Shown here: piece after piece, positions 1 to 30,836 of the stretch | Position numbering within the stretch: position 1 is the stretch's first letter | How the letters are laid out: the number at the start of each line of letters is the position of its first letter | Origin: a virus | IMG/VR virus record: IMGVR_UViG_3300042452_000298 | Location: 1 to 30,836 of that record | Strand: one strand, 5' to 3' | DNA: 30,836 bases | Notes under the pieces: model-generated | Database searches by the model: none | Told to the model about the DNA's origin: nothing | The model's input: the letters and a program-made list of their open reading frames with translations, nothing else | Made by a program: the position numbers and the translations under genes

Positions 1-41
1 CTGGTGCAAGAGCGCACATTCACAACATAAGGTGAAGAGCG

Positions 42-254
42 TCACGCAGGCCGAGCAGGCCAGACGCACCGGCCGTCAGCGTCGGCAGCGTCTGGCAGGT
101 CGCGGAGGAGTTGCCGATAGGCGGCCCACTCAGCCTTCTTGGAAGCCGAGAGCGGAGCGTCTGCGAGTTGCGTCCAGTCAGACCGTGCCAGCATGAGATC
201 GCGGCGATCGCGATAGCGTTGCAGGCGATGGGTTGCGGTAAGTTCGTTGCTCAT
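42..254 (-). CDS. Tail fibre assembly chaperone-like protein (Phage_tail_APC type)
   Basis: A 70-aa protein. The central segment (about residues 15-55) has the pattern RD.MLARSDWTQLADAPL followed by KAEWAAYRQLLRDLP. This is the hallmark of the short phage tail-assembly-chaperone/fibre-assembly family (Phage_tail_APC, related to DUF4376 C-termini), usually encoded just after a tail fibre gene. Here it directly follows the LamG-domain tail protein, with the stop and ATG a few bases apart and GGAG upstream of the ATG. In the family it is thought to help fold or attach fibres; the exact role here is inferred. The C-terminus is short and Pro/Arg-rich. Confidence 0.75.
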   Translation of the reverse strand: MSNELTATHRLQRYRDRRDLMLARSDWTQLADAPLSASKKAEWAAYRQLLRDLPDAADADGRCVWPARPA

Positions 255-257
255 TGG

Positions 258-1085
258 TTACTCCGTAAACGCGGCGGTTGGTGGCGTGAAGTTGTCTGTG
301 TACCGTGCTAATCCGGTGGTTACGCGAACCTCGTCGATGTAGCCGATAAAAGTTTCCGACGTATCGTTTTCGTCAACCGCACCGATAGTCAGAGTGTTGT
401 GGGTTATAGAAGCGTCGTCGGATGCTGTCGCAACGCTAGCGCCACCAACATACAAAGTAACGACCCCGCCTGAACGGACGAGAGCAACATGATTCCACGC
501 ATTAGCGACATAACTTGACGCGGCCGCATCAAAAGCGCCGAAGCGGTAGTTTGTTCGCGTCGTGCCGCCGTCAGCATAAAAGGCGAGCGAAGCGTTTGAA
601 CCATCTCTGTATGAAAACAACTGGTTGAAGGTGATCGAAGTTGGCCTCACCCACGCTTCCAACGTGAAGTCGCCCGTGCCGGGAATCAGCGAATTGCTAG
701 TCACTTGAACGCATCCGCCGCCGTCTAGGTACAGCGATGAACCGCCGAACTTGCTTTGGGCAGTGCTGATCTCAGCGGTTCCTTCGGCTGCGCAAGACAG
801 ATTACTCGCAGACGAGTCGGTGATTGTAGTGCTGCCGTTTGTGCCGTCGAAGTGCAAGAGCAGTCTCGTACCGCCGGATACTATAGGAGACGCATTAGTG
901 TTCCACACAACCGCGTCTGAAATCGTGTGCGCGTAGAACGTGTCGCCCTCCAGTGTCTTTGTAATGGAAGAAATCTGGCCGACCGTTAACTTCTCGGTGA
1001 GCGTCCCAGCACCATTGTCGGCGGCGACAACGGCACTGACGCTGACGCTGTTTGCTGCGGGCAGTTGCGTGATGGTCTTAGGCAT
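258..1085 (-). CDS. LamG/concanavalin A-like tail protein, probable host-surface binding
   Basis: A 275-aa protein. The N-terminus (about 1-45, PKTITQLPAANSVSVSAVV) is typical of phage tail-attachment segments. From about residue 72 to the end lies a Laminin_G_3/concanavalin A-like lectin domain: LLLHFDG, GDFTLEAWVRP (about 138-148), WNHVALVRSGG..TLYVGG, and the terminal FIGYIDEVRVTTGLARY..NFTPP. Such domains bind carbohydrates and sit at the ends of tail fibres. The ATG overlaps the end of the propeller gene by 8 bp, so the two are probably co-translated and assembled together. Receptor binding is inferred from family and position. Its DNA looks less GC-rich than the head genes. Confidence 0.85.
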   Translation of the reverse strand: MPKTITQLPAANSVSVSAVVAADNGAGTLTEKLTVGQISSITKTLEGDTFYAHTISDAVVWNTNASPIVSGGTRLLLHFDGTNGSTTITDSSASNLSCAAEGTAEISTAQSKFGGSSLYLDGGGCVQVTSNSLIPGTGDFTLEAWVRPTSITFNQLFSYRDGSNASLAFYADGGTTRTNYRFGAFDAAASSYVANAWNHVALVRSGGVVTLYVGGASVATASDDASITHNTLTIGAVDENDTSETFIGYIDEVRVTTGLARYTDNFTPPTAAFTE

Positions 1086-2097
1086 ACTGAATTGTCCTCA
1101 ATGGGTCGTCGGAAAGGTCTGTTAACGTCTCGCCAGAAATCGTTTGTAGTAGCGCGACCTGCGGCGTGTATTCGGCAAACAGCCGAGCGGTGAGCGACGG
1201 CGTGGCCTGCACAATCGAAATGTGCGCCCAGTTGAACGAGTAGCCAGCACTAGCGCCAGCAAACGTCAGCGGCACCGCCGACCCCCAAGTCGCAAAGTCG
1301 TCCGACTCGTAGTACCACATCTCGTAGGTGTGGAAGTTTCCGTTTGAAACGTAGGCCCGGAACTTGCCGTCGCTAGTAATGACCAGCGGCAGCGTGTCGC
1401 CGCCGTCTGCTTCTGCCCCAACGCCCAAAGCAGACTCAGCGCCCCAGCCAGACAGAAGCGACGAAGACGTACGCTTCTTGTATCCAGACCAGCCAACGTC
1501 GTTGAAGGCCATGTAGTACGTCCCGGCTTTGTAGGCGATGAACGTATTTCCCTGCACAAGGGCCGTCGCGGATGCGCCGGTGATGGCAACCGGAGTTGAC
1601 CAATTCGCGGACGATCCCCATGTCGCTGGGTCGGTGCTGGTAGGCCGGATCACCTCAACGTAATGCGTTGAGTTTGGGACGTACACAATCGCAGGGCCAA
1701 CATCGTCCACGACCCAAGTCGGAATGTTTACGATGTTGTCGCCGCCTTGCGAGCCAACGGCGATCTCCACAACTGGCGTCCATGCCACAAGGTCATTGGA
1801 CTGAACGATGTGGATGGTCGGCGGGTTGCTGCTCCAGCCAGAATAGCCGTCGCTGTAGCACATGTAATACTTGCCGCGCCACCACAGAACAGTCGGGTCG
1901 TTGATTCCTCGCTCGGGAATCAAGACGCCGTCATCCGGGCCGACAGAGATGAAGTCCTTGCCGTCTCGCGAGATAAACACAAACGCCCGAACTCGCGTGG
2001 TTTCGCCAGTGCCGCCCTCGCCTGGATAGGCGGCGGCAATCCACAACGGCTGCAAGGCCGATGCCGTTGGTCGCATTGTTCTCGGATTCATCGGCAT
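1078..2097 (-). CDS. GH43-like five-bladed beta-propeller tail protein (possible depolymerase)
   Basis: A 339-aa protein with the repeating aromatic/strand pattern of GH43/GH32/GH117-type five-bladed propellers. Blade-like units include RAFVFISRDGKDF, INDPTVLWWRGKYYMCYSD, IHIVQSNDLVAWTPV, TFIAYKAGTYYMAF and MWYYESDDFATWGSAV. The NDPTV motif places Asp67 where GH43 enzymes keep the catalytic base. The general acid is not certain; Glu229 in the segment before DTLPL is one candidate. It may cleave host polysaccharide or only bind it. The gene sits between a fibre-like protein and a LamG protein, which supports a distal-tail role. The start is ATG at 2097 or 2091; neither has a good ribosome binding site, so the start is uncertain by two residues. 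Confidence 0.72.
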   Translation of the reverse strand: MPMNPRTMRPTASALQPLWIAAAYPGEGGTGETTRVRAFVFISRDGKDFISVGPDDGVLIPERGINDPTVLWWRGKYYMCYSDGYSGWSSNPPTIHIVQSNDLVAWTPVVEIAVGSQGGDNIVNIPTWVVDDVGPAIVYVPNSTHYVEVIRPTSTDPATWGSSANWSTPVAITGASATALVQGNTFIAYKAGTYYMAFNDVGWSGYKKRTSSSLLSGWGAESALGVGAEADGGDTLPLVITSDGKFRAYVSNGNFHTYEMWYYESDDFATWGSAVPLTFAGASAGYSFNWAHISIVQATPSLTARLFAEYTPQVALLQTISGETLTDLSDDPLRTIQYA

Positions 2098-2142
2098 AGG
2101 AGTTGCGCTACTGTAGGTGATGTAAGGTCAGTATACCGCTGG

Positions 2143-2709
2143 CTACAGCGCCGCAGGTATCAAGTCAGTATTGCGCCGGATCGGCGTGAGGTCACTGCCG
2201 CGCGCGACCCCGTAACTGGTCAGCGCCTGCTCGATGCCAGCGCCGCCGTCGGCAGTCACGACGGTCGAGGCGGCCGATTGAATCAAGAGGGTTTGGACTC
2301 CGGCGGAATAGGCGATGGGGTCGCCGGCTGGGCCTCCGACAAGGTTTCCTCCGGCGACTCTGGCGACGTAGTTTCCAGCGGCAAAACGAAGTTGCCAGTT
2401 CCCCAGTAGTTCGCCAGATATTCCCGCAAGACTCGCGTCACCCCTAGCCGCTGTGCCGGTTTGGCTTGAAACAAAGGTGATTGCCGTGCCTTGCGCACTT
2501 TCCAGAACGTCAAAGGTCGTACCAGTCACGGCGGCAACCATCCAGTTGCCGTTGTAGCTGGTGGTGCCGGTGATCCGAACCACATTGCCCGCCGCATACG
2601 ACTGCGTGCAGGTAAAGCGCACCCCGCCCGTGATGGACGCAGCCGCCGTGATGGCAATGCCCGCCTCATTGGACTGCGTGATAACGCTGCCGGAGAGCGA
2701 GAACGACAT
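2143..2709 (-). CDS. Beta-rich tail fibre/structural protein
   Basis: A 188-aa protein, rich in Ala, Gly, Ser and Thr, with no membrane segment. A middle section (about 35-75) has the form FTCTQSYAAGNVVRITGTT.YNG.W.V..VTGTTFDV. This resembles the small repeat found in many phage fibre and baseplate proteins (FCCH-like beta repeats). A collagen-like or enzymatic motif is absent. The ATG overlaps the stop of the upstream gene as TGATG. By position it belongs to the adhesion end of the tail. Function is inferred only from composition and context. Confidence 0.6.
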   Translation of the reverse strand: MSFSLSGSVITQSNEAGIAITAAASITGGVRFTCTQSYAAGNVVRITGTTSYNGNWMVAAVTGTTFDVLESAQGTAITFVSSQTGTAARGDASLAGISGELLGNWQLRFAAGNYVARVAGGNLVGGPAGDPIAYSAGVQTLLIQSAASTVVTADGGAGIEQALTSYGVARGSDLTPIRRNTDLIPAAL

Positions 2710-3161
2710 CAGGCGTACCCCACGCTCGCCAGGCTGTCGCCCGAGTACGTCAGCGTCTTCGTGGTCGCGATGCCAGACGGCAGCGATCCCGAGAGGACGA
2801 TCGACGCGAGCCGGCCGGCGACGCGGTTGAATGTTTTCACCACCGCGCCGCCCGGCGTCGCGTAGGAGATCGACGCCAACTCGCCCGCCGCGTAGGAGAG
2901 TGTGGCGGGGTAGGACTTCAGATTGCGGCTGACCGTCTCGTAGGTTTCGGGGGCGGGGGCGGACTCGCCGCTCGACGGCGGCACCGCTGGTGACACGACC
3001 GCCTGGAACGCCAACGGCGGCGAGACGCTCATTGGAGTGGGTGCCACGCCAGCAACAGACACCGCTGCCATCTGCGGCGCGGGCGTGTTGGCGAGCACGA
3101 CTTGCTCTGTCACGGCGACGCTCGGGGGCGAGGCCGTCACGTTCACTGTGATGTCACTCAC
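2709..3161 (-). CDS. Hypothetical tail-associated protein with Pro-rich linker
   Basis: A 150-aa protein. The N-terminal half is a low-complexity Ala/Pro/Val/Ser region (about 1-75). The C-terminal half has repeated short units such as LSYAAGELASISY, VAGRLASIVL and LTYSGDSLASVGY, a pattern like YD/RHS-type mini-repeats in tail fibres. It begins with GTG, and this GTG overlaps the stop of the preceding gene as GTGA. It may be a linker or fibre base protein. No enzymatic motif is seen. Confidence 0.6.
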   Translation of the reverse strand: MSDITVNVTASPPSVAVTEQVVLANTPAPQMAAVSVAGVAPTPMSVSPPLAFQAVVSPAVPPSSGESAPAPETYETVSRNLKSYPATLSYAAGELASISYATPGGAVVKTFNRVAGRLASIVLSGSLPSGIATTKTLTYSGDSLASVGYA

Positions 3162-3475
3162 GGCAGCACCTCGACAAAGCCCTGAAACAGCGTGCGGGTG
3201 TTTCCGCCGACGGTGCCGACCACTTCCCAGCGATAGGTGCCGCGAGCCAGCGAAGCAGTCTGCGTGTCAGTGAGCGACACGACAGCGATGCCGTTGGCGG
3301 CATCCGTGATGCTCACCGACAGCGGCAGGACAAGCGATCCTGCGGTGACGGTGTAGATAGAAGCCGCCAGGGAGTAGCCCGTGAGAGCCATCGAAAAATC
3401 GAGGGTCACTGCGAAATCATCACCCGCCCGGAACTCCAGGTTGAACCGGCCCGGTCGCTGGGAGAAGGTTTCCAT
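3158..3475 (-). CDS. Small baseplate/tail-tip-like beta protein
   Basis: A 105-aa protein with an N-terminal RAGDDFAVTLDFSMALTGYSLAASI segment, then alternating strands ending in GTYRWEVVGTVGG.TRTLFQGFVEV. This arrangement (short sequence with R.GDDF and a closing GxxxV) is common in small phage proteins of the BppU/baseplate N-terminal type, which attach fibres to the tail. The assignment is by pattern and position. The ATG at 3475 has no clear ribosome binding site and is separated from the upstream gene by 58 bp. Confidence 0.55.
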   Translation of the reverse strand: METFSQRPGRFNLEFRAGDDFAVTLDFSMALTGYSLAASIYTVTAGSLVLPLSVSITDAANGIAVVSLTDTQTASLARGTYRWEVVGTVGGNTRTLFQGFVEVLP

Positions 3476-3533
3476 GTCAGTTCACGTCGCGCCCTGCGTC
3501 GCTGCCTGTCGCGTTCATCTTCGGTTGTAGAGA

Positions 3534-3854
3534 CTAATTCTGCACGGGCGGCTTTGGCCCGGAGATCACAGTCCTGACCTGCTCGCGGAGTTCACGCTGG
3601 CCGTGAGCGAGTTCCTCGAGCGTCTCGACCTGCTGGCCCTGCGCTGCAGAAATCTCCTTGAGCGTCTCGCTCGTCGCCTCAAGGAACTGGACGTGGGCCT
3701 CGACCATAGGCTCGACGAGCGTGCCGTGCAGTGTGATTGCCGCCTCGCGGCCAAGCCAGATCACTACGCCCAGGAGCACCACCGGAACGCCGAAGCGTTC
3801 GGCGACCCGCAACAGCGAGTCCAGAATGCCCTGCTTGAGTTCGTCGGCCGTCAT
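3534..3854 (-). CDS. Single-TM protein with coiled coil, holin candidate
   Basis: A 106-aa protein. Residues about 21-36 (FGVPVVLLGVVIWLG) form one hydrophobic segment. It is followed by an amphipathic, Glu/Gln-rich region (about 50-96) likely to form a coiled coil, and a Pro-containing tail. Such small membrane proteins in late operons are often holins or holin-like. No endolysin is recognisable next to it, so this remains a candidate. It could equally be a membrane-anchored accessory protein. The upstream stop (TGA) lies within GTGAGG, which also serves as its ribosome binding site. Confidence 0.5.
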   Translation of the reverse strand: MTADELKQGILDSLLRVAERFGVPVVLLGVVIWLGREAAITLHGTLVEPMVEAHVQFLEATSETLKEISAAQGQQVETLEELAHGQRELREQVRTVISGPKPPVQN

Positions 3855-3861
3855 CGCAGCC

Positions 3862-4218
3862 TCACGTCTTCATCGTGACGATGCAGACGGCGGCCGTCGA
3901 GTTCGTCGACACCGACACGAGCTTGATCGCGCCGCAGCCATACGTCTCGTCGGGGAGGGCGTAGACGCGGGCCTCAGTCGTCGAGGGGGCCAGGGTCAGG
4001 TCGGCAGCCGAGCCGTCGACCTTGTAGAGTCGGCCAAACGTGCTGGTGAGGGCGTCGGACGCCCAGACCTGGAGGGTCGTGGCTGCCGTGCTGACGGTGC
4101 CCATCTCCAGGGTGCCGCCGGCCACGTCGTCCCAGCGGAGCGTCGTGGCCGCGGCCACCGACGTCGAGAGCGTGATGGGGATCGCTTTGAACTTACGACG
4201 AATCTTCGGCTCAGACAT
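3862..4218 (-). CDS. Small beta-rich structural protein
   Basis: A 118-aa protein starting MSEPKIRRKF. The ATG at 4218 is chosen because AAGGAGG stands 5 nt before it; an in-frame GTG two codons upstream overlaps that site and is less likely. The protein is Thr/Ala/Ser-rich with alternating strands (LQVWASDALTSTFGRLYKVDG, LTLAPSTTEARVYALPDE, IKLVSVSTNSTAAVCIVTMK). This is typical of small virion-surface or decoration proteins. It resembles in style the 22466-22912 product, but I see no specific family. Function unknown. Confidence 0.6.
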   Translation of the reverse strand: MSEPKIRRKFKAIPITLSTSVAAATTLRWDDVAGGTLEMGTVSTAATTLQVWASDALTSTFGRLYKVDGSAADLTLAPSTTEARVYALPDETYGCGAIKLVSVSTNSTAAVCIVTMKT

Positions 4219-4275
4219 CAGCACCTCCTTGTGCGTTGCGGGCCTCGATGGGCCGCTCGTGGCGTGTCACAGGGC

Positions 4276-4824
4276 TTATTGTTGTATTGTAGCCTTTGGG
4301 CAGGCCGCGATGGCTGATTCGACGGTCTGCCGGAGCCGCTCGATGGTCGACCAGTTGCCGATCACGCGGTCGATGAGCAGGGGGTCGACGCCGCCCTCGC
4401 TGGCGTGGCGGGCCGCCAGCCCCTTGATGCTGCCAAGCCCGCGAACGACCTGCCAGATGACCCCGCCTGCCGCCTTGATCGCCGCCGCCTCGTTGTCGAA
4501 CCTGCAATCCGTGACGACAACGTCGCGGCCCTCGTCGAGCAGCCGCTGCACCCGCCGCATGGCCGTGTCGACCCAGATCGACTGGCTGATCGTGTCGCGG
4601 CCCCACTCCGTGCCGAGGGTCTGGAGGAGCTGCCTGGGAGACTGACCAAGCCAGTCAATCGGCCGCTCCTTCGCCTCGCGGTCACGCATCTCGGCCGGTG
4701 TCAGGCCGGTGACGATCGAAACCATCTCGTACAGCGGGTCGGCAAACGCTACCCGGTCAAACCCCAGGATGCTCGCGACCGTGTCCTTGCCGCTCCCGGC
4801 CGCCCCACACATACCGATCAGCAT
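4276..4824 (-). CDS. Deoxynucleoside monophosphate kinase-like P-loop protein
   Basis: A 182-aa protein with a P-loop at residues 7-15 (GAAGSGKDT). It then has AFADPLYEM, the family-typical SPRQLLQTLGTEWGR segment, and VVVTDCRFDNEAAAIKAAGG, which matches the Walker B/switch part of phage dNMP kinases (T4 gp1-like). The family phosphorylates deoxynucleoside monophosphates to supply nucleotides for phage DNA synthesis. It is placed in the late operon downstream of a phosphoesterase gene, which is unusual for a nucleotide metabolism gene. The ATG follows the upstream TAG directly (TAGATG). The 3' end encodes ATIQQ and carries a copy of a motif repeated elsewhere in the window. Confidence 0.85.
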   Translation of the reverse strand: MLIGMCGAAGSGKDTVASILGFDRVAFADPLYEMVSIVTGLTPAEMRDREAKERPIDWLGQSPRQLLQTLGTEWGRDTISQSIWVDTAMRRVQRLLDEGRDVVVTDCRFDNEAAAIKAAGGVIWQVVRGLGSIKGLAARHASEGGVDPLLIDRVIGNWSTIERLRQTVESAIAACPKATIQQ

Positions 4825-5016
4825 CTAGTCGTGCCTTCCTAGCCACTGCGGTGGCGGGTTGTTTTCCATCATCGCGACCCGGTACTTGAGCCGCTCGATC
4901 TCCTCCAGCGCCCGGCCCAGGGCTGCTGCGAGGGTGCCGTTCGCTGCCGTCCAGGAGTTCGGCGGGCCGTATTTGTTCACCAGCAGCCACGCTCGTTGGA
5001 TTTCGTCGTTGGTCAT
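4825..5016 (-). CDS. Small hypothetical protein
   Basis: A 63-aa protein starting MTNDEIQRAWLLV. The ATG at 5016 forms an ATGA overlap with the stop of the phosphoesterase gene. A longer reading frame upstream is possible but lies inside that gene. The middle (about 30-48) is a predicted helix, AALGRALEEIERLKYRVAMM. No family recognised. It is placed between two nucleic-acid or nucleotide enzymes and is probably co-translated with them. Confidence 0.6.
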   Translation of the reverse strand: MTNDEIQRAWLLVNKYGPPNSWTAANGTLAAALGRALEEIERLKYRVAMMENNPPPQWLGRHD

Positions 5017-6095
5017 TTCTTGCTCTCGCGGAGGTCGCGGTCGCACCAGATCGGCATCGCCTTCGTCACCTCGTTCCGCGAATGGTCAATCACCACCGCG
5101 GCTTGACAAGGAGCCTCGAAGCCAGCCTTGATCCGCACCGTATAGCTGGAGTGGCCGATAACGCTCCCGTTCGATACATACCGCCCGCCCCGGAGCCAGC
5201 CAAACGAGTGGTAATGCCCAAAGCAGGTGAGGCTGGCCCTCCGGCTCGCATCCCATGCCGAGATCGCCTTCATGGCCGGCAGGGCGAGGCCGTAGACGCC
5301 GCCTGAATACTTGATCGAGAACCCATGTAGGAAGCGGATCGTGAAGTCGTCGACATCGACGTAGTTCAGCTCGCCCTCTGCCACCTGCCAGCGGACGTTT
5401 GGCTTCGTCTCAGCCGCCGCCATCATCAAATACAGATTCTGTTCAAATGAGTGATCCAGTTCCGTCTGGCAGCGGAGCTTGGGGGTACTCCTGCCATGAT
5501 TGCCGCTTGAAGTCGCCACGACGACTTCGTCTGCGTTCTCGGAGACGGCATCGACGAACGAACGCATCCGGCCGCCGATCCACCGGCAGGCAGCCAGCGG
5601 CGCAAGTTGGCTCGTCTCGGCCAACTCCTCGTGGATATGACCACTGATCATATCGCCGCCAAACCAGATCACGACGCGGCCGATGTCGGCAAGCTGCCGT
5701 TCGTGCTCGAGCAGCGCGAAGAACCGGCTCTGCAATTCGGCGAGTCGCCGGTCGCAGATGTCTAGCGAATACTGGTTGAGGCCGTTGGTTTCCGCATACG
5801 ACACCGGCTCCTCGCAGTGGACGTCGGAAATGAGCACCACCATTGTGGCTGGATTCTTGCCGCGCTTCTTCGGCTTCGTGGCTGGCCTGCGGACGGCCTT
5901 GATGCCCCGGAGGCCGACGAGCGTGTCGGCCCGCGACCGCTCGGCGTCAAGTTGGCGGATAGCCGACTCGTACTTCTTGCGAACCGACGAGAGTTCATCC
6001 CGCAGCCGCGCCGCCTCGGCGTCCTTGCCGACTTCTACTTGTCGGGCGACCGCAGCCACCGACTGATTGTTTGTTCGGCCTCTGGAGCGTGCCAT
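5013..6095 (-). CDS. Calcineurin-like metallophosphoesterase with N-terminal coiled coil
   Basis: A 360-aa protein. The ATG at 6095 is chosen because GGAGG lies 4 nt before it. Residues about 20-60 are charged and helical (coiled coil), followed by a basic linker (PATKPKKRGK). The catalytic domain has all metallophosphoesterase motifs: D91-x-H93 (ISDVHCEE), GGD at 146-148, GNH at 198-200, H257 (FLHGF) and GHYH at 293-296. The family hydrolyses phosphomonoesters or diesters, including nucleic acids (Mre11/SbcD relatives), with two metal ions. The substrate here is unknown. The 5' end overlaps the previous gene by 61 bp in another frame, and the 3' end overlaps the next start as ATGA. Confidence 0.85.
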   Translation of the reverse strand: MARSRGRTNNQSVAAVARQVEVGKDAEAARLRDELSSVRKKYESAIRQLDAERSRADTLVGLRGIKAVRRPATKPKKRGKNPATMVVLISDVHCEEPVSYAETNGLNQYSLDICDRRLAELQSRFFALLEHERQLADIGRVVIWFGGDMISGHIHEELAETSQLAPLAACRWIGGRMRSFVDAVSENADEVVVATSSGNHGRSTPKLRCQTELDHSFEQNLYLMMAAAETKPNVRWQVAEGELNYVDVDDFTIRFLHGFSIKYSGGVYGLALPAMKAISAWDASRRASLTCFGHYHSFGWLRGGRYVSNGSVIGHSSYTVRIKAGFEAPCQAAVVIDHSRNEVTKAMPIWCDRDLRESKK

Positions 6096-6298
6096 CCAAC
6101 CTCCGTGCAACGGGCGACGATTCCGCGATACACGGTGACGATCGGTGCTCCCTGAAGAGCACCAGACAACCACTCGCGTTTCACCTCACTCATCTCGGCC
6201 TGCGCCTCCGTGGGCAGGCGACTGAACCATGATCGTTTTGGGCGATGGATCGTGCCGACGGCCTGCACGACGCTTTGCAGTGCGGACTTCTTCGCCAT
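6035..6298 (-). CDS. Small basic hypothetical protein
   Basis: An 87-aa protein starting MAKKSALQSVVQAV. The ATG at 6298 has GGAG 8 nt upstream, overlapping the stop of the metallopeptidase gene. The sequence RLPTEAQAEMSEVKREWLSGALQG..IVTVYRGIVARCTEVGW..EAEQTISRWLR looks all-helical and could be a small DNA-binding (helix-turn-helix-like) protein. I do not recognise a family. Its 3' end lies under the 5' end of the phosphoesterase gene in another frame. Confidence 0.6.
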   Translation of the reverse strand: MAKKSALQSVVQAVGTIHRPKRSWFSRLPTEAQAEMSEVKREWLSGALQGAPIVTVYRGIVARCTEVGWHAPEAEQTISRWLRSPDK

Positions 6299-6302
6299 GC
6301 GG

Positions 6303-6590
6303 TCACTCCGTTTCGCGGTATCCGAGCGTCCAGAGAACGCGGGCAATGTCGCGGGCGCTCTCGGTGATGTGCTCCTCCGAAACGGTCGGGAAGCAAACGT
6401 GGAGAAGTTCGTGGATGATCGTTTCCAGGCGGCTCCGTTTGGAGAGCTTCTCGTCGACCAGAATCTTCCGGGGCATCTCCGGGTTCTTGGCATCCGGCAG
6501 ATACGCCCAGCCGGCCGCCTGGCCCTTCAATCTGCAAAACCGCAGGAGCCAGCGAGCCCCGGCCACAGTGAAATGGTGGTCATCCGGCAT
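6303..6590 (-). CDS. Minimal HExxH metallopeptidase (SprT-like)
   Basis: A 95-aa protein with H60-E-L-L-H64 (ETIIHELLHVCFP) and a following acidic segment (SEEHITESARD) that may supply the third zinc ligand. The preceding IL.DEKLS..SRLETIIHE pattern is that of small phage metallopeptidases of the SprT/zincin-like type, which in their host versions act on DNA-protein crosslinks. The protein is shorter than SprT and lacks a visible zinc ribbon. There is no ribosome binding site before the ATG, and a promoter-like sequence ends almost at the start, so a leaderless transcript is possible. Confidence 0.75.
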   Translation of the reverse strand: MPDDHHFTVAGARWLLRFCRLKGQAAGWAYLPDAKNPEMPRKILVDEKLSKRSRLETIIHELLHVCFPTVSEEHITESARDIARVLWTLGYRETE

Positions 6591-6596
6591 GGGGCT

Positions 6597-6626
6597 ATAT
6601 TGTCGCGGTGTAGCCTATTCGGTCAA
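6597..6626 (-). promoter_or_regulatory. Candidate sigma70-type promoter for the metallopeptidase gene
   Basis: On the minus strand TTGACC (6626-6621) is followed after 18 bp by CAATAT (6602-6597). The predicted start of transcription would fall at or beside the ATG at 6590, which has no Shine-Dalgarno sequence. The match is to the general consensus only, and the site lies within the 3' end of the preceding gene. Confidence 0.3.
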
Positions 6627-7067
6627 TGGGGGTTTCTCCGCTTTGCGGGCGTTGCGGATTGCCCGTTTTACCAAGAGGCGGCCAGCGGCGTCGATGAACG
6701 GAAGTTTTCGTTTCGTCGCTTCCTCGCGCAGCCAGCCGACGATCTCGTCAATTCGCTTTTCGCTTTCGTCCGCGCCCCATGCGTTCATTTGCGCGGCGCG
6801 AGCGTTGCATGAGCAGTTTGCCGAGGCTGTGATTCCGACCTTGGAGAGCAGTTTTTTTAGTTCAGTACCAGGGCCATCTTGCACCTCCTGCGGCTCTGGC
6901 TGAAACCGCATTTTCAGAACGTCTTCGAGGGTTGTGTTTTCCCTCTTGATGCCAACCATGCAGGCAGAGAAGGGCTTTTCTGGCACAACGCTCTTTGGCA
7001 CGACGGCCTTGCACTGGCCGCATACCCACGACTTGTCAAGCTCCTCCCACTGACACCAGATCGACAT
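6615..7067 (-). CDS. Cys-motif protein with conserved C-terminal helical domain, function unknown
   Basis: A 150-aa protein starting MSIWCQWEELDKSW. The ATG at 7067 has AGGAGG 4 nt upstream and is 1 bp from the stop of the previous gene. The N-terminus has C5, C16 and C19 (WVCGQC), suggesting a small zinc-binding unit. From about residue 67, GTELKKLLSKVGI, then CSC (85-87) with NARAAQMNAWG, then a helical segment RIDEIVGWLREEATKR and RLLVKRAIRNAR. I recall this last arrangement from uncharacterised phage and planctomycete proteins, usually next to tail genes, but no function is known to me. Confidence 0.7.
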   Translation of the reverse strand: MSIWCQWEELDKSWVCGQCKAVVPKSVVPEKPFSACMVGIKRENTTLEDVLKMRFQPEPQEVQDGPGTELKKLLSKVGITASANCSCNARAAQMNAWGADESEKRIDEIVGWLREEATKRKLPFIDAAGRLLVKRAIRNARKAEKPPLTE

Positions 7068-7068
7068 A

Positions 7069-10000
7069 TTACCTCCTGTACGGCGTGCCGTTGGCGTGGT
7101 CGGGGCAGCTAGCTGGAGTTTCGGCAGACAGCGAAAGCGTCGGGCCGTACTCAATCACCGTGTATTCGTAGGAGTACGGAATACCTGCGGGAGTTCTTTC
7201 GGGATTTTTTCTTTCGAGCAGTGCGTACCCCGTCGTCGGTTGCGCGTCTCTGTTTGATGGGCTGTCTGGAAAGGCATAGTCAAACGGCGCGCCTGCCCCG
7301 AAAAAGCAACCAGCCCCCCAGACTTTCACAAGAGGGTAAGTCTTGTTCAGCAAAGAGTGATAGCAGTCCGAGAAAGCGCACACACTGCTTCTCGGAACAA
7401 ATGACGGCATTTCGCCAGAAAATACGTTGTGTGTTGAGAACGTCTCGTGATTGAAATTTCTCGGCACAAGCGGCTCCGCAGCGGGCTGGCCGGGGGCGTG
7501 TCCGTGCCATCCCAAGTGAGCCTGAAGGAACCACTGCTGGTCGAGGACAGGCCCGCCGACGTATGTATTTTCCAGCATCCAAAAATACCCCGCCGACTGG
7601 TCAGCGTAGTCGCGGCCTCCAAATGGCATCGACGACGGCGCCTCAATCCACCCGCCGTTTGCGTCTGGCACGCCAACCCCCGCCGTCGAGATGCCGGGGT
7701 GCTTTGGGTCAACCGTGATCGACGGGTCTGCGGTTATTGAAACCGACAGCAATGCTCCGCTTTCGCTGAATGTTCCCGTAGCCATCGCGCCGTATCCAAG
7801 CGTGGACGTAAGAATGACGTTCGCATCTGGGTTTTTTTTGGCAATCGAAAAAACAGTCTTGAACATCATGCCCCTATGCACGACTTCAAGCCCAGTGATT
7901 CCGCCGCTTGCGTTTACCGAAGAAATTCGGAAAACGCACACTGGATGCGGAGATGAAACAGGCTCGCCATATTGCCCTGTTTCTTGGTTTACAAGCAAGG
8001 AGAAGTATCCGTATGCGTTTATCCCGGTTGCCCTCGGGCCGTCGTACCACGCGCCGTTTGGGCAAACGTCAGGCGAGTCGCCTCCCGTGGCCTTCCACAT
8101 ATCGGTTACGGCGCGGCCGCCGTCAGGCTTGACCTCAAACTCTTGCCCAACTTGATACCCGCTTCCTCCGGCAGAGATTGTCGCGCCAGTCACGGGGAAG
8201 TACGAAAACCGATACGCCGTTGGTGGAGAGCTACCCCACGCCATGCCAGGGTTGGGGAAATTGTGTACTGCGCCAAACTGGAATGCAGCAAACGCAGCGC
8301 CAGAGCCGCCGCCGATTGCTGGGATGTTGAGCGGAAGCGTGGGCGGAACATGGTATTTATCTCGAAAGGTGTACCCCGCGCCGCCAGCGCGCACGACGCC
8401 GCCGACAATTGCACTTCCCCAATCAGACTCGTTAGCGCCAGCCGCGCCAAAAACGGGAGTAATAACTGCTCCGCCGCCCGCGCACTCCGGATACGGAGGC
8501 CAAAGGGCTAGAGCGCGGTCGTTGATCGACGTTGAGTTCGCTATCTGGTCGCCAAACGGCCAAGCGTAAACGTAAACCTCGATGGCGGTTTCACACTGGC
8601 GTCGTGTAATTTGAAGCGCCAGGGTTGTGAAGTTGCTCTGATTTTCCCCGGTGTTGCAAAGCGCTCTGGTTTCCACGCTGCTTCGGACTTTCCTGACAGG
8701 AACCCCAACGGCTTCCCACCGCAGGTCGCACAGCACCTTCGCCTTCCACTCGTAGTGTCCGCGGTCGTCGGCTTGGTCGGGCGGATTGACTGGGCGCTGC
8801 GTGCAAGTTGCAACGCAGTAGTAGTTTCCGTCTGAGCCCCCCGTCTCGTCGCACACATTGACTGAGGCATACGCACCAGGGAAGTCGCTTCCACGAATCT
8901 TCCAGTCAAGTATTCCGCCCTCGTCGTCAACGTCCGAAACTATGGCTGTCGCGTACTGGAATATCAAGCATCCCGGGGTTTCGCAAACCCAGGTTATTTG
9001 GTCGCCGACGCTGTAGCCAATGCCGGGCATAGCAACGGAAATTGGGTGGCACAGCACGCGGCCGTATGAGGTGTAAAGTATTGTCCTCTCCGCGTCCGTT
9101 TTTTCGACGTTGCAAAGCGGCGGGTCTTTATACTCTGGCGTTTTGAAGATCGGAACAACTTCAAGAGAAACGATTGAACCCGGTCCCGCAACTTCGGAGA
9201 TGCGAATTCTTTGGTAGAGCAACACGCCGCCTTCTACGTTCTGGCCTGAATATCCATACTTGTCTATGTAATTTGGGTAATACGCAGGAAAGCAGGTTGT
9301 GTCTGGTCTTGGGAAAAAACTTATTCGCTCACCGCCGAGCGGCGGACGCGAGTTGTCGAAGTTGACGTAGAAGAACTCGCCAACCTCATACCCATAGCCG
9401 CCGTCCTTTATGTCTACGCCGATCACCTTCCAACTGTCGGGAAATCGGCCGTTGGGGTCTGGTTCGTGGCTTGCAGGCCCAAGCCGCAAATACAACTGAG
9501 CGGTGTGATTTAGCGATTGGTGGTACGGAGCGAGGTGAGGCTTCACGACGCCCTGGTTTAGTCCAAGGCACCTGCCGCGAGTGCAGATTTCCCCGCCTTC
9601 CCATGCGTACCACGGATTCCGCTTTCCGCAGCGGTAGTCGACAATGAACTTGTCTCCGTCATTCGGAAACAGAATATCCCAGCACTCATACGGAGGCGGC
9701 AGAAACACCCACTGGCGGTCCTCCGCGACGTTGTAGAGAAGCACCGCCTCAGTGACGCCTGGGTATTGCGAGGCGCGTTGCGGCGAGAGCGGCACCTGTC
9801 GCGTGATCACAGGCTTGAGTTGCGGTCGGACGAACTGGTTTGGGCGGTGGCATACATAGGTGCCATTCAAGTCCTCTTGGTTTGTACAGAGTATGCCTTG
9901 GTTGGGGTTGCATGGGCCTGCCTGAAAAGGCCCAAACTCCGGACGCTCGCAAAACTTTGGATGCCCCGGTGGAGTTGCGTCTGGGTCGCACTTTGCTTCG

Positions 10001-10509
10001 TTTACGAAAACCCCAGTGATAATTGCAGCAGGGCAGTTGTCGCATGTGTCGCCTGGGTTTGGGCAGTTTGTTTTGTCAAAGTATCCGCTAAAATTTTGGC
10101 CGCACATCGGGTCTACGTTGTCCCTGCCTTGCCCCTCGCCAAGCCTAAAATATGGAACTTGAGGCGGAAAAAACTGGCGCGACCACGCTAGATTTTCAGA
10201 GTCTCCGAAATTATAAGTCCAGCCAAGGATATTTCCGCTTACATTCAAAGGGATTACACATCCAAGGTGCTCCTCGGCAAGAATAATGTCTGCGTAAGAC
10301 CCGCGGCTGTCGCCAAGAAAGGCATAGGTTTCTTCGCACTCTTCATCGCACTCAAAGAACCGGCTCTCGTGAAATGCAACAATAACACTCTCCACGCCAT
10401 AGGAAACTATCTGCCCAGACATTCCATCAACGCTCGCCGTCACCGTCTCCGGTGTGCAGCACCGCATCTCGGGGCAGCAGTTGCACGAGTCCTTGCTGTT
10501 GACGAGCAT
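7069..10509 (-). CDS. Very large Cys-rich virion/tail protein with GxGYxVG repeats
   Basis: A 1146-aa protein. The start is ATG at 10509 (MLVNSKDSCNCC), overlapping the upstream stop as TGATG with GGAG 6 nt before it; a start nine codons earlier is possible. It is unusually rich in Cys (an N-terminal CNCCPEMRCC cluster, then many single Cys), Pro, Tyr and Gly. Repeats of the form V.....GG.GY.VG..f.V occur near residues 360-385, 488-510, 699-722 and 771-796. Such repeats are seen in fibre-like proteins of marine and environmental phages and probably form beta-structured units. Placed after the tape measure and tail-tip genes, it is probably a central fibre or tip protein. No enzymatic motif is seen. 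Its DNA looks less GC-rich than the head genes. Confidence 0.75.
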   Translation of the reverse strand: MLVNSKDSCNCCPEMRCCTPETVTASVDGMSGQIVSYGVESVIVAFHESRFFECDEECEETYAFLGDSRGSYADIILAEEHLGCVIPLNVSGNILGWTYNFGDSENLAWSRQFFPPQVPYFRLGEGQGRDNVDPMCGQNFSGYFDKTNCPNPGDTCDNCPAAIITGVFVNEAKCDPDATPPGHPKFCERPEFGPFQAGPCNPNQGILCTNQEDLNGTYVCHRPNQFVRPQLKPVITRQVPLSPQRASQYPGVTEAVLLYNVAEDRQWVFLPPPYECWDILFPNDGDKFIVDYRCGKRNPWYAWEGGEICTRGRCLGLNQGVVKPHLAPYHQSLNHTAQLYLRLGPASHEPDPNGRFPDSWKVIGVDIKDGGYGYEVGEFFYVNFDNSRPPLGGERISFFPRPDTTCFPAYYPNYIDKYGYSGQNVEGGVLLYQRIRISEVAGPGSIVSLEVVPIFKTPEYKDPPLCNVEKTDAERTILYTSYGRVLCHPISVAMPGIGYSVGDQITWVCETPGCLIFQYATAIVSDVDDEGGILDWKIRGSDFPGAYASVNVCDETGGSDGNYYCVATCTQRPVNPPDQADDRGHYEWKAKVLCDLRWEAVGVPVRKVRSSVETRALCNTGENQSNFTTLALQITRRQCETAIEVYVYAWPFGDQIANSTSINDRALALWPPYPECAGGGAVITPVFGAAGANESDWGSAIVGGVVRAGGAGYTFRDKYHVPPTLPLNIPAIGGGSGAAFAAFQFGAVHNFPNPGMAWGSSPPTAYRFSYFPVTGATISAGGSGYQVGQEFEVKPDGGRAVTDMWKATGGDSPDVCPNGAWYDGPRATGINAYGYFSLLVNQETGQYGEPVSSPHPVCVFRISSVNASGGITGLEVVHRGMMFKTVFSIAKKNPDANVILTSTLGYGAMATGTFSESGALLSVSITADPSITVDPKHPGISTAGVGVPDANGGWIEAPSSMPFGGRDYADQSAGYFWMLENTYVGGPVLDQQWFLQAHLGWHGHAPGQPAAEPLVPRNFNHETFSTHNVFSGEMPSFVPRSSVCAFSDCYHSLLNKTYPLVKVWGAGCFFGAGAPFDYAFPDSPSNRDAQPTTGYALLERKNPERTPAGIPYSYEYTVIEYGPTLSLSAETPASCPDHANGTPYRR

Positions 10510-10997
10510 CAGCACTCCACCGCGATCAAGAGCCACAGCTTGCTGTACGGACGCAAAATTGGAATTTCCTGCTGGTCTTCGTATGTCACTTGGCCCGTGT
10601 CATAACTTCCTGCCAAATCACTGATCGGCACGACTGCACACCACTTCAAAAGGTCGCCCTGTCCAACTGGAATATGCGTGAACCAGTTGATCGTGACGGC
10701 GAACACTGGGTCGCCGAATGAATCCGTCTCGGGAATCCAGTCGGCTGGGCCGGTTGGGTTATCTGGCTGCTTGAATAGGCGAACAACTCGGACGTTGAGC
10801 GGCGGCTCGTTGGGCCACGGGCCTTCGCACTGACCGAGACGGATCGTGGAGATGCCGCCACCACCACCGCCAGGAATCGTCTCAAACCTCGTCGGTATCT
10901 TCGTCGCCCCCGTGCCGTAGGGCATCCCATCGACGCGCGCGATCGTCTGCTTGATGTCTCTGTGCAGGCCTTCGCTGATGAGGAATCCGCGTGCCAT
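10509..10997 (-). CDS. Tail-tip-region protein, unknown family
   Basis: A 162-aa protein (MARGFLISEGLHRDIKQTIARVDGMPYG). It has a Gly-run linker near residues 43-48 (PGGGGGG), then a mixed Trp/Pro-rich domain with IPVGQGDLLKWCAVVPISDL and ILRPYSKLWLLIAVEC. No family recognised. It lies between the 364-aa minor tail protein and the giant Cys-rich protein, sharing one base with the latter (TGATG), which suggests coupled translation and a role in building the same structure. No clear ribosome binding site precedes its ATG. Confidence 0.65.
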   Translation of the reverse strand: MARGFLISEGLHRDIKQTIARVDGMPYGTGATKIPTRFETIPGGGGGGISTIRLGQCEGPWPNEPPLNVRVVRLFKQPDNPTGPADWIPETDSFGDPVFAVTINWFTHIPVGQGDLLKWCAVVPISDLAGSYDTGQVTYEDQQEIPILRPYSKLWLLIAVEC

Positions 10998-11000
10998 TGG

Positions 11001-12095
11001 TTAGTTGAGGCGGAGTTGGAGGGTTTGGGTGAGGTCGATGTTCAGTTGCGTGCGCACGCGCCAGATCAAGACCTTCGGTGTGGCGTTCGGCGACCGCGGC
11101 GTTCCATCTTCGTTCAGCGCGATGGGTTGGGCTGACGGCTGCTGGTTGATAGTTTTCTCGCTGCCGGCAATCCGCACCATCGCCCGAACCTTGTCTCCGA
11201 CCGCGACTCCGTCCTGAAGGGCGAGCGGTTGAACGATTGGGCCGTATTCGCCGTCTCGCTTGAGCGGCACTGCATATGGGTCTTGCGCTCCGCCTTCGGC
11301 ATCATTGCCGCCCCTGGGCTGGGCAGGATTGAACGCCTTGCAGTTGAACCCAGTCACTGGAAGAGCCATGTCCCAGCCGTACTTCCCGGCATACCCAGGA
11401 GCCTCCACCTCATTTGCTTTGTAGGCAAACTCGTAGGAGTTCATAAAGCCGCTGAAGACAGCGTTCCCGAACGTCTCAACGTGCGGCTGGGCCTCGACGC
11501 CACGAAACAGGACGGTGCTCGGATCGCAGGTCATGTAGGAGCCGAGATTCATCGTCTCTAGGTTGACGTACCCTGCGTACCGCTGAAAAACAGTTCCCGG
11601 AAACGAATTGAATTGTGTTACGCGGATGGTCGTAATTGGCTCCATCCTTGTGACGCCGTCCATGAGGTCGCCGACAGGGTTGTGCGCCGGCTCCCATTGA
11701 CCATCGCGAACCCACAGGTACGCTGCGGCCTCATACAAACTCGTACTCGTCGAAAAGTTCGCCGGTCGTAACTCCGGCATGACGAGCATCGGGTCGGGCA
11801 TCCCCGTGCCGCCCTCGCCGTCGACCATGCCGGAGGTGCGGTACTGTGCCGTGACGATCCGCACCAGCCGGCTCTCGCCGTCGGCGCGGCCCTCGACGCT
11901 CACGCAGGGCATCGGGTTCGACGAGTTGTACGGGTCGCCGATCTGGACGCCGACGGCCGACATGAGGTCGATCGACTCGCTCGGCGAATCCAGGATGATC
12001 TTGAATACGCGCGTCGCGGTGTCGGCCAGTTGCCCGCCGTCAGACGAGCGGCTGAAGGCATTGCCCTGCGCGAGTTCCGAAATCATCTTGGGCAT
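11001..12095 (-). CDS. Minor tail protein, unknown family (tail-tip position)
   Basis: A 364-aa protein (MPKMISELAQGNAFSRSSDGGQLADTATRVFKIIL). It has the composition of a virion protein: few Cys, many Gly, Pro and Asn, and no signal peptide or membrane segment. Sections such as ESIDLMSAVGVQIGDPYN and TRVFKIILDSP..ESIDL look like an upper tail-tip protein. The ATG has GGAGG about 9 nt upstream, overlapping the end of the previous gene. In other siphoviruses this position would be taken by Dit or Tal; I cannot show homology to either. Confidence 0.65.
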   Translation of the reverse strand: MPKMISELAQGNAFSRSSDGGQLADTATRVFKIILDSPSESIDLMSAVGVQIGDPYNSSNPMPCVSVEGRADGESRLVRIVTAQYRTSGMVDGEGGTGMPDPMLVMPELRPANFSTSTSLYEAAAYLWVRDGQWEPAHNPVGDLMDGVTRMEPITTIRVTQFNSFPGTVFQRYAGYVNLETMNLGSYMTCDPSTVLFRGVEAQPHVETFGNAVFSGFMNSYEFAYKANEVEAPGYAGKYGWDMALPVTGFNCKAFNPAQPRGGNDAEGGAQDPYAVPLKRDGEYGPIVQPLALQDGVAVGDKVRAMVRIAGSEKTINQQPSAQPIALNEDGTPRSPNATPKVLIWRVRTQLNIDLTQTLQLRLN

Positions 12096-12098
12096 CTA

Positions 12099-12467
12099 TC
12101 AGCCCTCCGTGATGTCGACGCGAAGGCGGGTGCCGGCCGCGCCGATCGCCTGGTAGTTCGTGCCGCTGCCCAGCCGGAAAAGCGCCGGCTCGCCGGCCCG
12201 CAGGGTGCAGAACCGGAGGAACGACCCGCCGGCGTCAATGCCGATTGCCGCCGTCGAGGCGGTCGCCGTCGACAGGTTCCGCAGGAACGCCAGCCCGACG
12301 CTCGTCAGGTTCGCCGTCGAGATGTTGACGGGATTCGTCGAAAGGGCGAGCGTCACGCTGTTCATCCCAACCTGGCTCATGGTCGCCGTCACGTTGACGA
12401 CGGAGACAGAGTTGTTGAGGAAGTCCTTGTCTAACTTCATTGAGACGTTGTAAGAGATGTCTGGCAT
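12099..12467 (-). CDS. Small beta-rich tail protein
   Basis: A 122-aa protein (MPDISYNVSMKLDKDFLNN) with alternating strands and the segment VGLAFLRNLSTATAS..IGID..GSFLRFCTLRAGEPALFRLG. This pattern (a conserved F.RNL, then .L..GE...FRL) is common in small phage structural proteins. It recalls the IKN..GW...FRPGA...CP pattern in the two proteins at 19852-20821. Its ATG shares one base with the stop of the tape measure gene (TAATG). Probably at the tail tip or on the tail. Confidence 0.6.
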   Translation of the reverse strand: MPDISYNVSMKLDKDFLNNSVSVVNVTATMSQVGMNSVTLALSTNPVNISTANLTSVGLAFLRNLSTATASTAAIGIDAGGSFLRFCTLRAGEPALFRLGSGTNYQAIGAAGTRLRVDITEG

Positions 12468-15400
12468 TACGGTGCTACTCCGATCTTAGTAACGAGGTCT
12501 TTGATCCCCTTGTTGATCTGTTCCAGTTCACCTGTCTGCTTTTGCATCTCGACCATATCCGCGTCGCGCGCGGCGTCGTCGCCTCGCAAGAGCCTGTTGA
12601 GTTCCTGCTGGCCTTGAGACGTCGTCCCGTCGGAGGCGTTGAGGGCGGCCCGCGACGGGCCTTGGAGGACGGCGTTGCGGACGGATCGAGCCATCTGGAC
12701 GGCGATGCTGTTCTCCATGAAGTTGTCCCTCATGGTTTCTAGGTTTTTTCTTGCCGACGCTAGGTCGCCGTCCAATTCCGCTTTGACGTCGGGGAACTTC
12801 TTGAAGATGTCAGAAAGCTCCTCGAGTGACAGCACTCCGTCCTCGAGTGCTTTTTCAATTTCGCCGTAGGCTTCATCGTTTCCGATGTTGACTGCGGCGT
12901 TTTTTAACGGCTCAGTGATGCCCTCAATTACGGCGTTTGTTGCGTCGTTAAGTTGCCCCTCTATCTCACGGGCGCGGCGTTGCTGCGGGGACAGGAATGA
13001 TTCGCGGCCGCGAGCCGCAGACTCCCTGACCTGCTGCACCTGCCTTGCTCGTTCCGCAATTTCCTGAGACGCGATGTCTATGCCGTCTGCTAGTTTAGCA
13101 AGCGCTTCCGCAACGTCTGTTTGCTCAAACGCCGCAATGATCTCTCTGTTGATCGCTTCGATCGCCGACCGCGCAGCCTGCTTCTCTTCTACTGTCGCCT
13201 TCTCGCTGTCAAGGACTGCCTGCTGTCTGTCGCGCTGCGCTGCCAAGTCTCGCGCTGCACCACCTGGCCGACGCTCGAACTCACGGATTGCGCGCGTCCT
13301 TTGTTCGTCTAGTTGAGCGACACGATCTCTAATGCCTCTTGCCGCCTCCTCGGCTCTTTGCCTGTCTCCGATTGCCTGGGCTTCAACGACAGGCTGTCTG
13401 CGAAACTCGTCGAAGAGCAGGCCGTCAGGAAGCGACCCTGGGAGCCTGCCCGGGCCGGTTAGCCGGCCAGCGCCGAGGGCGGCGTTCTCCCGCCGCCGAG
13501 CATCCGTCGCCGAAGACTCCGCCTCTCCGAGAACAGTTCTGGCGAGGTCGCCGGCTACGCGGTCGAGCACGGATGCGAATTGGCTGATGCTAGTAGCTGC
13601 TGATCGGGCCGCGTCGGAAAGCGGAACAAGCCGATCAACTTGCTCACGCAGTTGCTGCTCTCGTTCCGGCGTTGTGTTTCCTTGACGAAGTTCTTCTTGG
13701 ACCGCGCGCAGTTCCTTTGATATTCTTTCCGCCTCTTGCCCCACTGCGCTGAATTGGACACCGGACTCGCCCAAAAGCTCCTGAACAGTAACCAGCGACC
13801 TGCCGACCTTGGAGCCGCCCTCCAGGATGCCTTTCACGGCACCTTCGCTTGCGGCGACGAGCGCCTGGTCAAGCCGGCTCGCTAGGCTCTCAAGTTGGGA
13901 GTAACTTTCTGCCAGTATGTCAAGCCGCGGGCCTCCAAAAAAGCCGTCGCGCTGTGCGTCCTGCAATCGTCTTCGCAGGTCTTCAAGAGCCGGCTCAAGT
14001 GCGTCTCGCCTCGCCCGAATTGCGTCGACCGTCTGTCCCTCTGGGAGATTCGGCACGTTGTTTCTGAAGGGTGCTGTTCCGCGACGACGGAGCGTCTGCT
14101 CGACCTCGGCAGCATCAGGCGCCGGCCGCGCTCTCACCGTCCGATTAAGTTGGTTGAGCCGCCTTTCCGCTGCGTCGATCGCGGACTGGGCCGCGACGCG
14201 CCGCCCGAACGTCGTTGCGGCGTCTCGTTCTCTCTCTGAGCGAGCCACATTTGCCCGCTGCCGCTGCGCCTCGGGGTCTGCCTCCAGCGCCCTGTTGGCG
14301 GCCAGGTCGCGGCGAAGTTTGAGTATCTTTTCGATCGCCCTCGCTTCCTCAAAGGCCCGTTCGGCCCCCTCGCTCATGGTGCCGCGGTTCATCGAATCGG
14401 CCAACTGGTCGAACGCCTGCTTCAAGTCGTCAACGATTGACTTCTGCCGAGACAGAACGCTGTTCAGGGCCTTTGTCTGATCCTCGGCAGTTCGGCCAGA
14501 GTTGATCCACTTGTTCAGGGCCAGGACTGCTTGCCCCGCGATAACAGCACCAATGCCGACCCAAAGCCCAGTAGTTCCGCCAAGAATAAATGCTAGTTGC
14601 GTGATGTTGTTGCTGACTGCCCTGATTCGCTGGTCAAGCCCGCCAGTTGCGGAGAAGAAGTCGTCGACGGCGAACCCAGCCTGTTGGATTGCGAGTGACC
14701 AGCGGTCAAGACCAGCGCGTCCAACATCGCCGATTCGCTGCAAGTCCCTGTTAAGGCCAGCAGGGTTTATGCCGGCCGCTCTCGCTGCTACATCCGCGAG
14801 CGACCGCACCATCGCGTCGATCTCTTCGCGTGTGCCCCGCAGGCGTATGGTTCCGTCTTCGGCTGCTGCTGCGATGCGAGCGCGAACAGCCTCGAATCCA
14901 GCAGTCAGCGCCTGCGCTGCCGGGCCCGAGATTCCGGCCATGACGCCTTGGAGCAAGTTGAGCTGCGCGACATACCCCTGCACGGCACGGGTATCAAGGC
15001 CAAGCGTTACGCCTTCCATACCAGCGCCGCCAAAGCCGCGAAGGACTGAGTCGATAAGGCTCAGTCTCGCCGAAGCCGTCGACGCTTCGTTTCCGAGCTG
15101 AACGACCCTTAGACGAAGTCTTTCAATCGCTTCTTCGGTGGCGCCTGGCGTGGCGGCGAGCGCCTCCAATTCGTTTTGCGCGTCAATGACGGCGGGTATA
15201 AACCGCGTCCTAAATCCAAGCGGCAGCGAGTCGATCTGCGACTTGAGCGAAACGATTGAGCCTCGCACAGACTCAACCTGCCTTGCTGGGGCGTCAAGGT
15301 CTAGGCCGAAGTCAATCGCCGACTCTCGCTGGGCGCGACCGCGGTTGATGGCTGGGGCGATTTCATTGGCGGCGTCCGCGGCGGCGACGGCATCACGGCG

Positions 15401-16576
15401 TCGGCGCTCCTCCTCAAACTCTTGCTGTGCTCTGGCCTGCCTAATGAGCAACGTGGCGGTGTCTTCGGCGGCTTGCTTTTCCAGCCGTGTGCGCTCTTCG
15501 TAACCCTCTCTTTGGGCATTGGTTCTGCGCGCTATGAGGGCCGCCTCGTCAGCGGCGGCCTGCCTTTCAAGGCGTATCCGCTCCTCGTAGCCTTCCCTCT
15601 GGGCGTTAGTCCTTGCGGCTATCAGTGCTGCGTCGTCGGCCGCTGCCTGCTTCGCAAGCCGCTCGCTCTCTTCGTAGAACTCACGCTGGCCGCGGGCGCG
15701 GTTTATCAGCGTGGCGGTTTCTGCATCCGACCCGCCGCCGATCGCACTGTTGATCTGATCCCGAACGCGCTTGGCTACGGCAAGCAGGTTCTCAAGGCTT
15801 GCCCTGGCCTGCGTGGTGTCGATGTTCAGGATCGTGCCAGACTCGATCTCCGCGCGACGCTTCTGGATGAGGTTGTCGAGGGCGACGAGCTTCTGGACAT
15901 CGCTGGACACCCGGCCGCCCTCGAGGGCGGCGGCGGGAGCGTTCGCGGCACGCTGGCGAACGTCGGCCGATGCGGACAGAGCATCCCGCACTCGAGGTGC
16001 CGCGAACGCCAGCTCGTTGCCGCGGGGGCCGGCGGCGGCTAGCTGCGAAGCCTCGGCCAGACGGTTGGCGGCCTCGGCGGCGGCAATAGCACGCTGGCGG
16101 ATGCGCTCAAAACTCTGCTCTCCAACGACACCGCCGCGAGCCAGTGCTGAGTTGAGGTACTCGGCGCTCTTCTGGGCACGCTTGAGTGCCGGGTCGAATG
16201 ACTGCTGGACGCTGGCAGACAGCCGTTCCACACTTCTGGCTGCACCAGCGAGCGGCTCGTTGACCGCCACGGCTGCGGCCTGAAGAGCCTTGAACTGGTC
16301 GATCGCCCTGGTGAGCGACTCGAATGTTTTTGTGTCGTATCCCTTGAACTGAAGTCGCTGCGACGCGGCCGCTTGGAGAGCGCGGGAAACCTTCTGCGAC
16401 TCTGTGTAGATATTGCGCAGAGACGCAGTGGCCGATGACTCGGCTCGCGAGATTTGCGACTGCATCGCTCGCGCAAAACTGCCGACCTCCTTCGCCGACG
16501 CATTCAGCTTGCTATTGAAGTCACTGGTATTCGCAGTGACCAGCGCCGAGATTTTGCCGAGGTAGGCTTTTGCCAT
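12467..16576 (-). CDS. Tape measure protein
   Basis: A 1369-aa protein, the longest in the window, located immediately after the frameshifted chaperone pair. It starts MAKAYLGKISALVTANTSDFNSKLNASAKEV, typical of tape measure N-termini, and is mostly Ala/Arg/Glu/Gln-rich helix. Residues about 290-405 hold about four 29-residue repeats (INRARGQREFYEESERLAK, RTNAQREGYEERIRLERQ and so on). A hydrophobic segment lies near 657-690 (AFILGGTTGLWVGIGAVIAG). In siphoviruses the length of this protein sets tail length; at roughly 1.5 angstrom per residue, 1369 residues suggests a tail near 200 nm (inference). No lytic transglycosylase or peptidase motif was noticed. Confidence 0.93.
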   Translation of the reverse strand: MAKAYLGKISALVTANTSDFNSKLNASAKEVGSFARAMQSQISRAESSATASLRNIYTESQKVSRALQAAASQRLQFKGYDTKTFESLTRAIDQFKALQAAAVAVNEPLAGAARSVERLSASVQQSFDPALKRAQKSAEYLNSALARGGVVGEQSFERIRQRAIAAAEAANRLAEASQLAAAGPRGNELAFAAPRVRDALSASADVRQRAANAPAAALEGGRVSSDVQKLVALDNLIQKRRAEIESGTILNIDTTQARASLENLLAVAKRVRDQINSAIGGGSDAETATLINRARGQREFYEESERLAKQAAADDAALIAARTNAQREGYEERIRLERQAAADEAALIARRTNAQREGYEERTRLEKQAAEDTATLLIRQARAQQEFEEERRRRDAVAAADAANEIAPAINRGRAQRESAIDFGLDLDAPARQVESVRGSIVSLKSQIDSLPLGFRTRFIPAVIDAQNELEALAATPGATEEAIERLRLRVVQLGNEASTASARLSLIDSVLRGFGGAGMEGVTLGLDTRAVQGYVAQLNLLQGVMAGISGPAAQALTAGFEAVRARIAAAAEDGTIRLRGTREEIDAMVRSLADVAARAAGINPAGLNRDLQRIGDVGRAGLDRWSLAIQQAGFAVDDFFSATGGLDQRIRAVSNNITQLAFILGGTTGLWVGIGAVIAGQAVLALNKWINSGRTAEDQTKALNSVLSRQKSIVDDLKQAFDQLADSMNRGTMSEGAERAFEEARAIEKILKLRRDLAANRALEADPEAQRQRANVARSERERDAATTFGRRVAAQSAIDAAERRLNQLNRTVRARPAPDAAEVEQTLRRRGTAPFRNNVPNLPEGQTVDAIRARRDALEPALEDLRRRLQDAQRDGFFGGPRLDILAESYSQLESLASRLDQALVAASEGAVKGILEGGSKVGRSLVTVQELLGESGVQFSAVGQEAERISKELRAVQEELRQGNTTPEREQQLREQVDRLVPLSDAARSAATSISQFASVLDRVAGDLARTVLGEAESSATDARRRENAALGAGRLTGPGRLPGSLPDGLLFDEFRRQPVVEAQAIGDRQRAEEAARGIRDRVAQLDEQRTRAIREFERRPGGAARDLAAQRDRQQAVLDSEKATVEEKQAARSAIEAINREIIAAFEQTDVAEALAKLADGIDIASQEIAERARQVQQVRESAARGRESFLSPQQRRAREIEGQLNDATNAVIEGITEPLKNAAVNIGNDEAYGEIEKALEDGVLSLEELSDIFKKFPDVKAELDGDLASARKNLETMRDNFMENSIAVQMARSVRNAVLQGPSRAALNASDGTTSQGQQELNRLLRGDDAARDADMVEMQKQTGELEQINKGIKDLVTKIGVAP

Positions 16577-16583
16577 CGTGTCG

Positions 16584-17233
16584 TCATCCCTGACGCGGTG
16601 CGTTCAACTTCATCAGCTCGTTGATAATCTGCGCCTGCGACTGTTCCGGCTTGACGGCCGTCGGTATGAAGACCGCCTCGTCCGGTACGTCGCCCTTCTT
16701 GTAGTTACCGCTGGCCGCCATGATGATGCGGCAGATTCTCGCTGTCTGAGCCCATGAGTCGGGGAGCGGATGCCTCTGGTCGTAGGCATACCACTCCGCG
16801 ATCTCTTCCGAATCAACCTCCCGCAGCAACCGCTTGACCGACATTCCCAGGGAGAGCGCTAACTTGAGGTAGAACTTCCGCTCGGGCCTGTCGGCTAGTC
16901 TTTTCCCAGCGCCTCCACGGCCTCGTTCGTGAAGGCGTTCACCTTCCAGGCCGTGTCGAAGACGCGATTGATCACGACGCTCGACTTCTTGCCGAGTTCC
17001 GCCGTGTCCTCGTCCTTGAAGATGCGCTCCCCAGCCTCGTCGCACAGGGCGAGCACGAGGAACCGCACGCGGAACGCCTTCATCTTCTGCTCGGCGTAGG
17101 ACTCCTCGAAGGCGTCGCGGTCGGTGCCGCTGATCACCTTGATGTAGTAGGTGCCGCCCCATTCGGGGATTTCGACAGGCTCCACCTTGATGTCGTTCGC
17201 CGCCAGAATCCGTTTGCGAAGATCAGTCGCCAT
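16584..17233 (-). CDS. Tail assembly chaperone, -1 frameshift fusion product
   Basis: The frameshifted product (216 aa) is read from the ATG at 17233 in frame 0 to the AAA codon at 16903-16901. It then shifts -1, rereads base 16901 and continues as R-L-A-D-R-P-E-R-K-F-Y-L to the TGA at 16584-16586. This gives the G/GT pair used by lambda-like phages: both forms bind the tape measure and tube proteins during tail assembly and are absent from the virion. The C-terminal part (EEIAEWYAYDQRHPLPDSW..ICRIIM..GN.K) resembles the second chaperone of many siphoviruses. The second frame has no good start of its own close to the overlap. Confidence 0.85.
16895..17233 (-). CDS. Tail assembly chaperone, unshifted product
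   Basis: The frame-0 product is 112 aa (MATDLRKRILAANDIKVEPVEIPEWGGTYYIKVISG), ending VEALGKD at a TAG just beyond the slippery site. The sequence EIPEWGG..YIKV.SG.DRDAFE is the usual start of gpG-like chaperones in HK97-type phages. It lies 1 bp after the last tail-tube-like gene and before the tape measure gene, the conserved position of this gene. It is expected to be made in large excess over the fusion. Confidence 0.85.
   Translation of the reverse strand: MATDLRKRILAANDIKVEPVEIPEWGGTYYIKVISGTDRDAFEESYAEQKMKAFRVRFLVLALCDEAGERIFKDEDTAELGKKSSVVINRVFDTAWKVNAFTNEAVEALGKD
16901..16907 (-). promoter_or_regulatory. Programmed -1 ribosomal frameshift site (GGGAAAA)
   Basis: On the minus strand the frame reads CTG GGA AAA GAC TAG. 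The heptamer G GGA AAA fits the X XXY YYZ rule and is among the best-known phage tail-chaperone slippery sites. The frame-0 stop is two codons downstream, and the -1 frame stays open for 105 codons to just before the tape measure gene. Confidence 0.88.
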
Positions 17234-17234
17234 G

Positions 17235-17600
17235 CTAACTCCCTGAGTAATCAGTCATCTGAAACCGCAGCGACCCCCGGACGACCTCGCCGACGCGGGC
17301 CTCCGTGGACGCCGAAACTAAAACTGCCCTCCTGGCAACCGAATACGAAGTCGACGAGAAGGACAGTTGCCCCACCGTTCCGACGATTGTTTGCGTGTCG
17401 AGCGTCCCGTGGTGCAGGTAGTCGACGTTGATCGTGCCGCCGGTCCAGTCGCCCGTTGGCACCATGACCAAGAACCCCTTGGCCGTCGAGGCGTCGGTCA
17501 TGTTCGTGACCTCGGCCGTCGGCGTCTCCACCGAGATGCCTGTCACATACCCCCAACTTCCGTTGAAGGAGAACGTCGCACTCTGCGGGATGCCAGGCAT
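17235..17600 (-). CDS. Tail tube-like protein, paralogue 3
   Basis: A 121-aa protein (MPGIPQSATFSFNGSWGYVTGISVETP). It shares with the two upstream genes an N-terminal SAT.FSF.GS...VT.ISV pattern and a C-terminal ARVGEVVRGSLRFQ pattern, plus the internal INVDYLHHGTLD equivalent of VDYI. It lies last of the three and next to the chaperone gene, where the major tail tube gene normally is. It is the best candidate among the three for the main tube protein, but this is inference. Confidence 0.7.
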   Translation of the reverse strand: MPGIPQSATFSFNGSWGYVTGISVETPTAEVTNMTDASTAKGFLVMVPTGDWTGGTINVDYLHHGTLDTQTIVGTVGQLSFSSTSYSVARRAVLVSASTEARVGEVVRGSLRFQMTDYSGS

Positions 17601-17602
17601 GG

Positions 17603-17956
17603 CTACACCTGAACGCGAAACGATGCTGTGCCGCGGACGATGTCGCCGACGCTGGCTGTGACCTGCGACGAGACGCAGGTTGCCGTGCCGGTGATTGCGA
17701 TCCTGCCAGATACGGTGAGCGTTGCGGATGCGCCGACGCTCGGGATCGTCTGGCCGATGTAGTCGACGTCGACCGTTTGCAGCGAGTCGACCGACCTGTG
17801 CAGGTAGTAAAACGGCTCTGTGTCGTTCGGCCCCAGGCCCATGTGCGGAGCCGACACCCGCTGCCGCTCGGCGCCGCCGTTGACGGTGACGCTGGTGACG
17901 GTGTAGTTCGACCCAGCGAAGGCGAAGTAGGTGCCTTGTGAGCTGACCCCGGCCAT
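17603..17956 (-). CDS. Tail tube-like protein, paralogue 2
   Basis: A 117-aa protein (MAGVSSQGTYFAFAGSNYTVTSVTVNGG) closely parallel to the upstream paralogue. Both share MAGVS.QG..F.F.GSN.TVTSV.V, the middle H.G.GPN....F and VDYI..T, and the end VG.I.RG.A.FRV. The shared TATC segment before the last strand also aligns. Probably a tail tube or tail-tube decoration protein formed by gene duplication. It starts 6 bp after the stop of its paralogue. Confidence 0.72.
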   Translation of the reverse strand: MAGVSSQGTYFAFAGSNYTVTSVTVNGGAERQRVSAPHMGLGPNDTEPFYYLHRSVDSLQTVDVDYIGQTIPSVGASATLTVSGRIAITGTATCVSSQVTASVGDIVRGTASFRVQV

Positions 17957-17962
17957 GTCGCC

Positions 17963-18298
17963 TTACGCGACGCGGAAGGTCGCGCTCCCGCTGATGAGGG
18001 CACCCACCGAACCGCCGATCGAGGCCGATGAGCAGGTTGCGTTGCCGCTGAACGACATCGGGCCGGAGATCGACAGGGCGCCGGACGTGCCGGCAGCGAG
18101 CACCGTGGTCGAGATGTAGTCGACGGTGACTTCACGCTCCGTGGCGAAGCCGCCGACGAACTCACGACGCTGGTTCGGGCCGATGCCGAGGTGCGAGCCG
18201 TCGATGAGGTCTTGGGAGTCACTGACCTGGACCGATGTGACCGTGAGGTTGGAGCCACCAAACGAGAAGGTAAGCCCCTGTGCTGAAACGCCTGCCAT
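17963..18298 (-). CDS. Tail tube-like protein, paralogue 1
   Basis: A 111-aa protein (MAGVSAQGLTFSFGGSNLTVTSVQVSDS) with the same layout as the next two genes: GSHLGIGPNQRREF in the middle, VTVDYISTTVLAAG, then GNATCSSASIGGSVGALISGSATFRV. The ATG has GGAGG 9 nt upstream, the strongest ribosome binding site of the three. It directly follows the DUF3168 terminator gene, the standard place for tail tube genes. The family fold is inferred from size, position and the strand pattern. Confidence 0.72.
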   Translation of the reverse strand: MAGVSAQGLTFSFGGSNLTVTSVQVSDSQDLIDGSHLGIGPNQRREFVGGFATEREVTVDYISTTVLAAGTSGALSISGPMSFSGNATCSSASIGGSVGALISGSATFRVA

Positions 18299-18337
18299 TT
18301 GTTTGCGCCTCCTTGCGCCGTAATCTTGCCGTGTAGG

Positions 18338-18766
18338 TTACGAGGTGGCTTCGTTCCACCGAATCTGAAACAACTGCCGGACTTCGTAGGCCGGAGGCAG
18401 TTGCGCCCCAGCGACCGTCGGATCGAGGAAGTCGTCCGTTTCGGACATCAGCCTCATATCTTGTATTGTAGCCCCGGCCAGCGTGCCGGTGTGTCCATCC
18501 AGAGCAAGGCGAACCTCGTCGGCCAACTCGCGGACGGCGTCGTAGGAGAGCGCCCACGAGGCAATCTGGAGGTTGACCATCGGCACGAACAGGGGGCCGC
18601 CGAGGGCGACATCCCGCATGATGTTCGACCGCTTGTAGACGATGAACGGCAGGCTCGCCCCAGTCTTCGGCACGGCGATCGGGTACACCTGGAAGCCGAC
18701 GATCCTCGCCACGCCGGGCGTCGATACGAGCTTCTGGTAGACGTGTTTTTCGGGTGAGATGAGCAT
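18338..18766 (-). CDS. Tail completion/terminator protein (DUF3168)
   Basis: A 142-aa protein with VGFQVYPIAVPKTGASLPFIVYKR near residues 23-46, the recognisable core of DUF3168 (gp17-like tail completion proteins). It continues with MVNLQIASWALSYDAVRELADEVRLAL, the usual helix, and ends with a strand pair (YEVRQLFQIRW). Such proteins cap the tail at the head-proximal end. It lies between the gp10-like and tube genes, as expected. The codons for GATIQDM carry a copy of the window's recurrent GGCTACAATACAA motif. Confidence 0.85.
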   Translation of the reverse strand: MLISPEKHVYQKLVSTPGVARIVGFQVYPIAVPKTGASLPFIVYKRSNIMRDVALGGPLFVPMVNLQIASWALSYDAVRELADEVRLALDGHTGTLAGATIQDMRLMSETDDFLDPTVAGAQLPPAYEVRQLFQIRWNEATS

Positions 18767-18768
18767 GG

Positions 18769-19539
18769 CTAGAACTTGTTGATTTCGGCTTGGATGAGTT
18801 GGGCGAGCACGGCCTGCACCTGCGAGGCTGAATTCGAGATCGTCCGCTCCATCGGGTGGTAGGCCGGCATCGGGTCGATGCTCTCGCCGGGGCCGAGGGT
18901 GATCGGGTGCGTGTCACCGTCGGGGCCGGTGGCGAAGTCGTGCGAATAGCCCTTACCCCGCTTGGACTGCCGCGTCGGCTCGTTTATGCTCCCCATGAGG
19001 AAGTAATACCCGCGGCTGCGGCGGGCGAACTCCTCGTCGTTCATGGCAGACGTCGTGCGACGCATCTTGCCGTTGATCATCTGGTGGACGTTGACGTATG
19101 TGCGGCGGTTCTGCGTGCCTGGCTTTCTGCGGCCGGAGCCGAACTCGACCAGCCAGGCGTGATTCCCACTTTCGCGGCCCTCTTCGGAGCCGACGGGGCC
19201 GGTCTGACGGGGGCCGGTGATCGCGACGGCGACCTGGCCGCCCTCGTACTCTTTTGTCTCCGTGATCGTGGACTTGGCGAGATTCCCCGTGGCGCCGCCG
19301 CTGCCGGGGGCCAGGGGCTTCGACACGAGGTCTTTGTAGCCCGTCAGGATCGGCCGCGACGCCTGCTTGACGCACTTCTTGAGCAAGCCCGGCGCTGCCA
19401 GCGCCCCGGCCACACGCTCCAGTTCCTTCGCCAGCTCGCGGACGCCAGCGGTGTCGATCCGCACGAATCCTTCGGTCTGGCTCTTTGCGGTGCCAAGGCC
19501 GACGTCACGAGGATTCGGGTTGCTGGGGTTGATCGCCAT
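18769..19539 (-). CDS. HK97 gp10-like tail/head-tail protein
   Basis: A 256-aa protein, longer than the usual 110-150 aa gp10. Its core has GVRELAKELERV (about 33-44), then TGNLAKSI-like TGNLAKSTITETK, HAWLVEFGSGRRKPG and, near the end, PMPAYHPMERTISNSASQVQAVLAQLIQAEI, all landmarks of the HK97 gp10 family. The extra length comes from an insert between FGSG and PMPAYHPM (about residues 145-220). The family acts in joining tail to head. The start at 19539 is 1 bp after the stop of the previous gene. Confidence 0.85.
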   Translation of the reverse strand: MAINPSNPNPRDVGLGTAKSQTEGFVRIDTAGVRELAKELERVAGALAAPGLLKKCVKQASRPILTGYKDLVSKPLAPGSGGATGNLAKSTITETKEYEGGQVAVAITGPRQTGPVGSEEGRESGNHAWLVEFGSGRRKPGTQNRRTYVNVHQMINGKMRRTTSAMNDEEFARRSRGYYFLMGSINEPTRQSKRGKGYSHDFATGPDGDTHPITLGPGESIDPMPAYHPMERTISNSASQVQAVLAQLIQAEINKF

Positions 19540-19540
19540 G

Positions 19541-19855
19541 CTACTGCACCTCGTTGACGAGGAGTTCTAGGCGGGTGCGGTTGTCTCTGGGGCTGACGCT
19601 CACGATCTCGAGCGTCTTGCCTCTCCAGAGCAGGCGGTACTGCGGATTCACCGTCGCGCGGTATCGCATGATCACCTTGTGGGACGCAATGACGTTGGCC
19701 TGCTGGGCCTGGAGCACGTCGCGACTCGCCAGCCCATCGACGCTCGCCCAGACCGTGGCTTCAGTGGCCCATGACAGCGTGGCTTCGCCCGTCGGGCTTC
19801 GCAGTTCCTGCGGAGCCTGGAGGGCGACGCGCTCACGCATCATGCCGATGTTCAC
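19541..19855 (-). CDS. Head-tail joining protein (SPP1 gp16-like)
   Basis: A 104-aa protein with the typical small-adaptor layout: MRERVALQAPQELRSPTGEATLSW, VWASVDGLASRDVLQAQQANV, HKVIMRYRATVNPQYRLLWRGKTLEIVSV, RLELLVNEV. These match the Phage_H_T_join/SPP1 gp16 family, a ring that stops the connector from leaking. The GTG at 19855 overlaps the previous stop as GTGA; an in-frame ATG at 19843 (MMRERV) is an alternative start. A longer upstream reading frame lies inside the neighbouring gene and is discarded. Confidence 0.85.
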   Translation of the reverse strand: MNIGMMRERVALQAPQELRSPTGEATLSWATEATVWASVDGLASRDVLQAQQANVIASHKVIMRYRATVNPQYRLLWRGKTLEIVSVSPRDNRTRLELLVNEVQ

Positions 19856-20331
19856 GTTACTGTGCCCTCGCCGATGAGGACGACTTGAGCGCTGGCGACG
19901 GGACTGTCGTCGCCAGCATTTAGGCCAAACGCATAATCCGCGTTTGCGGGCCATCCATTCGCGTCCGGGCACACAAACAGCGCCGCCGCGCCTGGCCTAA
20001 AGAAGGCCGAGCCGTTTTCAGATATGGGGCCGTCGGGCCACCCGCTCACATAAAAGTCAATGCTCCCCGTGTTCTTGATATAGATGGCCTTGAGTGCAGA
20101 AAAATCAACAGTCCCGCGGTTGTCGCTGAAGACGAGTCCGTTGGAGCCGAGGGTATATTCGCCATCAAACGTCCCCTCAAAGCTCCACACGACCTGCGCC
20201 TGATTCGCCCCGGTGCCGTCCGTGAGTGACACCGCATACGAGGCCGGCGTCGCCCGCAGGGTCTTCGACAAGTCGCCGGCGCTCGTCTCGTGAGCCAGGA
20301 TCGACAGCATGATTTGTGCGTTGAGGGGCAT
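19852..20331 (-). CDS. Small beta-rich virion protein, paralogue of next gene
   Basis: A 159-aa protein (MPLNAQIMLSILAHETSAGDLSKTL). Its middle and end (LVFSDNRGTVDFSALKAIYIKNTGSIDFYVSGW..FFRPGAAALFVCPDANGW) match, in order, the 162-aa protein encoded just upstream (VFSDRRTI...VDFATLGISVVKLLCIKN...AGW..IRAGGAMLLSCPNSAG). The pair is best explained by duplication. Neither has a known function. They lie between connector genes, an unusual place, and may decorate the neck or head. GGGA precedes the ATG. Confidence 0.65.
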   Translation of the reverse strand: MPLNAQIMLSILAHETSAGDLSKTLRATPASYAVSLTDGTGANQAQVVWSFEGTFDGEYTLGSNGLVFSDNRGTVDFSALKAIYIKNTGSIDFYVSGWPDGPISENGSAFFRPGAAALFVCPDANGWPANADYAFGLNAGDDSPVASAQVVLIGEGTVT

Positions 20332-20332
20332 A

Positions 20333-20821
20333 TCAAGTTCCCATCACATAGATTTCGTAGGACTGGCCGTTCGTTCCGCCGATGCGAAGGGTCGAGCCGC
20401 CAAAGGTGGTCGCAAAGCCGGCCGAGTTCGGGCATGACAAGAGCATCGCGCCGCCCGCGCGGATCGGATACCCGCGAAGCGTCAAGGAGCCCAGGTTGAT
20501 CATCGGCGAGAAGTTCCAGCTCGTAGCGTCCTGCCGGAACACGCTGAACTGCGACCCCGTCCAGCCTGCTGAGAAGGCGATCTGGTTCGTCTTCGACAGG
20601 TTCTTGATGCAGAGCAACTTCACGACGCTGATACCAAGCGTCGCGAAGTCGACCTCGTCGAAGCCACCGGACAAAATTGTCCGACGGTCGCTAAACACCT
20701 TTGTGCAGTCGCCGACGTCGAACGAGAACTCGATCGGGTGCTCGGTGATCGCGGTCGTCAGCCCCTGCTGCGATTGCAGCCTGGCCGTCACGCTCGCCTG
20801 CACCTGTGCCGTGAGGCTCAT
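20333..20821 (-). CDS. Small beta-rich virion protein, paralogue of previous gene
   Basis: A 162-aa protein starting MSLTAQVQASVTARLQSQQGLTT. The ATG at 20821 makes an ATGA overlap with the stop of the connector gene; the longer reading frame upstream lies inside that gene. It is the duplicate of the 159-aa downstream gene described there, with shared patterns VFSD.R..., VDFA.L, IKNLS, AGW, FR and LL.CPN. Probably a virion protein. The function is not known. Confidence 0.65.
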   Translation of the reverse strand: MSLTAQVQASVTARLQSQQGLTTAITEHPIEFSFDVGDCTKVFSDRRTILSGGFDEVDFATLGISVVKLLCIKNLSKTNQIAFSAGWTGSQFSVFRQDATSWNFSPMINLGSLTLRGYPIRAGGAMLLSCPNSAGFATTFGGSTLRIGGTNGQSYEIYVMGT

Positions 20822-21468
20822 CGGTAGCCGCCCCAGCCGCTCGCAGCGAGCAGCGTCTCGAAGGTCTGCGGTACCGGAAGCACTTGGCTGTAGCCGGCCA
20901 CGACGGGCTGCCGCATCTCGTACCAGTGAGCCACCAGGAGCATGATCAGGCTCTTCACGGTCGCCGGCACGCTCGCGCCGCTGGCACCGTAGCCAGCCGT
21001 CCATCGCACGGTGACGCTGTTCTCGTCACCTCGAACCGCCGGCCAGACGCCTTCGTAGAGCGGGTAGATGCGGCCGGGCGTGGCGTAGGCGTCCACCTGG
21101 AAAGCGTTCGCCGCGCTCGTGATCGTCCGATTCACGCCGCCCTCGTCGCGGTAGATCACCGTCACCGTCGCCGCCTGCATGGGCGGGCGGGGAAGGATGA
21201 TCTCCCACAGGGGGAACGTGTCGTAGCGTGCCTCCCAGACTTGGGTTATCAAACTCAAGTCCAGCACGTTCTCGACGTACTCGCGGGCCGCGGTGATCAG
21301 GCTCGTGATGTAGGCGTCCTCGTCGGTGCCGTCGACGCGGCACTGCACCTTCGCCTCGGCGAGCGTCACGGGCTCGACGGCCGGGGCCGTGAACCGCGTC
21401 AGGCTGCGATACGGCGTGATCGTGCTGTCTGGATGCTCCGGCGAGCCGTAGGTGATCGTGACGGTCAT
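20818..21468 (-). CDS. Head-tail connector (gp6/phiE125 gp8-like)
   Basis: A 216-aa protein with VEPVTLAEAKVQCRVDGTDEDAYITSLITAAREYVENVLDLSLITQVWEARYDTFP near residues 30-85. This is the signature of head-completion adaptors of the phiE125 gp8/HK97 gp6 type. Then LPRPPMQAATVTVIYRDEGG and a C-terminal helix (VKSLIMLLVAHWYEMR). It forms a ring below the portal that joins the head to the tail. Its start overlaps the stop of the 65-aa gene by 4 bp. Confidence 0.88.
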   Translation of the reverse strand: MTVTITYGSPEHPDSTITPYRSLTRFTAPAVEPVTLAEAKVQCRVDGTDEDAYITSLITAAREYVENVLDLSLITQVWEARYDTFPLWEIILPRPPMQAATVTVIYRDEGGVNRTITSAANAFQVDAYATPGRIYPLYEGVWPAVRGDENSVTVRWTAGYGASGASVPATVKSLIMLLVAHWYEMRQPVVAGYSQVLPVPQTFETLLAASGWGGYR

Positions 21469-21662
21469 TTCACTCGCTTCCTTGCTTGCGTCTGAACCGT
21501 GGCCTTCTCTGTCCGCTCCTCGAGCGTGGCCGTCTCAGCGGCCTTTTCGTCAACCGACTCGATCATCCCGCGGGCGATGAAGATGCGGGCCATCCCGTCG
21601 CCCCAGTCAAACACCTGACCGACCCGATACCCGTTGAACGCCTTCGTTACGCGAATCTTCAT
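21465..21662 (-). CDS. Small hypothetical protein in head module
   Basis: A 65-aa protein: MKIRVTKAFNGYRVGQVFDWGDGMARIFIARGMIE, then a charged tail. The N-terminal part resembles the small KxxVGdv/f..G.A..li..G.ie pattern found in phage proteins near connectors. The ATG at 21662 forms an ATGA overlap with the glycosyltransferase-like gene; a long overlapping frame that extends upstream is a shadow. It may be a small adaptor or regulator. Function unknown. Confidence 0.6.
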   Translation of the reverse strand: MKIRVTKAFNGYRVGQVFDWGDGMARIFIARGMIESVDEKAAETATLEERTEKATVQTQARKRVK

Positions 21663-22387
21663 TTTAAAACGCCCCAGGCTGTCTCTGGCGGCTTCTGGCC
21701 GCCGTTCCAATAGTCGGTCGTGTGCTGCTGAACCTTGCCGCCGTCGACCTCGCGGCTGGGCCAGGTGATCATCAGTTCGGCGTGGCCGACACTGATGTTC
21801 GTCGCGAGGCCCAACTTGTTGCCGGCCTTCGCGAACCCTCGCCAGAACGAGATGTCCTCGTCGACGTGCGAGCCATTCCAGTCGCCCTGCTCGTTCGGCG
21901 TGGCGACGAACCAGGGCTTCGCCATCTTCCTGATCGCCTCGGTCTTGATCAGCGTCAGGCCGAAGTGCGCCGTCTCGACGAGTTGCACGGGCTTCGAGAA
22001 CCAGTCGCCGTCGACCGTCGTCTTCTCGTCGCTTGAGACGCCGGGGAGGGCGAACATCACGCACTGGCTCTCCCGCTTCGTCTGGAGCGGGGCGATGGCA
22101 TCGACGCCAGCGTGCATCATCAAGGCCATGAGCGCCTCGACGGTCTTGCTGGAGAAGACCGTGTCGTAGTCGATCGTGAGGATCGCGTCGTACTTGTCGA
22201 TGATGCTCTCGATCGACCGCGTCAGGCACTGCCCGAAGAAGACCCCCGTGTGCTTGACGATCGGAATCTGGTGCGGCGAGAGGGCCGAATGCACGCAGAA
22301 GAAGTTGTCTGTGAAGCCGAGGCGGGGCGTGGACATAATCCCACACACCCGCATCTCGGCTTCACAACTACCGACACGAACCAGCAT
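21659..22387 (-). CDS. GT-A-like glycosyltransferase encoded in the head module
   Basis: A 242-aa protein. Residues 68-78 (AILTIDYDTVF) carry a D-x-D motif (D73, D75) as in GT-A glycosyltransferases, preceded by IESIIDKY and followed by ALMALMMHAGVDAIAP. Later come VETAHFGLTLIKTEAIRKMAKPWF and HVDEDISFWRGFAKAGNKLGLATNISVGH, the acceptor-side pattern with the DED catalytic-base region. No signal peptide or membrane segment is seen, so it would act in the cytoplasm. It sits between the head-associated protein and connector genes, an unusual place; it may glycosylate a virion protein, or sugars on DNA. The ATG follows AAGGAG by 6-7 nt, and this site is within a hairpin. Confidence 0.72.
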   Translation of the reverse strand: MLVRVGSCEAEMRVCGIMSTPRLGFTDNFFCVHSALSPHQIPIVKHTGVFFGQCLTRSIESIIDKYDAILTIDYDTVFSSKTVEALMALMMHAGVDAIAPLQTKRESQCVMFALPGVSSDEKTTVDGDWFSKPVQLVETAHFGLTLIKTEAIRKMAKPWFVATPNEQGDWNGSHVDEDISFWRGFAKAGNKLGLATNISVGHAELMITWPSREVDGGKVQQHTTDYWNGGQKPPETAWGVLK

Positions 22388-22391
22388 CTAT

Positions 22392-22410
22392 CGCTCCTTG
22401 TGTAGGAGCG
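22392..22410 (-). promoter_or_regulatory. Hairpin covering the glycosyltransferase ribosome binding site
   Basis: The 7-bp perfect stem CGCTCCT/AGGAGCG with a 5-nt loop (22392-22398 and 22404-22410) contains the AGGAG that serves as ribosome binding site for the ATG at 22387. In the mRNA, the stem would hide the site, so translation may be kept low unless ribosomes or a protein open it. Seen directly; the effect is inferred. Confidence 0.45.
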
Positions 22411-22447
22411 GGCGCGCATCCTTGCGCCTTAGCCGGCCGTCATGGCC

Positions 22448-22466
22448 GTCCCGCTTGTATCGGGAC
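22448..22466 (-). terminator. Weak hairpin after the head-associated protein gene
   Basis: GTCCCG and CGGGAC form a 6-bp stem with a 7-nt loop just after the stop of the upstream gene (stop bases 22466-22468). No U-run follows, so it is not a typical intrinsic terminator; it may set mRNA stability or attenuate transcription. A 5-bp stem (22411-22415 with 22424-22428) lies further on. Confidence 0.3.
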
Positions 22467-22912
22467 TAGCCACGCACCCAGGTCAGCACGCCAGCGTCGC
22501 TCGCGTTCGCGGGCGTTTCCGCAGCCCGCGACAGGCGGCCCGTGATCGCCACGGTGGCCGAAGCACCTGGGGTGTAGGACACCTTCAGGTAGCGCTTGCG
22601 GGCCTTTGTGTCGACGTCGAGCTTCACGAGCGCGGTGGCGTTCGTGCCTGCGGCCGAGATGGCCGGGACGGTGAACCCGCCCGTGCCGCCGGCCACGAGG
22701 GCCGTGACATCGGAGTAGTTTGTCGACACCGAGTCCGACTCTTCTACCTTGAGCACGTTCGCGAACGTCGTCGCGGCGTTGCTGGCACGCAGCACCGAGA
22801 GCGAGCAGTAGTCATAGCCGATCGTGTCGACCGTCAGCGAGGCCGTAGCGGTCGCACCGACTGCCGCCGACGGGAGTTCCGCGACGACCTTGTCATTCTG
22901 GGCGTGAATCAT
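22466..22912 (-). CDS. Head-associated (decoration-like) protein
   Basis: A 148-aa protein (MIHAQNDKVVAELPSAAVGATATASLTVDTIGYDY), rich in Ala, Thr, Val and Gly, with strand-like segments such as ALVKLDVDTKARKRYLKVSYTPG and ATVAITGRLSRA. It directly follows the major capsid gene, the usual site of decoration or capsid-stabilising genes, and lacks any enzymatic motif. The family is known to me as structural in other phages but has no named fold that I can assign. AGGAG lies 11 nt before the ATG. Confidence 0.68.
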   Translation of the reverse strand: MIHAQNDKVVAELPSAAVGATATASLTVDTIGYDYCSLSVLRASNAATTFANVLKVEESDSVSTNYSDVTALVAGGTGGFTVPAISAAGTNATALVKLDVDTKARKRYLKVSYTPGASATVAITGRLSRAAETPANASDAGVLTWVRG

Positions 22913-22941
22913 CTTTGGGGTTGCTCCTAGTTAGGGTTGGT

Positions 22942-24285
22942 TTAGGCCGTCTTGAGGGCGACAACGGGGCCGACTTCGCTCGTCGTTCCAAGCGAATGAT
23001 GATTCACGTCGAATCTCATGGTTCCCTGGAGAAGGAGCTGGTCTGTGGTGGCGTACACCTGATCGAACAGCCGCACCGAGAAGTCACGACGACGGGCGTA
23101 GATGCTGGAGAGGGCCATGTTGCCGAACAGCACCTTGATCTTGCCGGCATCCACGCCGAGGGTGCTGTTCATCACATGCACCATCCGCACGGGGTAGCCG
23201 AGGAACGACTCGCCGCTGCCGGCACCGACGTTCTCGACCGTGTTGCCGCCTGCCGCATACTTGAGGCGAGCGATGCTCGCCGCGTAGCCGGCGGGGCTCA
23301 CATACCAGGCTGCACCCTGGCGGGCGTAGATTGGCAGCTTGCCGATGACGTTGAGGAAGTCTTCGATGTCCAGCGTCTCGAAGGCGGTGTTGCCGGAGAT
23401 CGCCGTAACCACCGACGCGGTGTGGGCCGCACCGTTGATCTTGTTCGTGATGCCGTTGATACCGCCGAAATCGGAGGTGCCATCACCAAGCCAGCCGCAC
23501 TGGTCGATCTTCAGGGCCAGCGAGGTGCTAAATTCAGTTGCACAAGCATCTGCGAGTGACACTACGCCGGCCGTATCTTCGACCACTTCGGACGACATCC
23601 GGCAGCCGACTGCGAGCTTCTTCGCCACGAGGCTGACGTTGCCGTAGGTGGGCTCCGATTCGGTGACGCTGGAGCCTTCGCCGACGAAGTAGGCCGTCGT
23701 GCCGGTGAGCCGCTTCGGGATCACCATCGTGTCACGCGACATCGTCACGTTCTCGGCGGCGCCGGGGAATGTGCCGTAGGTTTCGACGAGACGGATCACG
23801 CGGGCCGCGAACTCTTCGGGCACCAGCGCGCCGCCGGCCGAGTTCGTTCCCTCGTTGAGGGCGCGGGCCTCGACGCCGTTCTCGCGGCACCACCGGATGT
23901 CGGCGTCGCTCTTGAACACGGTGGCCTTGATCCAGCGACCGCAGCGGTAGGCGCTCTCGACGGCCTCGGGGCCGTCGTTGAACGCGCGGAGGGTCGTGTG
24001 ATGCGGGTTGATCGCCCGAATCTCGACCTTCTTGGGCTGCTCGGCCACGACGGGAGCGGCGACCTCCGCGGGGGCGGCCTTCTCGACCACCGCACGCAGT
24101 TCGGCTTCCTTCTTGGCGAGGGTGCCCTCGAACTCCAGGTCAGACTTCACCGCGTCGGCTTCCGTCGACAGCTTGCGAAGTTCTGCGGTTTGCTCTTCCG
24201 AACGCTCGGCCACGTCGGCCAGTTCGGTCATCCGGGCGGCGATCGCCGCGGCACGGTCCTGAAGTCGCTTGAGGTTGCTCGCCAT
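22942..24285 (-). CDS. HK97-fold major capsid protein with N-terminal scaffold domain
   Basis: A 447-aa protein starting MASNLKRLQDRAAAIAARMTELADVAER. The ATG at 24285 has AAGGAG 11 nt upstream; the reading frame extends farther but without a good start. Residues about 1-75 are a coiled-coil delta domain (HK97 scaffold), then a Pro/Ala-rich linker, then the capsid body: GGALVPEEFAARVIRLVETYG, TTAYFVGEGSSVTESEPTYGNVSLVAKKLAVGCRMSSEVVEDT and, near the end, MALSSIYARRRDFSVRLFDQVYATTDQLLLQGTMRFDVNHHS. These are standard features of the HK97 family. The scaffold part should be cut away by the neighbouring protease. Confidence 0.93.
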   Translation of the reverse strand: MASNLKRLQDRAAAIAARMTELADVAERSEEQTAELRKLSTEADAVKSDLEFEGTLAKKEAELRAVVEKAAPAEVAAPVVAEQPKKVEIRAINPHHTTLRAFNDGPEAVESAYRCGRWIKATVFKSDADIRWCRENGVEARALNEGTNSAGGALVPEEFAARVIRLVETYGTFPGAAENVTMSRDTMVIPKRLTGTTAYFVGEGSSVTESEPTYGNVSLVAKKLAVGCRMSSEVVEDTAGVVSLADACATEFSTSLALKIDQCGWLGDGTSDFGGINGITNKINGAAHTASVVTAISGNTAFETLDIEDFLNVIGKLPIYARQGAAWYVSPAGYAASIARLKYAAGGNTVENVGAGSGESFLGYPVRMVHVMNSTLGVDAGKIKVLFGNMALSSIYARRRDFSVRLFDQVYATTDQLLLQGTMRFDVNHHSLGTTSEVGPVVALKTA

Positions 24286-24307
24286 TTTTGGCCCTGCTCC
24301 TTGTTGA

Positions 24308-24338
24308 GCCGGCCAAACGCGAATGTGCGACGGCCGGC
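24308..24338 (-). promoter_or_regulatory. Inverted repeat in the capsid gene leader
   Basis: A 7-bp perfect inverted repeat (GCCGGCC/GGCCGGC, 24308-24314 and 24332-24338) with a 17-nt loop lies between the protease and capsid genes, about 20 bp before the capsid ATG. It may form a leader hairpin. Function not known. Confidence 0.3.
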
Positions 24339-24394
24339 GGGTGTATTGCCCGCAAGCACGCCGCGACAAGAATCCTCAAGTCGCTCGCACTGCT

Positions 24395-24416
24395 CCTCAC
24401 GAAATCCTTCGTGAGG
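24395..24416 (-). promoter_or_regulatory. Strong hairpin between protease and capsid genes
   Basis: CCTCACGAA and TTCGTGAGG form a 9-bp perfect stem with a 4-nt loop. It lies 28 bp after the protease stop. No U-run follows on either strand. It may be an mRNA processing or stability element that allows high capsid expression. Next to it (24420-24438) is the recurrent ATATCTTGTAATGTAGGCT motif. Confidence 0.4.
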
Positions 24417-24443
24417 CTTATATCTTGTAATGTAGGCTGTGAC

Positions 24444-25730
24444 TTACTTCGCGTGCAAATGAGTGCGGAGCAACTCTGCCTTCAGCCCTGCGATCTTCGA
24501 CTGGTAGTCGGTCGTGTCGACGCTGACGACGACAGCGATCGTCGGTTCGACGAAGTCATCGCGCTCTTCATCGACAACCTCTTCGCTCCGCTCGCCTTCA
24601 AGCTGCTTGACCTTGCGAGCCGACCAGTTCTTCGCTGGGTCGCCGCCCCACAAAAGCCACGCGACATACCCCGGCTTCTCTTTGCCTGGAGTGTCCCAGC
24701 CAGGTGACTTGCTCGCCGACTCGTGCCGCGAGAACCACGCATTCATCTCGCGCACCCAGTCGTCGTTCATCTCCTCGCGGCGGGCCAGGCGATTGGCGCG
24801 AGCGACCGTCTCCGGCTTCAAGCCGTCGCCGCTCTTGCCTTCTTCGTGGAGCTTCAGGCCGCGGCGTGCCGCTGAAGCCATGCCGGCCGTCGGCTTCATC
24901 GAAACGGCTCGCTCGTCTTCCTCGGCTTCCGGCTCCGGCAGCGGGTCGATCTTCGTGAGCGTCGAGGCCCGGTGGCCGACGATCTTGTCGGTTGCCATCC
25001 AGCCGTCGCCATCCTTGGAGTAGATGCGAATGAGCACCGCCGGGTTGTCGGGCGTGCCTGTGACGCCGAAGTCGGAGTCCGGCACGTCGATGCGGCCGTC
25101 GTCCACGATCTTCGTGATCTTCCCGCGGGCCATGCCGCCAGAGGAATCCCACGACACGAAGTCTCCGACGGAGATTGAATCCGCAGCCGCCCGCGTCTCG
25201 CAGGCCGCCATCTCCAGGGCACGTTTGCTGACGTAGGTTTCCGTGGCGAGGTAGGCCGGCGTATCCACGGGGCCGGCGTCTCCAAGGAACGAAAACTTCT
25301 TGATCCGGCGGATCATCCGGCCGCCGGCATCGCGCTGCCACGTCTCGTCCTTGGGCGAGGAGCGGAACGCAAAACTTGATCCGCGGACGTCACCGCGTTC
25401 GATGAGTTCGACGACGTCGGCGGCAGCCCGCGGCGGGTCGATCTCGTATCGCAGGCCGCGCTCGTCGACCAGAAGCCGCATCGTGCCGCTCGAGGTTCGG
25501 CCGATGACGCGCTCGTGGTTGTATTTGCCGAAGACGTCCGGGTTCGACTTCATCACGTCGTCGAACGCGCCGCGCTCCACGACCTCCACGAAGCCTCCCA
25601 AGTCCTGCGACTCCGATTCAAAGACGGCAGCGTACCCGCGAATGACCGTGCGGCCATTCTCGTTTTCCTTGACCTCGAGCCCCGGCACCTCACCGATCAG
25701 GCGTCGTTCAAGTTCGCACGATCCGTCCAT
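24444..25730 (-). CDS. HK97 prohead protease with fused HVA1/tudor-like and C-terminal domains
   Basis: A 428-aa protein. Residues 1-170 are an HK97-type (S78) prohead protease: RTVIRGYAAVFESES, ERGAFDDVM, YNHERVIGRTSSGTMRL (H72), the VRGSSFAFRS motif with the probable catalytic Ser at 118-119, and GPVDTPAY (D156). Residues about 184-262 (ISVGDFVSWDSSGGMARGKITKI) resemble the HVA1/DUF2945 tudor-like domain. Residues about 279-372 (TAGMASAARRGLKLHEEGKS ... MNAWFSRHE ... VAWLLWGGDPAKNWS) form a separate domain also known from other phage proteins. The protease alone is usually about 200 aa, so this is a fusion. The start overlaps the portal gene by 34 bp, with GAGGAGG 10 nt upstream. Confidence 0.88.
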   Translation of the reverse strand: MDGSCELERRLIGEVPGLEVKENENGRTVIRGYAAVFESESQDLGGFVEVVERGAFDDVMKSNPDVFGKYNHERVIGRTSSGTMRLLVDERGLRYEIDPPRAAADVVELIERGDVRGSSFAFRSSPKDETWQRDAGGRMIRRIKKFSFLGDAGPVDTPAYLATETYVSKRALEMAACETRAAADSISVGDFVSWDSSGGMARGKITKIVDDGRIDVPDSDFGVTGTPDNPAVLIRIYSKDGDGWMATDKIVGHRASTLTKIDPLPEPEAEEDERAVSMKPTAGMASAARRGLKLHEEGKSGDGLKPETVARANRLARREEMNDDWVREMNAWFSRHESASKSPGWDTPGKEKPGYVAWLLWGGDPAKNWSARKVKQLEGERSEEVVDEERDDFVEPTIAVVVSVDTTDYQSKIAGLKAELLRTHLHAK

Positions 25731-27307
25731 GACTTCGTAGCCTCCTCATACGGCTTGCCGGAGCGGTGGCACTCCAGAAGCAGGTTTCGCGATTCTTCCA
25801 TCCACCCATGCACAAATGCGTCGATGTCTCGTCCCGTCGCCTGGGCGGCGTCCACGAGTTCCGTCTTCATCCGCTGCTCGTGGGCCTCGAACCAGGCGGT
25901 GATCTTGGCCGGCTTGCTGCGGCGCTCCACGATGCCGTCCGCTTCGATGGCCGCGAGGCGTCGGAGCGTCGTGCGGAAGAGAACTTCGGCTGCCGACCGC
26001 TCGCCACCAACGGCAGCATCGCCGGGAGTCGGGCCTTCGTTGCCGTCCGTGGCCGGTTCGTTGGCCGGAATCGGAGCCGTCTGTGGCTGGGTCGCTCCGT
26101 TCGGATTGTTGACCGTGAAGGCGTCGAGCAGTTGCATATTCACCTGCACGAAACGCTTGTTGCCGACGCCGTCGGGGAGCGGGTTGTAGCCGATCTGGCC
26201 GCGAATCTCGTCGACCGAGAGGACGCCCATGTTGAACATCTCCCGCATGAACTGGCTGCGAGCCTGGTAGTCGCCAGCCATGAGCGCGGAGACGTCGAAC
26301 TCTACGAAGTAATTCCGATCGTCGGTGATGAGGTCGCGGCGGCAGGCAAACTGCCAGCGTCGGCAATGTGGGATCAGCGAGAACGTCGCGAAGTCGATGG
26401 CCCCTTGTTCCACCGTCGAATAGCGGACGTTGGTCAGATCGCCAAGCAGATGCAAAGGCACGCGGTAGGCTCGGCTGATCTCCTCGACGGCGTAGCGTCG
26501 CGTGGCGATCAGCTCGGCGTGCTGGTTGTTGACCGGGTCGCTCTTCTTGTGAAATCCGTGCGGCATGACCACGGTTTTGAATGCCTTGTCGGGGCCGCGA
26601 TGGGCCTCGTCCCACTGCTGCTTGAACCGCTGGAGCGCCTCGGGCTTGTGGGGCTGATCGGTTTCGATGTAGGTGCCGCTCGTGGCCCCATTCCCGAAGA
26701 ATGCGGACGAATGCAGTTCCGTGGCCCTCGCCAAGGCGATGGCGTCCTTCGACAGGGTTGTCGGCACATACCCGGTCACGCCGTCGCTCGAGAGCCACCG
26801 CAGGTGGAAGACCTGATCCTGGCGGTAGAGCGTCGGCGTCGGCTTGCCTTCTTCGGTGTATTGGTACTGGAGTTTGCCGTTCTCCAGGCGAACGACCTTC
26901 ATGCGGCTGGCATGGAGCGGGATCAGTTGGTCGACGGCCCCGCGGCGGCCGGGCTTGATAAGGCAGTAGCCGTTGCCCCAGAGGAGCAACTGGCTCATCA
27001 TCCACTCCCGCCACTCAAAACTCGTCATCCAGTCGTTCGGCTGGTAGGCGAGCACTTCCTGGAGTGGCTGGTCTTCGGCGATCTCTTTGCCGCCGCCGGG
27101 GAGCCGGCGGTAGAGGTTGAATGGCATCGACGCTATTGATTCAGAGAGCACGCGGACGCAGGCGAGCACCGCGCTGCATGAGAGACTGCTCTCTGGCGAG
27201 ATCGTGACGCCGGCAGCCGTCTTCTGGTTGCCGATGATCTCCTCGAACACGCGGGAGAGGCTGTACCGCATCTCCATCAGGTCTTCGACGTCGGCGGTTT
27301 CGTCCAC
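25697..27307 (-). CDS. Portal protein (HK97-type)
   Basis: A 536-aa protein with the typical phage portal sequence: SLSCSAVLACVRVLSESIASMPFNLYRRL near residues 40-70, QLLLWGNGYCLI, HASRMKVVRLENGKLQYQYTE, VFHLRWLSSDGVTGYVP, EEISRAYRVPLHLLGDLTNVRYSTVEQGAIDFATFSLIPHCRRW and GVLSVDEIRGQIGYNPLPDG. It forms the dodecameric ring through which DNA enters and leaves. The GTG at 27307 overlaps the stop of the large terminase gene (TAGTG). A later ATG at 27277 is possible but has no better ribosome binding site. The C-terminal part (about 430-536) is acidic and less conserved. Confidence 0.93.
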   Translation of the reverse strand: MDETADVEDLMEMRYSLSRVFEEIIGNQKTAAGVTISPESSLSCSAVLACVRVLSESIASMPFNLYRRLPGGGKEIAEDQPLQEVLAYQPNDWMTSFEWREWMMSQLLLWGNGYCLIKPGRRGAVDQLIPLHASRMKVVRLENGKLQYQYTEEGKPTPTLYRQDQVFHLRWLSSDGVTGYVPTTLSKDAIALARATELHSSAFFGNGATSGTYIETDQPHKPEALQRFKQQWDEAHRGPDKAFKTVVMPHGFHKKSDPVNNQHAELIATRRYAVEEISRAYRVPLHLLGDLTNVRYSTVEQGAIDFATFSLIPHCRRWQFACRRDLITDDRNYFVEFDVSALMAGDYQARSQFMREMFNMGVLSVDEIRGQIGYNPLPDGVGNKRFVQVNMQLLDAFTVNNPNGATQPQTAPIPANEPATDGNEGPTPGDAAVGGERSAAEVLFRTTLRRLAAIEADGIVERRSKPAKITAWFEAHEQRMKTELVDAAQATGRDIDAFVHGWMEESRNLLLECHRSGKPYEEATKSWTDRANLNDA

Positions 27308-28809
27308 TAAAACACCACCAATTCAGGGTCAGTTTCGGGGCCGTGGAGTTCGCCGCTGGCGATACCGAGGGCCATGATCAGGGCCACGGCGGCGTCGATG
27401 CGGTAGGTCGAGCTAGAGTGTTGCTTTGTAGGCTTTAGGTTCCCGGCGTCGTCGATCTTCACCTGCACGTTCGACATCTGCCAAGCCAAGCAGGGGTTCG
27501 CTGCGTGCCGCAGTTTCTGGCCCAAAATCAGCGTATTCAAAAATTTCGTCGGCGCTGACATCGACGCAAAGCCTTGTCCAAAAGGCTTGACGTCGATGCC
27601 TTCGGACGCGAGTTGCGTCGTCAGGTGCGTCGCATTCCATCGGTCGATTGCGACAGCCCGAACCGCATTCTTCTCGCAAAACGAGAGAACGTAGTCGCGA
27701 ACCACGTCGTAATCCGTAATATCGCCTTCTGTTAGTGTAACAAAACCGTCCTTCGCCCATTGCCGATACGGCACCCGATCGGTCTTCGACGCCTTCTCTG
27801 CGTTGTCGCCTGGGATGAAGACCTGGCAGTGGATGTCGAACGTGCCGTCCTCGTCGGGCCACACCGCGACGAACGCCGTCGTGTCCGATGTGCTCGACAA
27901 GTCGAGGCCGCAGTAGGCAACGCGGCCGGCAGTGGGCCGCAGGGGGGCGTTGTTCGCTTCCCACGCTCCGTGTCGCAGCCACTTGGATTCCGACTGACAG
28001 AACTGGTTCAAGTGGAGCGTTCTGAAGACGATCTCTTCGCTCGGTGACTGCTTCGCCCGCAGGCTCATCTGGTGGAAGTAGTCCGGCTTCAGCGTCACGC
28101 CGTAGTTCGGGTTCGCCATCTTCCACGTTTCTTCGACGAACGGGTCGGCGTCTGGCGGCGCGGCATAGATGCAGGGCAGGAACGTGTCATCCTTGAGGAC
28201 GCCGTCGCGAATCTTCTCAGCCCGCTGCCAGTCCTTGTAGCACGGCCCCTGCATATCCGTGCCCGCTGTCGTGATGTAGACGGTGAGCGGCTGGGATCGT
28301 GCACCCATACCCGTTTCCAGGACGTCGACCAGCTCGCGGTCGGGGAAGACGTGATATTCGTCGATCAGCACGCACGAGGGGTTGTAGCCGTGTTTCGTGC
28401 CGGCTTCGGAGCTGATGCAGAACATCGACGCATTGCGTTCCGGCACCACGATGCTGTTGCGGTAGACCTTGGCTCGTCGGGCCAACGAAGGGCAGGACTC
28501 GAGCAGATGCTTGGCCGCGGTGTGCAGGAGGCTGGCCTGGGAGCGGTCGCCGGCCGCGACGATCACCTCGGCGCCGATGTCATCGCAGAAGGCCATGTAG
28601 AGGCCGAGGGCGGCGGCCAGTTGCGTCTTGCCGTTCTTGCGCGGCAGGGCCAGCAGGCTTGTGCGGTATTTCCGCAGGCCGTCTTCGCGCTTCGTGTTGA
28701 GCAGGCGATCGAGGTACTCGTCCTGCCACGGCTCCAACAGAAACTGCTGCCCCGCGAAGTCTCCGCGGGAATGCTTGAGGAGCGCGATGAAATCGCGGAT
28801 GTCAACCAC
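27307..28809 (-). CDS. terL: Terminase large subunit
   Basis: A 500-aa protein with an ATPase and a nuclease domain. The Walker A-like motif is PRKNGKT (R57-T62) and Walker B is CVLIDEYH (D150, E151). The nuclease acidic residues appear to be D303 (CGLDLSS), D389 (AIDRW) and D472 (RIDAAVALIMAL). This is the pattern of the Terminase_1/HK97-type family. It packages DNA into the prohead and cuts the concatemer. It starts with GTG at 28809, overlapping the small terminase gene by 8 bp; no ATG is available close by. The C-terminus ends PELVVF. Confidence 0.94.
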   Translation of the reverse strand: MVDIRDFIALLKHSRGDFAGQQFLLEPWQDEYLDRLLNTKREDGLRKYRTSLLALPRKNGKTQLAAALGLYMAFCDDIGAEVIVAAGDRSQASLLHTAAKHLLESCPSLARRAKVYRNSIVVPERNASMFCISSEAGTKHGYNPSCVLIDEYHVFPDRELVDVLETGMGARSQPLTVYITTAGTDMQGPCYKDWQRAEKIRDGVLKDDTFLPCIYAAPPDADPFVEETWKMANPNYGVTLKPDYFHQMSLRAKQSPSEEIVFRTLHLNQFCQSESKWLRHGAWEANNAPLRPTAGRVAYCGLDLSSTSDTTAFVAVWPDEDGTFDIHCQVFIPGDNAEKASKTDRVPYRQWAKDGFVTLTEGDITDYDVVRDYVLSFCEKNAVRAVAIDRWNATHLTTQLASEGIDVKPFGQGFASMSAPTKFLNTLILGQKLRHAANPCLAWQMSNVQVKIDDAGNLKPTKQHSSSTYRIDAAVALIMALGIASGELHGPETDPELVVF

Positions 28810-29281
28810 GCTTGGAGAGCAGGGCGTCCATCGGGTCGTCGATGACCTTCACCGCCCCGTACCCGAGGCGAGTGCGGTCGGCCGGCGTCAGGCCGAGGAC
28901 GGTTTCGAGGTGCCGGAGCATCTCGCCCGACTCCTTGAACTGGGTCGCCATGCCGCAGGGTCGGACGAACCGGAGGCTGCCGTCGGTGTTCGTCACCTCG
29001 ACGTAGACAACGTCCATCTCCTGGAGCTTCTCAGCGGCGAACTCCCAGATGACGTAGGTCGCGGCGTATCTGGCGATCACTGCCTCGTCGGATTCCGCGA
29101 GCGTACCCATGTTCGTCAGCCAGGCGACGACGTTCGCGAAGATTTCCTTGGCCCGAGGCTTCAGCCAGGCCGGCGGTTCGAGCGGGGCGGCGGGGGCGGC
29201 GCCGAGTTCCTCGCGGTTCTTCGCGTGCTTTGACCCGCGGAGGGTCAGAATGTGCTTCGGCGTTGGCGGGCGGCCCTTCAT
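28802..29281 (-). CDS. terS: Terminase small subunit (P27 family)
   Basis: A 159-aa protein starting MKGRPPTPKHILTLRGSKHAKNREE, the classic start of the P27/Terminase_4 family (G..P.P...L.G.). It continues with PAWLKPRAKEIFANVVAWLTNMGTLAESDEAVIARYAATYVIWEFAAEKL and a C-terminal helix with GLTPADRTRLG. It binds the packaging site on phage DNA and regulates the large subunit. It is the first gene of the leftward operon; the ATG has only AGAGG close by. The intergenic region upstream contains a 12-bp tandem repeat. Confidence 0.92.
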   Translation of the reverse strand: MKGRPPTPKHILTLRGSKHAKNREELGAAPAAPLEPPAWLKPRAKEIFANVVAWLTNMGTLAESDEAVIARYAATYVIWEFAAEKLQEMDVVYVEVTNTDGSLRFVRPCGMATQFKESGEMLRHLETVLGLTPADRTRLGYGAVKVIDDPMDALLSKRG

Positions 29282-29436
29282 GCCTCTTAGGGTACGGGCC
29301 GCAGTGTCGTCGCCGCAAAGGAGTCGGCGCGAAAAGGGTCAATTTCGTCTCGGCGTCTGCCCCTAGGGACATGCGGTCTGTCGGCCGATCCCCCCCGCCG
29401 GGTGGTACCCTACCCGTCCGGTCGGCCGCGGCGCCG

Positions 29437-29516
29437 ATGGCCGAGACGATGGCCGAGACGATGGCCGAGACGATGGCCGAGACGATGGCCGAGACGATGG
29501 CCGAGACGATGGCCGA
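29437..29516. repeat. 12-bp tandem repeat, six full copies plus a partial copy
   Basis: The unit ATGGCCGAGACG is repeated perfectly six times (29437-29508), followed by an 8-bp partial copy. It lies about 155 bp before the small terminase start. A multiple of three, it gives M-A-E-T repeats on the plus strand, but the frame has no clear coding character. It may be the terminase recognition site (cos/pac) or iterons of an origin; neither is shown. Confidence 0.9.
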
Positions 29517-29581
29517 CGATTCTCAAAAACTAAATGTCCGAAACAATCTGCCGCAAAAAACCGGCCGGAAATACTGTAGCC

Positions 29582-29609
29582 TTGACACACGATTGGCCGA
29601 CGCTATTCT
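29582..29609 (+). promoter_or_regulatory. Sigma70-type promoter for the rightward gene
   Basis: A perfect -35 TTGACA (29582-29587), a 16-bp spacer and a -10-like TATTCT (29604-29609), with the expected transcription start about 50 bp before the ATG at 29669. The leader contains two TCGGCCGA palindromes (29620 and 29631) directly downstream of the -10 element, where a repressor could bind. Confidence 0.6.
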
Positions 29610-29668
29610 TATGTCGACGTCGGCCGATTGTCGGCCGATCGAATTACCCTAGTTGCGAAGGATTCAAA

Positions 29669-30694
29669 ATGAGCTGCGCCCAACTGCCCGCACGATTCAA
29701 GGCCCCGAAAATCGCTCGAGACGAACGCCGATCGGCCGCGACCGAGAAAACGGAAAAACGGTCGACGCTCACGAGCGCCACGGTCGACGTCGAGAGAATG
29801 GAGGGCGAATACCCTATCTTCCGAATTAGATTCGAGAATGCGGCCGGAGACGTGTTTACGGGCTCGTGGGATTCGCGCCGCCCGCTCCTCTCGGCGAACA
29901 GCAAACTCCGAAAAGGCCTCGGCCGATACCGCGCGATCGGATTGGCGCTCGCCCCGTGGAAGTTTGCAGGCAAGGGTAACCTATGCGGCGCCGCGTCAGC
30001 TGGCTGCATCGACGCGTGCAACGGCCTATGGTCCGGCATGAATGTAACGCCGTCGACCCGGTTCGCTCTAATCGGCCGGGCCCGATTGTGGATGGAGTTT
30101 CGCCCGCTGTTTCTGCGCAAACTGCGAGAGGAGCTGGCAAACTTTGAACGGCTCTGCATCCGAACCGGCCGCATTCCGGCGGTTCGCCTGAACGTCTCGA
30201 GTGATATCCCATTCGAGCGGGTCGCCCCGGGAATTTTCGCCGAATTTCCGCGAATCCGTTTTTACGATTACACGGCCTACGCTGCCGACAATCGGTCGTC
30301 GCTGCCCGGAAATTACCAGCTGGCGCATAGTTGGAAGGAGACGACGACGTTTGACTATGTCGAAAGCGTAATCGGCGCCGGTCGAAATATCGTTGTGCCG
30401 TTTGATTCGGCCTACGCTCCCGCCCGAAAGCTATTCGGAGCACTGCCAGAGACGGTCGTTTTCCATTGCCGACATACCGGGAAAACGATTTCCGTCCGGG
30501 TCGTGAATGGAGACAGGCATGATTTCCGCATGCGGGAGACGGACGGGTCGGGTGTTTGCGTTGGGCTCCACGGGAAATCGGGGCGTGGCAGGGTAACGGC
30601 CGCGGTCGACTCGGGATTCATGCGCCACCATGCCGAGGGGTCGACACTGCGGCGTAAGACGATCCATGTCGGCATCGTCCATGTCGAATGCTAG
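29669..30694 (+). CDS. Cys-containing protein of gp88/DUF7227-like type, function unknown
   Basis: A 341-aa protein starting MSCAQLPARFKAPKIARDERRS. The ATG at 29669 has AAGGA 7 nt upstream and stands after a good promoter; an earlier start is unlikely. The first 40 residues are basic. Core features: SANSKLRKGLGRYRAIGLALAP, then C106, C113 and C117 (LCGAASAGCIDAC), FRKLREELANF-like helix, VRLNVSSDIPFERVAPGIFAEFPRIRFYDYT, NYQLAHSW, and the end NGDRHDFRM ... VCVGLHGKSGRG. I recall this layout from widespread phage and plasmid proteins annotated as gp88 or DUF7227, whose activity is not known to me. It is the only complete gene on this strand. Confidence 0.72.
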   Translation: MSCAQLPARFKAPKIARDERRSAATEKTEKRSTLTSATVDVERMEGEYPIFRIRFENAAGDVFTGSWDSRRPLLSANSKLRKGLGRYRAIGLALAPWKFAGKGNLCGAASAGCIDACNGLWSGMNVTPSTRFALIGRARLWMEFRPLFLRKLREELANFERLCIRTGRIPAVRLNVSSDIPFERVAPGIFAEFPRIRFYDYTAYAADNRSSLPGNYQLAHSWKETTTFDYVESVIGAGRNIVVPFDSAYAPARKLFGALPETVVFHCRHTGKTISVRVVNGDRHDFRMRETDGSGVCVGLHGKSGRGRVTAAVDSGFMRHHAEGSTLRRKTIHVGIVHVEC

Positions 30695-30836
30695 GGGTCA
30701 GAATGGCACGACGGCGCCGGCTCGAGCTGGCGCCGTCGGCCGATCCCGATGGTGTGCGCTCCACCCCTGGTGCTCGAGACGATCGTCACAAACTGGACGC
30801 CGGAGCCGTCGAGTTTCCCGAGGAACTCGCAGGGCC
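30691..30836 (-). CDS. Partial reading frame entering from the right edge
   Basis: From the right edge a frame of 47 codons (CEFLGKLDGSGVQFVTIVSS, then TRGGAHTIGIGRRRQLEPAPS) runs to a TAG at 30693-30691. Third positions are nearly all G or C, as in real genes of this window, so it is likely the C-terminal end of a protein. It shares the palindrome CTAG with the stop of the rightward gene, giving converging genes that overlap by 4 bp. No family recognised from so short a piece. Confidence 0.45.
   Translation of the reverse strand, partial: PCEFLGKLDGSGVQFVTIVSSTRGGAHTIGIGRRRQLEPAPSCHSDP
30711..30736. terminator. Long GC-rich inverted repeat after the rightward gene
   Basis: ACGGCGCCGGCTC pairs with GAGCTGGCGCCGT, 13 bp with one G-U pair and a tight loop, starting 17 bp after the stop of the rightward gene. 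There is no U-run on the plus strand. It could stop or slow converging transcripts, but it also lies inside the partial minus-strand frame. Confidence 0.4.

Follow-up and report, generated by a model that had tools for sequence, protein, structure and literature searches.

GP88, a common phage protein family homologous to DUF5131, as a probable divergent radical-SAM-type enzyme

Radical-SAM enzymes use an iron-sulphur cluster to start radical chemistry, and members with cysteine spacings other than the canonical one are known. In spore photoproduct lyase (SPL), we take the Ser-Asp after strand 2 and the serine of strand 4 to contact SAM, and the cysteine just before TSD to be the hydrogen donor. 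Two phage families are considered here beside that enzyme. DUF5131 (Gp37/Gp68, PF07505) is frequent in phages (at least 593 relatives among 600 pattern-matched stretches), and in a published table a phage Gp37Gp68 protein is called "ssDNA-annealing". GP88 (PF17338) is a common phage gene without function, present in the well-studied mycobacteriophage D29, whose gp88 matches the family at 2.8e-55 and is probably the source of its name.

In the literature searched on GP88, PF17338, phrog_1617, DUF5131, DUF7227 and phage radical SAM (PMC3765255 included) we found no paper tying GP88 to radical SAM. Nor did the literature searched give a function for GP88, in agreement with a preliminary description of the locus that knew of none. 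We present the homology between GP88 and DUF5131 as new, although annotation had partly glimpsed it, since one GenBank record labels a GP88 homologue "Gp37/Gp68-like". On profile comparisons and predicted structures, the GP88 gene product is probably a divergent, active radical-SAM-type enzyme that shares a branch with DUF5131 and has its cysteines unusually spaced. If so, GP88 would have a defined cofactor and defined residues for mutagenesis, would be open to standard anaerobic assays, and would extend the superfamily by a further cysteine spacing. DUF5131, on the same evidence, has a clear radical-SAM fold beside SPL.

The GP88 gene and its relatives

The window, i.e., the whole stretch of DNA analysed, is an IMG/VR record of 30,836 bases that is the sole member of its assembly, and it is from a tailed phage. 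The gene under study is:

29669..30694, + strand, GP88-family open reading frame, 341 aa in translation (PF17338 E 6.9e-24; phrog_1617 E 3.9e-40)

Its product scores 85.4 bits against PF17338, for which the gathering cut-off is 24.4, and is assigned in PHROGs to phrog_1617, of unknown function. Of the earlier label "gp88/DUF7227-like", the first half stands and the second is not confirmed, the Pfam scan of the window protein returning GP88 alone; a viral protein labelled DUF7227 matches the GP88 model by fold at E 0.25 only. PADLOC and NCBIfam gave no family for the protein, and a PDB sequence search returned nothing, its profile finding only weak unrelated rows. A longer version of the frame, starting at an ATG at 29534, is unlikely because a promoter-like site lies inside the extension and homology begins at MSC. 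Purifying selection on the frame is seen against three relatives, L002 (dN 0.035, dS 0.60), L003 (dN 0.12, dS 2.1) and L005 (dN 0.21, dS 1.7), which are those covered by the comparison, dS against L006 not being computable.

Among 50,697 phage records, 264 contain a relative of the window protein; Mycobacterium phages account for 235 of these, and phages of Pelagibacter, Roseobacter and Caulobacter are among the others. A relative is also encoded by at least 533 of 600 pattern-matched viral stretches. A search of 72,556 plasmids gave 0 matches, so that the earlier statement that these motifs recur in many mobile elements holds for phages but not for plasmids. When two peptide patterns for the close subfamily were run on the genome collection, 42 stretches matched a pattern and none encoded a relative; a broader GP88 query, for a group to which the window does not belong, gave 34 loci among 60 pattern matches, on bacterial and archaeal genome contigs.

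The segments singled out at the outset (C-x6-C-x3-C, NVSSDIPFERV and FYDYT) are all present, at positions conserved well above chance. In the window protein they appear as C106-x6-C113-x3-C117, R173-x-N175-x-x-S178-D179 and F198-Y199-D200-Y201-T202, followed by S221 and D282-x-x-D285-x-R287. A six-frame HMM search of 133 loci matched 132 and yielded 130 distinct sequences, and the window protein has every feature derived from their alignment: C-x(5-7)-C-x3-C, NxxSD, DY and GDxxDxR. The three cysteines keep that spacing in 128 of the 130 relatives (C106 in 129, C113 in 128, C117 in all), with a first gap of six residues in 95, seven in 26 and five in 7, and a second gap that is always three and in 0 of 128 two. 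The canonical radical-SAM spacing, CX3CX2C, is therefore not that of the window protein. Two relatives fall outside the pattern, L051, which is short and at a contig end, and L120, a Planctomycetota copy in which the second motif cysteine is replaced by Tyr, possibly an inactive member. No invariant fourth Cys or His accompanies the three cysteines in a set of 68 sequences.

Around them, R173, N175, D179, D200, S221 and D285 are invariant (130/130) and D282 is kept in 125, so that the NxxSD, DY and Ser positions are near-invariant throughout. The residue after FYDYT is Lys in 116 sequences, Ala in 9 (the window clade among them) and Pro in 5. The window clade thus differs from the rest of GP88 in having Ala for this Lys and, in addition, in an extra N-terminal beta region at about residues 34-68. 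One of the 68 GP88 proteins has a weak Latrotoxin_C match in Pfam (E 4.6e-4).

Homology to DUF5131 and the radical SAM fold

By profile comparison GP88 is homologous to DUF5131, as a sister family. Run against 190 whole genomes of one bacterial class, the Pfam GP88 model matched 8, and the sole true GP88 among these is in the centre genome, picked because it carries one. The other seven matches (E 8e-8 to 8e-4, three of them above the curated cut-off) all fall on DUF5131 loci, DUF5131 being present in 25 of the 190 genomes. The same model matches 11 of 21 DUF5131 proteins at E ≤ 1, the best at 2.1e-7.

Profile-profile alignment with hhalign was done with three sets: A2, 68 GP88 sequences (63 from 80 viral loci plus the window, L002, L003, L005 and L006, with duplicates, truncated and mis-started frames excluded); A7, 21 of 24 DUF5131 sequences drawn from 29 loci; and A8, a narrower set of 56 viral DUF5131 proteins, out of 71 sequences drawn from 80 loci. 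A2 against A7 gave a probability of 89.6% (E 1.9e-6), in a register that aligns cysteines 1 and 2, N-x-x-S-D and T-K, and 69.5% in the opposite direction. The reversed profile gave 0.06% and 120 column shuffles at most 0.4%, while masking all cysteines left 80.5%. Against A8 the value was only 24.9%, in the same register. PF07505 itself matches neither the window protein nor anything else in the window, and the 25 families listed for the members of A2 do not include it.

The predicted structure of GP88, modelled from the 68 sequences (pLDDT 84.8, pTM 0.84), was compared by Foldseek with a viral library, where 15 rows reach E ≤ 1e-3 and the usable names are GP88, Gene 88, Gp37/Gp68-like and uncharacterized. 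Against the PDB, neither this model nor that of DUF5131 (pLDDT 95.3) had a Foldseek match at E ≤ 1e-3. A second-look structural aligner was also run, for GP88 on the 1000 chains that Foldseek ranked highest. For GP88 the best entry by Z is SPL (Z 6.7, rmsd 5.5, 216 aligned residues, a Z that the tool rates as middling), and radical-SAM enzymes fill ranks 1 to 20, other folds appearing from rank 21. These 20 comprise SPL, ChlB, QueE, NifB, TYW1, a methyltransferase, SuiB, DesII, BlsE, viperin-like enzymes, PqqE and BtrN. A Z under 8 was judged insufficient on its own for fold assignment. The DUF5131 model aligns with SPL at Z 13.3 (rmsd 3.0, 195 aligned), has radical SAM in 49 of 50 listed entries, and in Foldseek has SPL in its best six rows, with E from 1.6e-3. 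As modelled, DUF5131 plainly has a radical-SAM fold, nearest to SPL.

In the GP88 model the three cysteines follow strand E87-91, which by our own assignment is the first barrel strand; S178-D179 come after strand 2, and the invariant S221 ends strand 4. It is the homology to DUF5131, together with near-invariant cysteines after the first strand, the S-D after strand 2 and the strand-4 Ser, that leads us to read GP88 as a [4Fe-4S]/SAM enzyme. C106, C113 and C117 would hold the predicted [4Fe-4S] cluster, whose fourth iron would bind SAM, and host flavodoxin or ferredoxin would supply the electron. Cleavage of SAM would then give a 5'-deoxyadenosyl radical able to take a hydrogen atom from a substrate putatively held by R173, N175, D200, D282, D285 and R287. 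Since SPL and viperin neighbour the DUF5131 model, our best guess, by analogy, is that the substrate may be a nucleotide or nucleic acid.

Several points count against this reading: the modest Z of GP88, the lack of a PDB match in Foldseek at E ≤ 1e-3, a second cysteine spacing of 3 and not the usual 2, the loss of the lysine, the lower hhalign values with A8 and in reverse, the absence of any conserved neighbouring partner, and SPL profile comparisons that are not significant. The last gave 4.2% for GP88 and 1.3% for DUF5131, where 30 shuffles each reach 2.2% and 1.6%, and 6.3% for the A8 set. The SPL profile was clostridial, built from the 15 of 28 loci that passed a motif filter, on stretches trimmed to begin about 95 residues ahead of that motif, not on full genes; the motif meant is that of the cysteines. 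None of these 15 SPL sequences has Cys just before TSD, so its absence from GP88 is not counted as evidence. Nor does the window protein have a row for the SPL family PF20903 or for Pfam Radical_SAM, and the latter is likewise missing from the 25 families listed for A2, where single-member rows extend to E 0.29.

One could take that missing Radical_SAM row, the modest Z and a cysteine spacing unlike the canonical motif as signs of a TIM-barrel-like protein with a non-radical activity, in which the three cysteines hold structural zinc or nothing. We regard this as unlikely, given that GP88 is homologous to DUF5131 and the DUF5131 model is clearly radical SAM, and given that a near-invariant Cys trio is better suited to a site-differentiated [4Fe-4S] cluster than to zinc because it comes with no invariant fourth Cys/His ligand.

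Alternatively, fold and cluster may have been kept and SAM chemistry lost, leaving a degenerate radical-SAM protein that senses redox state or regulates by binding nucleic acid. Such a protein would be in keeping with the extra N-terminal beta region of the window clade and with the loss there of the lysine after strand 3 (14 of 130 sequences overall), a change that we count as genuine evidence against a simple SPL-like SAM site. We nevertheless consider loss of the chemistry distinctly unlikely, for the six invariant polar residues named above form a catalytic-type set maintained in all 130 sequences across very different phages. With an active radical-SAM-type enzyme as the preferred reading, the preliminary description's "unknown activity" can be narrowed, on the models, to that enzyme type, its reaction not being recognisable. 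A structural match to a well-known enzyme, which that description had set against its own view, is accordingly half there: the fold class can be recognised, the reaction cannot.

Genomic setting and timing of the GP88 gene

As described earlier, the gene opposes the late operon, with terminase, packaging and head genes all on the − strand, and a promoter-like site upstream supports the claim of its own promoter. The features around it are:

27307..29281, − strand, terminase small and large subunits (phrog_83, phrog_9), start of the opposed late operon
29439..29510, + strand, six perfect tandem 12-bp copies of GGCCGAGACGAT, upstream of the promoter-like site
29582..29609, + strand, sigma-70-type promoter-like site TTGACA-16-TATTCT found by scan, with GGCCGA in the spacer (29595-29600)
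29618..29639, + strand, two direct copies of TCGGCCGAT, at 29620 and 29631, just after the promoter-like site
30709..30738, + strand, 13-bp GC-rich hairpin without a T run, directly after the stop codon

The promoter-like site matches at 10 of 12 positions, where shuffles give 0.5 per region, a chance rate computed for the window. Similar sites lie less than 400 bases upstream of the gene in four of five relatives scanned (L002, L003, L005 and L006, not L020), at -86 to -90 from the start codon in L002, L003 and L006 and at -342 in L005, and the spacer GGCCGA is kept in three of the four, L003 having GGCCCGA. GGCCGA/TCGGCCGAT repeats flank the site, and five of the seven copies of TCGGCCGAT in the window lie beyond 29380. 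CGGCCGAT is only mildly enriched over the whole window (14 copies versus 7.6 expected). From its position just past the promoter-like site, the TCGGCCGAT pair is a possible operator. In the alignment, by eye, the GGCCGAGACGAT array has a counterpart in L002 and a similar GC-rich repeat in L006, with none in L003 or L005.

Downstream, RNA folding of 30695-30800 gave a z of -2.67, with 5 of 200 shuffles equally good, and in L002 the hairpin is the same with one pair changed on both sides (alignment by eye). All sites that the terminator scan reported are on the − strand, with none on the + strand; the hairpin is possibly the 3' end of a single-gene unit. Direct repeats occur just downstream of GP88 in L003 (7066-7199), L005 (6600-6740) and L006 (7070-7167), with periods of 76, 60 and 49 bases. 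Their units differ between relatives, the contigs of L003 and L005 end within them, and of the three stretches only that of L003 folds more stably than shuffled sequence (z -3.3). A position of the gene at a physical end of the genome was considered and dropped: direct repeats come just after it in the contigs L003, L004, L005 and L006 (none in the window or L002), so that assembly breaks are as likely.

A syntenic relative of 44 kb (G001; terminase 79% and GP88 85% identical) carries an integrase, two helicases and a primase, from which we consider phages of this kind probably temperate, the integrase being known from that relative and not from the window. Elsewhere on the − strand of the window, that of the late genes, are a deoxynucleotide monophosphate kinase-like gene (PF21448) and an exonuclease (phrog_284) at 4276-6173 and, at the left end (258-2097), laminin-G-like and weak glycosyl-hydrolase-43-like proteins, perhaps of the tail tip or receptor-binding. 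Across 119 loci with mechanically called frames, no recurrent partner gene was found near GP88, the largest shared family occurring in 6 loci, and guilt by association was dropped for that reason. Neighbours are on the same strand upstream in 95 and downstream in 89 of 113 cases. Four loci (L130, L131, L132 and L136, from three Planctomycetes and one Epsilonproteobacteria) have a common gene just upstream of GP88 that is RadC-like by eye.

For the suggestion that this is an early gene, the evidence is mixed and indirect. Counted inward from a genome end, the GP88 homologue ranks first to third among the annotated genes in 5 of 13 phage regions but lies elsewhere in 8. D29 gene 88 is the second annotated gene from the right end, where the early lytic promoter Pleft is placed by PMC5712189. 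In Kampy the highest read coverage is reported upstream of its gene 88, which is identified by number and not as GP88 (PMC4626039, PMC7474061 and PMC5712189), and a toxic-gene screen has 0 mentions of "gene 88" or "gp88".

In the giant Tunturiibacter phage Tunturi_5 (L008, 3419-4753) GP88 is fused to an InPase domain (PF18823, E 5.9e-34), and the record annotates the fusion as a minor head protein. PMC5512222 describes InPase domains in phage polyvalent proteins as likely packaged in the virion, and contains 0 occurrences of "gp88" or "radical". Although this fusion and the likely packaging of such domains would suit an effector delivered by the virion in place of early expression of the gene, a question of timing and delivery and not of chemistry, that reading is very unlikely, as Tunturi_5 provides the only one of 207 open frames longer than 450 aa, and in the window a separate promoter-like site precedes the gene, which runs against the late genes. 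With a single such frame, large GP88 fusions are rare in the loci examined.

Returning to a radical-SAM-type enzyme, the gene gives the impression of a one-gene unit that has a promoter to itself and faces away from the late operon, for which reason its product would probably act early or in the lysogen, with a host or phage nucleotide as the putative target. We may speculate further, and doubtfully, that GP88 is a phage radical-SAM family with a new C-x5-7-C-x3-C motif, by which marine podophages, mycobacteriophages and giant phages alike alter a nucleotide or nucleic acid during the opening minutes of infection, for host takeover or counter-defence.

Comparison with viperin-like enzymes, SPL and DUF5131

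Viperin-like enzymes are the second fold-match group for the DUF5131 model, with best rows at Z 11.0 to 11.6, whereas the GP88 model has one such row only, at Z 4.7. SPL (4fhc and others) is the best fold match by Z of both models, and in its sequence S-D and T-K can likewise be read, behind strands 2 and 3 respectively; it carries CX3CX2C, however, a spacing that GP88 does not have. The lysine after strand 3 is the invariant K of TKR in DUF5131, is also part of TK in SPL, and is Ala in the window.

DUF5131 differs from GP88 in its cysteine motif, C-x6-C-x2-C(-Y) compared with C-x6-C-x3-C, and in LTKRP and GGESG, two motifs of its own that are absent from the GP88 consensus. Common to both families are the C-x6-C spacing of cysteines 1 and 2, an N-x-x-S-D that follows strand 2 and a T-K that follows strand 3, and DUF5131 has an SD and a Ser/Thr of its own where GP88 has S178-D179 and S221.
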